A stretch of 64,000 bases of DNA from Alphaproteobacteria bacterium (lineage in GTDB: Bacteria; Pseudomonadota; Alphaproteobacteria; UBA2966; CAIVPW01): contig CANKGV010000012.1 of assembly GCA_947481575.1 (NCBI GenBank), positions 1 through 64,000 on the forward strand. Reading direction: 5' to 3'. Below, in pieces: positions 1 to 64,000 of this stretch (its first letter is position 1; every line of letters starts with the position of its first letter). The position numbers and the translations under genes are program-made. Under the pieces are notes generated by a model, which saw only the letters and a program-made list of their open reading frames with translations, did not search any database and had not been told where the DNA came from.

Positions 1-3000
1 CGGGGCGTCGGCAACCGCCGACACGGCGACGTTCAGGGTGGCGACCGTGGTCGAGGATCCGCCCGCACCTTCGGTGCTGGTGGCCGAGACCGTCAGCGAG
101 AAGTCCGCGTCCGAGTTGGCCGCCGGGGTGATCGAGAGACCGCTCAGCTGATCCGGAGTCAGAGTCCACGTGCCGTCACCGTTGTCGGTACCAGCCGAGA
201 GGCTTGCACCGGCGGGGACGCCGGCGATGGTGACGTTGGTGATGCTCTCCGAGCCGTCGGTATCGGTCAGCGCCGTGGCGATGTTGAGCGGGATCGCCGA
301 GTCGTCTTCGGCGCCAGAGGCGTTGGTCACCGTCACGGTCGGCGCGTCGGCAACCGCCGACACGACGACGTTCAGGGTCGCGACGGTCGTGGCGGAACCG
401 CCCGCAGCTTCCGTGCTGGTGGCCGAGACCGTCAGCGAGAAGTCAGCGTCCGAGTTGGCCGCCGGGGTGATGCTCAGGCCCGAGAGCTGGTCCGGGGTCA
501 GAGTCCACGTGCCGTCACCGTTGTCGCTACCAGCGGACAGGCTGGCACCAGCCGGAACGCCGGCGATGGTGACGTTGGTGATCGACTCGGAGCCGTCCAT
601 GTCGGTCAACGCCGCGGCGATGTTCAGCGGAATGTCGCTGTCCTCGCCCCCGGCCGCGTTGGTCACGGTAACCGTCGGCGCATCCGCCACCGGCGAAACT
701 GCAACGTTCAGTGTTGCAATGGTCGTGGCCGAGCCGCCGACGGCCTCCGAGGAGGTGGCAACAACCGTAAGGTCAAAATCCGCATCCGAATTAGCCGGCG
801 GAGTAATGGTCAAACCGCTCAACTGGTCGGGAGTGAGTGTCCACGAGCCGTCACCGTTGTCGGTACCAGCCGACAGCGACGCGCCAGCGGGCACGCCGCT
901 GATCGTAACGCCGCTGATCGACTCAGAGCCGTCCACGTCGGTCAGCGCGACATCGATGTTCAGCGGAATGTCGCTGTCTTCCGCACCACCCGTGTTCGTC
1001 ACCGTCACGATCGGAGCGTCAGCAACCGCGGAAACGGCGACGTTCAGCGTGGCCACGGTCGTGGCTTCGCCCCCGGCAACTTCCGTACTGGTGGCGGTCA
1101 CCGTCAGTGAGAATTCGCCATACGAACTAGCCGATGGCGTGATGCTCAGGCCGCCCAGTTGGTCCGGCGTCAGAGTCCACGAGCCATCACCGTTGTCGGT
1201 ACCGGCCGACAAGGAAGCGCCCGCGGGAACGCCGCTGATCGTCAGGCTGGAAATCGACTCCGACCCATCAACGTCGCTGAGCGCCACGCCGATATCGAGC
1301 GGGATATCGGTGTCTTCGTCGCCCGTCGCGTTGGTGACCGTAACAATCGGCGCGTCCGCCACGGGCGAGACCGCAACATTCAGCGTCGCCACCGTCGTCG
1401 CAGAACCGCCCGCGGCCTCGGTGGTCGTCGCGGAAACCGTCAAAGCGAAGTCGGCGTCGGAGTTGGCCGGCGGCGTGATGCTAAGGCCCGACAGTTGATC
1501 CGGAGTCAGAGTCCACGTGCCGTCACCGTTGTCGGTACCAGCGGACAGGCTGGCGCCCGCCGGAACGCCGGCGATGGTGACGTTCGTGATCGACTCGGAG
1601 CCATCCGTATCGGTCAGCGCCGTGGCGATGTTGAGCGGGATCGCCGAGTCTTCTGCGCCGGTGGTGTCGGTGACGGTCACGGTCGGAGCATCCGCCACGG
1701 GCGAAACCGCAACGCTCAGCGTAGCGACCGTCGTCGCGGAACCGCCCGCGGCCTCGGACGAGGTTGCAGAAACCGTTAAGTCAAACGACGCGTCCGAGTT
1801 CGCGGCCGGCGTAATGGCTAGGTCAGCAAGTTGATCCGGTGTCAGCGTCCACGAACCGTCGCCATTGTCGGTACCGGCCGAGAGCGTTGCGCCCGCAGGC
1901 ACTCCGCTAATGGTGACGTTGGAGATCGATTCCGACCCGTCCACGTCGGTCAGCGCGACGCCAATGTTCAACGGGATCGCCGAGTCCTCGGCGCCCGAAG
2001 TGTTGGTCACCGTCACGGTCGGCTCATCGGCCACGGCCGACACCGCCACATTGAACGTACCCACAGTCGTCGACAGCGCGCCGCTGGCCTCGACCGATGT
2101 AGCGGTAACCGTCAGATCAAAGTCCGCATCGGAGTTGACCGCCGGAGTGATCGAGAGGCCGTTCAGCTGATCCGGAGTCAGAGTCCACGAACCGTCGCCG
2201 TTATCGGAACCGGCGGACAGGGATGCCCCCGCGGGCACGCCGCTGATCGTGACAGTGGAAATCGACTCAGAGCCGTCAACGTCGGCCAACGCCGCACCGA
2301 TGTTAAGCGGAATGTCGCTGTCCTCGGCACCGGCCGCGTCGGTTACGGTCACCGTCGGCGGGTCGGCCACCGGCGATACGGCAACGTTCAGTGTCGCCAC
2401 CGTCGTCGCCGATCCGCCCGCGGCCTCTGTCGCCGTTGCAGAAACCGTAAGGTCAAAGTCGAGATCCGAGTTCGACGGCGGAGTGATTGTCAGACCATTC
2501 AACTGATCCGGGGTCAGCGTCCACGAACCGTCGCCGTTGTCGGTACCGGCCGACAGGGAAGCTCCGGCGGGAACGCCGCTAATCGTGACGCTGGTGATCG
2601 ACTCGGAACCGTCATGATCGTTCAGGGCAGCGCCGATGTTCAGCGGAATGTCGCTGTCTTCGGCGCCCGTAGCGTCCGTTACCGTCACGGTCGGCGCGTC
2701 GGCCACCGGAGATACCGCAACATTCAGCGTGGCGACCGCGGTCGCAGTACCGCCGCCCGCTTCCGTCGAAGTTGCCGAAACCGTTAGATCAAACGTCGCG
2801 TCCGAATTGGCCGGCGGCGTAATCGTCAGGCCGTTCAACTGATCCGGAGTCAGAGTCCACGAACCGTCGCCGTTGTCGGTACCCGCCGACAGCGCCGCTC
2901 CGGCGGGCACACCGCTGATCGTCACGCTGGTGATCGATTCGGAACCGTCCACGTCATTCAACGCGGCGGAGATGTTCAGCGGAATGTCGCTGTCCTCAGC

Positions 3001-4350
3001 GCCAGCCGCGTTGGTCACGGTAACGGTCGGCGCATCGGCGACCGGTGACACCGCAACGTTCAGCGTCGCGACCGTCGCAGCGGAACCGCCGGCCGCCTCG
3101 GTCGCAGTCGCGGTAACCGTCAGGTCAAAAGCTGCATCCGAGTTAGGCGGCGGCGTAATGGTGAGCCCCGTCAACTGATCCGCAGACAGGGTCCAGGAAC
3201 CATCGCCGTTGTCCGTACCGGCGGACAGCACCGCGCCGGCAGGCACACCACTGATCGTGACGCTGGAGATCGATTCGGAACCATCCACGTCGTTCAGCGA
3301 CGCCGCGATGTTCAGCGGAATATCGCTGTCCTCGGCCCCGGTGGCGTTGGTAACCGTCACCGTCGGCGCATCGGCAACCGGCGACACAGCAACATTCAGT
3401 GTCGCGACCGTGGTGGCCGAGCCGCCCGTGGCTTCGGTCGAGGTTGCGGAAACCGTCAGATCGAATGCCACATCGGAATTCACCGGCGGGGTGATTGTCA
3501 GACCGCTCAGCTGTTGCGGCGTCAGGGTCCACGAGCCGTCGCCGTTGTCCGTGCCGGCAGAAAGTGCTGCGCCGGCAGGAACTCCGCTGATGATCACACT
3601 GGTGATCGATTCGGAACCGTCAACGTCGTTCAGCACCGCGCCGATGTTCAGCGCGATGTCGCTGTCCTCGGCGCCAGATGCGGCCGTCACCGTTACGGTC
3701 GGCACGTCGGCCACCGCATTGATCGCCACACTCAAAGTGGCAACGGTCGTGGCAGAGCCGCCAGCGGCCTCGCTCGACGTCGCCGACACCGTGAGGTTGA
3801 AGGCACCGCTGGTGTTGGGAGCAGGCGTGATCGTAAGGCCATTCAATTGCCCCGGCGTCAGCGTCCACGCGCCGTTGCCGTTATCCGTGCCGGCCGAGAG
3901 CACCGCGCCGGCGGGCACGCCGGCAATGGTGACGCTGGTGATGGATTCCGACCCATCGGCGTCGGTCAGCGCCGCGCCGAGGTTCAAGGCGATCGGCGTG
4001 TCTTCGTCGCCGGTGACATTCGTGACCGTCACGGTCGGCGCATCGGCAACCGCCGAGACGGCAACAGCCAGGGTGGTCGTAGAGGTGGCCGTCATCCCGC
4101 TCGACGATTCGGTCGAGGTAGCGGAAACGGTCAGGTCGAAGTCGGCATCGGAATTGGCGGCGGGCGTAATGGTCAGGCCAGCCAACTGCGCGGGAGTCAG
4201 CGTCCAAGTGCCGTCGCCGTTGTTTGTCCCGGCCGAAAGAACCGCGCCGCTGGGAACGCCCGCAATCGTGACGTTCGAGATGGACTCAGAGCCGTCGGTG
4301 TCCGTCAGGGCCGCGCTGATGTTGAGCGCGATCGAATGATCTTCGGCGCC
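1..4350 (-). repeat. Tandem 336-bp (112-aa) adhesin repeats, about 13 copies
   Basis: The motif encoding DNGDGxWTL recurs at about 173, 512, 848, 1184, 1520, 1856 and then every 336 bp up to about 4210. One interval is 339 bp, so the frame is kept. Copies are very similar at nucleotide level; the most N-terminal copies (3.6-4.35 kb) are the most diverged. The window edge falls close to a unit boundary, so the array continues to the left. Arrays like this can expand, contract or mis-assemble. Confidence 0.92.
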
Positions 4351-6072
4351 GGAAGCGGCAGACGCTGACAGGTTCGGCGCCGAAGCCGCCAGGTCCGGCG
4401 GCGGAGCTGCTGGCGCGTTGTTCTGCGTGGTGTCGCCGGCAAAGAAGTTGGGCTGCACCAGCGGTGCCGACACTTCGCCGATCTGCGTCGGAGTCGAATT
4501 GAACGCGTTTTGCGAGAGCGCCCCGCTCCCGACCGTGGGCCAGTTGGGTTGGTCCGGGGCAGGCGCCGGAGTGTTGGCGCCGGCAAAGCCAGTGCCGCCC
4601 GCAGCGGTCGCCACCAAGTCGCCCAGCGTCCCGCCGGTCAGGGCCTGTTCGAACGCTTTCTGCGCCGCGCCGGCCGCGTCGCCCCCCAGCGCCTGGGCCT
4701 GCTGGAAGGCAATCTGCGCCGCCGCTTGCGCGATGTTCACGGTACCCGGATCGATACCAGCCTGCAGCGCCTGCGTGACCGCGTCGCCGCCTGCCGGGGC
4801 GTTGGCAGCGTTCGCTGCGGTGGCGGTGCCCGGAGCAGCCGTTGCCGGTGCGCCTAGATCATCAAACGCCGGCGCCGCGGCCGCGGCGGGGGCAGCAGCC
4901 GCAGTCTGAGTCGGCGCAGCCGGAGCACCGTCGCCCGTCACCGGTGCGCCGCCCGCAGCGGCATCAGCCGCAGCCGGCGCGGCTGCGGCGGCCTGAGTCG
5001 GTGCGGCAGGAGCCGCGTCACCAGCAGGGGCAGCGGCAGGGGCATCGCCTGCGGGCGCCGCTCCCGCTGGAGCGGCCGGAGCGGCCTCACCAGCAGGGGT
5101 ACGCGCCGGGTTGTTCTGGTTCTGCAGATTGTTGTTGATCGTCTGATGCAGCATGTCGACCGCATGGCCGAACATCTGGTTCACCTGCGACTGTGGCATC
5201 ACCACCGGCGCGGTCGGAATCGTAAAGAAGCTGGCGATTGTCGTGGTCTGGAACGGCTGGTTCAACACCGTCGTGCCGGCGGAGTTGGTCACCGTAATTT
5301 CGCCGGTGATGCCGGTCTGTTCCTGCAGCAGCGTGATGGTGTTGGCTTCGCCTTCGGCGGCCGCCTGCACGGCGACCTGCGTGCCACGGATGCCGATGGT
5401 CGCCACCGGCGTGCGGACCGTCATTGCGTCCGAGCCCGACTTAGCGATCGCGCCCGACACGAACGAGAACACGCCTTGGACCACCGAGAACGCCGATGTG
5501 CCGGTGTGGCTGGTAGCGTCGTAGACCAGTTCGTCGAGCACCATGCGGGCGCCGCCGCCCACGGTGAAGGTGCTGTTGTCGACAAACGTCACCGCCAGCG
5601 CGCCGTCGCGGCCGGTCTCCATGACGTCGCCCTGGTAAACCTTGTCGCCGACGCTCAGCTGTACGCGCGTGCCGTCGGCGCGAATCGCGAACGCGGCGCC
5701 GGTGGCCGTTTCAACGGTGCCGATCGGCTGGTTGCCGATGGCGCCGCCTTGCTGCGCAACCTGCAGCGGCGCGCCCACGTGGGCCAAACGATCGATCATG
5801 TCCGGCGGCATCGAGGCGCCGCCGGCGGTCTGCAAGGTCGGCGAAGTCCCGACGCTGAAGTAGTCCTGCACCACGGTGGTGCTGCCGTCGGCCCCCTTGA
5901 TGACGAGGTCGTTGCCCGCCTGGCTGAACTCCGCGGTCAGCAGCATCGTGCCGCCCGGAATCACCATGTGCCCGCCGGTGTCGGCATGAAGGACTGTGGT
6001 CGGGCTCGCGACCGAAGCCATTTGCTTCAGGTCGTGGGTCGTCAGACCAAAGGAGATGTCGCCGGCTGCCAT
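1..6072 (-). CDS. Giant FecR-domain repeat adhesin (3' end beyond window)
   Basis: Large surface or biofilm adhesin, probably exported by type I secretion because no Sec signal is visible at MAAGDISFGL. The frame is open from the ATG at 6072 to position 1 (2,024 codons), so the C-terminus and secretion signal lie outside. Domains: an N-terminal BapA-prefix-like segment (about 25-75, AEFSQAGNDLVI), a FecR domain (about 125-235, with VGDKVYQGD and TPVATIGIRGTQV), an Ala/Pro-rich linker (about 325-560), then about 13 Ig/cadherin-like repeats of 112 residues carrying GAEDSDIPLNI and TDNGDGSWTL. The ORF track misses it because no stop falls in the window; no frame stop is implied, since a stop would have produced a long listed ORF. 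The upstream gap (6073-6322) has an AT-rich patch that could hold its promoter. Function is inferred from architecture; substrate is unknown. Confidence 0.9.
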   Translation of the reverse strand, partial: MAAGDISFGLTTHDLKQMASVASPTTVLHADTGGHMVIPGGTMLLTAEFSQAGNDLVIKGADGSTTVVQDYFSVGTSPTLQTAGGASMPPDMIDRLAHVGAPLQVAQQGGAIGNQPIGTVETATGAAFAIRADGTRVQLSVGDKVYQGDVMETGRDGALAVTFVDNSTFTVGGGARMVLDELVYDATSHTGTSAFSVVQGVFSFVSGAIAKSGSDAMTVRTPVATIGIRGTQVAVQAAAEGEANTITLLQEQTGITGEITVTNSAGTTVLNQPFQTTTIASFFTIPTAPVVMPQSQVNQMFGHAVDMLHQTINNNLQNQNNPARTPAGEAAPAAPAGAAPAGDAPAAAPAGDAAPAAPTQAAAAAPAAADAAAGGAPVTGDGAPAAPTQTAAAAPAAAAAPAFDDLGAPATAAPGTATAANAANAPAGGDAVTQALQAGIDPGTVNIAQAAAQIAFQQAQALGGDAAGAAQKAFEQALTGGTLGDLVATAAGGTGFAGANTPAPAPDQPNWPTVGSGALSQNAFNSTPTQIGEVSAPLVQPNFFAGDTTQNNAPAAPPPDLAASAPNLSASAASGAEDHSIALNISAALTDTDGSESISNVTIAGVPSGAVLSAGTNNGDGTWTLTPAQLAGLTITPAANSDADFDLTVSATSTESSSGMTATSTTTLAVAVSAVADAPTVTVTNVTGDEDTPIALNLGAALTDADGSESITSVTIAGVPAGAVLSAGTDNGNGAWTLTPGQLNGLTITPAPNTSGAFNLTVSATSSEAAGGSATTVATLSVAINAVADVPTVTVTAASGAEDSDIALNIGAVLNDVDGSESITSVIISGVPAGAALSAGTDNGDGSWTLTPQQLSGLTITPPVNSDVAFDLTVSATSTEATGGSATTVATLNVAVSPVADAPTVTVTNATGAEDSDIPLNIAASLNDVDGSESISSVTISGVPAGAVLSAGTDNGDGSWTLSADQLTGLTITPPPNSDAAFDLTVTATATEAAGGSAATVATLNVAVSPVADAPTVTVTNAAGAEDSDIPLNISAALNDVDGSESITSVTISGVPAGAALSAGTDNGDGSWTLTPDQLNGLTITPPANSDATFDLTVSATSTEAGGGTATAVATLNVAVSPVADAPTVTVTDATGAEDSDIPLNIGAALNDHDGSESITSVTISGVPAGASLSAGTDNGDGSWTLTPDQLNGLTITPPSNSDLDFDLTVSATATEAAGGSATTVATLNVAVSPVADPPTVTVTDAAGAEDSDIPLNIGAALADVDGSESISTVTISGVPAGASLSAGSDNGDGSWTLTPDQLNGLSITPAVNSDADFDLTVTATSVEASGALSTTVGTFNVAVSAVADEPTVTVTNTSGAEDSAIPLNIGVALTDVDGSESISNVTISGVPAGATLSAGTDNGDGSWTLTPDQLADLAITPAANSDASFDLTVSATSSEAAGGSATTVATLSVAVSPVADAPTVTVTDTTGAEDSAIPLNIATALTDTDGSESITNVTIAGVPAGASLSAGTDNGDGTWTLTPDQLSGLSITPPANSDADFALTVSATTTEAAGGSATTVATLNVAVSPVADAPIVTVTNATGDEDTDIPLDIGVALSDVDGSESISSLTISGVPAGASLSAGTDNGDGSWTLTPDQLGGLSITPSASSYGEFSLTVTATSTEVAGGEATTVATLNVAVSAVADAPIVTVTNTGGAEDSDIPLNIDVALTDVDGSESISGVTISGVPAGASLSAGTDNGDGSWTLTPDQLSGLTITPPANSDADFDLTVVATSSEAVGGSATTIATLNVAVSPVADAPTVTVTNAAGGEDSDIPLNIAAALTDMDGSESITNVTIAGVPAGASLSAGSDNGDGTWTLTPDQLSGLSITPAANSDADFSLTVSATSTEAAGGSATTVATLNVVVSAVADAPTVTVTNASGAEDDSAIPLNIATALTDTDGSESITNVTIAGVPAGASLSAGTDNGDGTWTLTPDQLSGLSITPAANSDADFSLTVSATSTEGAGGSSTTVATLNVAVSAVADAP

Positions 6073-6322
6073 GGGAGTACCTGCAAGGTGAACGTCTATT
6101 CGATAGGGGGAATATCGCGCGCGGCAGGGTCGGCGGCAAGCAGAAAAGCGCTAAAAGCCAAATAATATCAAATACTTAGCGGCAAGTTCGCAATCCCATA
6201 GCGCGCGTGAGGGTATGACCAGGACTGCGCCCGTAACGTCTTGATTCGGCGTGGTTCCTTCCTTACAGCAAGCTGAAGAACCGACCGACCGTTCGCGTTT
6301 TGCGAAGGCCCGGGCGCCAAAT

Positions 6323-8011
6323 TCAGTTGACGGATTCCAGCGTGGCGGCGACGCGAACCAGCGCCTGGGACCGGGTCCAGGGGTCCCCGATCGCTTGGGA
6401 CTCCGCCAGCGCCCGGTGCAATGCTTCGCGCGCAGCGGCGCTGTCGCCGCTCTTGGCGCTCACGGTCGCCGCGTTGCACAGCAGCCATACTCGGTCGAGT
6501 GCGCTGGTCAGCTTGCCCGACTCGGCAAACGCCTCGCCGCGGGCGCGCTCGGCCCCCCCGGTGTCGCCGGCGCCGGCTTTGGCAACCGCCAAGCTCCACA
6601 GCGCTTCAGCGCGCAACCGGCCGTCGCTGACGGTCGGGATCACCGCCTCGGCTTGGGCAATCGCGCCGGCGCCTGCAAGCGCCCGGGCGACCGTCGCAAT
6701 CGCCGTGGCGCGCGTGTAAGCCTTGCCCGCATCAACCGCGTTAGCCTCGGCCAGCGCCTGATCGAGCGCGTGCTGTGCCGCGTCCTGGGCACCGGCAACG
6801 GCCCGCTCCGACGCCACCGCCGCCAGCACCGTGGTGCGGAACTGCGGCTCTGGAATCATTGCGACGGCGGCCAGCGCCCCATCGATGTCGCCGCCCGCTG
6901 CCGCCGCGGCCGCCAGCGCCGCCAGCACCACGCGGCGCTGGTTGGGGTCGGTGATCTCGGCCAGCGCGCGCCATGCCTCCGCCTGCCGCCCCAACCCCGC
7001 CAGAGCAGCGGCGACAGCGGCTTTGGCGCCCTCGCGCGGCTCCTCGGCCAGTCCATCGACCAGCCCGCGCGCCGCGTCCAGCACGGCATCCGCCGCGGGT
7101 GCGCCGAGCCGCCCGAGGCTCACCGCGAGTTCGCATAGCATCTCCACTGGCGCCGCCAAGGCCGACAACTGCGGCGCCAGCGCCGCCAGTTGCGCTACCG
7201 TCGCGGCCACCGCGGCATCGTCGTGCCGCCGCGCCTGGGCGCGGGCGATCGCGGTCAGCGCCCGGGCGCGGGCCGCATCGTCGGGAATCACCGCCGCTGC
7301 GCCGATGGCGGCTTCAGTGTCCCCCGCTTCGGCCCGCGCACTGGCGATGTCGCGCAGCGCCGCAATCACGAGGCGGGGGTCGGAGATCCGCGCCGCCGTT
7401 GCGAACGCAGCATCCACCCCCTGGGTGCGGGCCTCGGCCGCCACGATTTGCCCGAGCGTCCAGTCCCGGAAGCGGTCGTCGAACACTGCTTTCACCGACT
7501 CGCTCGCCTCGTTGAGCAGGCAAGCGGTCGTCGGCGCCGCAAAACAGGCGCTGACATCGCGCGTTGGATCGGCGCGCTCGGCCTGCCCGCGCCCTCCCAC
7601 CAAGCCGCGGGTTTCCGGCCGCGCCAGCAACTTGGCCGCCGCCGCCTGCACCTGATCGGCGCGCGCGGCATCAAGCCTGGCGCCCAATTCGATTGCACGG
7701 GTAGTGAATTCGAGGTGGCTAAGCAGCGCCTCGGTGGCGCGGCCGTCCTGTTCCAGGCCCGAACGGCGCTGGTACGCGCGGATCGCATCGCGGGTGTCGT
7801 CGTTACTGCGGCCGTCGGCGACCCCACGTAAATCGCCGAATTCGATCAGCAATTCCTGAATCCGCTGCATCAGCGGACTGGGCGGCAGGGTATCGGGCAT
7901 CGGCACCAGAAGTGCCGGGGTGGCCAGCGCGGCAACCTGGACGCCCGGGGCGCGCAGCCCCACGGAAGGGGCGAGCCCAGCCCACGCAGGCGCCGCGGCG
8001 GCCAGCGCCAC
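6323..8011 (-). CDS. Secreted peptidoglycan-binding / helical-repeat protein, start uncertain
   Basis: The reading frame carries a hydrophobic export-like segment (ILAVALAAAAPAWA), a PG_binding_1-like module (GDLRGVADGRSNDDTRDAIRAYQ), then roughly 450 residues of Ala-rich helical repeats in which AxxxIAxAxAxxGD recurs, resembling TPR-type solenoids. A periplasmic scaffolding role is inferred. The ORF track starts it at 8125, but that start lies inside and beyond tRNA-Arg, and its first 28 residues (VAQLDRAPDYESGG...) are translated tRNA, a familiar database artefact. No ATG lies between the tRNA and the export segment. I give GTG 8011 as a placeholder; CTG 8017 or ATG 7900 are alternatives. 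It lies directly behind the tRNA on the same strand, so co-transcription is likely. Confidence 0.65.
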   Translation of the reverse strand: MALAAAAPAWAGLAPSVGLRAPGVQVAALATPALLVPMPDTLPPSPLMQRIQELLIEFGDLRGVADGRSNDDTRDAIRAYQRRSGLEQDGRATEALLSHLEFTTRAIELGARLDAARADQVQAAAAKLLARPETRGLVGGRGQAERADPTRDVSACFAAPTTACLLNEASESVKAVFDDRFRDWTLGQIVAAEARTQGVDAAFATAARISDPRLVIAALRDIASARAEAGDTEAAIGAAAVIPDDAARARALTAIARAQARRHDDAAVAATVAQLAALAPQLSALAAPVEMLCELAVSLGRLGAPAADAVLDAARGLVDGLAEEPREGAKAAVAAALAGLGRQAEAWRALAEITDPNQRRVVLAALAAAAAAGGDIDGALAAVAMIPEPQFRTTVLAAVASERAVAGAQDAAQHALDQALAEANAVDAGKAYTRATAIATVARALAGAGAIAQAEAVIPTVSDGRLRAEALWSLAVAKAGAGDTGGAERARGEAFAESGKLTSALDRVWLLCNAATVSAKSGDSAAAREALHRALAESQAIGDPWTRSQALVRVAATLESVN

Positions 8012-8039
8012 AGCCAGGATTCCTGCGGGTATCGAGAAA

Positions 8040-8116
8040 TGGCGCGCCCGGAGAGATTCGAACTCCCGACCCCCAGATTCGTAGTCTGGTGCTCTATCCA
8101 GCTGAGCTACGGGCGC
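8040..8116 (-). tRNA. tRNA-Arg(ACG)
   Basis: The reverse complement folds as a complete cloverleaf. The acceptor pair is GCGCCCG/CGGGCGC with discriminator G and an encoded CCA. The anticodon arm is CCAGA-CTACGAA-TCTGG, giving anticodon ACG (read as ICG after deamination). The T-arm contains GTTCGAATC. It decodes the CGN arginine box. Confidence 0.96.
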
Positions 8117-8407
8117 ATGTGCCATCCGCGTGCACGGTGCAAGAGGCGGCGGCGAAGCGCGCGAACCTAGTCAAATTCACCGCCTAGAGCAAGGGAACCC
8201 CACCGCGCTATCGCGGCAACACTATCCGAGATTCTCCAGACTCCGCCTTGTTTTGCGACTTGTCCCGCCCGGAGCCATTGGTTTAGAATCGACACGAACT
8301 TGAATCGTTACGCGAATGTTTTGCCACACAACGCTGATCGTTCGCTATTTTGTCGTGGTCGTTCTTTCGGGCGGCGCCGAATCATTAACGCAAAGGTGAG
8401 TGCATCC
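8117..8407. other. Intergenic region between tRNA-Arg and the OmpA-like lipoprotein
   Basis: About 290 bases without a convincing gene. It must hold the divergent promoters for the tRNA and the lipoprotein. A weak sigma-70-like pair for the rightward gene is TTGTCC, 18 bases, TAGAAT at about 8261-8290. The ORF track extends the lipoprotein frame into this region from 8300, but that part has no protein-like features. Confidence 0.4.
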
Positions 8408-9616
8408 ATGCTGCACGGGGGATGGCGCAACGGTGCACTCAAGACGAGTGTACTGGGGTCATTGGTACTGCTTTCTGGTTGTTCGTTCGCGTCGAACGGA
8501 ATGTTTCCGTCCCTGACGGGGCGTTCCGCCACCGCTCCTGCGCAGCAGCAGGCTGCCGCTGCCACTCCGGCCGCGCAAACCGTCGCCACCACCCCACAGT
8601 TGTCGCCCACTTCGGCGCCGCCTGCGCTGGGCACCACGAACTTCGCGCCGCCGTCGGTGACGCAGTTGCCCAACACCGGAACGTTCGTCGGCCAAAAGGT
8701 CGTGGAGCACCGCGGTGAGTTGGTAACGCTGCAATCCACCATCATCCAGCGCAACCAGGCGCTGCAGCAGGCGCGCCAAAAGACCACCGACGACGCGGAA
8801 AAGTATCACGGCACCTTGGCGGCGATTAACACTCGCCTGCAGATCGGCACGACGCCGGGCAACCCGGTGTTGACGAGTCAGTGGCGCGCCGCCCAGCAGC
8901 AGCTCGAAGCGCTGTCGGCCGATATCGCCACCCTCAATAGCGTCGCCAATGACGTCGCGTCCGATTCGGCTATGGCGGCCTATCTGCTGGAAGCAGCCCG
9001 CGCCACCTATGGGCTGGCCGGCGCGATCGATGAAGACCATCGGCAGCTCGCGATTCTGGAAGATGAAACCAACCGCACCGTCGTCTTGATCGATCGCCTA
9101 CTCAACGAGCTGTCGACCGACATCAGCCGCCAAACCGCGTATCTCGGCAGCGAACGGCGCAATCTGCAAACGGTTTCGGTCGCCATTCAGAACGGCGAGA
9201 TTCTTGGCAACGCGCTCTCCAATCGTGCGTTCGTCAGCCTCGGCACGATCAGCAACCCGGCCACCGGCACATTCGCCGCGGTCACCCCGCAGGTTGCACC
9301 GGGCGTGGCCACTTCGGACCAGCCGTTGGTCGTGATCCGCTTCGACCGCGCCAACGTCCAGTATCAACAGCCGTTGTACAACGCGATCTCGGCCGTGCTC
9401 GACCGTTCGCCGCAAGCGAACTTCGATCTGGTCGCCGTGGCAGCAGCTCAAGGTACGGCCGCCAACGTTGCGCTGAACTCCTCGCGGGTGAAGCAAAACG
9501 CCGACGAAGTGGTGCGTGCGCTGACCGATATGGGCCTACCGGCGAGTCGGCTGCGCCTGTCGTCGACCAACAATCCCGACGTTTCCACCAACGAAGTCCG
9601 GATCTACGTCCGCTAA
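8408..9616 (+). CDS. Outer-membrane lipoprotein with coiled coil and OmpA-like C-terminus
   Basis: 402 aa from ATG 8408, chosen because AAGGTGAG lies just upstream and because a lipoprotein signal follows at once (LGSLVLLSGCS, Cys as acylation site). The track start (8300) adds 36 residues that do not look like protein. After a Pro/Ala/Gln-rich stretch there is a helical, coiled-coil-like core (about 85-250). The C-terminal ~100 residues resemble an OmpA/MotB fold (VVIRFDRANVQYQQPLYNAI... NSSRVKQNADEVVRALTDMG), but the canonical peptidoglycan-binding Asp and Arg are not obvious. An envelope structural role is likely. A link to the adhesin is possible but rests only on proximity. Confidence 0.75.
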   Translation: MLHGGWRNGALKTSVLGSLVLLSGCSFASNGMFPSLTGRSATAPAQQQAAAATPAAQTVATTPQLSPTSAPPALGTTNFAPPSVTQLPNTGTFVGQKVVEHRGELVTLQSTIIQRNQALQQARQKTTDDAEKYHGTLAAINTRLQIGTTPGNPVLTSQWRAAQQQLEALSADIATLNSVANDVASDSAMAAYLLEAARATYGLAGAIDEDHRQLAILEDETNRTVVLIDRLLNELSTDISRQTAYLGSERRNLQTVSVAIQNGEILGNALSNRAFVSLGTISNPATGTFAAVTPQVAPGVATSDQPLVVIRFDRANVQYQQPLYNAISAVLDRSPQANFDLVAVAAAQGTAANVALNSSRVKQNADEVVRALTDMGLPASRLRLSSTNNPDVSTNEVRIYVR

Positions 9617-9648
9617 CACGGACGCCGAACCGGGACGAACACCTAAGC

Positions 9649-9671
9649 GCCCTCCCCCGTTGGGGGAGGGC
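9649..9671. terminator. Bidirectional hairpin between convergent genes
   Basis: GCCCTCCCCC-GTT-GGGGGAGGGC forms a 10-bp GC-rich stem between the stop at 9616 and the convergent stop at 9697. There is no long T-run on either side. The same arm sequence recurs in the terminator at 37234. Confidence 0.7.
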
Positions 9672-9696
9672 GACTGGCGCTGCCCCGCTCAGCGCG

Positions 9697-11193
9697 TCAC
9701 TGCGCCCAGCGCACCGCCGCCATATCGTTGATGAACATCGGCTGGTTGGTCCACAGGCCCTCCAGCCCCGCTCTGGCGATTCCCACCTTGGGCAGCTCGA
9801 ACAGGAATACGTTCACAGCGTCCTCGGCGAGCTTGCGCTGCGCGTCGCCCCACAGCCGGTTCTGTGTCGCAGGATCGGTCGCCCGGTTGGCGCGCGCGAG
9901 GATGTCGCGGAATTCCGGGCTGTCGTACTGAAAGTAGTAGTTGGGGTCGGCATAGATGCCGATGTCCATCGGCTCGACATGGCTGACGATCGAAAGGTCG
10001 TAGTTCTTCTGGGTGTATACGGCGTCGAGCCACCGCGCCCACTCCACCTCCTCGATCTTAATGCGCACGCCGACCTTCGCCAGTTCTGCGGCGATGATCT
10101 GCCCGGACAGGCGAGCGTAGGTCGTCGGCGGCAACGTCAGGGTCGCCTCGAATCCGTTCGGATATCCCGCCTCGCGCAGCAACGCCTTGGCGCGCTCCGG
10201 GTCGTACGCATAGAGGCCGGTAAGGTCCACGTAGGCCGGATTGTGCGGTGCAAAATGGCTACCGATCGGAATGCCGTAGCCGAACATGGCGCCCTGGTTC
10301 ACCTCGTCGCGATTCACCGCAAGCGACAGCGCGCGCCGCACCAACACATTGGCGAACGGCCCGCGCTTGTTGTTCATCGACAGGATTGTCTCGCCCTCCG
10401 TGGTGCCGACCATCACCTTGAAGCGCGGGTCCTTGGCGAACTGCGCGGCATTCTCGACCGCACCCAGATTGGGAAATGCATCCACGTCGCCGGCGCGCAG
10501 CGCCGCCACCTGGGCCGCCGCGTCGTTGATGAACCGGAATACGACGCGGCCGATCCGCACCGACGCTGCATCGCGGTAGCGCGGGTTCTTCACCAGCACC
10601 ACCTGATCCCCGGGCACCCAGCGGTCCAGCATGTAGGGCCCCGTCCCCACCGGCTTGGTGCGGTCGGTCGCTGCCGTCTCCGGCGCAAGGATCACCGATT
10701 CCTTTTCGGCCATGTTGAACAGAAACAGGCCCGATGGCTCCTTCAGCGTGATTGCTACTGTGAGCGGATCGGGGGTCTCGATCCGCTCCATCTGCGTGAA
10801 GTAGCTCTTGCGGCTGTTGGTGCTGTCCGCCGCGGCATTGCGCGCGAACGTCGACTTCACGTCGCCTGCATCGAGCGCCGTGCCGTCCGAAAACACCACG
10901 CCCGCGCGCAAGGCAAACTCATAGGTGCGGCCGTCGGTCGAAACCGTCCAGCGCTCTGCCAAGCCCGGCAATACGGCGCCGCGCTCGTCGATGCGGGTCA
11001 GACCCTCATAGATGTTTAGCTGCGTGATCTCGCCGATCGCCGCAGCCGGATTGACCGTCGGGTCCAGCACCGGCGGTTCCAGCTGCATGCCGATCACCAC
11101 CTGATCCTTGGTCTGCGCTTGCGCGGTCATCGCCACGGCGGCCGCCAACGCGGCGCAGGCAACGCGTACCAACAAACGAGTCCAAGGCGTCAT
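9697..11193 (-). CDS. ABC transporter solute-binding protein, family 5 (peptide type)
   Basis: 498 aa from ATG 11193, preceded by AAGGAGAC; the track start at 11292 is upstream of this site. The N-terminus is a Sec signal ending near AMTAQAQ. The body matches DppA/OppA/NikA-type proteins: IGMQLEPPVLDPT, NIYEGLTRID, WTVSTDGRTYEFALRAGVVFSDGT, PVGTGPYML, and a late domain with DPERAKALLREAGYPNG. It delivers a ligand, probably short peptides, to an inner-membrane permease. No permease or ATPase gene is adjacent, so its partner is elsewhere. It is the last gene of a tight minus-strand run behind a P1 aminopeptidase (11-base gap), which fits peptide scavenging. Ligand identity is inference. Confidence 0.9.
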   Translation of the reverse strand: MTPWTRLLVRVACAALAAAVAMTAQAQTKDQVVIGMQLEPPVLDPTVNPAAAIGEITQLNIYEGLTRIDERGAVLPGLAERWTVSTDGRTYEFALRAGVVFSDGTALDAGDVKSTFARNAAADSTNSRKSYFTQMERIETPDPLTVAITLKEPSGLFLFNMAEKESVILAPETAATDRTKPVGTGPYMLDRWVPGDQVVLVKNPRYRDAASVRIGRVVFRFINDAAAQVAALRAGDVDAFPNLGAVENAAQFAKDPRFKVMVGTTEGETILSMNNKRGPFANVLVRRALSLAVNRDEVNQGAMFGYGIPIGSHFAPHNPAYVDLTGLYAYDPERAKALLREAGYPNGFEATLTLPPTTYARLSGQIIAAELAKVGVRIKIEEVEWARWLDAVYTQKNYDLSIVSHVEPMDIGIYADPNYYFQYDSPEFRDILARANRATDPATQNRLWGDAQRKLAEDAVNVFLFELPKVGIARAGLEGLWTNQPMFINDMAAVRWAQ

Positions 11194-11204
11194 GCGACGT
11201 CTCC

Positions 11205-12206
11205 TTACAGGGGCGGCAGTGAGCGGAAGGCCGGAATATCCCCCAAAGACTCCGCAGCGTAAACGGCGCGTCCGATCGCGCGTTCCATGCACACCGCTCC
11301 AGCGGCGCCGATCTGCGCCAGCGCAATGGGCAAAATCGCCTCGCCGCCGGCGGCGCCGGTCGCCAAGGCAAACACTGTGTCGCCGTCGAACGGCGTGTGC
11401 GCCGGCCGCACCGCGCGGGCGATGCCATCCTGCGCCATCATCGCCAGACGCTGCGCTTGCGGCCGCGTCAGCGTCACGTTGGTGGCAATCACGCCGATGG
11501 TGGTGTTGCCACCGGCCTTGGGGTCGCGTTTACCATGCGGCATGTCCCAGTCCGGCACGGTGCGCGGCGGTCCGCCCGCACCGAATTCATTGCCCGCCTC
11601 GGCCGACCACGACCACAACGTGCGCGTGCCGGGAATGATCGGCGAGCCGACCGCGTTGACCGCCACGAGCGCGCCAACCTGCACGTTTCCCGGCAGAATG
11701 ACCGAAGCACTGCCCAGGCCGCCCTTCACCTCGCCGGCAATCGCACCCAGCCCGGCGCCGTAGTTGCCGAGCCGGAAGTCGCGTGCAGTGGCGTCGCAGG
11801 CAGATGTCGCGAGGCGGCGGTAGGGCGGATCGCCGCCCCATGCCTTGTCGCCGCCGTTCAATAGGTCGAACAGGATCGCCGCCGGGACGATCGGCACGCG
11901 CGCAGTCCCCACCGCAAATCCGCGGCCGCGCGCCGCCAGCCATGCCACCACTCCCGACGCCGCATCCAGGCCGAACGCTGATCCGCCGGACAGCACGATC
12001 GCGTCGGTGCGCTCCACCAGCGCGGTCGCATCGAGCGCATCCGTTTCGTGGGTACCCGGTGCGCCGCCGCGCACATCCACGGCGGCAATCGCAGGTTCCA
12101 CCGCCAACACTACGGTCGTACCGGTGCGTACCCGGGCATCCTCGGCGTTGCCCACCAGGATGCCGTCGACGTCGGTAATGAGATTCCTTGGCCCCGGACG
12201 GAGCAT
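11205..12206 (-). CDS. P1 family peptidase (DmpA-like, Ntn-hydrolase fold)
   Basis: 333 aa, the usual length for the DmpA / L-aminopeptidase-D-esterase family. Typical segments are visible: NLITDVDGILVGNAEDARVRTGTT at the N-terminus, AIVLSGGSAFGLDAASGV, and GGNTTIGVIATN, where members of this family undergo self-cleavage to expose the nucleophile. The residue at the expected cleavage site here is Thr rather than the Ser of classical DmpA; I treat this as normal family variation. It likely removes N-terminal residues from peptides or amides. No signal peptide is seen, so it is cytoplasmic. It lies between a small lipoprotein gene and the peptide-type binding protein. Confidence 0.9.
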   Translation of the reverse strand: MLRPGPRNLITDVDGILVGNAEDARVRTGTTVVLAVEPAIAAVDVRGGAPGTHETDALDATALVERTDAIVLSGGSAFGLDAASGVVAWLAARGRGFAVGTARVPIVPAAILFDLLNGGDKAWGGDPPYRRLATSACDATARDFRLGNYGAGLGAIAGEVKGGLGSASVILPGNVQVGALVAVNAVGSPIIPGTRTLWSWSAEAGNEFGAGGPPRTVPDWDMPHGKRDPKAGGNTTIGVIATNVTLTRPQAQRLAMMAQDGIARAVRPAHTPFDGDTVFALATGAAGGEAILPIALAQIGAAGAVCMERAIGRAVYAAESLGDIPAFRSLPPL

Positions 12207-12232
12207 GTCATCGCGCCGATCGTTGCAGGGTG

Positions 12233-12505
12233 CTAGCGGGTCAGATCAGGCGGCGGCGACCGCCGCCAGCCATCGTCGATGTTGTACTGGACCTCGGTGG
12301 CGTAGCACTCGACGCCTGCCAAAGTGCGGTAGCAGTAGCGAGGTTCCTGCGGCAGTGGCGGCGCCACGGGGCACGGGTTCTCGGTGTACGCGCGCACGCG
12401 GCAGCCTTGCTGCTGCAAGTTCGCCAACACCCGGTCCGCGCCAACGCAGCCCGGCAACGCCAGCGTCGCCGCCAATACAGCCACCGTCAGCGCCGCGTTA
12501 CGCAT
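12233..12505 (-). CDS. Small lipoprotein, 90 aa
   Basis: Starts at ATG 12505, overlapping the stop of the kinase gene by 8 bases (ATGCGTAA), which indicates translational coupling. The signal is MRNAALTVAVLAATLALPGC with the lipobox Cys at residue 20. The mature part is about 70 residues with four more Cys (QQGC, NPCP, YCYR, VECY), which could form disulphides. The C-terminal pattern RYCYRTLAGVECYA is seen in small alphaproteobacterial lipoproteins of unknown function. The track entry starting at 12703 includes out-of-gene sequence. Confidence 0.8.
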   Translation of the reverse strand: MRNAALTVAVLAATLALPGCVGADRVLANLQQQGCRVRAYTENPCPVAPPLPQEPRYCYRTLAGVECYATEVQYNIDDGWRRSPPPDLTR

Positions 12506-13964
12506 CGGGAAACTCGATCCGGAAATGCGTGCCGCGCGGATCGCTCCGCACCAGGGTGATCTCGCCCCGGTGGGCACGCACGACGTCGCGGACGATCGAC
12601 AGCCCCAGTCCCGTCCCGTCCGCCTTGGCGCTTGCCGCGAATGGCTTGTAGAGCGATTCGCGCGCGGCGTCGGGCAGACCAGGACCGGAATCGGTGACTT
12701 CAATGGTCACCACACCGCCGCGCCGCGTTGCGGAAAATCGCACCGTTCCGGCGCCGCCGTCCGCTTGGTCGATCGCCTGCACCGAGTTGCGGCCCAGATT
12801 GAGAAGCGCGCGGAACACTTGGTCGCGATCCGCGCGCATCGAAAACGACTCAGGAATATCGTTGCGCCAGTGCAGTCCGCCTTCTGGTGTCACCCCAGCC
12901 GAGATCGCCACTTCGTCCACCAACTCGCGCAGATTGAACGGGACCTTGCGAATGGGTGCCTCGGTCGAACGGCCATAGCGCAACGTGTCGTTGGCCAGCG
13001 CAATGGCGCGATCGATCGATTTCACCAGCGACGGCGACAACCGCCGCACTTCCGGATCGTCGATCAACGCAATGCGGTCCGACATCAGCAGCGCGGTGGC
13101 CAAAATATTGCGCAGATCGTGGCTGATCTTGCTCACCGCGGTGCCAAGCTCTGCCAGGCGCTGGTTTTGCCGCAACGCGCCGCGCAGATCGGTTTGCATG
13201 GCTGCCAGCTCGCGTTCGGCAATACCGATTTCGTCCTTGCGGCCGCTCGGCACCACCACTGCGGTCGGATCGTCGGGATCATGCCGGAATGCCACCATGC
13301 TGTTGGTCACACGCCGCATAGGACCCACGAGCCGGGCCAGCAGCGTGAAGTACACCAGCATCGCGGTGAACACCGACAGCATAACCGACGACGAGACGAT
13401 CCGGCTGGAATAGCCGTACAGGTATTCGGCCATGGGGCCTTCATCCATGACGACTTCCACAAGGCTGCCGGGCTGCTCGCGCGACATGCCAATGGCGCGC
13501 ACCACCCTGCCCTGGCCGTTGCGCAGCACCGCCAGCGCGGCCGGAATGGAATCCAGCACACCCGCGGTGCGCAGGTCATAGGTACCGTCGAGGGTGTCCG
13601 GGTTGTAGTTGACTGGCATCACCAGCCGGGTCGTCTGTGGCCCGCGCACGACGATCGAGCGCACGCCGATTTGCTGCAGGATATGATCGTTCAGGTCGGT
13701 GTCGAGGTCGTTGGGAGCGCCTTGCAGGGCCAAAGTCGCCAAGTCAGCGTCCTGGACGCGGCGGTTCAGGTAGGCGAGCCGCTCGCCGGACACCGATGGC
13801 AGATAGATCGCGACTTCCGCGACCATGACGAACACGATCGTGAGGAACAGCAGCTGGCCCGATAGGCCGCGCACGGCGGCAACGGCCCATTGCGCCGCCC
13901 CCGCCAAAGCCTGTGCGGCCGTAGGCGCATGCGCACGGCCGACCCGAACTTCCTCTTGCGCCAT
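12498..13964 (-). CDS. Membrane sensor histidine kinase
   Basis: 488 aa from ATG 13964 (MAQEEVRVG). A first transmembrane segment (LLFLTIVFVMVAEVAIYL) and a second one (MLSVFTAMLVYFTLLARLV) enclose a periplasmic sensor domain of about 190 residues. A HAMP linker (LVGPMRRVTNSMVAFR) follows. The kinase core has the H-box SKISHDLRNILA, N-box NLGRNSVQAI, G1 DSGPGLP and G2 GTGLGLSIVRD. No response regulator is adjacent, so it is an orphan kinase by position. The genes downstream suggest it may sense or control peptide or cell-wall metabolites; that is inference. Confidence 0.92.
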   Translation of the reverse strand: MAQEEVRVGRAHAPTAAQALAGAAQWAVAAVRGLSGQLLFLTIVFVMVAEVAIYLPSVSGERLAYLNRRVQDADLATLALQGAPNDLDTDLNDHILQQIGVRSIVVRGPQTTRLVMPVNYNPDTLDGTYDLRTAGVLDSIPAALAVLRNGQGRVVRAIGMSREQPGSLVEVVMDEGPMAEYLYGYSSRIVSSSVMLSVFTAMLVYFTLLARLVGPMRRVTNSMVAFRHDPDDPTAVVVPSGRKDEIGIAERELAAMQTDLRGALRQNQRLAELGTAVSKISHDLRNILATALLMSDRIALIDDPEVRRLSPSLVKSIDRAIALANDTLRYGRSTEAPIRKVPFNLRELVDEVAISAGVTPEGGLHWRNDIPESFSMRADRDQVFRALLNLGRNSVQAIDQADGGAGTVRFSATRRGGVVTIEVTDSGPGLPDAARESLYKPFAASAKADGTGLGLSIVRDVVRAHRGEITLVRSDPRGTHFRIEFPDA

Positions 13965-14145
13965 AGCGACGGACTGTAAACCTGTGGAAAACCCGGAGCA
14001 AATGTCCGTGAACGAGTCAAGACGGCCGCGGCGCGGCGCCACGGTTGACGAACGCCCGGCCGCTCCCGTATAGGACCGCGGTTGGCCGGCACACCGCCGC
14101 GCCAGCTTTTGCCATTTTCGGCACCGCCAGTCTGGGAGAAGTCCC
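13965..14145. promoter_or_regulatory. Divergent promoter region (kinase / rpmH) with a DnaA-box-like site
   Basis: The region separates the minus-strand kinase from rpmH. It contains TGTGGAAAA at 13983-13991, one mismatch from the DnaA box TGTGGATAA, and a GAGTC (GANTC) site near 14013. The rpmH ribosome binding site is GGGAGAA. I see no clear sigma-70 hexamers. Confidence 0.4.
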
Positions 14146-14280
14146 GTGAAACGCACGTATCAGCCGAGCGCGCTCGTTCGTAAGCGCCGCCATGGCTTCC
14201 GCTCCCGGATGCAGACCGCGGGCGGCCGCAAGGTTATCGCCAGCCGTCGCGCAAAGGGGCGCAAGCGGCTCTCGGCTTGA
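14146..14280 (+). CDS. rpmH: 50S ribosomal protein L34
   Basis: 44 aa, absent from the ORF track because it is short. The start is GTG 14146 with GGGAGAA eight bases upstream. The sequence is diagnostic: [20 protein letters not shown], then [18 protein letters not shown]. It is a basic structural protein of the large ribosomal subunit. The stop overlaps the TTG start of rnpA, the standard rpmH-rnpA coupling. Confidence 0.97.
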
Positions 14281-14690
14281 GCGGTCCGCTCCGGATCGGG
14301 CGGCTGCGCAGGCGCTCTGAGTATCTCCGCGTAGCGGCTTCGGGCCGCAAAGTCGCAGCTCCGGGCCTGGTCCTCCAGGTCCGCGCCGGCGGCCCCGAAA
14401 TCGTTCACATCGATGGCCCGGCCGACGCGTGGCTCGGAATTACGGTGAGCAAGCGGGTAGGCGGCTCGGTCCAACGCAACCGCGCCAGGCGGCGCCTTCG
14501 TTCCGCGGCGCGCGAACTGATGCCGCGCCTCGCCCAACCCGGCCATGACTACGTTCTGATCGGCAGGCAGGAAACGTTGACCCGTCCCTACCCCGCACTG
14601 CTGTCCGACCTGGAGGGCGCCTTGCGCCGGAGCGCCCCGCGCCCGGTTGCATCTGCGCCCGCCCCTGACCATTTGGGCACTGCCCCATGA
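14277..14690 (+). CDS. rnpA: Ribonuclease P protein component
   Basis: 137 aa from TTG 14277, which overlaps the rpmH stop. The protein subunit of RNase P helps the catalytic RNA remove 5' leaders from pre-tRNA. The family signature [14 protein letters not shown] (RNR motif) is present near residue 67, and the N-terminal [15 protein letters not shown] is typical. The RNA subunit gene was not seen in the window. The stop overlaps the yidD start (ATGA). Confidence 0.95.
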
Positions 14691-14980
14691 ACCTCGCCAC
14701 GCACACCCTGCGCGGCGCCGTGTTCGCGTGGCGGTATCTGCTTTCGCCGGTGATGCCGCAATCGTGCCGGTTTGCCCCGTCGTGTTCGCAGTACGCGTTG
14801 GAGGCTCTCGCCCAACACGGTGCCGTCAGGGGCAGCTGGCTGGCGGCACGGCGTATTCTGCGCTGTCACCCCTGGGGTGGATCGGGCTACGACCCCGTGC
14901 CGGGAGTCGATACCCCCGCCCACTCCCTGGGCCCAACCACCCACCAATCACACCACCGCCATTTGCACGGAGCCCGCTGA
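14687..14980 (+). CDS. yidD: Membrane protein insertion efficiency factor YidD
   Basis: 97 aa, overlapping rnpA by four bases. The YidD core is clear: [27 protein letters not shown], then [17 protein letters not shown], with the conserved Cys residues. It is a small amphipathic protein at the inner membrane that aids YidC-dependent insertion. The His-rich tail ([10 protein letters not shown]) is not conserved and adds about 20 residues to the usual core. Confidence 0.95.
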
Positions 14981-14986
14981 GCTCGC

Positions 14987-16813
14987 ATGGAACAGCGCAA
15001 CCTGGTCCTGGCCATCGCCCTGTCGCTGGCGATCCTGATCGGCTTCCAACTCCTCTTCCCAGGCAAGCAGCCCGAAGTCGCTGACCAGCAGGCTCCCGCC
15101 CAGACCGCCGGCACGGTCGCCGCGCCTGTCGCGCCGTCGGGCGCGGTTGCCGCCGTCCCGGGCGCGCCGCCGCCCCTGCCGGGAGCCGGCGAAATGGCCG
15201 CCAGCCGCGCCGAAGCAATTTCACGCTCGGCCCGAGTTGCGATCGACTCGCCGCGCCTGCGTGGCTCGATCTCGCTTACCGGCGGCCGCATCGACGACCT
15301 GTGGCTGCGCGACTACTGCGAGACCCAGGATCCCAACAGCGAGCAAGTACTGTTGTTGTCGCCGCCCGGCGCTCCGAACGCGTACTACGCCGAGTTCGGA
15401 CTGATCGGCGATGCGGGGGCCGCGCTCGCCGTTCCCAATGGCGATACAGTGTGGAAGGCCGATGGCGCCTCGCTCACCCCCGCGCGCCCGCTCACCCTGT
15501 CCTGGGACAACGGCCAGGGCCTCAAGTTCAGCCGCATCTACAAGGTCGACGCGGGGGTGGAACTCGCCGAGACGATCCGCGGCGACGTGTGCGCCAGTTC
15601 GCAGAAGCGGAAGACCGGTGGCTATCTCATCACCGTAACGCAGCGCATCGAGAATTCCGGCGACACGGCGGTCAGCCTGTATCCCTACGGCCTGGTTTCG
15701 CGCACCGGCACCCCTGTCGTCGCCGGGTCCTATATCCTGCACGAAGGCCCGATCGGCGTGTTCGGCGGCACCCTGAAGGAAGTCGCTTACAAGGACCTGC
15801 TCAAAGCTCCGGTCGAAGCGAAAAGCACCGGCGGCTGGCTCGGCATTACCGACAAGTACTGGCTGGTGGCGCTCGCGCCCGACCAGGCCCAGGCGTTCGA
15901 CGGTGGGTTCCGCCACAGCACCGTCCCGGGCCCGGCAGGTGCGACCGACAAGTACCAGGTCGATTTCCGCCACGCCGCTGTCACCGTTCCCCGCGGCGGC
16001 ATCGCCGAAGTCACCGACGACTTGTTCGCCGGCGCCAAGGAAGTGGCGACTCTGGAAAACTACCGCGACGGCCACGGCATTGTGCGCTTCGATCTTGCGG
16101 TCGACTGGGGTTGGTTCTTCTTCCTGACCAAGCCTATCTTCCTGGCAATCGACGCGCTGTACCGCGCCACCGGCAACTTCGGCATCGCGATCATCATCTT
16201 CACGATGTTCATGCGGTTGCTGTTCTTCCCGCTGGCCAACCGCTCGTTCAAGTCGTTCGCCGGGATGCGCCGAATCCAGCCCGAGATGCTGAAGATTCGC
16301 GAGGCGTACAAGGACGACAAAGAGCGCCTGACCAAGGAGACGATGGAGCTCTACAAGAAGGCCGGCGTGAATCCGTTGTCGGGGTGCCTGCCGATCCTGA
16401 TGCAGATTCCGGTGTTCTTCTCGCTCTACAAGACGCTCTACGTGACCATCGAGATGCGCCACGCACCGTTCTACGGCTGGATTCACGACCTTTCGGCGCC
16501 CGACCCAACCTCGCTGTTCAACCTGTTTGGCCTCATTCCGTGGACGCCGCCGCTGTTTCTGGCGGTCGGTATTTGGCCGCTGTTGATGGGCGTGTCGATG
16601 TTCCTGCAGCAAAAGTTGAACCCGGCGCCGCCGGATCCGGTGCAGGCGCGCATGTTCATGTTCCTGCCGGTGATATTCACGTTCGTGCTCGCCAACTTTC
16701 CGGCGGGCCTGGTGATCTACTGGACCACCAACAACGTGCTCTCGATGGCTCAGCAGTGGTTCATCATGCGCCGCGCTGACGCAGCGAAGCCGCTCGTCCC
16801 CAAGACCGGCTGA
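14987..16813 (+). CDS. yidC: Membrane protein insertase YidC
   Basis: 608 aa, the long Gram-negative form. An N-terminal anchor (LVLAIALSLAILIGFQLLF) precedes an Ala/Pro linker and a large periplasmic beta domain (about 80-360). The conserved insertase core follows, with transmembrane segments at WGWFFFLTKPIFLAI, FGIAIIIFTMFMRLLFFPL, the cytoplasmic hairpin (MRRIQPEMLKIREAYKDDKERL), ILMQIPVFFSLYKTLY, and the last two spans. YidC inserts and folds inner-membrane proteins with or without SecYEG. It sits six bases after yidD. The long opposite-strand ORF here (674 aa) is a shadow. Confidence 0.97.
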   Translation: MEQRNLVLAIALSLAILIGFQLLFPGKQPEVADQQAPAQTAGTVAAPVAPSGAVAAVPGAPPPLPGAGEMAASRAEAISRSARVAIDSPRLRGSISLTGGRIDDLWLRDYCETQDPNSEQVLLLSPPGAPNAYYAEFGLIGDAGAALAVPNGDTVWKADGASLTPARPLTLSWDNGQGLKFSRIYKVDAGVELAETIRGDVCASSQKRKTGGYLITVTQRIENSGDTAVSLYPYGLVSRTGTPVVAGSYILHEGPIGVFGGTLKEVAYKDLLKAPVEAKSTGGWLGITDKYWLVALAPDQAQAFDGGFRHSTVPGPAGATDKYQVDFRHAAVTVPRGGIAEVTDDLFAGAKEVATLENYRDGHGIVRFDLAVDWGWFFFLTKPIFLAIDALYRATGNFGIAIIIFTMFMRLLFFPLANRSFKSFAGMRRIQPEMLKIREAYKDDKERLTKETMELYKKAGVNPLSGCLPILMQIPVFFSLYKTLYVTIEMRHAPFYGWIHDLSAPDPTSLFNLFGLIPWTPPLFLAVGIWPLLMGVSMFLQQKLNPAPPDPVQARMFMFLPVIFTFVLANFPAGLVIYWTTNNVLSMAQQWFIMRRADAAKPLVPKTG

Positions 16814-16819
16814 CAAGCA

Positions 16820-17485
16820 GTGACTCTTAGCGAAGCCAGCCCCCCCATCCCATCGGACGAGCTGACGCCCGAACAGCTGGAGCGGGGCCGACTCCTGTTC
16901 GCCCGCGCCGTCACCTTCGAAGCTGCTGCCGCCAACGTCGACTCGATGCCCGAACCGGGGCTCTCCGAGGTCGCGTTCGCCGGTCGCTCCAACGTCGGCA
17001 AGTCGAGCTTGGTGAACGCATTGGTCGGCCACAAGGCGATGGCCAACGTATCGGCCACGCCGGGCCGCACCCAGCAGATCGTGTTCTTCGACTTGGGCGG
17101 CCGCATGCGGCTCGTCGATCTGCCAGGCTACGGCTACGCCCGCGCGCCCAAACACGCCGTAGCGCAATGGACCAAGCTGATCGAGGACTATCTGCGCGGC
17201 CGCGTCGCGTTGCGCCGCGCGCTGATTCTGATCGACGCCCGGCACGGCCTGAAAGACAGCGACCGTGCCGCGCTAGACTTGTTGGATGGTGCGGCGGTGC
17301 CCACGCAGATCGTGCTCACCAAGGCCGACAAGGCCGGCGTTACAGAACTTGGCGAAATCATCGAGACAATCTCTGCGGAGTTGCGCAAGCATCCGGCCGC
17401 CATGCCCCAAATCGTCGCCACCAGTGCCCTGAAGGGCACCGGCATCCCCGAATTGCGCGCCCGACTGGCAACCCTCGCGATCTAG
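16820..17485 (+). CDS. engB: Ribosome biogenesis GTPase YihA/EngB
   Basis: 221 aa from GTG 16820, six bases after yidC. G1 is GRSNVGKSS, the switch-region threonine lies in SATPGRTQ, G3 is DLPGYGYA, and G4 is TKAD. The N-terminal ~40 residues are an extension common in alphaproteobacteria. It acts in large-subunit assembly. The stop overlaps the convergent diguanylate cyclase stop by four bases (CTAG). Confidence 0.95.
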   Translation: MTLSEASPPIPSDELTPEQLERGRLLFARAVTFEAAAANVDSMPEPGLSEVAFAGRSNVGKSSLVNALVGHKAMANVSATPGRTQQIVFFDLGGRMRLVDLPGYGYARAPKHAVAQWTKLIEDYLRGRVALRRALILIDARHGLKDSDRAALDLLDGAAVPTQIVLTKADKAGVTELGEIIETISAELRKHPAAMPQIVATSALKGTGIPELRARLATLAI

Positions 17486-18876
17486 GCTGCCGCCTCGACC
17501 TCGATGCGGTTGCGGCCCTTGCCCTTGGCCTCGTACAGCGCAGCATCCGCGCGCACCAAAGCACCCGTCACCGTGTCATCCGGCCGGCATTCGGTGATGC
17601 CGAAGCTCGCCGTGAGCCGGATACGCTGACCGTCGTATTCAATCGGCGTGCTTTCGATCGCCCAGCGGAGGCGCTCGCATACCGCATCGGCCGTCGGCAG
17701 GTCCGTTTCCGGCAACAACAACGCAAATTCCTCGCCGCCAATCCGCGCAACCATGTCCTGGGTGCGCAATTGAGCCATCAGCAGCGTGCCGATCGATTCC
17801 AACGCCTTGTCGCCGCCGCCGTGGCCAAAGCGGTCGTTGACCAACTTGAAGAAATCTAGGTCGACACCGACTAACACCAGGGAACGCCGATAGCGTTTGG
17901 CGCGGCCGATTTCCTGCTCGGCGCGTTCCAGAAAGCTGCGCCGGTTGATCAGGCCGGTCAGCCCGTCGGTCGTGGAAAGCCGTATCGCCTCGTCTCGCTC
18001 CGCCTTGAGCGCACTCACAAGGAGGACGTTGAGCATACCGCCCAGGATCGCCAGGCTGGGCACCGGCGTGCCTTCGAACGCCTGGCGCATGATTGAGGCT
18101 CCGGGCGCTGCGGCGAATGCAACCACCGCCAGTCCAATGGCACCGGCGAACACCGCCGCCGCATCGCGGGACGAGAACCGCATCGCAAGCCATGTGCACG
18201 GCAGCAGAACCAGAAACGGCAGCCCCGTAGCGATCTCCGGATCGTCCGACAGGAAGCGTGCCCCCGCCAGGGCGAAGACCAATCCGGCCAGCAGGCTGAG
18301 TTCGATCCAGTTGCGGTGCTCCGGCTTGGCGCGCGGCCACAGCAGGGCAACGGGCGCGACGAGCAGCGCGCCGCTCGCGTCCGACAGGAACCAGGACACG
18401 GCAGTCGATACCACCGATTTCTCTGGGTTGATGCCGGCGAGCGCCGAGGTGATCGCGCCGTTGCTGCCGGTGATGGTGGCGTGCAGGGCGACACCCAAAA
18501 GCAGGAACGCCATGGTTTCCGGCAGGTACATTTCGTGACTGTTTGGGCGGTAGGCGCGGCGCATCAGTTCCGCACCGATGCCGGGGCCAAGGGTATTGCC
18601 GAGCGAGATCGCAGCGGCCACCGCGTAAGGCGAATCGAACAGCATCGCGTTGGCAACAAACGAACCTAGGAAGATCCCCAGCCACACAAAGCGGCCGCGG
18701 GCCACGCACGCCGCTAGGGCGACGCCGGCCGCGGGCCACACCGGTGCCGGGAACAGTCCGAACGCCTCAAAATAAAGGGACACTGACGCGGCGGCGGCGA
18801 GATAGAGACCCGCAACCACCACGGTCGTCGCGGCGAAATCCGCGATACTGACCGGGGCCACGACCGCTGTCCGCAT
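17482..18876 (-). CDS. MASE1-type membrane diguanylate cyclase
   Basis: 464 aa from ATG 18876 (MRTAVVAPV); the track start adds 14 residues. The first ~300 residues hold about eight hydrophobic segments with MASE1-like features (FPAPVWPAAGVALAACVARG, FVANAMLF, LGNTLGPGIGAELMRR). The C-terminal GGDEF domain begins near DGLTGLINRRSFLERA and has the active-site loop GGEEF. RTQD lies five residues before it, a canonical RxxD inhibitory site. It should make c-di-GMP at the inner membrane in response to an unknown signal and be product-inhibited. Convergent with engB. Confidence 0.92.
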   Translation of the reverse strand: MRTAVVAPVSIADFAATTVVVAGLYLAAAASVSLYFEAFGLFPAPVWPAAGVALAACVARGRFVWLGIFLGSFVANAMLFDSPYAVAAAISLGNTLGPGIGAELMRRAYRPNSHEMYLPETMAFLLLGVALHATITGSNGAITSALAGINPEKSVVSTAVSWFLSDASGALLVAPVALLWPRAKPEHRNWIELSLLAGLVFALAGARFLSDDPEIATGLPFLVLLPCTWLAMRFSSRDAAAVFAGAIGLAVVAFAAAPGASIMRQAFEGTPVPSLAILGGMLNVLLVSALKAERDEAIRLSTTDGLTGLINRRSFLERAEQEIGRAKRYRRSLVLVGVDLDFFKLVNDRFGHGGGDKALESIGTLLMAQLRTQDMVARIGGEEFALLLPETDLPTADAVCERLRWAIESTPIEYDGQRIRLTASFGITECRPDDTVTGALVRADAALYEAKGKGRNRIEVEAAA

Positions 18877-19019
18877 AGGGGCTCCACAACCGGCAGTAGA
18901 ACGCGCACGGTTGGGCACAATTCTAGGCCAGCCACGCCCCTCGCGCGAGCCTTGCGTTTTCGCTATACGGTCCCAGCGACCTTCCCGCTACCCGCCTAGT
19001 GTAACTTCCTGTTCCAACC

Positions 19020-19925
19020 GTGATCCAGACTCCGCAACATCCCGAACGTACCCGCTCGCAGTGGATCGAAACCGCGCGCACGCTTGCCGAAGCACTGCCG
19101 TACATGCGGCAATTCGCCGGGCAAACCTTCGTCATCAAGTTTGGCGGCCATGCCATGGGCCAGAGTGAGGCCGGCTCGTCGTTCGCCCGCGACGTAATGC
19201 TCATCAAGCAGGTCGGCATCAACCCGGTGGTGGTCCACGGCGGCGGCCCGCAAATCGGCGAAATGCTGAAGCGCCTGGGCATTGAGAGCCGGTTCGAGCG
19301 CGGGTTGCGCGTCACCGATGAAGCGACGGTCGAGGTGGTCGAGATGGTCCTCGCCGGTTCGATCAACAAGGCGATCGTCAGCGACATCGAAAGCGCTGGC
19401 GGCCACGCCATCGGCATATCGGGCAAGGACGGCCGGCTGATCGAGGCGACCAAACTGATGGGCAAGGGCGCCAGCGACGGAGACCCCGCGGTCGACCTCG
19501 GCTTCGTCGGCGAGCCCGCGCGCATCAACCCGCACGTACTGCAGACGTTCCTGACGACGGACGTGATTCCGGTGGTCGCCCCGATCGGCATCGGCGCGAA
19601 GGGCGAGACCTACAACATCAACGCCGACACCGCCGCTGGTGCGATCGCCGCGGCACTTGGCGCGTCGAAGCTGATCCTGATGACGGACGTGGAGGGCGTG
19701 CTCGACAAGAACAAGGTCCTTTTGCCGAGCCTGACCCAGCGCGAGACGGAACGCCTGATCAAGGACGGCACGATCACTGGCGGCATGATCCCAAAGGTCG
19801 AGACGTGCCTCGATGCCGTCGCGGAAGGCGTGCGGTCGGCGCACATCTTGGATGGCCGCATTCCGCACGTGCTGCTGCTAGAAATCTTCACCGAACACGG
19901 TGTGGGGACGATGATTCGCGGCTGA
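19020..19925 (+). CDS. argB: Acetylglutamate kinase
   Basis: 301 aa from GTG 19020. It phosphorylates N-acetylglutamate in arginine biosynthesis. The kinase signatures are [39 protein letters not shown], and the nucleotide region [27 protein letters not shown]. The N-terminal extension before the core is typical of the arginine-sensitive hexameric type, so feedback by arginine is plausible. The engB-argB order is common in alphaproteobacteria. Confidence 0.96.
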
Positions 19926-20026
19926 GCCGCATGTGACCGGCTGACAAGTTTCCGTGATTATTCAGTAGATTGGCGGCCGTTTCCCGACCGGTCTAGGCCG
20001 CAAGGCTACCAAATCTGGTATGTTTG

Positions 20027-20172
20027 ATTCCTGGGGACTCAAGACCCGGGGTTTTTCGGGCGACTGAGAATCCCAAGGAATCCGCGGGTGACGGGCTACC
20101 AACCTGCGTGGTTTAGCGGTTTCCCTAGAACGGCTGGTGGTGCTTAGGTTGACGCCTGTGGATAAGTCCACA
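20027..20172. promoter_or_regulatory. GANTC cluster with perfect DnaA box
   Basis: Four GANTC sites lie in 57 bases: 20027 GATTC, 20037 GACTC, 20069 GAATC and 20079 GAATC. They form two pairs with exactly 10-bp spacing. At 20157-20165 there is TGTGGATAA, the exact DnaA box on the minus strand, inside a palindrome TGTGGA-TAAG-TCCACA. GANTC is the CcrM methylation site that marks cell-cycle-controlled promoters and origins. The role is inferred: a replication-linked regulatory site or a DnaA-binding locus. The region is not especially AT-rich. Confidence 0.55.
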
Positions 20173-20186
20173 GCGCGGGGAACCAA

Positions 20187-20426
20187 GTGGCCAAGGACTT
20201 TCGCTTCTCAAGGGGACTACGCCCAGCAGTCGGCACCGTTGCCGAGCCGCGGCGCGTGTTCACCACCTCGAGCCACGTGGCACTGACCGCCCGACGCCGG
20301 CGCCGCATGGCCCTGGCGATTCTGGTCGCCGGGCTTGCGGTATTCGTCGGATTCGCCTGGGCGCGCACGCCGGGACCAGCAAGCGCTTCCGCCACCGACA
20401 CGACGATCGCGCGCCTGTCCAACTGA
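20187..20426 (+). CDS. Small single-pass membrane protein, hypothetical
   Basis: 79 aa from GTG 20187, with a weak GGGGA site upstream. A basic N-terminal half (LTARRRRRMA) is followed by one hydrophobic segment (ALAILVAGLAVFVGFAWA) and a short Ala/Ser/Thr-rich tail, giving the topology of an inner-membrane anchor. I recognise no family. It follows immediately after the GANTC/DnaA-box region, which would then be its promoter. The gene may be real, but it could be a chance frame. Confidence 0.45.
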   Translation: MAKDFRFSRGLRPAVGTVAEPRRVFTTSSHVALTARRRRRMALAILVAGLAVFVGFAWARTPGPASASATDTTIARLSN

Positions 20427-20435
20427 CTGGTGGCG

Positions 20436-21704
20436 CTACACCGCCGGCGCGGCGCCTTCCGACTGCTCACGGAAGTAGGTAAGGAGCCAATTCATCTCCG
20501 TATCGGACAACGCGTAGTTCACGCCGTCGCGGGCGTGGATCATTGCGTTAGCAGCGATGCGCGCACCGTGGCGCTGCAACTTCATCGAGCCGCGCGCGGT
20601 TAGACCGGCCTTCCACGAAATTGCCGTGACGGCTTTGCCGGAGCGGCTATCCATCATCTTGTTCACGACTGCTGCGGAGACCCCGGCCTTCAGAGCCAGC
20701 GCCTCCGCCAAGAACCCGCGCTGACCAAGTTCTGCGGCCTGGGTGACCGCATCCTCGGTGAGGCGCCCCAGCGCCTGAAGCTTGGCAACCTTTTCGGCCA
20801 CGCTTTCGATTTGCTCGGTCGATTCCTTCTGAATCCGGCGCTTCACCGCTTCGGAGACCTCCTTCGCCGTGTCGTCATCGAGTTTGTGCTCGGTGCGCAT
20901 CACTTCAAGGATCGCCGCGCTGACAAACCCCGCGATCCGGCGGATCGCACCGAGCGAGAGTTCAGGCCGCCGCGCTAACGGCTCGTGCAGCGGTTCGGCC
21001 TTCTCGGCCTTTTCGATAATCTGGTTCAACGTGTCTTCGCGGATCTGCGCGCTAGGGTTGGCGAGTAGCGTGGCAACCGCCGGGATGTCGTTTGCCGCCA
21101 CGATAGCGCGGGCAACCTTGTCGGATACCGCACTGCGGCGCGAGATCGCCGAAAGGCCGCCATCGGCAACGCCGGCACGGATGATTTCGAGTAGATCGGA
21201 ATCGTTTAGCAGCGGCGAAAATTCCAGGATCGGCGCAGCGACGATCAATTCGACGTCTTGCGCCAACTTGGCGACCACGGGTTTGGGCGCGTGGGTCGCG
21301 TGCTTGATTTCCTCGGCGATGATCCGGCGCACCCGCGGCAGTTGGTCTTGCGCGAGGATCGTCAGAATTTCGAACGTGATTTCCTGCAGCCGCTCCGACT
21401 GGCCGCCGGTAATCCCGGGGATTAGGCGGCCGATCTTGAGGGCGAGATCGGCACGGACGTCCTCGTCGTGGTCGCGCGCCAACACGAGGTCGGCGTGGCG
21501 CGGGGCGGCGGCGTTGGCGGCGATGCTGCGCCGCACCTCCGGCACTTTGTCTTCCGCCAGGAAGTAGAGGATCTCGGGTTGGACGTCGTCGCGCGATGCC
21601 AATTCCGATCGGATCGTATGATCCTTGTTGCGGGCAAACTGCTTCGCCTCGTCGTAGGTGATCTTCGCTGGCAGTTTGCTCTTGCGCTTGAACAGGCCAA
21701 ACAT
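20436..21704 (-). CDS. DUF2336 domain protein (HEAT-like)
   Basis: 422 aa. An N-terminal helical repeat region (RSELASRDDVQPEILYFLAEDKVPEVRRSIAANAAAP) resembles leucine-rich variant/HEAT repeats. The DUF2336 core follows, with PLLNDSDLLEIIRAG and ISRRSAVSDKVARAIVA. This family is common in alphaproteobacteria, often beside signalling genes, and its biochemistry is not established. The ATG directly follows the stop of the GGDEF gene (TAGATG), so it is the third gene of a c-di-GMP operon. A role as an effector or scaffold is inference. Confidence 0.88.
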   Translation of the reverse strand: MFGLFKRKSKLPAKITYDEAKQFARNKDHTIRSELASRDDVQPEILYFLAEDKVPEVRRSIAANAAAPRHADLVLARDHDEDVRADLALKIGRLIPGITGGQSERLQEITFEILTILAQDQLPRVRRIIAEEIKHATHAPKPVVAKLAQDVELIVAAPILEFSPLLNDSDLLEIIRAGVADGGLSAISRRSAVSDKVARAIVAANDIPAVATLLANPSAQIREDTLNQIIEKAEKAEPLHEPLARRPELSLGAIRRIAGFVSAAILEVMRTEHKLDDDTAKEVSEAVKRRIQKESTEQIESVAEKVAKLQALGRLTEDAVTQAAELGQRGFLAEALALKAGVSAAVVNKMMDSRSGKAVTAISWKAGLTARGSMKLQRHGARIAANAMIHARDGVNYALSDTEMNWLLTYFREQSEGAAPAV

Positions 21705-23405
21705 CTAGTCGACTACTCCGGCCCCAGGCGGGGCGGCCTCCGCATAGGTGCCCTTGCCGCTCCGCTTCGCCTGGTACATGGCGCGGTCTGCGCGCGCCAC
21801 CAGGGAGGCAAGCGTATCGTCAGCAACGCTGCGAGCGACGCCGACAGAAATGCCGAGAAGCTTTTCCTGACTGGCGGACATGGGGCGTAGCTCGGCGCTC
21901 GCAGCGACAAGTGCCCGGGCTTTGGCGCTGGTAGAGTCGGCATCCACTTCCTCCAGCCACAACGCAAATTCGTCGCCCCCGAGGCGGGCGGCGAGATCGC
22001 CCACCCGCACTGCGGCGGTGGCGATTCGCGCGAGCGAACGAATCGCCTCGTCGCCGCGCTGGTGCCCGAAGCGGTCGTTTACCGCCTTGAAGTTGTCTAG
22101 GTCGATGTACATGAGAGCGCCCGGGCGCCCAGTACGGCGCTGATGAGCGATCCGGCGCTCCAGCTCTTCCATAAACGCGCGGCGATTGAGGAGGCCGGTC
22201 ATGCCGTCGGTACGCGACAGCCTTTCCAGCATCTCGGTGTTGGCGACCTGCTCCAACGCAATGCCGAGGCGATCGGCAACTTCGCCAAGCAGCGACTGTT
22301 CGTCTTCGTCGAACGCGGCATCGGAACGGGCCACGGCGATGGCTCCATTGGTCCGGCCTTGGTATCCGGCCAAAGCGGCCGCGACGGCAACCCCGGATTC
22401 GCATTCTGCGACCACCACACCCGGCGCAGCTCCGGCCAACAGGCGGCGCGCCAATTCAGCGGCGATGGCTTCACCCGCTCCTGCTGCCGCCGTGATCGCA
22501 ATACCCGCTTCGCCATTGCGGTAGATCCAGCACTGAGCGGCCGAGAACGCCTCGGCGGAGACAGATGCAGCGGCCCGCAGCATGGCTGCCGGCTGCACCT
22601 CGCGCCGGATCGCTTCCATGATCGTGGCAAGCAGACGGCTGCGGTTTTGTTCGCGCGCCAGCGCCGCGTCACGTGCGCGCGTCTCAGTCACATCGCGGCA
22701 CACGCCGCGGGTACCAAGGTATTCGCCGTCGTCGCCGAAGACGGGCAGGGACGACACCTGCAAGCAAGCGGGGGCGCCGTGGGCATCGGTCAGCCAAACC
22801 TCGACGTCTTCCATCGGCACTCGTGCGTCGAACGGAAATATCTCGGGCTCCCCGTGCGCTTCGTCGATCATCGCGAACGCCGTGCGGCCGTTCAGTTCCT
22901 CGGCGGCATAGCCCAGTGCGCCCCGTGACACAAAGTGGAAGCGGCCTTCCGAGTCGGTTTCCCAGGCAAAATCCGACGAGCAGGCAACGAGGTCCTTAAA
23001 CAGGCGGCGCGATTGCACGAGGGCGTCAATGAAGCCGCGTTCGACCGTGGTTTCGCGGCCCAGCAAGATCACGCGGGCAGCGCCGTCAGTTGCAAGCAGC
23101 GGCAGCAACGTGACGTCGAACACTTGGCGTGGCCCCCCGGTGCCGGGCAACTCCACTTCGCGGGCCATGGCGCTGTGGTCAGCCAACACCGCGGCCACTG
23201 CTGCGCGCAGCGAGAAATCCGCGCCGGCGCGCAACTCTTCAGCAAGTTCGGCGCCCGTCGCGTTGGCGGCCAACGCACGCCCCAGCGAGTCGAGCAATAC
23301 CGCAGGACCGGGAAAGGTTGCGATGACCGCGTCGGGATCGACCGTGTGATCCGCACCACCGGAACTGGCGGACATCGCGGCGCGGGCGAAGCTCGCCACC
23401 ATCAC
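21705..23405 (-). CDS. Diguanylate cyclase with PAS and GAF domains
   Basis: 566 aa from GTG 23405, which overlaps the EAL gene stop (GTGA). An N-terminal PAS-like segment is followed by a clear PAS domain (about 140-260, CSSDFAWETDSEGRFHFVSRGALGY), a GAF-like region (about 275-410), and a GGDEF domain (about 420-560: DGMTGLLNRRAFMEEL, active site GGDEF). An inhibitory RVGD motif lies five residues before GGDEF. No membrane segment is seen, so it is a cytoplasmic c-di-GMP synthase with two sensory modules. It is the second gene of the three-gene cassette. Confidence 0.93.
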   Translation of the reverse strand: MMVASFARAAMSASSGGADHTVDPDAVIATFPGPAVLLDSLGRALAANATGAELAEELRAGADFSLRAAVAAVLADHSAMAREVELPGTGGPRQVFDVTLLPLLATDGAARVILLGRETTVERGFIDALVQSRRLFKDLVACSSDFAWETDSEGRFHFVSRGALGYAAEELNGRTAFAMIDEAHGEPEIFPFDARVPMEDVEVWLTDAHGAPACLQVSSLPVFGDDGEYLGTRGVCRDVTETRARDAALAREQNRSRLLATIMEAIRREVQPAAMLRAAASVSAEAFSAAQCWIYRNGEAGIAITAAAGAGEAIAAELARRLLAGAAPGVVVAECESGVAVAAALAGYQGRTNGAIAVARSDAAFDEDEQSLLGEVADRLGIALEQVANTEMLERLSRTDGMTGLLNRRAFMEELERRIAHQRRTGRPGALMYIDLDNFKAVNDRFGHQRGDEAIRSLARIATAAVRVGDLAARLGGDEFALWLEEVDADSTSAKARALVAASAELRPMSASQEKLLGISVGVARSVADDTLASLVARADRAMYQAKRSGKGTYAEAAPPGAGVVD

Positions 23406-25054
23406 GATCCAATCTTCTTGCCCGACACACCCATGCCGGGTTTACCGAAAAGATAGCCTTGACCGTAGTTGACGCCGACCTGCTGCAAAAACTTTGCGAC
23501 CTCTTCGGTCTCGACGAATTCGCCGACGGTCTCGATGCCGAGGTCCGCGCACAGGCCGGCCATCGACTTCAGGAATACCTTGCCGTTCGGCTTAGTGAGC
23601 GCTTCGCGGACATACAGGCCATCGATCTTCACGAAATCGACCTCGAGCGCGCGCAGGTATTGGAACGCAGCGGCGCCGGCGCCGAAATCATCGAGACACA
23701 CATGGTGCCCAAGTTCGCGCAGGCCGTGGAGGATCTTGTTGGTGGCTTCGAGATCGGTGATTTTGGAGCTTTCGGTGACCTCGAACATCAGTTCGTTGCG
23801 GATATCGCCGCAGCGTTTCAGTTCCTTGTGCAGTTCATCGATGAACGCGGGGCTTTCCAGCGAACGGCCCGACAAGTTCACTGCGATCGAGATTGCGTCA
23901 CCGCGTTCCCGCGCTGCCTTGATGCGCGCGATCACCTTGCGCGTCATCGCGAGATCAAAATCGCCGATCAGGCCCACTTCTTCAGCGAAGGTGATTAACT
24001 TGAACGGCGAGGCGTCGGGCCCCGATTCGCGCGGACGCACCAAGGCTTCATAGTGATGCACCTTGCGGTCGGATAGCGCGACGATCGGCTGAAACACGAC
24101 ATCGAACGCCGACGTCGCAAGCATCTTCTTGAAGGACGCGATCTTGGTGCGCGTCTCGTCCAGCATCAACTTGTAGCCGTCGGTGAGCTGGGTGATTGTG
24201 AAGTCGCCGTGGGAATCGGAGAATTTGTTGATCGTGTAGAGCAAGGCCTTGGCGTTGTCGGCCTCGCTCATCGTGGCCTCCAACGCAACCGTGTTGGTGC
24301 CGACCTCCAAGCCCGCCCCGGTGGGATCGGCCTGCTTCGCGGTATCCGAAATGGTCTGCTTGAGGGCGGTGACGTCGAGGTCGGCTTCGTGGACCAAGCC
24401 GAACTTGTCGTCGGCCATACGGCCTGCCGAGGCCCCGTTTACGGAGTTCGCCTGCAGGTAGGTAGCAATGTCGCCCAGGACGCGGTCGGCGGTGGCGCTA
24501 TCGGTGCGCTTCTTCAGGGCGTCGATGCCATCGAGGTCCAACAACGTCATGTTGTACTTGCGGCCGGATTCTTCGCCGGCCTTGATCGCTTGTTGGGCGA
24601 TTTCGGTGAACGCCTGTTTGGCCAGCAGTCCGGTCTGCTGGTCGACATCACCCGCCGCGCGCTGGGGAGTGGCGGGAACCATGCGTTGAGCGGAAAGTGC
24701 GATGAAGGTGCGGCCGCCGCGCATCGGCAGATACGTGCCAAAGGCGGTGACCCGGGCGGCCTTCTTGGTGCCGCGGACAAAGCTAAGCGCCACCGGGCCG
24801 AACCGGCCCTGGCGCTGCGCCGCTTCCAGCGCGGCCTTCAGGAGCATCTTGTCCTTAGCGTCGACCAAGTCGCCAACTGCGCGCCCAGAAAGCTGCTCGG
24901 CGGTCGCACCGGTAAGCCATTGAACGGCGCCAGTGGCGTAGCGGATGACGTATTCGCGGTCGAGTTCAACGAACGCGTCGGCCATGGCGAAGGCAAACGC
25001 CACGAACCGGTCCCGTTCGTACTTCAGATCTACGGCGCCCGGGCCTTCGCCCAT
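23402..25054 (-). CDS. c-di-GMP phosphodiesterase: PAS, degenerate GGDEF, EAL
   Basis: 550 aa from ATG 25054 (MGEGPGAVDLKYE); the track start at 25120 would overlap the divergent HAD gene. A PAS domain (about 20-130) is followed by a GGDEF domain whose motif is MADDKF, so it should not cyclise GTP. The EAL domain keeps the catalytic set: YEALVRP, NLSGRS, EVTESSK, DDFGAG, KIDG, ETVGEFVET and QGYLFGKP. It should hydrolyse c-di-GMP. It is the first gene of an operon also encoding a cyclase and DUF2336. The start is uncertain because the AAGGA site is very close to the ATG. Confidence 0.9.
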   Translation of the reverse strand: MGEGPGAVDLKYERDRFVAFAFAMADAFVELDREYVIRYATGAVQWLTGATAEQLSGRAVGDLVDAKDKMLLKAALEAAQRQGRFGPVALSFVRGTKKAARVTAFGTYLPMRGGRTFIALSAQRMVPATPQRAAGDVDQQTGLLAKQAFTEIAQQAIKAGEESGRKYNMTLLDLDGIDALKKRTDSATADRVLGDIATYLQANSVNGASAGRMADDKFGLVHEADLDVTALKQTISDTAKQADPTGAGLEVGTNTVALEATMSEADNAKALLYTINKFSDSHGDFTITQLTDGYKLMLDETRTKIASFKKMLATSAFDVVFQPIVALSDRKVHHYEALVRPRESGPDASPFKLITFAEEVGLIGDFDLAMTRKVIARIKAARERGDAISIAVNLSGRSLESPAFIDELHKELKRCGDIRNELMFEVTESSKITDLEATNKILHGLRELGHHVCLDDFGAGAAAFQYLRALEVDFVKIDGLYVREALTKPNGKVFLKSMAGLCADLGIETVGEFVETEEVAKFLQQVGVNYGQGYLFGKPGMGVSGKKIGS

Positions 25055-25129
25055 TTCCTTGTGATCCACGTGGTTGGCCCGCGCCTTGTGGCAACACCTA
25101 CCACACTGTGCTAGTTGCACCCTAGCCGC

Positions 25130-25906
25130 ATGTCCACGCCAACACCCCCTCGTCTGACCGCCGGAAATCTTGCTAAGTCATTGGCAGATATAGACGTCTG
25201 GGTGTTTGACCTGGACAATACGCTGTATCCGCCGAAGAGCAGCTTGTTCCCGCAAATCGACACGCGAATCCGGGATTACATTGCGAATTTCCTGGGGGTG
25301 CTGCCCGAGGAGGCCTACCGGATCCAGAAGCATTTCTTCCACACCTACGGCACCAGCTTGATGGGCATGACACGCGAGCACGGCGCCGAGCCGCGGCCGT
25401 TTCTGGACTATGTGCACGACATCGACATGTCGGTCATCGAACCCGACTCCGCGCTGTGCAGCGCGCTGGAACAACTGCCCGGTCGAAAGTTGGTATTTAC
25501 CAACGCCGATGCGCGCTATGCGACCCGGGTCTTGGAGCGGATCGGTATCGGCCACTGCTTCGAAACGATCTTCGACATCGAGGCGGCCGGGTATCTGCCC
25601 AAGCCCCACGCAGCGACCTACCGGCGGATGCTAGCCGAACACGGGGTGGACCCAGCAACGGCGGTGATGTTCGACGACTTGCCGCGCAATCTCGTGCCCG
25701 CCGCCGAACTGGGGATGACCACGGTCTGGGTGAGCAACACGGCCGAGTGGGTGACCGAAACCGGGGTGGCCCCCGATCACACCGTGGAGCACCTAGCGGA
25801 CTGGTTGCACACCGAGGTCCTGCCGTTAGCTCCGCGCCCTGCAATTGACACCCCTACTGCCCCCGCTATGGTGCCGCGAACACCGTACACGCAGGAAAAG
25901 CCATGA
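25130..25906 (+). CDS. HAD-family pyrimidine 5'-nucleotidase-like phosphatase
   Basis: 258 aa from ATG 25130; the track TTG start adds five residues. HAD motif I is DLDNTLYPP, motif II TNAD, motif III the Lys in YLPKPH, and motif IV FDDLPRN. The DLDNTLYP pattern and size match the SDT1/pyrimidine 5'-nucleotidase group. It probably hydrolyses phosphorylated metabolites such as UMP or CMP. It overlaps dapD by four bases (ATGA). In many alphaproteobacteria this gene follows argB; here a reversed c-di-GMP cassette lies between. Confidence 0.9.
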
Positions 25907-26745
25907 ATTCGGAACGCATCGAAGCCGTTGTCAACGCCGCATGGGAGCAGCGCCAAGCCGTCACCACCGCGACCAAAGGCGAAATCCGCGACGCGGTGAA
26001 CGGTGCGCTGGCCGGTCTGGACGGCGGCACACTGCGGGTTGCGGAAAAGCAGAACGGTGAATGGATTACCCACCAGTGGCTAAAGAAGGCAGTATTGCTT
26101 TCGTTCCGGCTGAACGATTCGGCGCCGATCTCCGGCGGTCCCGGCGGCTCGACTTGGTATGACAAGGTGCCGGCGAAGTTCGCCGGCTGGGACGAGGCGA
26201 AGTTCAAGGCGTCCGGTATCCGCGCCGTGCCGCATTGCATCGTGCGCTATTCCGCGTTTGTGGCACCCGGAGCCATTCTGTTGCCGTGCTTCCTTAACTT
26301 GGGCGCCCGCGTCGACAGCGGTTCGATGATCGACACGTGGGCGACCGTCGGCAGTTGCGCCCAGGTGGGGAAGAACTGCCACATCTCGGGCGGCGCCGGC
26401 ATCGGCGGCGTGTTGGAACCGCTACAAGCCGGGCCGGTAGTCATCGAGGACGACGTGTTCATCGGTGCGCGCGCCGAGGTGGCGGAAGGCGTGATCGTCG
26501 GCGAAGGCTCGGTGCTGTCGATGGGCGTGTACATCGGCGCCAGCACCAAGATCGTCGATCGCGCCACGGGCGAGATTCACTACGGCAAGGTGCCACCGTT
26601 CTCAGTGGTGGTCTCCGGCACCATGCCGGGCAGACCGTTCCCCGATGGCACGCCGGGGCCGGGACTGTATTGCGCGGTGATCGTTAAGCGCGTGGACGCC
26701 AAGACGCGTTCCAAGACCTCGATCAACGAACTCCTGCGGGACTAG
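25903..26745 (+). CDS. dapD: Tetrahydrodipicolinate N-succinyltransferase
   Basis: 280 aa. It succinylates tetrahydrodipicolinate in the lysine and meso-diaminopimelate pathway. The left-handed beta-helix hexapeptide region is visible ([51 protein letters not shown]), as is [20 protein letters not shown]. It is co-transcribed with the HAD gene and followed 12 bases later by dapE, so two steps of one pathway are adjacent. Confidence 0.97.
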
Positions 26746-26757
26746 GCCCCGCCACCA

Positions 26758-27909
26758 ATGGCATTGGCGATGCTTGATCCGGTCGCACTCGCGGCGGCGA
26801 TGATTCGCTGCCGGTCGGTCACGCCGGCCGATGGCGGAACGTTGGCAGAATTGGAGCGTGCACTGGGGCCGCTCGGCTTCGCCTGCACGCGGCTTACGTT
26901 CGGCGAAGGTGCAGACGCGGTGCACAATTTGTTTGCCCGACGCGGCGCCGGCAGGCCGCATTTTTGCTACGCTGGCCACACGGACGTGGTGCCCCCCGGT
27001 GATGAAGGCTCGTGGAGCGTGGGACCGTTCACCGGCGAGGTGAAAGGCGGGTTCCTGTATGGCCGCGGCGCATCCGACATGAAGGGTTCGATCGCCTGCT
27101 TTGCTGCTGCCGTGGCGCGGTTCCTGGGTGACGGCGGCAGCGAACGCGGTTCGATCAGCCTCCTGATCACCGGCGACGAAGAAGGGCCCGCCCACAACGG
27201 GACCGTAAAGGTTCTGGAGTGGATGAAGGCCAATGGCCACGTTCCCGACGTCTGCCTGGTTGGCGAGCCAACCAATCCCTCGCGCCTGGGCGAGATGATC
27301 AAGGTGGGCCGGCGTGGGTCGATGACCGGACGCATGGTTGTGCGGGGCGTCCAGGGCCATGTGGCATATCCGCACCGCGCCAAGAACCCGATCCCACAGA
27401 TGGTGAAACTGCTGGCGGCACTGACCGCTCACCCACTGGATCGTGGCAGCGAGCGATTCGAACCTTCCAATCTGGAGGTCACCACCGTTGACGTGGGCAA
27501 CCCCGCCAACAACGTGATTCCGGCGGAGGTGCGCGCGACGTTCAACATCCGCTTTAACGACCTGCACACGTCGACCACGCTGACCCGCTGGGTCAAACAG
27601 ACGCTGGATGCAGCAGGGGGCAGCTACGAGTTGAAGATCGAAGTTTCGGGCGAATCGTTCCTGACGCCGGCCGGACCGTTCACCGACCTGCTGCAGTCTG
27701 CGGTGAAAGAGGTTTTGGACGTCGCGCCTGAGCTTTCCACCTCGGGCGGCACCTCCGACGCACGGTTCATCCGCAACTACTGCCCGGTGGCTGAGTTCGG
27801 GCTGGTAGGCGAGACCATGCACAAGGTCGATGAGCGCGTCGCGGTGAGCGACTGCGAGCGTCTGACCGCCGTGTATACGACCGTGCTGCGCCGCTACTTC
27901 GCGGCGTGA
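26758..27909 (+). CDS. dapE: Succinyl-diaminopimelate desuccinylase
   Basis: 383 aa, M20 zinc peptidase family. Metal and catalytic motifs: [32 protein letters not shown] (catalytic Glu), VGEPTN, and a late His in GETMHKVDE. It releases succinate to give LL-diaminopimelate. The start is ATG 26758; a second in-frame ATG four codons later is possible. Its stop overlaps the next gene by four bases (GTGA). Confidence 0.96.
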
Positions 27910-28469
27910 TGCCGACGCGCGACTACGTGGTGCGTTCGCTGCGGGCTGCCCTGCTACTGGCGCGCTTCGATCCGCGCGGGATGCAGGGGTTCGACGTCAG
28001 CCTGACGGGATTCTGGCGGTCGTTCGGAGCGGCACTGCTCGTTATGCCACTTTCGGCGATCGTGCAGATGCTGAACTTCCCAGTATCAGCGCACGGCACT
28101 GCGTGGGTGGCATTCGTACAGCTGGGCGAGTTCGCCGTTGGACTGGTCGCGTTTCCAATTGCGATGATCTTTGTCGCCCGCCTGATGGGCTGGGGCCGCC
28201 AGTACGTCGGGTACATCATCGCCTACAACTGGTGCGGTGTGCTGCAGAGCGCCTTGTTCTTTCCGATTTCGGTGGCCCAGGCCACCAACGCGTTGCCCGA
28301 CGGCCCTGGCCAGATCATCGAGTTCGCGGTTCTGATCTACGTGCTGCTGTTCGAGACGTTCGTCGCGCGCACGGCATTGCAGACCACGACCACCACGGCC
28401 ATCGGCATGGTGGTACTCGACTACGTGGTGAGCGTCGGCCTATTCCTGACCAGCCAGCGGCTGTTGTAG
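27906..28469 (+). CDS. Integral membrane protein, hypothetical
   Basis: 187 aa from GTG 27906, coupled to dapE by a GTGA overlap. About five hydrophobic segments are visible: [77 protein letters not shown] and [17 protein letters not shown] recognise no catalytic motif; the layout is reminiscent of YIP1-type small membrane proteins. Its 3' end overlaps the convergent truA gene by 30 bases. Confidence 0.8.
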
Positions 28470-29234
28470 CGCCTGGCCGCGATCGTAGATGACGCCGGCC
28501 AAGTAAAGGCCGGAGGGAGGCGCGGTTGGGCCGCACCGGGCTCGATCCTTGGCGGCGAGCGCCGCAGCGACGTCGTCGGGCGACCACCTACCCTCGCCCA
28601 CTTGCACCAGAGTGCCGGAGAACGCACGCACCTGATTGTGAAGGAACGAGCGCGCCGCCGCAGTGATCCATACTTCATCGCCCTGCCGTTCCACGTCGAG
28701 CGAATTCAGCGTCTTGATCGGCGTGGCCGACTGGCAATGCACGCTGCGGAACGTGGTGAAGTCGTGGCGACCAACCAACCGCTGCGCGGCCGCATGCATC
28801 GCCGCTTCGTCCAGCGGCGCGAACACGTGCCACGCACGGTCGCGATCAAGACCGAGTGGCGCCGCGCGATTGACGATCCGGTAGCGATAGCGGCGGCCGG
28901 TAGCCCAGAAGCGGGCATGAAAATCCGGTGCAGCCACTTCGGCGCCAAGCACCGCAACGTGGCGCGGGCCGGGGGCGGCGCGGCGAATGTGGTCGTTGAG
29001 CGCGTCACGCACTGTGCGCGCCGCGTGTTCCCGAGCGAGATCGACATGGGCCACTTGAGCGAACGCGTGGACACCCGCGTCGGTACGGCCTGCTCCCACA
29101 ACGGTTGTTGCTTCGCCTGTGAAGCCTTGCACGGCCGCCTCGAGCAACCCCTGTACGGACGGCCCGTTGTCTTGACGTTGCCAACCGACGAAGCCGGTGC
29201 CGTCGTATTCGACCGTGAGCTTATAGCGCGGCAT
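28440..29234 (-). CDS. truA: tRNA pseudouridine(38-40) synthase
   Basis: 264 aa from ATG 29234; the track start is inside fmt and is rejected. It isomerises uridines 38-40 in the tRNA anticodon stem-loop. Motifs: [18 protein letters not shown], the catalytic Asp in [17 protein letters not shown], and the C-terminal [19 protein letters not shown]. The start overlaps the fmt stop (TGATG), so translation is coupled. Confidence 0.96.
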
Positions 29235-30157
29235 CAGTGGATGATCGTGCCGGGTGGAAGCGCGAAGCCACGCAGCAACTCCGCTGCGGTCATCGGCTTC
29301 TTGCCTTCCCTCTGCACGCGTACGAGCCGCAGTGCGCCAGTTCCGCAAGCGACGGTGAGATGTTCGTCGAGAACGATCCCGGGAGCGCCACTACCGGCGA
29401 CCTGCTCTGCCTCCAGCACGCGAATGCGGGAACCATTTGCCTCGCCGAACGCACCGGGGAAGGGTGTAAGGCCGCGCACCATGCGGTCGACATCGGCCGC
29501 TGGTTGATGCCAGTCGATATGGGTTTCAGCGTTGGTGATCTTCTTGGCATAGGTAGCGCCAAGCTCCGGCTGCGGGACCGGGAGCAATGTTCCGGCGGCC
29601 AGCTGCGCGAGTGCATCGACCACAAGCTTGGCGCCCAATTCCGCTAGAGCGTCGTGGACTTCGCCGGCCGTCGGGCGTGGACTGACCTTGGCGCCGGCCG
29701 CGAGCAGCATGGGGCCAGTGTCTAGGCCAGCATCCATCTGCATCACCGTGATGCCGAATTCGGTATCTCCCGCCATCACCGCGCGGGCAATCGGGGCGGC
29801 GCCGCGCCACCGCGGCAACAGCGACGCATGCAGATTTACACAGCCCAAGCGCGGCGCGGCCAACACTGGCGGCGGCAGGATCAGGCCGTAGGCAACGACG
29901 ACCCCAATATCCGCCCCCAGTCCGGCGAACTGCTGCTGGTCGGCTGGGTCCTTGAGATTCACCGGCGTGCGGACGGGAATGCCGAGTTGGTGTGCCGCGA
30001 ATTCCACCGGGGAAGGACGCAGGGCCTGACCGCGGCCGGCGGGCCGGGCGGGCTGCGTGTAGGCGCACACAACACGGTGGCCCGCCGCATGAACGGCACG
30101 CAGCGTCGGCACCGCGAAATCGGGCGTGCCGAGGAAGACTACGGTGAGGGGAGCCAC
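29234..30157 (-). CDS. fmt: Methionyl-tRNA formyltransferase
   Basis: 307 aa from GTG 30157. It formylates initiator Met-tRNA using 10-formyltetrahydrofolate. Motifs: [14 protein letters not shown] at the N-terminus, the catalytic segment [32 protein letters not shown], and the C-terminal tRNA-binding domain (about 205-300). The upstream gene is def, the functional partner that later removes the formyl group. Confidence 0.97.
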
Positions 30158-30170
30158 GCGCGACCCAGGG

Positions 30171-30710
30171 TCACGCGAACGCGGGCTTTTTCCGGGCTTT
30201 CGCGAGCTTGCGCAGGATCATGTGGCGGCGCACCGGCGAGAGACGGTCGACCAGCAGGATGCCCTCAAGATGATCCATCTCGTGCTGCAGACAGCGCGCG
30301 AGGACCCCCGCGGCCTTCAACTCCTGCGATGCACCATTGCGGTCGAGGTATCGCATGGCAACCTCAGCGGGGCGTTCCAGGTCCGCAAACTGGTCCGGAA
30401 TCGACAGGCAGCCTTCTTCGCAGATCACCAAGCTATCGGAGGTCCAGGTGATCTCGGGGTTCACCAGATACAGGGTGGTAGCCTTGGCCGGCTGGTCTTC
30501 GGCGGTCTTTTCCGGCACCTCGGTGACAATGACCCGCTGAGCGACGCCCACTTGAATTGCGGACAAGCCGATGCCCGGCGCGACGCGCATGGTTTCCACC
30601 ATGTCGTCCAGCAGGCGGCGGATTTCGTCGTTGACGCGCGCCACGGGCTCGGAACGAACCTTCAGGCGGCGGTCCGGCGCTTCGATGATCGGCAGCACGG
30701 CCATGGCCAT
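30171..30710 (-). CDS. def: Peptide deformylase
   Basis: 179 aa. The metalloenzyme motifs are complete: GIGLSAIQVG (motif 1), EEGCLSIP with the metal-binding Cys (motif 2), and QHEMDHLEG (motif 3). It removes the N-formyl group from nascent proteins. The start is ATG 30710, with an alternative ATG two codons in. It is 13 bases upstream of fmt, in the usual def-fmt-truA operon. Confidence 0.97.
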   Translation of the reverse strand: MAMAVLPIIEAPDRRLKVRSEPVARVNDEIRRLLDDMVETMRVAPGIGLSAIQVGVAQRVIVTEVPEKTAEDQPAKATTLYLVNPEITWTSDSLVICEEGCLSIPDQFADLERPAEVAMRYLDRNGASQELKAAGVLARCLQHEMDHLEGILLVDRLSPVRRHMILRKLAKARKKPAFA

Positions 30711-30807
30711 TTAGGTAGAGGCGAGGTGCCGCGGCGTCAAGCAATCCGCCAAAAAAGGCCGCCGCGTTCTTGCAACCGCAACACCGAGTTTACATACTTC
30801 ACCAGCC

Positions 30808-31377
30808 ATGAAACCCCGCCGCAAGCTGTTGAACGCGGACCCGATTGTGGAGCCGCGTCCGTGTGACGTGCCGGGCTGCAAAGCCGAGGCGGTGCACCGG
30901 ACGGCGGCGGCGCGCGACCGGCTGACCGATACCCGTTGGTTTTGCCTGGCGCATGCGCGCGAGTTCAACGCGGCGTGGGACTACTTTAAGGGCATGACGC
31001 CGGTGGAGATTGAGCTGTTCCGGCGCCAGGACGTGATCGGGCACCGGCCGACATGGCCATTTGGCTTGGGTGCGATCGGCGTGGGGCCATTGGGCGAGGC
31101 ATTGCGCGACCGCATCCGTGACGCGTTCGCCGGCGCAGGCATGTACGCCAAAGCACGTGCCAAGCCGCGTCCGGCCCAGCCCACACCCGCGCGGCGCAAG
31201 GCGCTGGCCAAACTCGACCTGAAGCCTGGCTCGACCCGCCTTGAGATCAAGCAGCGTTACAAAGAGCTCGTGAAGCGCTATCACCCCGACCTGAATGGCG
31301 GCGACCGCGGTGGCGAAGAGCGCCTGCGGGCCGTCAACGAGGCCTACCGCATTCTGATGAACCGGAGCACAGCGTGA
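30808..31377 (+). CDS. J-domain protein upstream of cobS
   Basis: 189 aa. The N-terminal half has a possible metal site (CDVPGC... WFCLAHA) and no known domain. The C-terminal ~60 residues form a DnaJ domain with the HPD motif in [15 protein letters not shown]. It probably recruits DnaK. A J-domain gene directly before cobS is a familiar alphaproteobacterial arrangement, and here they overlap by four bases (GTGA), so a chaperone role in assembling the cobalt chelatase AAA+ complex is plausible but inferred. Confidence 0.9.
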
Positions 31378-32345
31378 ACGAGTCCCAGCATCTGACGGCG
31401 ATGCCCGATATCACGGTGGACACGCGCCAGGCGTTCGGATTCGACTGCGACTTCGCGATTCCGGCGTTTTCCGAGCCGAATGAGCACACGCCGGCGATTG
31501 ACGATGCCTATCGCTTCGATCGCGACACGACGCTGGCGATTCTGTCGGGCTTCGCGTTCAACCGACGGGTAATGATTCAGGGCTACCACGGGACCGGCAA
31601 GTCGACCCACATCGAGCAGGTGGCAGCACGCCTGAACTGGGCGTGCATCCGGGTCAACTTGGACAGCCACATCAGCCGCGTGGACTTGATCGGCAAGGAC
31701 GCCATCGTGTTGCGCGAAGGCCAGCAGGTCACGGAGTTCCGCGAAGGCATTCTGCCATGGGCGCTGCAGTCATCCGCCGCGCTGGTGTTTGACGAGTATG
31801 ACGCGGGCCGGCCGGACGTGATGTTCGTGATCCAGCGCGTGCTGGAGGCAGACGGGCGCCTCACTCTGTTGGATCAGACGCGCGTCCTGCACCCGCATCC
31901 GGCGTTCCGGCTGTTCGCCACCACCAACACGATCGGTCTGGGTGACACCACCGGCCTGTATCACGGCACCCAGCAGATCAACCAAGGCCAGATGGACCGC
32001 TGGAACGTCGTGGCGACACTGAACTACCTGCCCCACGACGACGAGGTGCGCATCGTGCTGGCGAAGGTGCCGACGTTCAACACGAAGGAGCGCCGCGGGC
32101 AGATCTCAGCCATGGTGACGCTTGCCGATCTCACTCGCGCCGGCTTTGTCGCGGGTGATATCTCCACGGTAATGTCGCCACGCACGGTGATCACCTGGGC
32201 CGAGAACACCGAGATCTTCGGGAACCGCGCGTTCGCGTTCCGGCTGACGTTCCTGAACAAGTGCGACGAGGTCGAACGGCCAATCCTGGCCGAGTACTAC
32301 CAGCGCTGCTTCGGCGAAGAACTGCCCGAGTCTGCCGCCCGCTAA
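31374..32345 (+). CDS. cobS: Aerobic cobaltochelatase subunit CobS
   Basis: 323 aa from GTG 31374. AAA+ ATPase of the CobNST complex, which inserts cobalt into hydrogenobyrinate a,c-diamide in the aerobic B12 pathway. Walker A is [10 protein letters not shown] and Walker B is [11 protein letters not shown]; a sensor-like [12 protein letters not shown] follows. The N-terminal [11 protein letters not shown] is typical of CobS. CobT follows after 226 bases. The large subunit CobN is not in the window. Confidence 0.96.
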
Positions 32346-32526
32346 AACTTTGCGCTGCCTGCTATTTGTGCGCTTGCTAGGCGCTGGCGCAGCGTGTGAT
32401 CGGGACCCCGCAGACGGTAAAGGACCAGCCCATGCGGCCCTGTTTCCCGCCAACGTGGGCATTCTGAGTTGAAACCTGAAGACCGCCTTCCTGCCGTAGA
32501 CCCGACCGCTCGGTGAATGATGCAAC

Positions 32527-32554
32527 GGGGCGGTGGCGGCAATGCCACCGCCCC
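32527..32554 (+). promoter_or_regulatory. Perfect 11-bp hairpin before cobT
   Basis: GGGGCGGTGGC-GGCAAT-GCCACCGCCCC forms a perfect 11-bp stem with a 6-base loop, ending 17 bases before the chosen cobT ATG. There is no T-run, so it is not a standard terminator. It could mask the weak cobT ribosome binding site or protect a processed mRNA end. I looked for a B12-box-like motif in 32346-32571 and did not find one. Confidence 0.6.
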
Positions 32555-32571
32555 CTGCATACTCAGGGTCG

Positions 32572-34434
32572 ATGACCGACTCCGAGACCCGCGAAGACAG
32601 GTTCCAGCGCGCCGTTGGCGCCGCTACCACCGCTATTGCCGAGACGCCGGACGTTGCGGTCGCGTTTTCGACGGATGGGCCGTCGGCAAGCGGCCCGCGG
32701 TTACGGCTGCCACTCCCCCACCGCGACTTCACGCCCGTCGACGCCGCGGAGATCCGTGGTTTGGCGGACTCGTTTGCGCTGAAGTTGCGGTATCACGACG
32801 CCGCCGTGCACACGGCAACGTCGCCGCAAGGCAACGACGCCCGAGCGGCATTCGACGCCTGCGAGCAGGCCCGAGTGGAAAGCCTTGGCATCCGGGCAAT
32901 GGCAGGGGTCGGCGGCAACATGGATGCGATGCTGGCGCGCGAGGCCGCGACCACCGGCCTCGACCGAGCCGAGGCCTTGCCGCAGGTCCCGCTACCGTGG
33001 GCGCTGCGTCTGTTCCTGCGCGAGGTTTTGACCGGCCGCCCCGCGCCTGCCCTAGCGCGGAAGTCTGTCGAACTCTGGCGGCCATTGTTGGCGGAGCGGG
33101 CCGGCACGGCGCTGAGCGAGATCTCGGCAGCGATCACCGATCAGGAGGGCTTTGCACGGATCGTGCGTAAGATCCTGGCGGATATCGGCGTGGCCGAGCC
33201 CCAACAGCCCGAGCGCCGCCATTCGGAGGAATCCCCGCCGCAAGATGACAACACTGGCGGCGACAATGACGAGCCGGAGGACACGGGCGACGCCGACGGA
33301 GAGCCGCAGGCATCGGCTGCGGGCAGCGAGTCCCAGGGCGGCGACAGCCAGGAAGGCGCTGACGTGGAGACCGCCGACGGCGAACCGATTGGGCTGGAGG
33401 GATCGGAGCGCCCCGGGCGTTCGGACCGGCGCAACTGGCCCAATTTCGAGGCCCCCGAAACGGGTGAGCCGCCCTACCAAGCCTACACCGAGGCGTTTGA
33501 CGAAATCGTCGACGCAAGCGAGTTGTGCGACGCCGACGAGTTGGCGCGGTTACGCGCGAACCTGGACCAGCAACTGCACCAGTACCAAACCATCACGGGG
33601 CGCTTGGCGCACCGGTTGCAGCGGCTGCTGCTGGCCAAGCAGACCCGCAGTTGGGCGTTCGATCTAGACGAAGGGGTTCTGGATACCGCGCGCCTGGCAC
33701 GAATCGTAGCGAACCCCGAACATCCGCTGTCGTTCAAGCAGGAGAAGGAAACCGACTTCCGCGACACTGTGGTGACACTGTTGATCGACAATTCCGGATC
33801 GATGCGCGGCCGCCCCATCACGGTAGCCGCGATGTGTGCCGATATCTTGAGCCGGACGCTGGAGCGCTGCGGCGTGAAGGCCGAAATCCTGGGATTCACC
33901 ACCCGCGCGTGGAAGGGCGGACGGTCGCGCGACCAATGGGTGGCCGCAGGCAAACCCACATCCCCCGGGCGTCTCAACGACCTGCGCCACATCATTTACA
34001 AGGGCGCCGACGAGCCGTTGCGCCGCGCCCGCCGCAAGCTGGGACTGATGCTGCGGGAGGGCCTGCTCAAGGAGAATATCGATGGCGAGGCGCTGCTGTG
34101 GGCGCATCGCCGACTGGCCGCACGTCCCGAGGAACGACGTATTCTGATGGTGATTTCAGACGGCGCACCGGTCGACGATTCGACGCTTTCCGCTAATGCC
34201 GGCCACTACTTGGATCAGCACCTTCGCCACGTGATCGACTGGATTGAAACGCGCTCGCCCATCGAACTGGTTGCGATTGGCATTGGTCACGATGTGACGC
34301 GGTACTACCGTCGCGCCGTCACCATCGTCGATACCGAGCAGTTGGGCGGCGCGATGATGGATCAACTCGCCTCGCTGTTCGAAGAAGGTTCACCCTCACC
34401 CTTGGGTGCGCGTGGCCGGCGCCGGCGCCATTGA
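32572..34434 (+). CDS. cobT: Aerobic cobaltochelatase subunit CobT
   Basis: 620 aa from ATG 32572 (MTDSETRED); an in-frame GTG at 32533 lies inside the hairpin and is less likely. The N-terminal helical domain is followed by a strongly acidic linker (about 215-280), then a C-terminal VWA domain whose MIDAS motif is [11 protein letters not shown]. CobT pairs with CobS in the chelatase motor. The acidic linker and VWA domain are the family hallmarks. The stop region overlaps the start of the next gene by 29 bases. Confidence 0.95.
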
Positions 34435-35395
34435 GGCCCTTGTGCGCGTAGTCCTCGGGCTCTTGCTGGCCGCCAGCTTGGCCAATGGCACGGCGGCCGA
34501 GCCAATCACCCTGACCGCACGCCCGATACTCCTGGACCCAGGCGACCCGACCAGGACTACCGTCGGCCAACTCGAGTTTCGCGGCGGCGTGCGCATGACC
34601 TCCACCGATCCACGGTTCGGGGGCCTGTCGGACCTTTCGATCAGCGCCGATGGCACGCGCATGCTCACGATCTCCGACCATGGCGCGTGGGTTTCGGCGC
34701 GCTTGGACTGGGACGGCGGCATGCTGAGAGGGGTCTCAACAGCCGAGTTGATTCCAATGCTGGATGCGAAGGGCGTGCCGCTAGTACCCCCCAACGCCGA
34801 CGCCGAAGCCATGATCACCACTCCGGCCGGCAGGATCGTGACGTTTGAGCGTCAGCACCGCTTGTGGCTGTATCCGGGGGAATGGCCGTTTGCCGTGCCC
34901 CCCCAGGCGTTGTCCACCCCGCCGGGGCTGGCAAAGTCGCCAGCCAACGGCGGCCTCGAAGCGGCCGTTGCTCTGTCGGATGGGCGTTTGGTCCTGTTTG
35001 CCGAACAGTTGAAGGTTGCAGGCGGCCTAGCCGCCTGGGTGCAGGGTGCTGACGGTGCGTTCGCGCCGTTTACGTTTGTCCCGATGCCTGGCTTCGAGCC
35101 GTCCAGCGCAGCGCGGCTACCCGACGGCGATGTGCTGGTACTGCAGCGGCGATTCAATCTATTTGATCGCACCGCCCGTATCGTGCGGATCGCCGCCGCT
35201 GACTTTCAGCCCGGGGCGATGCTTGCCGGCGCCGAGGTGGCGACCATCAATAGCCCCCTCAACCTCGACAACATGGAGGGCATCGCGGCCATTCTCGCCA
35301 GCGACGGAGGAGTGTTGGTGTTCTTGATTTCCGACGACAACTTCAACGTGCTGGAGCGCACGTTGCTGATGGTGTTCCGGCTCGGAGTACCTTAG
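34406..35395 (+). CDS. Esterase-like activity of phytase family protein
   Basis: 329 aa from GTG 34406, overlapping cobT. A Sec signal ([19 protein letters not shown]) is followed by a phytase-like beta-propeller: [72 protein letters not shown], and [10 protein letters not shown]. The fold suggests a periplasmic phosphoesterase or lactonase, but members of this family are mostly uncharacterised. It is frequently found next to cobT in alphaproteobacteria, to my knowledge. Confidence 0.85.
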
Positions 35396-35413
35396 GCGCG
35401 CCTTCCGGCGCGC
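35396..35413. terminator. Hairpin between convergent phytase-like gene and rpmB
   Basis: GCGCGCC-TTCC-GGCGCGC, a 7-bp GC-only stem placed exactly between the two stop codons. It lacks a T-run but is symmetrical, so it could act on both strands. Confidence 0.5.
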
Positions 35414-35715
35414 TAGGCCGAAGCCGCTGCCTTGGTCTCGTTGACCTTGGTGATGATGTTCTTGGCGCGCCTGGCACGGGTCGACAACTTCGCGTCGTCG
35501 GCCTTGGCAAAGAACGCGTCCAGGCCACCCTGCTTTTCTACCGTGCGCAGCGCAGCGACCGTGACACGCAGGCGGAACTGGCGGCCGGTCGACTCGCTAA
35601 GCAACGACGTCTCTTGAAGGTTCGGCATGAACTGACGCCGGGTCTTGTTCATCGCGTGGCTCACAAGGTTGCCCCGTTGAGCGATGGTTCCGGTCAAGTC
35701 GCAGCGTCTGGCCAT
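35413..35715 (-). CDS. rpmB: 50S ribosomal protein L28
   Basis: 100 aa, the usual alphaproteobacterial length. The N-terminus MARRCDLTGTIAQRGNLVSHAMNKTRR carries the family signature, and the C-terminal half (RTVEKQGGLDAFFAK) is typical. It is a basic large-subunit protein, monocistronic here, convergent with the phytase-like gene. Confidence 0.97.
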   Translation of the reverse strand: MARRCDLTGTIAQRGNLVSHAMNKTRRQFMPNLQETSLLSESTGRQFRLRVTVAALRTVEKQGGLDAFFAKADDAKLSTRARRAKNIITKVNETKAAASA

Positions 35716-35809
35716 AGCACCAGCTTCCAGTCAAAAGTGAAGGCGGAAGCCGGTCTTGTACGGGCTGGGGCCCTGCCCCGTCAAGTCACGGCGGACGACA
35801 ATTGCCGCC

Positions 35810-36241
35810 TCAAGGGGGGGCGAGCTTCTCCGCGATGGCGCGAATTTGCTCACGCACTCGGGGATCGAGCCTCAAGAAGATCTCATGGCCGTGGGCCCAC
35901 TGCTTCATCGCATCGAGAATCAAGGCCTCGCGCTGGGGCGTTAGCGGCAGAATGCGGCCCGGCCGGGCACGCGCCTGGCCCACCTCAGCCGCCGCGGTGA
36001 TGGTTGTCTTGGCGTTGGAAGCGGCGGCCCTCACCGCAGCTGCACGGATCGCCGCGACCCGCTCCGGCGGCACCGGTGCTTCAAGCTCGGCAGGAATTGC
36101 CTTTTTTGGGGGAGCGACTGGCGCCACTGCAACCGCCGCCACACGGCTGACCTCGGCCGCGTCAGCGATCGCTTTGGCCCGTGCGGCAGCGCGTCGGGCC
36201 GCGCCACGGCGCAGGAAATTCAGGTCCTTCCACCACACCAT
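35810..36241 (-). CDS. Alanine-rich protein, hypothetical
   Basis: 143 aa from ATG 36241 (MVWWKDLNFLRRG), chosen because sequence upstream of it in the frame looks non-coding. A very Ala/Arg-rich helical middle (about 15-95) precedes a compact C-terminal segment, LTPQREALILDAMKQWAHGHEIFLRLDPRVREQIRAIAEKL, which looks like a small helical domain. I recognise no family. The start is uncertain; a GTG farther upstream could also serve. Confidence 0.6.
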   Translation of the reverse strand: MVWWKDLNFLRRGAARRAAARAKAIADAAEVSRVAAVAVAPVAPPKKAIPAELEAPVPPERVAAIRAAAVRAAASNAKTTITAAAEVGQARARPGRILPLTPQREALILDAMKQWAHGHEIFLRLDPRVREQIRAIAEKLAPP

Positions 36242-36498
36242 TGCCACCCATTCTACAATGCGGCCTGGAATCGAGTCATTTGGCACGTGCCGGGCGACCG
36301 ACTGAACTGCCCGCGAATATTCGCGACCTGAAGCAACTCTTGGGCCACATCCACGCCCACGAAGGGCGGCATCCGCGGACTGGCAGGCCGGCGATCCAAC
36401 CTTACGCAATGATCCGTATGGGCTGATCTTGCGAACCGGACAACAGTGACCATGTAAATCGGAGAACGCAGCGCGGCGTGCTGCCGGGAGACTCGACC

Positions 36499-37212
36499 AT
36501 GAACAACCAGACCAGCACAGTTTCTGGCGATGACAGCGTATGGACCCGTCTGTTATTCGCGATCTTGTTCGCGTTCTTGTTCTATTTCGCCCAAATTCTG
36601 CTCGGCGCGGTCGTCGTGGTGCAGTTCCTGGCGCGCCTACTGACCGGCCGGACCGTTTCCGCCCTCGGCAGGCTCGGCCAGGGCTTGGCGAGTTACTTCT
36701 ATGGCGTAATGCGCTTCCTGACGTTCGGCAGCGACGAAATGCCTTGGCCATTCTCGGCTTGGAGTTCTGAGTCACCTGAAGTGGCAGTCCGCGGGAATGA
36801 CGCGCCGGACGCAGTGGATGACGACAATCTGCTGCGCCGGTTGGTTCACATCATTCTGTTCACCGTCGCCTTCAACCTTTCGATGACAGTCCTGGCGGTG
36901 CTGGTGGTGGTGCAGTTTCTGTGGAAGATCGCAACCGGCGACGCGCTGACGCGTGGCGCCCAGTTCGGCCAGTCCCTTGCGAGCTTCGTGTACGAAGTGG
37001 TTCTGTTCCTGACCTATCGCACCGACGAATTGCCGTGGCCTTTCGCGCCTTGGCCGGAGGGGGCCCCCAGCGCACATTCGGTGCATGTGGAGCGCACGGT
37101 CATCGTGACCCCGCCGCCCCGTTCGCAGCGCCGCCGCCCGAACCTGGCAAACGGCGACGGCCCGAAGGCCGACGCGCCGCGCGATGGTCCTGAGCCGAAC
37201 GGTACGAACTAG
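36499..37212 (+). CDS. Membrane protein with two DUF4389 domains
   Basis: 237 aa from ATG 36499, with GGGAG eight bases upstream. Two copies of the same module are visible. Each has two hydrophobic spans, then LxTGxxxxxLxxxGQxLAS(Y/F)xY and an ending like FLTFGSDEMPWPFSAW (about residue 78-90) or FLTYRTDELPWPFAPW (about 178-193). Between them is a short acidic linker; the C-terminal tail is polar and basic. DUF4389 proteins are usually single-domain, so this is a tandem duplication. Function is unknown. A strong terminator follows. Confidence 0.88.
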   Translation: MNNQTSTVSGDDSVWTRLLFAILFAFLFYFAQILLGAVVVVQFLARLLTGRTVSALGRLGQGLASYFYGVMRFLTFGSDEMPWPFSAWSSESPEVAVRGNDAPDAVDDDNLLRRLVHIILFTVAFNLSMTVLAVLVVVQFLWKIATGDALTRGAQFGQSLASFVYEVVLFLTYRTDELPWPFAPWPEGAPSAHSVHVERTVIVTPPPRSQRRRPNLANGDGPKADAPRDGPEPNGTN

Positions 37213-37233
37213 CTCACCCGCATCCCCTCTCTC

Positions 37234-37272
37234 GCCCTCCCCCGCCAGCGCGGGGGAGGGCTTTTCTTTTTT
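37234..37272 (+). terminator. Rho-independent terminator
   Basis: GCCCTCCCCCGC-CAGC-GCGGGGGAGGGC followed by TTTTCTTTTTT: a 12-bp stem and a T-run, 21 bases after the DUF4389 stop. The arm sequence matches the hairpin at 9649. Confidence 0.93.
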
Positions 37273-37338
37273 GCGGGTGGCCGGGGCGGGGCACAGCACT
37301 AGTATTGTGCATGTGGGGAATGGCTAGGGCCGGGTGAC

Positions 37339-39870
37339 ATGCGGACCCAATTGGCGCCGCCGATCGACAATCTGAGCGCCGCCCGTAATGGGTATGGCCG
37401 TGTGCTTGCTGTGCTTGGCCCGACCAACACTGGCAAGACGCACCTCGCGGTCGAGCGGATGCTCGGCCACCGTACCGGCGTGATCGGCCTGCCGCTGCGG
37501 CTTCTGGCCCGGGAGATTTACGACCGCGTGGTTGCGGCGCGTGGTCCCAACGTCGTGGCACTGGTGACGGGTGAGGAAAAAATCATTCCCGACCGTGCAG
37601 CGTATTTCGTGTGCACGGTCGAATCCATGCCGTTGGGACGCTCGTTCGCGTTCGTCGCCATCGACGAAATCCAATTGGCCGCGGACCCTGAACGCGGTCA
37701 CGTGTTTACCGACCGCCTGCTACACGCACGCGGAGCCCAGGAAACGATGTTCCTGGGCGCGGAAACGATTCGGCCGGTGCTGCGCCAATTGCTGCCGGGA
37801 ATCGAGTTCCTGTCGCGGCCGCGTCTGTCCACATTGCGGTTCGATGGGCCGCGCAAGCTCTCGCGGCTGCGACGCCGCAGCGCTGTGGTCGGGTTCTCCG
37901 CCGAGGATGTGTATGCGATGGCAGAGCAGGTCCGCCGCTACCGCGGCGGCGCGGCCGTCGTGTTGGGGGCCCTTTCGCCGCGGACACGTAACGCCCAAGT
38001 GGCGATGTTCGAGGCCGGTGAGGTCGACTACATGGTGGCTACCGACGCAGTCGGCATGGGACTGAATCTGCACTTGGATCATGTGGCGTTTGCCGGCTTG
38101 CGAAAGTTCGATGGCTTCGCCCCCCGCGCCCTGACCGCATCGGAGCTTGGCCAGATCGCCGGCCGGGCAGGGCGCTATCTGTCCGACGGAACCTTCGGGA
38201 CGACGGCAACGTGCAGCGAGCTTGACCCCGAGTTGGTGGAGCGGATCGAGAACCACCGCTTTGACGCCGTAAAGGGGGTCTATTGGCGCAACTCCGATTT
38301 GGAGTTTTCCTCGCCTGGCGCCCTTCTGCGCAGCCTGGATGAGTCGCCGCCGATCGAGTGGCGCAAATTGGTAATGCGGCCCCGGCGCGCCACCGATCAG
38401 GCCGCGTTCATGGCTTTAGCGGAGTCCCGGCCGGTGCAAGGCCGCAACGCGGTACGGCTCTTGTGGGATGTGTGCCAGATCCCCGACTACGATAAGACCC
38501 TCACCGAGTCCCATTCGCGCTTGCTGGGCAGAGTATTCGACTTCCTGACCGGCCCTGGCGGTGAATTGCCGACCGACTGGCTGGCAGGGCAGATCGCGCG
38601 GTTGGACAGAACCGAAGGCGACATTGACGCTTTGTCGGCCCGTATCGCACAGGTCCGTACGTGGACATACGTGTGCCACCACGCAGGTTGGGTGAGGGAT
38701 GCGGTTCATTGGCAGAGCCGCGCTCGGGAGGTTGAAGACCGGCTGTCGGATGCGTTGCACGAACGACTAACGCAGCGGTTCGTGGACCGCCGTAGCGCGG
38801 CGCTGACCCGGCGCTTGGGCAATACGGACGAGATGTACTGCACGGTTACGGCGACCGGCCAAGTGGAGGTGGAGGGTCACCTCATCGGCAGACTCGAGGG
38901 CTTCCGGTTCGTCGCCGACACCAGCCACGGGGGTGAGGTGCGGTTGCTGCTGACCGCGGCCCAGCGCTCGCTCCGCCGCGAACTCAACGTCCGCGCTGGC
39001 AAGCTGTTAACCGATAGTGAGAGCAGTTTGGCGGTAGACGACACCAACATCCTCTGGCGCGGGGACGCGGTAGCCAGGTTAGGGGCAGGGACTACCCCGG
39101 CGGCGCCGAAGATCGCGCTGATCGGGGGTGACCTGCTGGACGGCACGGTGCGACGGGAGATCGAGGCGAAGCTAGCGCGGTTCCTAGACTCCTACCTGGA
39201 TGAAGTGCTGTCACCGCTGCGCGCGATTGCCGCGCCCGGCCTGACCGGTGCCTCGCGGGGTCTGGTGTTTCAACTCGGCGAGGCGATGGGCACGATCACC
39301 CGTGGCGCGGTGTTAGAACAAATCGAGGCGCTGAGTCCCGCCGAACGGCGCGAGTTGCGCCGCCGTGGCGTGCGAATTGGCGCCGCAACGGTGTACCTGC
39401 CATCACTCGTACGGCCGCGCCGAGCGGGCGTGAACGGGTGGCTGTGGGCGATCTACAATGGCGTTGTGCCGGTACCGGTAGCCCCTCGACCGGGCGCGGT
39501 TTCGGTGCAGGTTGCTCCCGACTTGCCCGAAGGATTCCTGCGGGCGTGTGGCTACGTGGTGTTGGGCGAGCGCGCTGTACGCGTGGATATGGCCGAGCGG
39601 CTAGCTTTGGCAGTTCACAGTGCTGCGGAAGCCGGTCCGGTGGCGCCAAGCGCCGAATTGATGGCAACGGTGGGCTGCGGTGGTGAAGCGTTCGCGGGTG
39701 TCATGATCGCGCTCGGCTTCGCTCGGGTCGGCAACGAGGGGCGGTTCACCCGGGCACCCACCCGCCGCGCCGCTGCGCGGCGGCAACGTACGCCACAGCG
39801 GGTGAACGATCAGTCGCCGTTTGCTGTGTTGGCACGATTCCCGGTACCGCGAGGGAAGGCCGGCGCGTGA
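37339..39870 (+). CDS. Suv3-like ATP-dependent RNA helicase
   Basis: 843 aa. Superfamily 2 helicase of the mitochondrial Suv3 type. Walker A is LGPTNTGKTH, followed by GLPLRLLAREIYDRV, the DEIQ box (FVAIDEIQLAADPERGHVFTDRLL), and motif V/VI region YMVATDAVGMGLNLHLDHVAF with QIAGRAGR. The C-terminal ~450 residues include a domain (about 385-520) and a basic tail. Suv3 works with PNPase-type nucleases in mitochondria; an RNA-degradation role here is inferred. It overlaps the downstream S4 gene by four bases. Confidence 0.9.
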   Translation: MRTQLAPPIDNLSAARNGYGRVLAVLGPTNTGKTHLAVERMLGHRTGVIGLPLRLLAREIYDRVVAARGPNVVALVTGEEKIIPDRAAYFVCTVESMPLGRSFAFVAIDEIQLAADPERGHVFTDRLLHARGAQETMFLGAETIRPVLRQLLPGIEFLSRPRLSTLRFDGPRKLSRLRRRSAVVGFSAEDVYAMAEQVRRYRGGAAVVLGALSPRTRNAQVAMFEAGEVDYMVATDAVGMGLNLHLDHVAFAGLRKFDGFAPRALTASELGQIAGRAGRYLSDGTFGTTATCSELDPELVERIENHRFDAVKGVYWRNSDLEFSSPGALLRSLDESPPIEWRKLVMRPRRATDQAAFMALAESRPVQGRNAVRLLWDVCQIPDYDKTLTESHSRLLGRVFDFLTGPGGELPTDWLAGQIARLDRTEGDIDALSARIAQVRTWTYVCHHAGWVRDAVHWQSRAREVEDRLSDALHERLTQRFVDRRSAALTRRLGNTDEMYCTVTATGQVEVEGHLIGRLEGFRFVADTSHGGEVRLLLTAAQRSLRRELNVRAGKLLTDSESSLAVDDTNILWRGDAVARLGAGTTPAAPKIALIGGDLLDGTVRREIEAKLARFLDSYLDEVLSPLRAIAAPGLTGASRGLVFQLGEAMGTITRGAVLEQIEALSPAERRELRRRGVRIGAATVYLPSLVRPRRAGVNGWLWAIYNGVVPVPVAPRPGAVSVQVAPDLPEGFLRACGYVVLGERAVRVDMAERLALAVHSAAEAGPVAPSAELMATVGCGGEAFAGVMIALGFARVGNEGRFTRAPTRRAAARRQRTPQRVNDQSPFAVLARFPVPRGKAGA

Positions 39871-40259
39871 TGAATTCCACACCCGATGCCGAGACCCTGC
39901 GGGTTGATCGCTGGCTGTGGTTCGCCCGCATGTTTAAGAGCCGGACCGTGGCGGCTCGGTTTACGGAATCCCACCACCTTCGGATCAACGGCGCCATGGT
40001 GACCAAGCCGAACCACGGGGTACACCCTGGCGACGTGCTTACGTTCGTCCAGGGTGAACGGGTGCGCGTATTGAGGGTGCTTGCCCTAGGCGACCGTCGC
40101 GGTCCAGCGCCGGAGGCCCGCGGCCTGTACGAGGACATCGCACCGCCGCAGGACACGACCCCGCGGCTACAACCTCCCGGGCGGCGCGAGCGTGGCACCG
40201 GCCGCCCAACCAAGGCCGAACGGCGCGCGGTGGATCGCCTGATGGGTGACACGGACTAG
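39867..40259 (+). CDS. S4-domain RNA-binding protein (Hsp15-like)
   Basis: 130 aa from GTG 39867. The N-terminal S4 domain reads LRVDRWLWFARMFKSRTVAARF, then HLRINGAMVTKPNHGVHPGDVL. The C-terminal tail is basic (TPRLQPPGRRERG...). Hsp15 (HslR) binds stalled 50S subunits carrying nascent chains. It is coupled to the helicase gene (GTGA overlap), suggesting joint expression in RNA or ribosome quality control. Confidence 0.9.
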   Translation: MMNSTPDAETLRVDRWLWFARMFKSRTVAARFTESHHLRINGAMVTKPNHGVHPGDVLTFVQGERVRVLRVLALGDRRGPAPEARGLYEDIAPPQDTTPRLQPPGRRERGTGRPTKAERRAVDRLMGDTD

Positions 40260-40304
40260 CGCCGAGGGTTGTGAATCCCGACAAACCCGTGTTACGCCCC
40301 CATC

Positions 40305-40778
40305 ATGCTTGACCGCTTTCGTACCCTGTTTTCCGCCCCCAGCCGGCGCGCTTCTCCTGCCGAGGACAGCAAACGCATGGCCGCCGCAGCACTGATGGTG
40401 GAAGCCGCGACCTTGGACGGCAAGGTGGACGCAAAAGAACGCGCGACCATTCGCGACCTACTCCAACGCCACTTCACCATTTCGGAGACCGAGGCCGCGA
40501 CCCTCTTGGCCGAGGCAGAGACAACGCAGGCCACGGCCAACCATCTTCTGCGGTTCACCAGAGCCATCAAGGACACCTATAGCCCTGATGAACGTGTGGC
40601 CATCATCGAGATGTTGTGGGAGGTCGTGTACGCGGACGGGGTGGTGCACCCCTACGAGGCGAACCTGTTGCGTAGAGTCTCTGGACTTCTCTATGTTGCG
40701 GACCTTGAACAGGGCTTGGCGCGCAAGCGCGTGCTAGCCCGCCTAGGACTTGGCGACCCGCCCAATTCTCCGGCCTAA
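40305..40778 (+). CDS. TerB-family tellurite resistance-like protein
   Basis: 157 aa, all-helical. The TerB-like domain shows two related halves: LMVEAATLDGKVDAKERATIRDLLQRHF and MLWEVVYADGVVHPYEANLLRRVSGLL, each with the acidic DGxxxxxE pattern that binds divalent metal in TerB relatives. In alphaproteobacteria this gene is common near fdxA; a link to tellurite is not implied. Confidence 0.88.
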   Translation: MLDRFRTLFSAPSRRASPAEDSKRMAAAALMVEAATLDGKVDAKERATIRDLLQRHFTISETEAATLLAEAETTQATANHLLRFTRAIKDTYSPDERVAIIEMLWEVVYADGVVHPYEANLLRRVSGLLYVADLEQGLARKRVLARLGLGDPPNSPA

Positions 40779-40806
40779 CCGGATCATTCACGAGAGACCG
40801 TAAGCG

Positions 40807-41151
40807 ATGACGTACATCGTCAACGACAAGTGCATTAAGTGTAAGTACACCGACTGTGTCGAGGTGTGCCCCGTGGATTGCTTCTACGAGGGTGAGAACA
40901 TGTTGGTGATTCACCCCGACGAATGCATCGACTGCGGTGTGTGCGAGCCCGAGTGCCCCGTGGAGGCGATTCAGCCTGATACGTCGGGCCAGAATCTCGA
41001 CAAGTGGCTCGAGCTGAACCGGAAGTTTGCCCAAGCGTGGCCAAACTTGACCCGCAAGAAGCCGGCCCCAAAAGACGCGGATCAGTTCAAAGACGAAACC
41101 GGCAAGTTTGAAAAGTACTTCAAGGCGGAGCCGGGCACGGGCGACGTCTAG
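40807..41151 (+). CDS. fdxA: Seven-iron ferredoxin FdxA
   Basis: 114 aa. Cys motifs for [3Fe-4S] and [4Fe-4S] clusters: [21 protein letters not shown] and [16 protein letters not shown]. The C-terminal extension ([22 protein letters not shown]) is the FdxA signature. It is an electron carrier. It is convergent with the Fe-S/Mo oxidoreductase gene. Confidence 0.97.
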
Positions 41152-41160
41152 CCTGGCCCG

Positions 41161-43647
41161 CTAGAGCCGAATCGGCAGCGACCGGACGCGGCGGCCAAGC
41201 GCCGCCGACACCGCGTTTGCAAGCGCTGGGGCGACCGGCGGCAAGCCCGGTTCGCCAACCCCGCCCGGCGCCTCCCGGCTGGGCACGATGTGCACCTCGA
41301 TGACCGGCGCCTCGGCAAACTTCAGGATCGGGTAGTCCTCGAAGGTACGTTGCTCAACAGCGCCATCGCGGAACGTGATTTCGCCCTTGTAGGCTGCCCC
41401 GAGGCCCTGGATGATCGCGCCCTCCATTTGGGCGGCGATGATGTTGGGGTTGACGATGCTGCCGCAGTAGACCGCGCACACGACGCGGTGGACCTTGATC
41501 CTGCCGTCCGTCACGGAAGCTTCCACCACCTCGGCGACGTAGCTTCCAAACGAGCGGTAGCAGGCGATGCCGCGATGACGGCCTGGCGACGGCGGTGTCC
41601 CCCAGCCCGCACGAGATGCCGCCAGAGCGAGCACGCCACCAAGACGCGGCGTACCAGTGAGCAAGGCAGCGCGATACTCCACCGGATCGCGACCGGCGGC
41701 GGCGGCAAGCTCATCAATAAAGCACTCGACCGCGAACGAGTTCTGACTCGCGCCGACGGCACGCCAAGCACCGAGGGGAACCCCCGGATCGACCGCCACG
41801 TGCTCGATGCGCAGATTGGGAATCGCGTAATGGACGTGGATGCCGTCGAACGAGATGCCAGGACCGGCAACCCGCTGCAGCCAAGCAGTCGGCATTCCGT
41901 CAGCACCGATCGCACCGCGCATCAGCGTCCGGTTGGCGGGGCGGTAGAAGTCGTGGCCCATGTCGTCTTCGCGCGTCCATAGCACCCGCACGGGACGGTC
42001 GACGGCCATCGCAACTTGCACCGCCTCGGCAACGAAATCGCTATGCATGCGGCGGCCGAACCCGCCACCCATATACGTGGCGTGGACCGTCACATCGCGG
42101 TCGCGCAACCCGGAGACGATGGCAGCCGCGCTCCGCGCCTCGCCGAGCGCCTGTGTCGGGGCCCACACCTCGCACCGGCCGCGAGCCACATGCGCTGTGC
42201 AGTTCATCGGCTCCATGGTCCCGTGGGCCTGGAACGGGGTGGTGTACCTTGCCTCGATCACCGACCCGGCGCGCCCCAGGGCTGCAGCAACGTCGCCAGC
42301 AGTGCGCGCGCTACGACCGGACTTGACGAGGCCGGCGTCGAGCGCGCTGGCGATTGCGCTGCTGCTGGGGCCGGACGCGGCGTTCCAGCGCATTGCCAAC
42401 GCGTCGCGGCCGCGTTGCGCAGAGAGAAACGTCTCGCCGACCACCGCGATGCCCGCCGGGACTTCGACCACAGCGACTACCCCTCGGACACGGCGGGCAG
42501 CATCCGTATCGTAGCGCCCGATGCCAACACCGTCGTGGGCCTTGCGGGCGACAAGGGCGACCAACGCGCCGGGCGGTGCCGCATCGATCCCGAATATTGT
42601 TTCGCCGCGCACGTGTCCCGGGACCTCGATCCGTGGCGCTGCCGTACCAATCAGTGCAAATTGACTCGGGTCCTTTGGGACCACCGGCGCCGGCGGTAGT
42701 ATTTGCGCCGCGGCGGAAGCAAGTTCGCCATAGGTAGCGGTCTTGTTGCTTAGGAGGTGGCGCACGATGGCGCGTTCGGCAACGCATTCCTGCACCGGGA
42801 CACGCCACCGCTGCGCTGCCGCGGTCACCAGCATCATCCGGGCACTGGCCCCTGCAAGGCGCAGCGGGTCCCACGACGACCGCACGCTGGTGCTGCCACC
42901 GGTGGACTGATCGCCGAACAACGGATTGGTGTACGCGTCGTCGACCGGTGCGAACTCAGTGCTGATCTGGTCAAGGCCGACTTCCAGTTCTTCCGCCACA
43001 AGCATCGTCAGTCCGGTCACGATTCCCTGGCCCATCTCGGCACGGTCGACCCGAATCGTGACTGAATTGTCCCGACCGATTTCTACCCAGGGGTTGAGCC
43101 TGTGCCGTGGAGCGTTACCTGCGGGGGGGCGGGCTCCAAGGGGTTTGGCCGCCGGGGCGCCAACTGCAGCCGCCCGGTGCAACGCTTTGCGGACACGTGG
43201 ATAGCTGCCGCAACGGCACAGCACTTGCGACATCGCCAGGTCGACAGCGCCATCGCTGGGCGTCGGTGAGCGGCTCAGTAGAGCGGCAGCCGCCATGACC
43301 ATGCCGGGCTGGCAATAGCCACACTGCGGCACCTGCTCGGCGATCCAGGCTTCGATCACCCGGTGACCAGACGAAGCCAGGCCTTCGATGGTGGTTACCG
43401 AGCTGCCAGCAACCGAGTGGATGGGAAGCATGCAGGCCTTGGCGGCCAAGCCGTCAACATGGACGGTACAGATGCCGCACACGCCGACCCCGCAGCCGTA
43501 CTTGGTACCGGTCAGGTTTAGTTGCTCGCGCAATGCCCACAGCAGTGGGGTCCCGGGATCCGCAGAAATGGCCACCGGTTGGCCGTTGACGGTAAGATTG
43601 ATCGGGGTTGAGTCCATGTCAGGGCGGTTGATTTGGGCCGTGCTCAT
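41161..43647 (-). CDS. Fused [2Fe-2S]/molybdopterin oxidoreductase (IorA-IorB-like)
   Basis: 828 aa from ATG 43647; ATG 43662 and 43617 are alternatives. An N-terminal 2Fe-2S domain (about 15-160) has [17 protein letters not shown], then CGYCQPGM and [14 protein letters not shown]. After a Pro-rich linker the molybdopterin domain follows (from about 185): [48 protein letters not shown], and the catalytic Glu in [10 protein letters not shown]. Relatives (isoquinoline 1-oxidoreductase, aldehyde dehydrogenases) encode these as two genes; here they are one chain. No FAD domain and no Tat motif is seen. It probably hydroxylates an N-heterocycle or aldehyde. Confidence 0.88.
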
Positions 43648-43886
43648 GTGCTTTTCGAACAATTCGTGCTATCGGTAGTCCAGTACGGGTCGCAACCATC
43701 CGAAAACACGGTTCGGACGTCCACAATCGCGGGGTCGGGGAGCGATTGGGGCCAGTTGAGGCGTTCTTTTGCTTCTCAGGAGCTCCGCGAAACAGCCATT
43801 TCGACCGGCCGCGCCGCCGTTGTGCCGAGAGCACTCCGCCGCGCGGGCCGTCGCACCCGGAAACATACGGAGAAGTTTAGAAGCCG
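43648..43886. promoter_or_regulatory. Divergent promoter region, oxidoreductase / carD
   Basis: About 240 bases between divergent genes. The carD ribosome binding site is ACGGAGAAG before ATG 43887. I see no clear hexamer pair or inverted repeat. Confidence 0.4.
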
Positions 43887-44390
43887 ATGACCAAGCGCAA
43901 GAGTCATGAGTTCGGGCCAAAGGACTATATCGTGTATCCGACCCACGGGGTTGGGTACATCCAGGCCATCGAGCAGACCGAGATCGCCGGGATGTCGATC
44001 GAGTTGTTCGTGATCATCTTCACGAAGGACAAGATGACGCTGCGCGTGCCCGTCCAAAAGGCAGCGCAAGTGGGTATGCGCAAGCTGTCGACGCCCAAGA
44101 CCATGGACTCGGCATTGGCAACACTGCGCGGCCGCGCGCGGGTAAAGCGCACCATGTGGAGCCGGCGTGCGCAGGAGTACGAGGCCAAGATCAATTCCGG
44201 GGACCCCGTGGCCATCGCGGAGGTGATCCGCGACTTGCACCGGAGTGCCAATCAACCGGACCAGTCCTACAGCGAACGCCAAATTTACGAAGCGGCGCTG
44301 GAGCGGCTCGCGCGCGAGTTGGCCGTCGTCGAGAAGATCGACGAGCAGGCAGCGACGGAGCGGCTCGAAAAGCTGCTGCGCGCTGCGTAG
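43887..44390 (+). CDS. CarD-family transcriptional regulator
   Basis: 167 aa. The N-terminal RNA-polymerase-interaction (Tudor-like) domain is clear: GPKDYIVYPTHGVGYIQAIEQTEIAG, then FVIIFTKDKMTLRVP. The C-terminal helical DNA-binding part has TMWSRRAQEYEAKINSGDPVAIAEVIRDL and ERQIYEAALERLARELA. CarD stabilises open complexes, affecting rRNA and stress promoters. fdxA and carD are often neighbours in this class; the Mo enzyme gene separates them here. Confidence 0.95.
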   Translation: MTKRKSHEFGPKDYIVYPTHGVGYIQAIEQTEIAGMSIELFVIIFTKDKMTLRVPVQKAAQVGMRKLSTPKTMDSALATLRGRARVKRTMWSRRAQEYEAKINSGDPVAIAEVIRDLHRSANQPDQSYSERQIYEAALERLARELAVVEKIDEQAATERLEKLLRAA

Positions 44391-44451
44391 CTAGCCCTCG
44401 CCTTCCGTTCCGACCGCGCCGGCGTCAGCCGAAGTGCGGGGGGCGGCGAGC

Positions 44452-45255
44452 ATGGTCGCAGATCCCGCCAGCTTCTTTTCCGTCCTGAAGGCCGCCCGCC
44501 GCGTGTGGGCGGTCGGCGCCATCCATGGCGAGGCGGGCCGCCTCCGCGCGTTGCATGCAGTCCTAGAGCAGCGGCTGCAGCCCGGCGACCGGATCGTCTA
44601 CCTCGGGAACTACCTTGGCTGGGGCCCAGATATCCAGGGCACGCAGGAGGAGTTGCTGCGGCAGCGCATCGCATGGCTGGCGCGGCCGGGGATGTTCGCT
44701 GCCGACGTCGCCTATCTGCGCGGGGCGCAGGAGGAGATGTGGCGCAAGCTGCTCCAACTGCAGTTCGCGCCGAACCCGCGCGAGGTTCTGGAGTGGATGC
44801 TCGGCCAAGGCGTGGCAGCTACCCTTCAGTCGTACGGCCATGACCCCAAGGACGTGCGCATCGCCTGCCGCGAAGGCGCGTTGGCGCTGACCAAGTGGGC
44901 GAATCAGGTCCGCTCCAGCCTGCACGCGCGGCCTGGGCACGACGAGTTGCTGGCGGCGCTTCGGCGTGCCGCCTACACCGAACAATCGGAGCTGCTGTTT
45001 GTTGCAGCGGGCGTTGACCCCGAACGGCCATTGAGCCAGCAAGGCGACGTGTTCTGGTGGGGCACGGGATATTTCGGGCGAATCGAAGCGTATGATGGGT
45101 TTCGCCGGATCATACGCGGGTATGACCGGGCGCGCCGCGGTCTGGACCTGGAGCGATACGCCGTGACTTTGGACGGCGGCTGCGGGTTCGGTGGAACGTT
45201 GAATGCCGCCTGCTTCCAACTGGATGGCTCGCTGGCCGACTGGGTCGAGGCCTAG
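44452..45255 (+). CDS. Metallophosphoesterase-fold protein with degenerate active site
   Basis: 267 aa from ATG 44452; the GTG at 44434 is possible. The layout follows bacterial PPP/Ap4A-hydrolase-like phosphatases, but the catalytic motifs are changed. GDIHG is GAIHGE, GDYVDRG is GNYLGWG, GNHE is RGAQEE, and the later VHAG is VAAG. The metal-binding Asp, Asn and His residues are thus mostly absent, so catalysis is unlikely by family knowledge. The gene lies between carD and rpoH. A regulatory or ligand-binding role is inference. Confidence 0.8.
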   Translation: MVADPASFFSVLKAARRVWAVGAIHGEAGRLRALHAVLEQRLQPGDRIVYLGNYLGWGPDIQGTQEELLRQRIAWLARPGMFAADVAYLRGAQEEMWRKLLQLQFAPNPREVLEWMLGQGVAATLQSYGHDPKDVRIACREGALALTKWANQVRSSLHARPGHDELLAALRRAAYTEQSELLFVAAGVDPERPLSQQGDVFWWGTGYFGRIEAYDGFRRIIRGYDRARRGLDLERYAVTLDGGCGFGGTLNAACFQLDGSLADWVEA

Positions 45256-45333
45256 GGCCCAAAATCCAAAGCAACAATAGGGCTTTTGGGAGCGCGGCGG
45301 ATTGCCGCGCGCATGGCTGCATGGCCTTGGCAT

Positions 45334-45362
45334 CTTGTAATATCCGACAAGCTTACTAATTT
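45334..45362 (+). promoter_or_regulatory. Candidate sigma-32-type promoter before rpoH
   Basis: CTTG at 45334, an 18-base spacer, then CTAATTT at 45356. This resembles the alphaproteobacterial heat-shock pattern CTTG-N17/18-CYTATNT with one mismatch. It would start transcription about 50 bases before the rpoH ATG and allow autoregulation. The patch is unusually AT-rich for this window. Confidence 0.45.
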
Positions 45363-45417
45363 ATTAGCGGCTCTGGAGGCGGCGTCTCGGCCTCCTGTGT
45401 CAGAATCGGAGGCCACG

Positions 45418-46296
45418 ATGAGTTACCTCGAACGGCCACAAAACCGCACTGCCGATCGCCAATTCATCCGCAAGGCCATGTCTGTGCCGCTGCTCGAACG
45501 AGAGCAGGAGCAAGAACTTGCCAAGCGCTGGCGTGACAAGGGCGACACCTCGGCTTTGCATGCTCTGGTAGCTCCGTACATGCGCCTGGTGATCAGTGCC
45601 GCGACGCGGTACCGGCACTATGGGCTGCCCGCCGGCGACTTGATTCAGGAAGGCAACGTGGGCCTGATGCAGGCTGCGGCCCGGTTCGAGCCGGCGCGTG
45701 AAGTCCGCTTCTCAACCTATGCCATGTGGTGGATTCGCTCGGCGATGCAGGAGTACGTGCTCCGCAACTGGTCGATCGTGCGAACCGGCACGACCGCTGC
45801 CCAGAAGTCGCTGTTTTTCAACCTGCGCCGCCTGCGCGCACGAATCGAAGGTGGTAACACGAGCGCCGACCTGGACAGCGGTGCCAAGGCGGAAATCGCG
45901 CGCGTGCTGCGCGTGCCCCTGCGCGAAGTCGAAGACATGAACCAGCGGCTGCAGGGTCCGGATCGGTCGCTCAATGCGCCTTTGGGCGAAGAAGGCGACG
46001 CTGAGTGGCAAGACATCGTTCCGGATGATGGTCCAAACCCGGAAGAAATCGTCACCGCCGCGCACGACTCGCTCACACGCTCGGCGTGGGTACGTAGCGC
46101 TGTCGCGGAACTGACACCGCGCGAGCAGACCATCATCCGCAAGCGCCGTCTGACGGAAGAATCACAAACGTTGGAAACGCTCGGCCAGTCCCTGGGCATC
46201 AGCAAGGAGCGCGTTCGCCAGATCGAACAAGAGGCCCTGGAGAAGCTGCGTTTGGCAATCCTGCGCCGCGCGGGCGACCCGAGTCAGATTGCGTAG
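45418..46296 (+). CDS. rpoH: RNA polymerase heat-shock sigma factor
   Basis: 292 aa from ATG 45418 (MSYLERPQNR), with CGGAGG just upstream; the track start 44 codons earlier lies in the promoter. Region 2: LVAPYMRLVISAATRYRHYGLPAGDLIQEGNVGLM and RFSTYAMWWIRSAMQEYVLRNWS. The RpoH box QKSLFFNLRRLR is present, and region 4 ends with TLETLGQSLGISKERVRQIEQEALEKLR. It directs heat-shock transcription. Convergent with the M48 protease gene. Confidence 0.96.
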   Translation: MSYLERPQNRTADRQFIRKAMSVPLLEREQEQELAKRWRDKGDTSALHALVAPYMRLVISAATRYRHYGLPAGDLIQEGNVGLMQAAARFEPAREVRFSTYAMWWIRSAMQEYVLRNWSIVRTGTTAAQKSLFFNLRRLRARIEGGNTSADLDSGAKAEIARVLRVPLREVEDMNQRLQGPDRSLNAPLGEEGDAEWQDIVPDDGPNPEEIVTAAHDSLTRSAWVRSAVAELTPREQTIIRKRRLTEESQTLETLGQSLGISKERVRQIEQEALEKLRLAILRRAGDPSQIA

Positions 46297-46306
46297 CCCG
46301 TGAATG

Positions 46307-47800
46307 CTAAGGGGCAATTACCTTCAGCCGCTCGCCGTTGGCCACCGTGTGGTGCGGCGAGACTTGGTTGAGCGCCGCCAGCCACGCCAAGGGGTGGTCT
46401 ACGACGCGCATCTGGGCAGCGACGGCCTCGAGCGGCGTAGCCTCATCCGCCGTGTAGACTCGCAGCCGTAGCGGCTGCCAGTTCTTCGCCTCGTCGGCGG
46501 AAATGCGGCGAAAGGATTGGGGGGTTCCCCAAACCTCCTCGATCATGGCCTCCGACATCGATTCTGGCACGAAGAACTGGAACCGGAACACCGTGTTATC
46601 GGTCACGCGGATTGCGGCCAGGAGAATCGAGCCGCCGCCCTGCTCAGGCTTCATCCGCGCGCGCGCCTTGGCGAATAGGACGCCATCCGAAGCCCCCGAC
46701 CACACCGCCTCGAACTTCAGCTCGGAACCGGTATTGCGCCGCAAATAGTCCGCCATGTCCGTAGGCTGCGGCTTTTGTGTGGTTTGGCCATCGAAGCGCA
46801 TACCCGCGCCGTCTGGCCCTTCGGCCACGATCGTGCGGCCCGACCGTGTGAAGTGAAAACCCGGTGGCAGGTCAAAAGTATAGCGGCCCGTTGTATCCAC
46901 GAACCGCGCCCCCTGCACCATGCCCTCGGCGGGGCGACGGCCAAATATCATCCCATCGATCGCGTTGAGAAACTCGGTGCGCCCGGTAAACCAGGGTTGC
47001 GGCCCAGGAGCCGCGACCGTCAGGTAACCGGCGACCGGTCCGTCGGTCGAATCGCTGCTCCCGCGCTGGTAGCCGATGACAACGCTGCGCGCGACGCGCG
47101 AGGCCGCCGCGACTCGATCGGGGATATCGGGGTGGGTCGTATCCCTGGGTGCGGGTGGCGCCATGCCATACGCTGCCGCGACATTCCCCTCTGCCTCGAT
47201 CGCGTTGAGAAACCGCGCCTGGGCCGTCGGATCGTAACCCGCCGCCGCGATTAGGCGGACACCAACCGCATCCGCCTCGAATTCCTGTTCCGTCGTGAAC
47301 GCGTGCATTGCAGCCGCAGCTTCGCTGCGGCCAGTAGCAGGCCGTTCGGCGGCGAATTGGCTGCGGCGAGCACCGTGCCGCAAGATGACGTGGGAAATCT
47401 CGTGGGCTAGGACCGCGGCAACTTCGGATTCATCGTTCGCCACCGCCAGCAATGCCCGGCTCACGTAGACGTAGCCGCCGGGCAGCGCGAATGCGAATAC
47501 TTCGGAGTTGTCGAGTACGTAGAAGTGAAATTGGTAGGCAACTTCATAGCTGGTGATAGACCGCACCACGCGGTCGCCCACGGCCGTGACGTACGCACCA
47601 ATATTCCCGTCTCTGTATTCGCCGCCAAAGCGAGCCAGCATCGCCGGATGCTGCGCGGCGGCGCCAATCGCCTCCATTTCGGGGGTGGGTTCCTGGCTCG
47701 CAACCAGGGGACGGGCGTCCTCGGCAACAGCCAAGCCGTTAGCCGTCACCAAACCGGTGAACAGCGCGGCGGCCAAAGTCCAGGGGACTAGCCTGCTCAT
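46307..47800 (-). CDS. M48-family metalloprotease (BepA/YggG-like)
   Basis: 497 aa from ATG 47800, overlapping the nuclease-like gene by ATGA. A signal peptide (VPWTLAAALFTGLVTANGLAVAED) is followed by the M48 domain: zinc motif HEISH in VAAVLAHEISHVILRHG and the third ligand in EFEADAVGVRLI. Instead of TPR repeats, the C-terminal half is a beta-rich domain of unknown type, ending with a LysM-like segment (PLEAVAAQMRV... LAALNQVSPHHTVANGERLKVI). Envelope protein quality control is inferred. Confidence 0.88.
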   Translation of the reverse strand: MSRLVPWTLAAALFTGLVTANGLAVAEDARPLVASQEPTPEMEAIGAAAQHPAMLARFGGEYRDGNIGAYVTAVGDRVVRSITSYEVAYQFHFYVLDNSEVFAFALPGGYVYVSRALLAVANDESEVAAVLAHEISHVILRHGARRSQFAAERPATGRSEAAAAMHAFTTEQEFEADAVGVRLIAAAGYDPTAQARFLNAIEAEGNVAAAYGMAPPAPRDTTHPDIPDRVAAASRVARSVVIGYQRGSSDSTDGPVAGYLTVAAPGPQPWFTGRTEFLNAIDGMIFGRRPAEGMVQGARFVDTTGRYTFDLPPGFHFTRSGRTIVAEGPDGAGMRFDGQTTQKPQPTDMADYLRRNTGSELKFEAVWSGASDGVLFAKARARMKPEQGGGSILLAAIRVTDNTVFRFQFFVPESMSEAMIEEVWGTPQSFRRISADEAKNWQPLRLRVYTADEATPLEAVAAQMRVVDHPLAWLAALNQVSPHHTVANGERLKVIAP

Positions 47801-48576
47801 TCGTTGAGCAACTCTATCTGCTCCGGATGGGTCACGTCTATCATCTGTCCGTTGAGCGAGTACAGCCATCCACGCACCCTGACGCTATGCCCAGCTAGGG
47901 CCAAGAGGTCGATCCGTTCCGCACGAAAGACCCGTGCGTCCTGGGCCGATACCGAAACCGTGAAGTCTGTACGCCAGTCGAGGCCGAAGTTGAGATAGAT
48001 GCGCCCGTCGACCGTATCGGTGGCGAGCACCCGAGCCTGCACGATGGCAAAGCCGTTCAAATGCTGAGCGGTCTGCTCGGGTGAGAGTACCGAATACGCG
48101 GGCGACGCCCACAGCCCGACGCGCGCCTCGCGCGCGGTGGCTTCCAGCGCGAGCATTTCGCTCACCAAGGCGCGACTGTCCGGAAGGCTGTGGACCCGCG
48201 CCAGACCACGCGCGAGGATCTCGCCTTGGATCCAGCGCCCCTGGGCATCGTAAAGGTGTGCCTGCAACCATCCGTACCGATCCACCGCAGTTGCACCCAA
48301 CAACAGGTGCACATTCCGTTCCAACACAAGTTGCGCGAGGGCAGACACGGTGTCGCGGGCGTATGGCTGCGCCGGCAGATCCCCCATCGCCATAGCGGGT
48401 GCCTCAATCCCAACTAGGTGGACCGTTCGCCCGTCGGCGAGAACCACCGTGGCGCCATCGATGATCTGGCGCACGACCGCCCACCCGCCATCCGTAAGGG
48501 CAGGGGCTGCCCGCGCGTTGTGCACGGACACACCAAGGACCGCAACGCCGAGCAAGGCAACCAGGAGGGCCCGCAT
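47797..48576 (-). CDS. Thermonuclease-fold protein with degenerate active site
   Basis: 259 aa with a signal peptide (MRALLVALLGVAVLGVSVHNARAA). The SNase fold is recognisable: RQIIDGATVVLADG, VHLVGIEAPAM, DRYGWLQAHLY, and ARGLARVH. Compared with staphylococcal nuclease, Asp21 is Ala (DGAT for DGDT), Arg35 is His, Asp40 is Glu, Glu43 is Ala and Arg87 is Trp. The key catalytic residues therefore appear lost. A second beta domain (about 170-255) resembles an OB-like extension. It is translationally coupled to the M48 gene, so the two proteins may act together in the periplasm. Confidence 0.82.
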   Translation of the reverse strand: MRALLVALLGVAVLGVSVHNARAAPALTDGGWAVVRQIIDGATVVLADGRTVHLVGIEAPAMAMGDLPAQPYARDTVSALAQLVLERNVHLLLGATAVDRYGWLQAHLYDAQGRWIQGEILARGLARVHSLPDSRALVSEMLALEATAREARVGLWASPAYSVLSPEQTAQHLNGFAIVQARVLATDTVDGRIYLNFGLDWRTDFTVSVSAQDARVFRAERIDLLALAGHSVRVRGWLYSLNGQMIDVTHPEQIELLNE

Positions 48577-48657
48577 CGGGAAATCCTAGCATCGCCCCGG
48601 GGAGGTGGGTCATCTCTTACCTGTCAGGCCGACCACATGTAGTCTGGCTCACTCGCG

Positions 48658-48734
48658 GCGCCCGTAGCTCAGCAGGATAGAGCAGCAGATTCCTAATCTG
48701 CAGGCCGTGGGTTCGAATCCCGCCGGGCGCACCA
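48658..48734 (+). tRNA. tRNA-Arg(CCT)
   Basis: Acceptor GCGCCCG pairs with CGGGCGC; discriminator A and CCA are encoded. The anticodon arm is GCAGA-TTCCTAA-TCTGC, anticodon CCT, reading AGG. The T-arm is GGGTTCGAATCCC. Confidence 0.96.
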
Positions 48735-48803
48735 GTTTCCGATGAGAACAGACGTGAACGCTTCAATCGCTAGCGGGCCGTACCGTCAACTCTTGGGCAC
48801 CGC

Positions 48804-49145
48804 GTGACGGAACCTCGACTCAAAACGGAGCTGTGGGTCCAGGCACAAGTCCGCCTATGCGATATCAACGTTCTCCCCATCGCCATACGCCGCCGCGGCG
48901 ACCCGGACGCAGGAGCTGTGCTGTTGCGGTTGCTGCGCGACGGCAATCGTTCGCTATTGTTGAAACGCGCGACCGTTGCCGGCGGCGGGTCCGGGTGGAT
49001 GGCGGTGGGCGGCAGCGCCGCGACCGATAGACAAGCTGCAGAAGCCTATATCGCCCGCGAGATCGCGCGCGATGATGACCTTTGGGTCATTGAGATCGAG
49101 GACCCTAAGCAGCGTTTCCACGTCGACGGCCCTGTCGGCGAGTAG
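48804..49145 (+). CDS. DUF1491 family protein
   Basis: 113 aa from GTG 48804. The family pattern is clear: LKTELWVQAQVRLCDINVLPIAIRRRGDPDAGAVLLRL, then AYIAREIARDDDLWVIEIEDPKQRF. It is a small soluble protein conserved in alphaproteobacteria and of unknown function. No operon partner is evident; a small membrane protein follows. Confidence 0.88.
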   Translation: MTEPRLKTELWVQAQVRLCDINVLPIAIRRRGDPDAGAVLLRLLRDGNRSLLLKRATVAGGGSGWMAVGGSAATDRQAAEAYIAREIARDDDLWVIEIEDPKQRFHVDGPVGE

Positions 49146-49216
49146 TCCGCTGAACCGGCACGGCCAAGGTTAAGTCGGTAAACGACGGATTCAGCACGTA
49201 TGGGAGACGCATAGCC

Positions 49217-49540
49217 ATGAGACGCCTCGATCGCCCTCCGCAGCCTCGCCACTATCTCCAGTCCGTTGTCGTGGTCGCCGTGACGCTGGCGTTGTCTCTT
49301 ACGATGGGGCTGACCGGATATCACTTTTTGAACGGCGAACCGTGGATGGACGCGTTAGTGGACGCAGCAATGATCTTAAGCGGAATGGGCCCAGTGGCGC
49401 CGCTGCAGGGCGATGCAGCGAAGGCGTTTGCCTCGTTTTACGCGCTGTTCAGCGGCCTGGTCTTCATTGGCACGGCGGCGCTACTCGTGGCGCCCTGGGC
49501 GCACTTGCTGCTGCACAAGCTGCACGCCGAAGACTCTTAG
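49217..49540 (+). CDS. Small inner-membrane protein with pore-like layout
   Basis: 107 aa. A basic N-terminus (RRLDRPPQPRH) precedes a first span (SVVVVAVTLALSLTMGL), a short amphipathic region (WMDALVDAAMILSGMGPVAP) and a second span (FYALFSGLVFIGTAALLVAPW). The layout of two spans flanking a re-entrant-like segment recalls potassium channel subunits, but the TxGYG selectivity filter is not there; GMGP sits in its place. I do not recognise an assigned family. Confidence 0.75.
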   Translation: MRRLDRPPQPRHYLQSVVVVAVTLALSLTMGLTGYHFLNGEPWMDALVDAAMILSGMGPVAPLQGDAAKAFASFYALFSGLVFIGTAALLVAPWAHLLLHKLHAEDS

Positions 49541-49550
49541 GCGGACGCAG

Positions 49551-50624
49551 TCAGCGTGGGATCGCCGTCTCAAGGTAGGCAATGCCGACTGGCTTGGGAC
49601 CTACGGCGATGAACTGGGTCACCTCGAATTCCGGCACGTTGACCACTGCGACCGTGTCGCGCCCCGATAGCGGCACAAAGAATCGCGTACCCTCGGGCGC
49701 AAATGTGCCCGTCATCGGAGCGCTGCCATCGGGCAGCGCGACCCGTCCGCGAATCTGCAAAAGGTCGGCATCGACAACAGTCAGATCCGCCGAGCTGCGA
49801 TTCACGATCAGACTGAAGCGCCCGTCCGGCGAGAACTCGTTGGACGCTGGATTCGTGCCCAAGCCATCAACCTGCTCGAATCGCTTTACCTCGAACGGGC
49901 GCATCGGGTTGCTGATATCGAGTACCAATTCACCCCCCGAACCCCGGGCGGTCTCGACAAACAGATAGTCGCCCCGAGGGGAGACAGTAGCCATAATCGG
50001 CTCTAGCGCCCGCGTACCCCCGCGCTCCAGAGGAACCGTTACGACCTTCCGGAGCGGATCTACTTGGAACACACTGACCGTGTCGCCGCCCCGATCCGCC
50101 GTAAAACAGTAGCTGCCATCGGCTAGCATCGTCAGGTCGCTTGGATTCGCACCGGGATAGTGATCAGCGGTCTCAACGATACGACCCGCCGTTGGGCTGT
50201 CGGGATCCGCGTCAATCTTGAGGACTTTGTCGGTGCCCGCCGCCGCGCACAGGACAAATCGACCGTCGGGCGTGAGTTCGGTCTGGTTGAGATTCGATCG
50301 TGTGTCGGCCGCGAAGCCAATCGTCCCGGTGGCGGCGTTAATGCCCACGACGCGGCCCGGGATTCCACCCCAGACTAGGTCCCGCCCAAACGCCCACCGG
50401 CTAGCTGGATGGACGAGCGCTACCGGCGATGGCAGCGTCGCCAGAACCTGCAGCGTCTCCGCGTGAACCAATGTAAGCACGGGCCCCGCGTTGCCGCCAA
50501 GGCAACTCACGGCAAGCACCCGATCTGGTTCGGATATCGCGAACGCCATCCGGAGTGGCGCAAACATTGCGGCGCCAAGGCCGCCCCCGGTCCACTGCAG
50601 CAATTGCCGCCGTGACTTGTGCAT
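49551..50624 (-). CDS. Secreted YncE/YVTN-type beta-propeller
   Basis: 357 aa from ATG 50624 (MHKSRRQLLQWTGG). The N-terminus looks like a Tat signal (SRRQLLQW). The body is a propeller with recurrent units: QTELTPDGRFVLCAAAGTDKVLKID, LTMLADGSYCFTADRGGDTVSVF, NEFSPDGRFSLIVNRSSADLTVVD and GTFAPEGTRFFVPLSGRDTVAVVNV. It is a periplasmic binding or scaffold protein of unknown ligand. It is a relative of, but distinct from, the propeller at 59882. Confidence 0.85.
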   Translation of the reverse strand: MHKSRRQLLQWTGGGLGAAMFAPLRMAFAISEPDRVLAVSCLGGNAGPVLTLVHAETLQVLATLPSPVALVHPASRWAFGRDLVWGGIPGRVVGINAATGTIGFAADTRSNLNQTELTPDGRFVLCAAAGTDKVLKIDADPDSPTAGRIVETADHYPGANPSDLTMLADGSYCFTADRGGDTVSVFQVDPLRKVVTVPLERGGTRALEPIMATVSPRGDYLFVETARGSGGELVLDISNPMRPFEVKRFEQVDGLGTNPASNEFSPDGRFSLIVNRSSADLTVVDADLLQIRGRVALPDGSAPMTGTFAPEGTRFFVPLSGRDTVAVVNVPEFEVTQFIAVGPKPVGIAYLETAIPR

Positions 50625-50705
50625 GTATACAGCCTCGTGTTCGGGGCACGACCACCTCGACTGCACTCGAGCAACAAACGGTGCCACAGGCGCAGACGGC
50701 GCAGC

Positions 50706-51221
50706 CTAGTGAAGTCGAGCGGGTACTACCTCAACCACCGGCTCAGCGGAAACGATGTTCAGGTCCCACTCAGCTTTGGCGACGATTTCGGCCAAGATGT
50801 GGCAGAACGAGTGCAGCAGTTCGTCGGTCAGTGAAATACTGACTTCTTTGCCGCGCGCAGGCGAGAAATGGAGTACCCGCATGCCCTGGGGGTTCATGGA
50901 CAGGCGGGCGCGGGTAGCCAGGATCGGCTGATCGCCAATCGGCCGCTCAACGGACTTGATCTCGTATTCGCGAGAAAAGTCCGTGCGGCTCAAAGCCGAT
51001 TCGCGGTGAAAAGCGGCGACAGACCGCTTGGCGACGGACGAGTGCTGGCGCGCGACGTCGGGATGTGCATCGACTGCCTGGTCCAGCAGACGCCACAGTT
51101 GCCGTACATAGCGCCGGGTGAACCACACTAGGTACTCGGCGTGGTCAGTCGTACTGACACGGAGCAGGACGCGATCCTCCTCGGCGTTATATTCGAACCG
51201 GAACTGATACAGCGTTGACAC
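50706..51221 (-). CDS. Hypothetical protein, 171 aa
   Basis: Soluble protein without signal or span. The N-terminal half has an aromatic helix (YLVWFTRRYVRQLWRLLDQA); the C-terminal half has a beta pattern and EVSISLTDELLHSFCHILAEIVAKAEWDL. I recognise no family. Coding is likely: the frame is well bounded, and it starts 14 bases from a clean region. It lies between two minus-strand genes and could be co-transcribed. Confidence 0.72.
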   Translation of the reverse strand: MSTLYQFRFEYNAEEDRVLLRVSTTDHAEYLVWFTRRYVRQLWRLLDQAVDAHPDVARQHSSVAKRSVAAFHRESALSRTDFSREYEIKSVERPIGDQPILATRARLSMNPQGMRVLHFSPARGKEVSISLTDELLHSFCHILAEIVAKAEWDLNIVSAEPVVEVVPARLH

Positions 51222-51283
51222 AGGCGTTCCTCAAGTACCGGGACGCTATTCCTCCCGGCGCCCCAGTCAAGGGGGCGCAGAGA

Positions 51284-52036
51284 TCACGGCCTCAGGCCGT
51301 ACTCCTGAAATTTTTCACGATAGTTGGGTTCGTCCGGCGCTAGATCGAACGCCGCAGCAAAATCATCGAATGCATCGTCCGCCCGATTCAGGCACTCCGC
51401 AGCGATGCCGCGGTTGAAGAGGGGCGTTACGGGGTCCGCCGGATTGAGGTCTAGTGCGGCGGTGAAGTCCTGGTACGCCTCCTCGCAAAATTGGACTTCG
51501 AGGTACGCTCGGCCCCGATTGTTCAGCGGTATCGGGTTGGTCGGCGCAAGAGCGGCCGCGGCCGTGAAATCATCGATGGCACGCCGCAACTCACCGCCAG
51601 CCATGTAGACCACGCCGCGATTGTCGAGCGCCTCGACAAACTTCGGGTCAAGCTTGATCGCCTGGGTGTAGTCAGCGACCGCGAGATCGAGTTCCTCCTG
51701 CGCAAACAAAGCGATACCACGGCCATTGAACACCCGCGCCGCAAACGCACCCGAAACACCGCGATCGATCGCCTCGGTGTAGTCGACGACGGCCCCGGCA
51801 AAGTCGTTCAGATGCCGCCGTGCTTCCCCGCGATAGGCAAACACCCCCGCCTCGTCGCCCAACTTCAGTGTGTGGGATTCGAGCGCCCGCGTCGCATAGA
51901 ATTGCGCCAAGCTCCAGTTTCCCGTGCTCAAGGCGCTGAAGGCCTTCATGCCGTCTTCCATGCCCTGCGCCACCGCCGGCAACGGACCGGCAAGCCCGAC
52001 CACCAAGGCGATGACGCCAATGCGTACGAAGCCCAT
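51284..52036 (-). CDS. Exported TPR-repeat protein
   Basis: 250 aa from ATG 52036; the track start at 52192 runs into livM. A signal peptide (MGFVRIGVIALVVGLAGPLPAVAQ) is followed by about five TPR units such as AGVVDYTEAIDRG, LDLAVADYTQAIKLDPKFVEALDNRGVVYM, AIDDFTAAAALAPTNPIPLNNRGRAYL and YQDFTAALDLNPADPVTPLFNRGI. It should be a periplasmic protein-interaction scaffold, similar in layout to NlpI. It lies 35 bases after livM and could be transcribed with it. Confidence 0.85.
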   Translation of the reverse strand: MGFVRIGVIALVVGLAGPLPAVAQGMEDGMKAFSALSTGNWSLAQFYATRALESHTLKLGDEAGVFAYRGEARRHLNDFAGAVVDYTEAIDRGVSGAFAARVFNGRGIALFAQEELDLAVADYTQAIKLDPKFVEALDNRGVVYMAGGELRRAIDDFTAAAALAPTNPIPLNNRGRAYLEVQFCEEAYQDFTAALDLNPADPVTPLFNRGIAAECLNRADDAFDDFAAAFDLAPDEPNYREKFQEYGLRP

Positions 52037-52071
52037 CGCCCAACTACAGCACAAGTTGGCCGGCCAAGTCG

Positions 52072-53031
52072 TTAGCGCCGCACGCGCGCGCCCAGCCACA
52101 GCAGAGGCGCGGCCAGCAGGCCGGCGGGCGCTGCTACCGCCACCAGCACAAACACGGATCCCAGGGCGAGCAACCACCAGTCGCCAAGCCAAGCCGCCAG
52201 CAATGCTTCGCCGTGCCGAACGGCGAGCGCGCCCAACAACGCGGCCATCAAGACCGTGCGCCCGCCCAAGGCAACCCAGATCAGCGCCTCTGCCGACAAA
52301 CCAAATCCAATGAGGGTTGGGGACGCGAAGCCGTCGACGGCGACAAACAGTGCTCCGGCGAGTCCGGCAAGCGCACCGCCCGCGGCGAAGGTAGCTACGC
52401 GCCAGGCAAACAGGGAGTACCCGAGATATGCGAGCCGGTTGGGGTTGACGCGGAGCGCGTCCAAAACGAGACCAATGCGTCGCGAGAGAGTCGCGTCGAG
52501 GGTGAAGTAGGCCGCCGCCACCACAACCAGAACTAGGAGGTACGGGGGCGTTGCATCAAAGGCGCTGGTTCCGAGGGGCAAGGGCGGCACCCCCACCAGC
52601 CCGTTGTCCCCCCCGAGACCGTAGTTGCTGCGAATCGACTGTTCGAGCACCACGGCGATCGCCAAGGTCACGATTGCGAAGTACGGCCCGGAAATACTGG
52701 CACCCCAAAACACGAACACGCCCACGATGGCGGCCAGGGCCGCTGCTGACGCTGCGGCAACGATGAGCGCGAGCCATGCGTCTGCGAGACCGGGTCCCAA
52801 TTTGCCCATGGTCAGCAATGCCATGACGTAGCCGCCAGTCCCGAAGAACATGCCCTGGCCAAGGCACAACATGCCGCCGCGCCCCCACACCAATGCGAGC
52901 GAGAGAGCTAGGAGCCCGTACAGCAGGGACCGCGTGAATTGGCCGGTCCAGTAGTCGCCCGCAAGCCACGGGAGAGCCGCCAGCGCGACAAACACCGCGA
53001 GGGAAATCGCCAGGGGAACGCGTGCGATCAT
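52072..53031 (-). CDS. livM: Branched-chain amino acid/urea-type ABC permease (LivM/UrtC)
   Basis: 319 aa with about 9 hydrophobic segments. The family motif GRGGMLCLGQGMFFGTGGYV is visible, with GPYFAIVTLAIAVVLEQ. It forms the transmembrane pore with the LivH-type protein upstream (overlap ATGA). The binding protein of this system resembles AmiC/UrtA, so the substrate may be urea or an amide rather than a branched-chain amino acid. Confidence 0.92.
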   Translation of the reverse strand: MIARVPLAISLAVFVALAALPWLAGDYWTGQFTRSLLYGLLALSLALVWGRGGMLCLGQGMFFGTGGYVMALLTMGKLGPGLADAWLALIVAAASAAALAAIVGVFVFWGASISGPYFAIVTLAIAVVLEQSIRSNYGLGGDNGLVGVPPLPLGTSAFDATPPYLLVLVVVAAAYFTLDATLSRRIGLVLDALRVNPNRLAYLGYSLFAWRVATFAAGGALAGLAGALFVAVDGFASPTLIGFGLSAEALIWVALGGRTVLMAALLGALAVRHGEALLAAWLGDWWLLALGSVFVLVAVAAPAGLLAAPLLWLGARVRR

Positions 53032-53867
53032 TCACGCATCAGGCCCTGCGGCCGCAGACGAATCACAACAACCGCCAGGCCAAACACCACAATCTGCACC
53101 GTTACCGGTGACCACAACGCGCCCAGCAGGCTGGTTGAAGCGCCGACCGCCGAGCCACCCGCCAACACTCCGCCTAGCGCACCCGCCCCGCCAACTAGGA
53201 TGGCGAGGAACGCGGGGACCAAGTACCCCAAGCCCATCTGGGGATCGACACTGACCAGGGGTGCGACTAGCGCACCGGCCAACCCCGCAAGTGCCGCCCC
53301 CGCGGCAAAAGTCGCGCTGTATGTGCGATCGGTGTTGAACCCCAACAGTTCAGCAGTCGCCGGCCTAGCCATCACTGCGCGAGTTGCCAGTCCGCGGTTG
53401 GTGCACCGGAGGAACAGGTAGGTTCCCGCGATTACGACGGCCGCTATCGCCATGACGACGAGCCGATACGCGGGGTAGTTCAGGGCCCCCAGTCCCACCA
53501 TGGCATCGAGCGGCAACGGTACACTGTGCGAACCTGGGCCGAAGAGAAGCACGATGGCCTGCTTCAGAACGAGGGAAAGGCCCCAGGTCGCAAGGATCGT
53601 GTCCAACGGCCGGTCCCTCGTGTGGCGTACCAGTACCCACTCGATCATCCAGCCGAAAAAGCCCACAACAACCGCCGCGGCGATAACACAACCCCAGAAC
53701 GGAACGTGCCACCCCTGCAGCCAGACCACCGTGAAAGCACCCGACATTACGAGTTCGCCGTGGGCCATGTTGATGACCCGCATCATGCCGAACACGACCG
53801 CAAGGCCGAGCGCTACCAAGACCAAGACCAACACTGCGGAGACGGCATCGAGGAGGGTTGCGGCCAT
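53028..53867 (-). CDS. livH: Branched-chain amino acid/urea-type ABC permease (LivH/UrtB)
   Basis: 279 aa, seven to eight hydrophobic segments. Typical sequence: LGLAVVFGMMRVINMAHGELVMSGAF at the N-terminus, RGLATRAVMARPATAELLGFNTD in the middle (the EAA-like loop), and ALAGLAGALVAPLVSVDPQMG. It is the second permease of the transporter. It follows livF by three bases and overlaps livM. Confidence 0.93.
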   Translation of the reverse strand: MAATLLDAVSAVLVLVLVALGLAVVFGMMRVINMAHGELVMSGAFTVVWLQGWHVPFWGCVIAAAVVVGFFGWMIEWVLVRHTRDRPLDTILATWGLSLVLKQAIVLLFGPGSHSVPLPLDAMVGLGALNYPAYRLVVMAIAAVVIAGTYLFLRCTNRGLATRAVMARPATAELLGFNTDRTYSATFAAGAALAGLAGALVAPLVSVDPQMGLGYLVPAFLAILVGGAGALGGVLAGGSAVGASTSLLGALWSPVTVQIVVFGLAVVVIRLRPQGLMRE

Positions 53868-53870
53868 GCG

Positions 53871-54578
53871 CTACAACGCCAGGTGCCGGCGGACCAAGTC
53901 GAAGTCCATACCGATGCTTGCGACCGGAACCGTTTCAGCGATGCCACCATCGGCGAGGAAGCAACAGGTACTGGCCAGGGCTTGAATGAGCTCAAGGTCT
54001 TGCTCCACCAGCAGGACCGTTAGACCGGCCTCGGCGGCAATCTCGCGGAGCCTAGCTGCCAGGACCCGCGTGACCACGGGCGCCAGACCCTCCGACGGTT
54101 CGTCGAGGACCAACAGGCGTGGGGCGCCCATGAGCGTGCGCGCGATTGCGAGCATTTGCTGTTCCCCCCCGGATAGCGATCCAGCTGCTCGATTCCGCAA
54201 TACCTCAAGTGATGGAAACCACCGGTAGGCGGCGACTAGATCGGCCGTCATGTTCTTACCGATGGCGCCGAGCCGCAGATTTTCCTCGACCGATAGGCGT
54301 CCGAAGACCTCCCGGCCTTGCGGTACCAACCCGACCCCGTGACGGGCGAACGTATGCGACGCCCTGTCATTCAACGCAGTCCCGCTGATCCGAACCGTGC
54401 CACGGGTCGGGCTCAGCAGTCCTGCGCAAATTCTGCACAGCGTAGTCTTGCCAGCGCCATTGCGGCCGAGCAACGCAGTGACTGACCCTGCAGCGAGTGT
54501 GAGGTTTAGGCCGTTCAGCACCACGCCACCGCCGTACCCAGCGGTGATGTCCACTAGTTCAAGGGCCGGCGCGGTCAT
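53871..54578 (-). CDS. livF: ABC transporter ATPase (LivF/UrtE)
   Basis: 235 aa. Walker A is GRNGAGKTTL, the ABC signature LSGGEQQ, and Walker B LLVLDEPSEGLAP, the last two characteristic of LivF. It starts ATG 54578, overlapping livG by four bases (ATGA). Together with LivG it powers the permease pair. Confidence 0.95.
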   Translation of the reverse strand: MTAPALELVDITAGYGGGVVLNGLNLTLAAGSVTALLGRNGAGKTTLCRICAGLLSPTRGTVRISGTALNDRASHTFARHGVGLVPQGREVFGRLSVEENLRLGAIGKNMTADLVAAYRWFPSLEVLRNRAAGSLSGGEQQMLAIARTLMGAPRLLVLDEPSEGLAPVVTRVLAARLREIAAEAGLTVLLVEQDLELIQALASTCCFLADGGIAETVPVASIGMDFDLVRRHLAL

Positions 54579-55267
54579 TCGGCGCCGAAGTAGATCTTCT
54601 GCACGTGAGGATCGGAACGAATCTCTGCCATCGTGCCGGTACGAACAACGCGCCCTCGCGCCATCACGGTCACCGGGCAGGAGAGCTTCTCCAGAAAGCC
54701 GACGTCGTGCTCGATCACCCAGACTGCCAGGTTGCCGTCAGCAGCAACTGTCCGAATAAGGTCGACGGTCGCGGCGGTCTCCGCAGCGGTCATGCCCGCC
54801 GTCGGCTCGTCCAACAGTAGGAGGGCCGGCCGGCGGGCCAGGACCATAGCCAGTTCGAGCCATTGGCGTTGCCCATGGCTGAGCATACCGGCAACCGAGT
54901 GGCGCAGCCGAGCAAGTCCGGTACGCGCCAATTCGCGATCAGCGTCCGCACTCGAATGCGCTGCTACCGAAAGATTCTGTTCGACCGTCAATTCGTCGAA
55001 CACCGACGCAACTTGGAATTTGCAGGCAACTCCGAGGCGCGCAATGCGGTGCGGCGGTTGACCGCCGATCTCGATGCCGCGCAAAGAAATCGAGCCACTG
55101 GTTGGTGCGATGGCGCCGGTGACGAGGTTGAACAGGGTGGACTTGCCGCAGCCGTTCGGACCCACAAGCGCATGCAGCGCGCCAGCGTCGAGGGTCATTG
55201 ATACGCCGTCCACAGCCCTCACACCGCCAAAGTCACGGTGAACGTCGCGCAGTTCGAGCAGTGCCAT
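54575..55267 (-). CDS. livG: ABC transporter ATPase (LivG/UrtD)
   Basis: 230 aa from ATG 55267 (MALLELRDVHRDFGG); the track start adds 17 codons that overlap the divergent promoter. Walker A is GPNGCGKSTL, the signature is LSHGQRQWLELAMVLA, Walker B is LLLLDEPTAGM. LSHGQRQWLE is typical of UrtD, so urea or amide transport is slightly favoured over amino acids. Confidence 0.93.
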   Translation of the reverse strand: MALLELRDVHRDFGGVRAVDGVSMTLDAGALHALVGPNGCGKSTLFNLVTGAIAPTSGSISLRGIEIGGQPPHRIARLGVACKFQVASVFDELTVEQNLSVAAHSSADADRELARTGLARLRHSVAGMLSHGQRQWLELAMVLARRPALLLLDEPTAGMTAAETAATVDLIRTVAADGNLAVWVIEHDVGFLEKLSCPVTVMARGRVVRTGTMAEIRSDPHVQKIYFGAE

Positions 55268-55279
55268 GGGTTCGCCTGG

Positions 55280-55304
55280 ACGGTAGATCACCGTACGGTA
55301 TATT
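55280..55304. promoter_or_regulatory. Divergent promoter with short inverted repeat
   Basis: ACGGT-AGATC-ACCGT at 55280-55294 is a small palindrome in the 87-base gap between livG and the binding-protein gene. TATATT at 55299 could be a -10 box with a weak TGGACG -35 sixteen bases upstream, reading rightwards. An operator for a local regulator is possible. Confidence 0.35.
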
Positions 55305-55354
55305 CCGACCGGACACAAAAGCGCGCAGGCAGCGGCGCTGAATCAGAGGTGAGC

Positions 55355-56539
55355 ATGGGTAAGTTCAACCGTAGGTCATTCCTGGCGGGAGCCGGGGCGT
55401 CTGTCGCGGTGTCGCCGCTGGCGTTCCCTGCCATTGCGCAGAACCGGCCGATTCCGGTGGGCGCGTGCCTGGAGTTCTCCGGCGGGCTCGAGCTGTTCGG
55501 AAACCAGGCCAAAATTGGCCTCGACCTTGCCGCGGCGGAGATCAACGCATCGGGCGGTATCTTGGGCCGGTCCGTCGAGATCTTGTACCGCGACAACAAG
55601 ACCGATCCGAAGACTGCCGCGGAGCGGACGCGCGAACTGATCCAACTCGATCAAGCGCTCGCCGTTGTGGGGCCGATCACGTCTTCGGCGCGCAACGCCA
55701 TGCAGCCGGCCATCGAAGGCTTGAAGACTCCGTTGCTGTACGCGACCAACTATGAGGGCGCAGACAACGGTGCCGGTTGTGGGCGCTACCTGTTCTTCTT
55801 CAACACCGTACCCAACCAGGACACGGCGCCGCTCATTCCCTGGCTCGCGGCCCGCGGGGTCGGAACGCGATACTACGCGTTCGGGCAGAATTACGTTTGG
55901 CCGCGCAATATGTTCCAGGCCGCCAAGCCGATGATCACGCAGGTGAAAGGCACGTTGCTCGCGGAGGAGTACACGCCTGCCGGGCAGACCAATTTCACTC
56001 CGGTCATCCGCAAGATCGCCGACTCCGGTGCTGATGTTCTGCTGTTCGCCCTGCCGGGCGCCGATGGCATCACCTTCATCAAGCAGGCCGAGGAATTCGG
56101 CCTCATGAAAAAGGTGACAGTCGCATTCTTGGGGTTCAGCGAGACCTATCTGGGTGCGTTCGGCGCCGGCAAGGGCGAGAACATGTACACCGGCGTACCT
56201 TTTGTTGCCTCGGATCCCGATGCTGGCGTCCAGGACTTCGTTGCGCGCGTGCGCAAGCAAGCTGGTCCTGATGTCGGCATCTCCCACTACGTCTTCGCCC
56301 ATTACAACGCCCTGATGGCGTTGAAGCGCGGCGTAGAAAAGTCCGGGAAGCTGGACCGCGAAGGGGCCGTAGACGGCATGGCTGGCTTGAGCATGCCGAT
56401 TGCCACCGGCACCGCTTCGATCACCCAAGGGGATCACCACACGGCGATGCAGATGTACATCGCCAAGACCGAAAACGGGTCTTTGCGGGTCGTCGAAAAG
56501 CTCGGCGTGATTCAGCCGTTGTCCGGCTGCCGGGCGTAG
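55355..56539 (+). CDS. ABC solute-binding protein (UrtA/AmiC-like)
   Basis: 394 aa from ATG 55355 with GAGGTGAG upstream; the track start is 39 codons earlier and inside the promoter. A Tat-like signal (FNRRSFLAGAGASVAVSPLAFPAIA) precedes a type I periplasmic fold: GACLEFSGGLELFGNQAKIGLDLAAAEIN, VGPITSSARNAMQP, YEGADNGAGCGRYLFFFNTVPNQDTAPL, EEYTPAGQTNFTPVIRKIADSGAD. The latter three match UrtA/AmiC proteins. It is divergent from its transporter genes. The ligand, urea or a short amide, is inferred. Confidence 0.9.
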   Translation: MGKFNRRSFLAGAGASVAVSPLAFPAIAQNRPIPVGACLEFSGGLELFGNQAKIGLDLAAAEINASGGILGRSVEILYRDNKTDPKTAAERTRELIQLDQALAVVGPITSSARNAMQPAIEGLKTPLLYATNYEGADNGAGCGRYLFFFNTVPNQDTAPLIPWLAARGVGTRYYAFGQNYVWPRNMFQAAKPMITQVKGTLLAEEYTPAGQTNFTPVIRKIADSGADVLLFALPGADGITFIKQAEEFGLMKKVTVAFLGFSETYLGAFGAGKGENMYTGVPFVASDPDAGVQDFVARVRKQAGPDVGISHYVFAHYNALMALKRGVEKSGKLDREGAVDGMAGLSMPIATGTASITQGDHHTAMQMYIAKTENGSLRVVEKLGVIQPLSGCRA

Positions 56540-56583
56540 CGGCCGCCCCCGAACGGGCGACCGCGGCCGGATTGAAAGGTTCG

Positions 56584-57615
56584 TTACGCGGTCAGCGTCC
56601 GCGTGACGCCGTCCGGTGTCGTCACGATGGCGGTCGCCTTCTTGCTGGCGCGCTTAAGGATGCTCTCGGCCTGCTTCACCGGCGCAACATAGAGCGCCGT
56701 GGCCAGGCCGTTGGCCTCGGTGGCGCGCGGCGCGATCACCGAAACACCAATATGCGCATCGGCGCTCGCGCCGGTCTTCGGGTCAAACAGGTGGTTGAAG
56801 CGACCAGCGCGGTCGAACACGGTGCCATAGCCGCCCGACGTCGCAACCGCCATGTCGACTAAGTCGATGGACCGCTCGATCCGCTCCGGATTGCGTGGGT
56901 CTTTGAGACCGACAACCCACGGGCGTCCTTCTGGATGGTCGCCCAATGCACGAGTCTCGCCGAGCGAAACGAGCACATGCTCGATGCCGTTGGCCTTGAG
57001 CAGATCGGCCACGCGGTCCGTGATGTAGCCCTGCCCGATGCTGTTCAGCGTGATGCCCATGCCCTTGCGGTCGAGCTTCACGTACAGCGGATTGGTTTCG
57101 ATGCGGCGGTAATCCACCAACGCGCGCGCCGCGGTGACCTGCGCCGCCAACGGGCCCTTTTCATCGTCTGGGTAGCGCGAGAAATGGTCTGCGTAGAGGT
57201 TCCACAGCGGCTGCACGGTGACGTCGAATGCGCCGTCACTGATCTCGCTGTAGTGGCGGGCCTCGGCCAGCAACGCGAGCATGTCGGCGGACGGGCGATT
57301 GACGCGGCCGTCGCGGTTCAAACGAGAAATCTCGCTATCATCGCGGTGCAGGCTGAAGATCGCCTCAAGGCGGTTGAGTTCGGCCACGACCATGTTGAAG
57401 ACGGCGTCGGCGCCCTCGCGGCTCGTGTGCGCGAGCGTAATGGTCGAGTCTGCACCAAGCGTGGTTCCCTGCCACGTGTACAGGTTGACACCCGCACGGG
57501 CCGGACGTGACCACGACACTCCCGAAAGCGACAACCCTGCGGCGGCCCCGAGGATCGTGATGACTCGGCGGCGGGTCGTGCCAGAAGCGGTCCGGACAGT
57601 GTCGTTGCTGCGCAT
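56584..57615 (-). CDS. apbE: FAD:protein FMN transferase
   Basis: 343 aa with a Tat signal (TTRRRVITILGAAAGLSLSG). ApbE covalently attaches FMN to Thr/Ser of target proteins in the periplasm. Motifs: SLHRDDSEISRLNRDG, YSEISDGAFDVTVQPLW, GMGITLNSIGQGYITDRVADLL, VSLGETRALGDHPEGRPW, and DPKTGASADAHIGVSVIAP. It is the last gene of the minus-strand block carrying propeller, binding protein and permease. No FMN-binding domain protein is in the window, so its target is elsewhere. Confidence 0.94.
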   Translation of the reverse strand: MRSNDTVRTASGTTRRRVITILGAAAGLSLSGVSWSRPARAGVNLYTWQGTTLGADSTITLAHTSREGADAVFNMVVAELNRLEAIFSLHRDDSEISRLNRDGRVNRPSADMLALLAEARHYSEISDGAFDVTVQPLWNLYADHFSRYPDDEKGPLAAQVTAARALVDYRRIETNPLYVKLDRKGMGITLNSIGQGYITDRVADLLKANGIEHVLVSLGETRALGDHPEGRPWVVGLKDPRNPERIERSIDLVDMAVATSGGYGTVFDRAGRFNHLFDPKTGASADAHIGVSVIAPRATEANGLATALYVAPVKQAESILKRASKKATAIVTTPDGVTRTLTA

Positions 57616-57689
57616 GCGAAACTCCTCCCAAAGACGCGCGGAAGGTTACACCGGCCGCGACACCGGCGCCAGCAAATGGGGAGACAGGC

Positions 57690-58583
57690 CTACTGACGTC
57701 CGATGTACCGGAGCATGCCACGCTGCGGGTCGTATCCGATTGCCGCCGCTACGAAAAATACGATCGTGAAGCCGGCGACAACCGCCAGGGACACGAGGTT
57801 CATCTTGCCGTAGGCGGCCCACCGGATCAGTTCGATCGCATGGGTGTAGGGGTTCACCTGGGCCAAGTAATAAATGTAGTTCGCGCCGGATTCCCGGAGT
57901 TTCCACAGCGGATATAGCGCCGGAGAAATGAAGAACATTGGGAAGATCACGAAGTTCATCGTCCCCGCAAAGTTCTCCAACTGACGGATGTAGACCGACA
58001 ACAGCAGTCCCAGGGACGACAACATCAATCCGCCCGCCGCCAACGGGAGCAGAATGTAGACCCACCCCGACCACGGAATTCGGGCGGCCAGCGAGGTCGG
58101 TACGAAGAAGCTAAACGCCCAAGCAATCAGCAGGAAGGCATAGGCCTGCAGAATCGACAGGAACGTTGCGGCCAGGAGCTTGAACAACAGCAGCACCCAG
58201 CGCGGCAACGGCGCCGTGAGCAGCAGCCGCATTACCCCCATCTCGCGGTCGTAGACCATCGAGAGCGACGACTGCATGCCGTAGAACAGCAGAACGATCC
58301 CGAGCAGCCCAGGGATAATGTACTCCTGGTACGTCGTGTAGGTTTCGTACGGGGGAACGATCGAAACGCCGAGCAGCGAGCGGAACCCAGCGGCGAATAC
58401 GACCAGCCACAGCAGGGGCCGCACCAGGGCCGAGGCCCAACGGCCTTTTTGCCGGATGAACTTTCCGGTCTCGCGGCCGGAGATGGCCTTCAGCGCGTAC
58501 AGCAGATGCATCGGCGCAGAGACGCGCCGCACCGTTGTTACGTGCTCCACGCCCCTAGGCGCGGCAACTGCTTGTAAGCTCAC
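57690..58583 (-). CDS. ABC-2 type permease (PQQ-associated type)
   Basis: 297 aa from GTG 58583 with GGAGAC upstream. Six hydrophobic segments; the ABC-2 pattern YQEYIIPGLLGIVLLFYGMQSSLSMVYDREMGVMRLLLTAPLPRW is clear, followed by FVIFPMFFISPALYPL and NPYTHAIELIRWA. Such permeases are exporters and need an ATPase. No ATPase gene is in this block; the 47-base gap upstream leaves no room. Neighbours point to the ABC system associated with PQQ-dependent alcohol dehydrogenases. Confidence 0.9.
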   Translation of the reverse strand: MSLQAVAAPRGVEHVTTVRRVSAPMHLLYALKAISGRETGKFIRQKGRWASALVRPLLWLVVFAAGFRSLLGVSIVPPYETYTTYQEYIIPGLLGIVLLFYGMQSSLSMVYDREMGVMRLLLTAPLPRWVLLLFKLLAATFLSILQAYAFLLIAWAFSFFVPTSLAARIPWSGWVYILLPLAAGGLMLSSLGLLLSVYIRQLENFAGTMNFVIFPMFFISPALYPLWKLRESGANYIYYLAQVNPYTHAIELIRWAAYGKMNLVSLAVVAGFTIVFFVAAAIGYDPQRGMLRYIGRQ

Positions 58584-58630
58584 CGTGTCTCCCCACCCGG
58601 CTTACGCGGGACCCGAATGTCGCGACCCGC

Positions 58631-59860
58631 CTAGAACTTGCAAGTCGTTTCCGGCTTATCGACGCCCAACGTATCAAGTTCGTTTGTCGCATGTTGGAAT
58701 TTCGAGGACGGCATGCGCGCGAGCACGGCGTTGTACGTTTCGACGTACAAGTTCATGCGCAACTGATTGTCCCACGGCCGGTAATTCAGTTGCGACCCGT
58801 GGTATCCATCGAACCGCAACTGGTCGCTGAGCAAGTAGTCGCGCACCGGCTGGAAGTCGAAAGTCTTGGCGCGCTCCGCGGCCTGGACGATCGAGCGAAT
58901 CGCCGACCAAGCGGACCAATCCGGCCCATACATGAAGCGTCCGGCGGCGCGATCGAAGCGTGACGACAACTGCGGTGCACCCTGGCGCTCCCATGCCCAG
59001 GACCACGGCGACGCAACAAGGCCGGTAGTACCGACCACCGGGCGGGGTTTCTGCGTGCCGTAAGGGACATAGCGACCGAACTCACCGTCCTCGTCGACGA
59101 TCCAAGTAACGTCGTAGTCTCGACTGGTCGCGGTCATCAACGCAACGTTGTTCGCTTCGCGTGCGCGCGGGTCGTTGGACAAGACGAACGGCTTCTTGTC
59201 CACGATGGTGCCACCCATGCGCTTGGCAGAGCGCTGCACGGCGGCCGCAAATTTTGCATCTTCGGGCAGAGGGCCCTGCAGCAGAAGGATGCGTGTCCAG
59301 TTCATGCCGGCCAAGTACTGCATGACACCGTCCGCCAGCATGTTGTAGCTGGCCGCGGTGTGGGCAAGATTGCGAGCGCATGACGCCCCGCGCAAACTGT
59401 CGTCCGGATCGGCGACGTTTACAAACAGCACGGTTGGATCTTTGATCGCCGAGGTCAGAGCCTTGGTGACCTCGGTCGGCACGTCGAGCAGGAAGAACCG
59501 GACGTCGTTGTCCTTGCGTTGCTGCTGGACCCAGGCAATCAGGTCTTTCGCGTCGGCGCCTGCCCGCACCACCAGTTCATAGTGCAGGTGCGTGAAGCGC
59601 CCATTGGCATTGGAATCGGCAACGCCAAGTTCAGCGCCCGCGCGCGGCCGGTAGTTGGGGACCGCAGGAATACGCGCATAGACGTAGGCACGGTCGTACT
59701 TGGGATCGTCTTCGATCTCCAGGTAACCGATCTTGAGCGTAGGCTCCGCAGCTGCAGCAGCCAGAGCGGGCGGCACGTTCTGCGGCCAAGCCGCTACGCC
59801 AAGCGTAAGAGCGCCCGCCACAACGAGCAGCGCCATTCCCAATCGTCCGATCCGCACCAT
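58631..59860 (-). CDS. ABC substrate-binding protein, PQQ-dependent alcohol dehydrogenase system type
   Basis: 409 aa from ATG 59860 with GGGGGG upstream. A signal peptide (MALLVVAGALTLGVAAWPQNVPPALA) is followed by KIGYLEIEDDPKYDRAYVYARIP, VRFFLLDVPTEVTKAL, ASYNMLADGVMQYLAGMNWTRILLLQGP, and WIVDEDGEFGRYVPYGTQKPRPVVG. The opening and overall layout match a family of periplasmic proteins encoded with PQQ alcohol dehydrogenases (the PQQ_ABC_bind group). Two Cys are present (GASCARN, TTCKF). It follows the propeller gene by 21 bases. Confidence 0.85.
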   Translation of the reverse strand: MVRIGRLGMALLVVAGALTLGVAAWPQNVPPALAAAAAEPTLKIGYLEIEDDPKYDRAYVYARIPAVPNYRPRAGAELGVADSNANGRFTHLHYELVVRAGADAKDLIAWVQQQRKDNDVRFFLLDVPTEVTKALTSAIKDPTVLFVNVADPDDSLRGASCARNLAHTAASYNMLADGVMQYLAGMNWTRILLLQGPLPEDAKFAAAVQRSAKRMGGTIVDKKPFVLSNDPRAREANNVALMTATSRDYDVTWIVDEDGEFGRYVPYGTQKPRPVVGTTGLVASPWSWAWERQGAPQLSSRFDRAAGRFMYGPDWSAWSAIRSIVQAAERAKTFDFQPVRDYLLSDQLRFDGYHGSQLNYRPWDNQLRMNLYVETYNAVLARMPSSKFQHATNELDTLGVDKPETTCKF

Positions 59861-59881
59861 CGCCGATCCCCCCAGATCGAC

Positions 59882-60946
59882 CTAGTTGCCGAACGCGGAG
59901 ACGCCCGCAAAGTCGTCGACCAACGGGATGTACGGCACCCGGCCGGTCGGCACCGACTTGATCGTCTTCTTGTTCGCGACGTCGATGATCGTGATGTCAT
60001 CCGACAGCGAGTTGGCGATGAACAACTTCGTCTGATCGTTGGAAAGCGCAGCACCCCACGGGCGCGAGCCCGCCAGCACGTAGTCGGTGATCTTCCGGGT
60101 CTTCACATCGACGTACGCGATGTGGTTCGCGCGGCCAAGCGTGATGTATGCCTGCGTGCCTGCCTTGTTCAGCTCAAGTCCTACTGGGGTCACGTCCACC
60201 TGGCGGAACCCCGGCGGCAAGAAGTTGATGACCTGCATCGTCTTGAACGTCGCGGCGTCCACAATATAGACCTCGCCGGACAACTCGCAGGTGATCCACA
60301 ATTCCTTGCGGTCCGGCGTCATGCGGACGCGCCGCGGACGCGTGCCGACCACAAGGTTGTCAATAATGTTGCCGGTGGCGACATCGATCCAGTGGATCAT
60401 GTCGGCCACTTCCGACGTGAGGTAGACCGACTTTCCGTCCGGGGCGACGAAGACGCCTTCCGGCTCGGCGCCGCTTGGAACCTCGTGCTGCAGGACTTTG
60501 TCGCTGGTGTTGATGATCCACATCGAGGAGTCCTCCTCGTTGGCGATGAACATCAACTTCTCGTCCGGACTCAGGGCCAGAACTTCGGGGCTCGGTCCGG
60601 TCGGGATTCCGCCCACACGCTTCAACAGCGCAACGTCGATCAGGTCCACCACGTCCTCATCGCCGCACGCAACGTACAAGGTGGTATGCGCCTGATTGAA
60701 CGCCATGCCACGAGGGCGGCGCGAAGTCTTGATGCGCTTCACCTCGGTGTAATTGACTGGATCGAGAACGACGACTTCGTGGCTCTTCTCGTGACTAACG
60801 AACACAAGGCCCGTGCCGACCGCCGACGCAGGGGGCACGCCAATCAACGGCAACGCCGCGGTAGCGGCGCCCGCCGCAGCACCCTTCAGCAGCGAGCGCC
60901 GATCAAATCCAGATTGCTCTTCGGACGTACGGTTTCGGTTATCCAT
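59882..60946 (-). CDS. PQQ-catabolism-associated YVTN beta-propeller
   Basis: 354 aa from ATG 60946, with AGAGGAAG upstream. A Tat signal (DRRSLLKGAAAGAATAALPL) precedes a seven-bladed propeller: LVFVSHEKSHEVVVLDPVNYTEVKRIKTSRRPRGMAFNQ, then further blades with the pattern GxxPxxVxxxPDxxxxxxxxE/N. It matches the PQQ_ABC_repeats type found beside the binding protein above. It probably acts in the periplasm near a quinoprotein dehydrogenase. It lies 47 bases after the cupredoxin-like gene A, likely in one transcript. Confidence 0.88.
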   Translation of the reverse strand: MDNRNRTSEEQSGFDRRSLLKGAAAGAATAALPLIGVPPASAVGTGLVFVSHEKSHEVVVLDPVNYTEVKRIKTSRRPRGMAFNQAHTTLYVACGDEDVVDLIDVALLKRVGGIPTGPSPEVLALSPDEKLMFIANEEDSSMWIINTSDKVLQHEVPSGAEPEGVFVAPDGKSVYLTSEVADMIHWIDVATGNIIDNLVVGTRPRRVRMTPDRKELWITCELSGEVYIVDAATFKTMQVINFLPPGFRQVDVTPVGLELNKAGTQAYITLGRANHIAYVDVKTRKITDYVLAGSRPWGAALSNDQTKLFIANSLSDDITIIDVANKKTIKSVPTGRVPYIPLVDDFAGVSAFGN

Positions 60947-60993
60947 AGTCTTCCTCTCCCTGCGCCGAAGCGGCCCGTTGCGGGCGCCAGCAC

Positions 60994-61425
60994 TTATCGA
61001 ACGATGAACTTGCCCTTCATTCCGCGCTCTTCCATGCCATCGACCCAGAAGTCGTAGTCGCCGGGCCGGATGGGCACGAAAAAGATCAGCATCTCACCTT
61101 CGTCGTCGAATTCAACGTCGTGCAGCGCGAGGGGGTGGATCTCGAGGTCGCCGATCTTGATTTCATTGATGAAGGTGTTGCGCCAGAAGTCGTCGGCGCG
61201 GAACTGAAATTCCTCGGTCCCGACGTTCTTGAGCGTGAGCCGGTAGTACTTCCCCGTCTCCAGCTTGAACTCGTATTTCGAGAACGTGAGATCGTCCTTC
61301 ATGATGATCTCGATGTCGTCGGGGCGAGCAGCCAAATTGCCCGCCGCCAGCGCCGACGCCGCACCGACCACGAGCGCCACGGCAACCAGAAGCAGGCGCA
61401 CCGCACCGACGAACAACAACCTCAT
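60994..61425 (-). CDS. Secreted cupredoxin-like protein A
   Basis: 143 aa from ATG 61425 with GGAGTGTGGGG before it. A signal peptide ends near SALAAG. The mature domain has the cupredoxin-like pattern YKFELETGKYYRLTLKNVGTEEFQFRADDFW (approximately) and ends PGDYDFWVDGMEERGMKGKFIV. Canonical type-1 copper ligands (His, Cys, His, Met) are not evident: no Cys is present, and the first His position is Phe. It is related to gene B (NTFINEIKIGDLEIHP against NAFINQITVGDMEIHT). A sigma-54 promoter lies 75-90 bases upstream. Confidence 0.82.
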   Translation of the reverse strand: MRLLFVGAVRLLLVAVALVVGAASALAAGNLAARPDDIEIIMKDDLTFSKYEFKLETGKYYRLTLKNVGTEEFQFRADDFWRNTFINEIKIGDLEIHPLALHDVEFDDEGEMLIFFVPIRPGDYDFWVDGMEERGMKGKFIVR

Positions 61426-61497
61426 CCCCACACTCCAGTCCCCTGTCGCGAGGCGTCTTTTACGGCGCCCAATTGCCTTTTCCAATAGCACGTATAG

Positions 61498-61513
61498 GCA
61501 AACACCGTGCCAA
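61498..61513 (-). promoter_or_regulatory. Sigma-54 promoter for cupredoxin-like gene A
   Basis: On the minus strand TTGGCAC-GGTGT-TTGC gives a perfect -24/-12 pair (TGGCAC-N5-TTGC). Transcription would start near 61487, leaving about 60 bases before the ATG. It lies in the 193-base gap between genes A and B. Confidence 0.85.
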
Positions 61514-61605
61514 AAAGGCAGTCAGCCTCGGCTCCGGCCTAAATCAAGTATGTTCAATTAGTTACCCTGGGCGCGCGCCGCGATCCATCCGCGGCCGGCC
61601 GGCCT

Positions 61606-61625
61606 GGTGGCTGTTGGGAGCCACC
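61606..61625 (-). terminator. Hairpin after cupredoxin-like gene B
   Basis: GGTGGCT-GTTGGG-AGCCACC, a 7-bp perfect stem, 60 bases after the gene B stop. A near-copy with loop GCTGGG sits at 62294-62313. There is no T-run. Confidence 0.45.
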
Positions 61626-61684
61626 GGGTCCGGCCAACACGGGCTGCAGCGGGGCGGTTCCCGCGTCCGCAACCGCAGGCGCAG

Positions 61685-62107
61685 CTATTTCACGGTCATC
61701 GTGCCGGTCAGGTTCTTGCTGGGCAGCGTGAAGGTGTAGCTGCCGGCGCGGACCACGACGAAATAGATGTTCATCTGGCCGCCGCCATCAAACTCGAGAT
61801 AGACACCCGGGCCGGGCGTGTGGATTTCCATGTCGCCGACCGTGATCTGGTTGATGAATGCGTTCTGGAACAAGTCCGGCGCGCGCAGCACGAGGTTGTC
61901 GCACTTTGCATCGCACTTCACGGCCCAGTTGTAGTACTTGCCGGTCTCCAAATCGAACTTGTCGCCCGTCAGCTTGAAGTCAGCGCTGATGGTGGTGGAG
62001 ATCGCCGTCGCGCCGGTCACCAAAGTCCCAGCGGCCTGGGCGGGTGCGGCCACAGCAGCCGCCATGGCGAGCGCACCTAATGCACAGAGAGTAATCTTCG
62101 TGTTCAT
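61685..62107 (-). CDS. Secreted cupredoxin-like protein B
   Basis: 140 aa from ATG 62107 with AGGGGAATCCG upstream. A signal peptide (ITLCALGALAMAAAVAAPAQA) is followed by FDLETGKYYNWAVKCDAKCDNLVLRAPDLF, NAFINQITVGDMEIHTPG, VYLEFDGGGQMNIYFVVVRAGSYTF. It is paralogous to gene A. Two Cys (KCDAKCD) occupy a loop rather than the usual copper-site position near the C-terminus, so type-1 copper is unlikely, though they could bind a metal or form a disulphide. It has its own sigma-54 promoter. Confidence 0.82.
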   Translation of the reverse strand: MNTKITLCALGALAMAAAVAAPAQAAGTLVTGATAISTTISADFKLTGDKFDLETGKYYNWAVKCDAKCDNLVLRAPDLFQNAFINQITVGDMEIHTPGPGVYLEFDGGGQMNIYFVVVRAGSYTFTLPSKNLTGTMTVK

Positions 62108-62195
62108 CGGATTCCCCTAATTCCAACCGCGCACGATGCGCCAGTTGTCCCTCTGTCGGCAGCGCTGCCACCGACCGGATTCGGAAAATCCTATG

Positions 62196-62210
62196 GCAAC
62201 TATTGTGCCA
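62196..62210 (-). promoter_or_regulatory. Sigma-54 promoter for cupredoxin-like gene B
   Basis: Minus-strand TGGCAC-AATAG-TTGC, exact -24/-12 spacing. The predicted start is near 62185, about 78 bases before ATG 62107. Confidence 0.85.
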
Positions 62211-62375
62211 TGCTCAACTTGACTACGGAATCCTTGGCGCCCCATGAGCGGCGGGCCTGCTTGAGCAGAGATCGGCCCCTGGCCGGACACTCCGGTGGCT
62301 GCTGGGAGCCACCACATCTGCGGGGAGCAGCCGAGCCACAGCCTGCCGGGGGCTTCAGACGCCTCTGAAACGAAC

Positions 62376-62406
62376 CGGCCGCCCGGGGAGGACGGGCGGC
62401 CGGTCC
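62376..62406 (-). terminator. Strong hairpin after the 61-aa lipoprotein gene
   Basis: ACCGGCCGCCCG-GGGAGGA-CGGGCGGCCGGT, a 12-bp perfect stem, 19 bases after the lipoprotein stop. On the minus strand it is followed by TTCGTTTC, a poor T-run. Confidence 0.65.
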
Positions 62407-62425
62407 GCGTGCCTCGCTGCCGCAG

Positions 62426-62611
62426 CTACATCGAGCCGGCAGCGTCGCTGGATGCGGTGGGATCGGCCATGACCGCAGGATCGCCTTTGATGAACGGTGC
62501 AGTCATGCTGCACGCAGCCAAAACAATGCAGCCAGCAACCAGCAGGCTGATGCGTGCGAGGGCTGGGACGCTGGCGGACGGCTGAGGGGACGAACTGGCT
62601 GACCTGTGCAT
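62426..62611 (-). CDS. Small lipoprotein, 61 aa
   Basis: From ATG 62611 with GGAGATTCGC upstream; the track start at 62668 is upstream of this site and lies next to the promoter. A lipobox is visible (LLVAGCIVLAACSMTAPF; the second Cys is the likely acylation site). The mature peptide is only about 25 residues (MTAPFIKGDPAVMADP...). No family is recognised. Its sigma-54 promoter and terminator make it a single-gene transcript between the activator and the cupredoxin-like genes. Confidence 0.72.
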   Translation of the reverse strand: MHRSASSSPQPSASVPALARISLLVAGCIVLAACSMTAPFIKGDPAVMADPTASSDAAGSM

Positions 62612-62692
62612 GCGAATCTCCAATGTTACTTCGGACGCAGGGCCGTCGGGTCCCCACGGGGCGGACACCTGAATCCGCGCGCAACAGGCATC

Positions 62693-62707
62693 GCAACCGC
62701 CGTGCCA
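62693..62707 (-). promoter_or_regulatory. Sigma-54 promoter for the small lipoprotein
   Basis: Minus-strand TGGCAC-GGCGG-TTGC, exact consensus and spacing. The predicted start is near 62682, about 70 bases before ATG 62611. Confidence 0.85.
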
Positions 62708-62728
62708 CCCGGAGCAACGGTAGTTATG

Positions 62729-62752
62729 ACGGTAAAATCAATATGTTACCGT
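62729..62752. promoter_or_regulatory. Inverted repeat, candidate activator-binding site
   Basis: ACGGTAA-N10-TTACCGT has perfect 7-bp arms, 22 bases upstream of the -24 box at 62707. It lies between the activator gene and the lipoprotein promoter in an AT-rich patch. A related AT-rich stretch (AAATCAAGTATGTT...GTTACC) lies upstream of the gene A promoter at 61541-61566. It is a plausible upstream activating site for the adjacent sigma-54 activator, though closer to the promoter than most. Confidence 0.5.
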
Positions 62753-62796
62753 GATGACCAGGTCGGTCAGCGCCCGGCCCGGTGCCTAACAAATAG

Positions 62797-64000
62797 TCAG
62801 GCGTTGCCCCGGCCGAAGTCAGTCGGGCGTATGCCGTACTTCTCCATGCGGTATCGCAGTGCCATCCGAGTTATTCCCAACCTGCGCGCCGCCTCGGACG
62901 TGTTGCCTCCGGTATTGGCGAGGGCCGCAGCAATCATCTCTTGTTCCGCGCCGGCAAGGGTCGGCAGCGCTGCTTCCGCGCCGCGGCCTTGCGCTGCCCG
63001 TGAAGCAGCCGCAGGCGCAGCGAGGCGCAGCGATTGAGCGCTGATTCCGCTGCTGTCGGAGAGCAGGACCGACCGCTCGATTACGTTCTTTAGTTCGCGG
63101 ACGTTGCCCGGCCACTCGTACGCCGCAAGCGCCGCGATCGCGTCATCGTGCAGCGCCGGCGCAGCGCGGCCATAGGCGCGGGCCGTGACATCCAGGAAAT
63201 GCCGCGCCAACAAGGGTATGTCCTGCCGGCAGCTACGGAGGGGAGGCAGAGACACCGTTAGAACGTTGAGCCGGAAGTATAGGTCGTCGCGGAACTCGCC
63301 GCGGCTCACCATGGCCGACAGATTGCGATTGGTCGCCGCCACAAACCGCACCGGCACCGGCACCTCCCGGGTACTACCGACCCGGCGCAATTGCCTGCGC
63401 TCCAAGACATTCAGCAGCTTGGCCTGCAATGGCAGCGGCAACTCGCCGATCTCGTCAAGAAACGCGGTCCCGTCTTCCGCGGCCTCAATCAATCCGGCGC
63501 GGGAAACGTGAGCGCTCGTGAACGCGCCGCGCACATGGCCGAATAACTCGGCCTCCATCATTTCCTTGGGCAAGGCAGTGCAATCGATATGGACGAACGG
63601 CCGGTCGCTGCGCGACGAAAGGCGGTGAAGCATCCGGGCGGCGACATCCTTGCCGGTACCCGTCTCGCCAAGAATCAGGACCGTGGGCGGTGAGTCGCCG
63701 GCAATTGCAGCCATTGCTTCGATTTGGCGGCGCGCCTCGCGTAGCGCGGAACTTTCGCCGATCAATGCAGCGCCGTCGCCCGCTCGGCTCTCGCGGGCTT
63801 GCGACAGGTTGAGGCGAGAGCGCAGGCGCGCGGACCGCATAACTTTATCGACGGTGACCAGCAGTTCGTCGAGATCGATCGGCTTCTTCAAGTAGTCGGC
63901 CGCGCCGCGCTTCATCGCTTGAACGGCCTGACCCACGTCGCCATACGCCGTCATTACCAGGACGGTGGGCGCACCTTCGGAACCGTCTGCGATTTCGGAC
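62797..64000 (-). CDS. Sigma-54-dependent response regulator (5' end beyond window)
   Basis: NtrC-family activator. The frame is open to the right edge; the ATG the track uses (63954) lies inside the receiver domain (PTVLVMTAYGDVGQAVQAMKRGAADYLKKPIDLDEL), so the real start and phospho-Asp are outside. AAA+ domain: Walker A GETGTGKD, the sigma-54 contact loop ELFGHVRGAFTSA (GAFTGA variant), Walker B GTAFLDEIGELPLPLQ, and RFVAATNRNL. The C-terminal Fis-type HTH has NTSEAARRLGITRMALRYRMEKYG. It sits beside three sigma-54 promoters and is their likely activator. Its kinase is not in the window. Confidence 0.95.
   Translation of the reverse strand, partial: SEIADGSEGAPTVLVMTAYGDVGQAVQAMKRGAADYLKKPIDLDELLVTVDKVMRSARLRSRLNLSQARESRAGDGAALIGESSALREARRQIEAMAAIAGDSPPTVLILGETGTGKDVAARMLHRLSSRSDRPFVHIDCTALPKEMMEAELFGHVRGAFTSAHVSRAGLIEAAEDGTAFLDEIGELPLPLQAKLLNVLERRQLRRVGSTREVPVPVRFVAATNRNLSAMVSRGEFRDDLYFRLNVLTVSLPPLRSCRQDIPLLARHFLDVTARAYGRAAPALHDDAIAALAAYEWPGNVRELKNVIERSVLLSDSSGISAQSLRLAAPAAASRAAQGRGAEAALPTLAGAEQEMIAAALANTGGNTSEAARRLGITRMALRYRMEKYGIRPTDFGRGNA

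Follow-up and report, generated by a model that had tools for sequence, protein, structure and literature searches.

A long-fixed PPP-fold pseudophosphatase candidate encoded next to carD in Alphaproteobacteria

The gene immediately downstream of carD in a 64,000-nt stretch of an alphaproteobacterial contig (hereinafter, the window) is, on balance, best explained as encoding a long-fixed pseudophosphatase, that is, a non-catalytic PPP-fold binding protein, with the CarD/RNA polymerase circuit as its most likely place of action. The components of this reading differ in strength: the protein is very probably non-catalytic as a metallophosphatase and quite likely acts by binding, its action on the CarD/RNA polymerase axis is suggested tentatively, and a direct tie to RpoH seems improbable. 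The fold, the ligand loss, the single clade, the purifying selection, and the linkage to carD were all computed here. The gene, its former active-site motifs, and its immediate neighbors are listed in Table 1; a phosphatase-like reading frame between carD and rpoH, reported in the first-pass annotation of the window, is confirmed.

Table 1. Coordinates of the pseudophosphatase gene, its motif remnants, and the flanking genes in the window.
Feature	Coordinates	Strand	Description
carD/cdnL	43887..44390	+	Pfam CarD_TRCF_RID and CarD_C; directly upstream of the pseudophosphatase gene, 61 bp gap; product ends Ala-Ala
PPP-fold pseudophosphatase gene	44452..45255	+	267 aa; ATG at 44452, stop ends at 45255
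Motif 1 remnant GAIHGE (residues 22–27)	44515..44532	+	Canonical GDxHG; ligand D replaced by A23, H25 kept
Motif 2 remnant GNYLGWG (residues 52–58)	44605..44625	+	Canonical GDYVDRG; D to N53, D to G56, R to W57
Motif 3 remnant RGAQEE (residues 90–95)	44719..44736	+	Canonical (L)RGNHE; N to A92, catalytic H to Q93; R90 and E94 kept
Motif 4 remnant VAAG (residues 184–187)	45001..45012	+	Canonical VHAG; H to A185
Motif 5 remnant IRGY (residues 221–224)	45112..45123	+	Canonical V(H)GHT/VHGH; H to Y224
Sigma-32 family gene, RpoH2-like type	45418..46296	+	NF005693 over curated cut-off; ATG at 45418, 162 bp downstream of the pseudophosphatase gene

Motif positions were assigned from an alignment with 18 intact PPPs carrying GDIHG, GDYVDRG, GNHE, HAG, and HGHT. 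The first four altered strings in Table 1 had been noted at first pass and are all present, and the fifth motif is altered as well. The six metal-ligand positions are occupied by A23, H25, N53, A92, A185, and Y224, and that of the catalytic histidine (general acid) by Q93. The earlier statement that every metal ligand is lost hence holds for five of the six, H25 being kept both here and in 108 of 126 distinct orthologs. Compared with the GDxHG – GDxxDRG – GNHE signature and six ligands of active PPPs, the window protein has one ligand left, and the orthologs, from zero to three. The same genome encodes an ordinary PPP (G000:C1:222948-223595, minus strand; 34% identity over the shared region), which keeps all motifs and matches PF00149. 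Judging by these residues, the window protein is predicted to be incapable of the known bimetal PPP reaction; residual metal or ligand binding may persist, as H25 and H185 (the latter in 77 of 126 orthologs) are often kept.

The AlphaFold (AF2) model built from a 22-sequence alignment has mean pLDDT 94 and pTM 0.92, and its top Foldseek matches in PDB are 2qjc (Ap4A phosphatase, E = 4e-10) and 1g5b (lambda phosphatase), followed by PP2A, PP1, PP5, and Rhizobiales-like phosphatase 2, with probability 1.00 for 2qjc, 1g5b, PP1, PP2A, and PP5. Sequence profiles match 2qjc (5e-7) and RLPH2 (5vjv; 9e-5). As the model, Foldseek, and the profiles agree, the protein is assigned, at the level of the predicted structure, to bacterial-type PPP domains with the PPP catalytic-domain fold; the fold is thus kept, as had been proposed. 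At the same time, the reading frame has no match in Pfam or NCBIfam, none of the 22 aligned family members has a convincing Pfam match, and PF00149 (Metallophos) is matched by both paralogs tested but not by the pseudophosphatase. The NCBIfam ApaH model (symmetrical bis(5'-nucleosyl)-tetraphosphatase, PRK00166) gives no match to the window protein and weak matches to nine of the 22 members (best 6e-7), all short of the curated cut-off. In a tblastn search of plasmids, the only match was weak, its subject being annotated as a metallophosphoesterase-family protein.

Orthologs were sought in 61 and then in 387 alphaproteobacterial genomes, with presence tallied by hand, and are cleanly separated from other PPPs (E < 1e-50 versus E > 1e-20). 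The gene is present in 145 of the 387 genomes, carriers including Nitrospirillum amazonense, Magnetospirillum sp. UT-4, Oceanibaculum pacificum, and several Sneathiella, while in 398 genomes across the phylum no match at 1e-20 was found outside Alphaproteobacteria. No ligands are retained in 11 of the 126 distinct orthologs, one in 35, two in 78, and three in two, compared to all six in each of the 18 related PPPs, including one in the source genome. Apart from H25 and H185, the canonical residues are nearly absent: D23 is found in none of the 126 orthologs, D53 in one, N92 in five, and H224 in six. The replacements are uniform at D53 (N in 118), D56 (G in 125, D in none), and the catalytic H93 (Q in 116, H in two), the DRG arginine R57 is kept in 42, and the VAAG change is local, 77 orthologs reading VHAG there. 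Position 53 is D (motif GD) in the ortholog from Magnetospirillum sp. UT-4 (L104) alone, and this protein still lacks D23, N92, H93, and H224.

In the maximum-likelihood tree the orthologs form one clade (SH-aLRT 100). D23 changes state once, and H25 and H185, 12 and 15 times, respectively, as expected if metal is no longer held. Substitutions shared by 126 orthologs of one clade, together with the confident PPP fold, argue that the motif changes are not due to chance, and the wide occurrence of canonical motifs points to a change from active to inactive. In close pairs dN/dS is mostly about 0.03–0.2, hence the gene is under selection and not decaying. Mean entropy is 1.06 bits in the motif columns versus 2.02 bits in the rest of the alignment, with no random set as low in 20,000. 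The family therefore combines loss of catalytic residues across orthologs with purifying selection, as is characteristic of pseudophosphatases, and catalytic loss is well supported by these comparisons. Orthologs keeping their ligands had been named in the first-pass annotation as evidence against a selected non-catalytic role; none keeps more than three of six, the first aspartate is gone in 126 of 126, and the proposed role gains support from both the ligand loss and the low dN/dS. That the gene is a disappearing relic, or was mutated locally and recently, might be suspected from its absence in 242 of 387 genomes, but the substitutions shared by the 126 orthologs, the single stem loss, the low dN/dS, and frames that are open nearly throughout refute this, and we regard it as extremely improbable.

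A divergent enzyme with another metal arrangement or chemistry would be consistent with strong conservation of H25, H35, H163, D199, D241, and E94, and a changed DRG motif is seen in some PPPs, such as trypanosomatid ApaH-like phosphatases (PMC2175518). However, H163, D241, and E94 are also found in the canonical paralogs and hence belong to the shared scaffold, practically no member retains the metal-bridging or the metal-1 aspartate, and the repeated changes of H25 and H185 on the tree are those of unneeded ligands, which makes retained enzymatic activity of this kind quite improbable.

The long-fixed loss of the metal site, along with the linkage to carD described below, therefore suggests that the pseudophosphatase probably acts by binding rather than by removing phosphate. 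The conserved residues fall into two sets, one shared with active PPPs as scaffold (R90, E94, and R222 in the loops; H163, Y128, and D241 elsewhere), and the other specific to the family (W19, D46, N53, G56, Q93, E95, and W202). R90 and R222 were also considered as a new invariant-arginine site; this was dropped, since they match residues of the PP1-type motifs LRGNHE and VRAHQ.

The D-to-N and H-to-Q changes resemble those introduced in the laboratory to produce dead PPPs, and the near-isosteric N53 and Q93 are held fixed with the remaining motif kept, as would befit a trap that binds and shields a phosphorylated protein. Against this, a PPP site devoid of metal should have poor affinity for phosphate, some of the active-site arginines have disappeared, and no phosphoprotein partner is known, so that we consider such a trap rather unlikely. 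Somewhat better placed, although still unlikely, is a nucleotide sensor, whose old site would bind a nucleotide such as Ap4A or (p)ppGpp without cleaving it and signal to CarD/RNA polymerase or a sigma factor. An Ap4A phosphatase is the closest solved relative, the weak matches to the tetraphosphatase model point in the same direction, two motif residues, R90 and E94, have been preserved, and conservation in the loops is high; on the other hand, the DRG arginine is mostly gone, and the WIR segment of the paralogs reads WWG here, therefore the phosphate-binding arginines of PPPs are reduced. Nucleotide or stress sensing, which had also been raised at first pass, may be taken as a reasonable lead only, based on weak similarity to Ap4A phosphatases.

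Inactive metallophosphoesterase scaffolds are known in Vps29 of the retromer and in the B subunit of eukaryotic replicative DNA polymerases. There, likewise, the fold has been kept after loss of catalysis, as an interaction module, but these proteins belong to other branches of the superfamily and to eukaryotic complexes, whereas the pseudophosphatase has no known partner. The best solved relative by both sequence and fold, 2qjc of the ApaH/ApaH-like phosphatases, still has GDxHG as well as GD in motif 2, unlike the pseudophosphatase family. Bacterial-type PPPs (lambda PP, PrpA/B-like, Rhizobiales-like) have the same fold, motif positions, and conserved loop G, R, and E, and differ in the metal ligands and catalytic histidine, which are replaced here. 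The histidine of the LXXAXPXXH signature of alpha-proteobacterial PPPs (PMC535813) corresponds to H163, present in 125 of 126 orthologs and 18 of 18 paralogs (the histidine alone being scored). Bacterial-like PPPs were surveyed in that paper, in the text of which neither “inactive” nor “catalytic residues” occurs. Kinetoplastid PPPs with substituted catalytic residues (kPPP and the second PP2B cluster) have been proposed to be non-catalytic (PMC2175518); these are eukaryotic, whereas the present family is bacterial and has a conserved gene neighborhood.

The gene is associated with carD more closely than with rpoH. Of 126 orthologs, 112 have carD directly upstream on the same strand, while rpoH is directly downstream in 46 of 124 (37%), and among the 145 gene-bearing genomes, 57 (39%, tallied by hand) yield no RpoH2-type match with E below 1e-98. 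The link to RpoH suggested at first pass is thus not borne out, and an RpoH-centered function is weakened accordingly. The order fdxA–carD, with fdxA upstream, is conserved around the gene in 85 of 100 loci. The wider block comprises genes for a SUV3-like helicase, an S4-domain protein, a TerB-like protein, FdxA, CarD, and the pseudophosphatase, and continues downstream with, sometimes, RpoH2, and then an M48 peptidase and a thermonuclease-like protein (names assigned by eye, except for carD, rpoH, and M48). Since carD directly adjoins rpoH2 in two genomes without the gene (G261 and G047), the ancestral order seems to be fdxA–carD–(pseudophosphatase)–rpoH2. In a further genome (G385; C65:39350-40738 and C6) carD and the pseudophosphatase gene are naturally separated, the former directly adjoining rpoH2 and the latter lying on a different contig, and in four lineages with 3-kb flanks (L144, L149, L153, and L155) carD is located elsewhere. 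All 13 genomes checked for CarD encode it, including all five lacking the pseudophosphatase gene. The gap between carD and the gene has a median of about 120 bp and overlaps are rare, so that the gap does not by itself point to a shared transcript; no fusion of the two (Rosetta-stone evidence) was seen in the loci examined. Inherited gene order is therefore a real alternative to functional coupling with carD.

CarD is a global regulator of rRNA transcription. What we infer about the partner and ligand of the pseudophosphatase is as follows. The bimetal center and the general acid would have been lost once, at the base of the alphaproteobacterial clade, and the PPP fold kept because it binds something. 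The protein would work stoichiometrically, holding a partner or an unhydrolyzed phospho-ligand by the former active-site loops, which have stayed well conserved (G52-N53, G56, L89-R90-G91, Q93-E94-E95, and R222-G223), together with the family-specific W19, D46, E95, and W202. CarD/RNA polymerase would be the most likely circuit, CarD being the product of the neighboring gene, and the pseudophosphatase could be, e.g., a modulator or adaptor that, under stress, controls how active CarD is or how fast it turns over.

In starved Caulobacter, ClpXP removes CdnL via its C-terminal Ala-Ala, and a (p)ppGpp-sensitive adaptor, whose identity is not known, has been raised for this clearance (PMC11034885). 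Of 117 CarD proteins of the pseudophosphatase loci, 98 end with Ala-Ala, CarD of the window among them. By analogy, the pseudophosphatase, with its PPP fold and its relationship to Ap4A phosphatases, may be a sensible candidate for a CdnL/CarD adaptor. In the boldest version, the PPP pseudophosphatases, as a family not described before and spread across Alphaproteobacteria, would serve as a dedicated CarD partner, e.g., as the still missing, nucleotide-sensitive adaptor or brake through which stress acts on CarD activity or ClpXP clearance; this is a speculation to which we assign low probability. Still, control of CarD/CdnL in starvation is an open question (PMC11034885), for which the pseudophosphatase offers a concrete candidate.

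In the open-access literature we have found no published description of this family, nor any described bacterial PPP-type pseudophosphatase. Pseudophosphatases are known mainly from eukaryotes. The protein considered here is found in over one third of the alphaproteobacterial genomes sampled, reaches the cut-off of no family in Pfam or NCBIfam, and is linked to CarD by gene order.

Promoter scanning revealed no sigma-70-type site and no EcfG-like site near rpoH, and the two terminator-like sites found by terminator scanning are weak and no more than expected by chance. An antisense frame of 256 codons (44563-45333, minus strand) is open across the gene; open antisense frames are also seen at many related loci, five of them passing a naive ORF check, and are most likely an effect of GC-rich codons. 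Upstream, an FdxA-type ferredoxin gene (40807-41151, plus strand) is separated from carD by an 833-aa ORF (41161-43662, minus strand), by eye an apparent one-chain fusion of a 2Fe-2S subunit and a molybdopterin-binding subunit of the aldehyde/isoquinoline oxidoreductase type. Downstream, genes for the M48 peptidase (Pfam) and the thermonuclease-like protein (by eye) face the carD block (46307-47869 and 47797-48576, minus strand), and ORFs resembling this pair are seen again at about 65 of 100 related loci.
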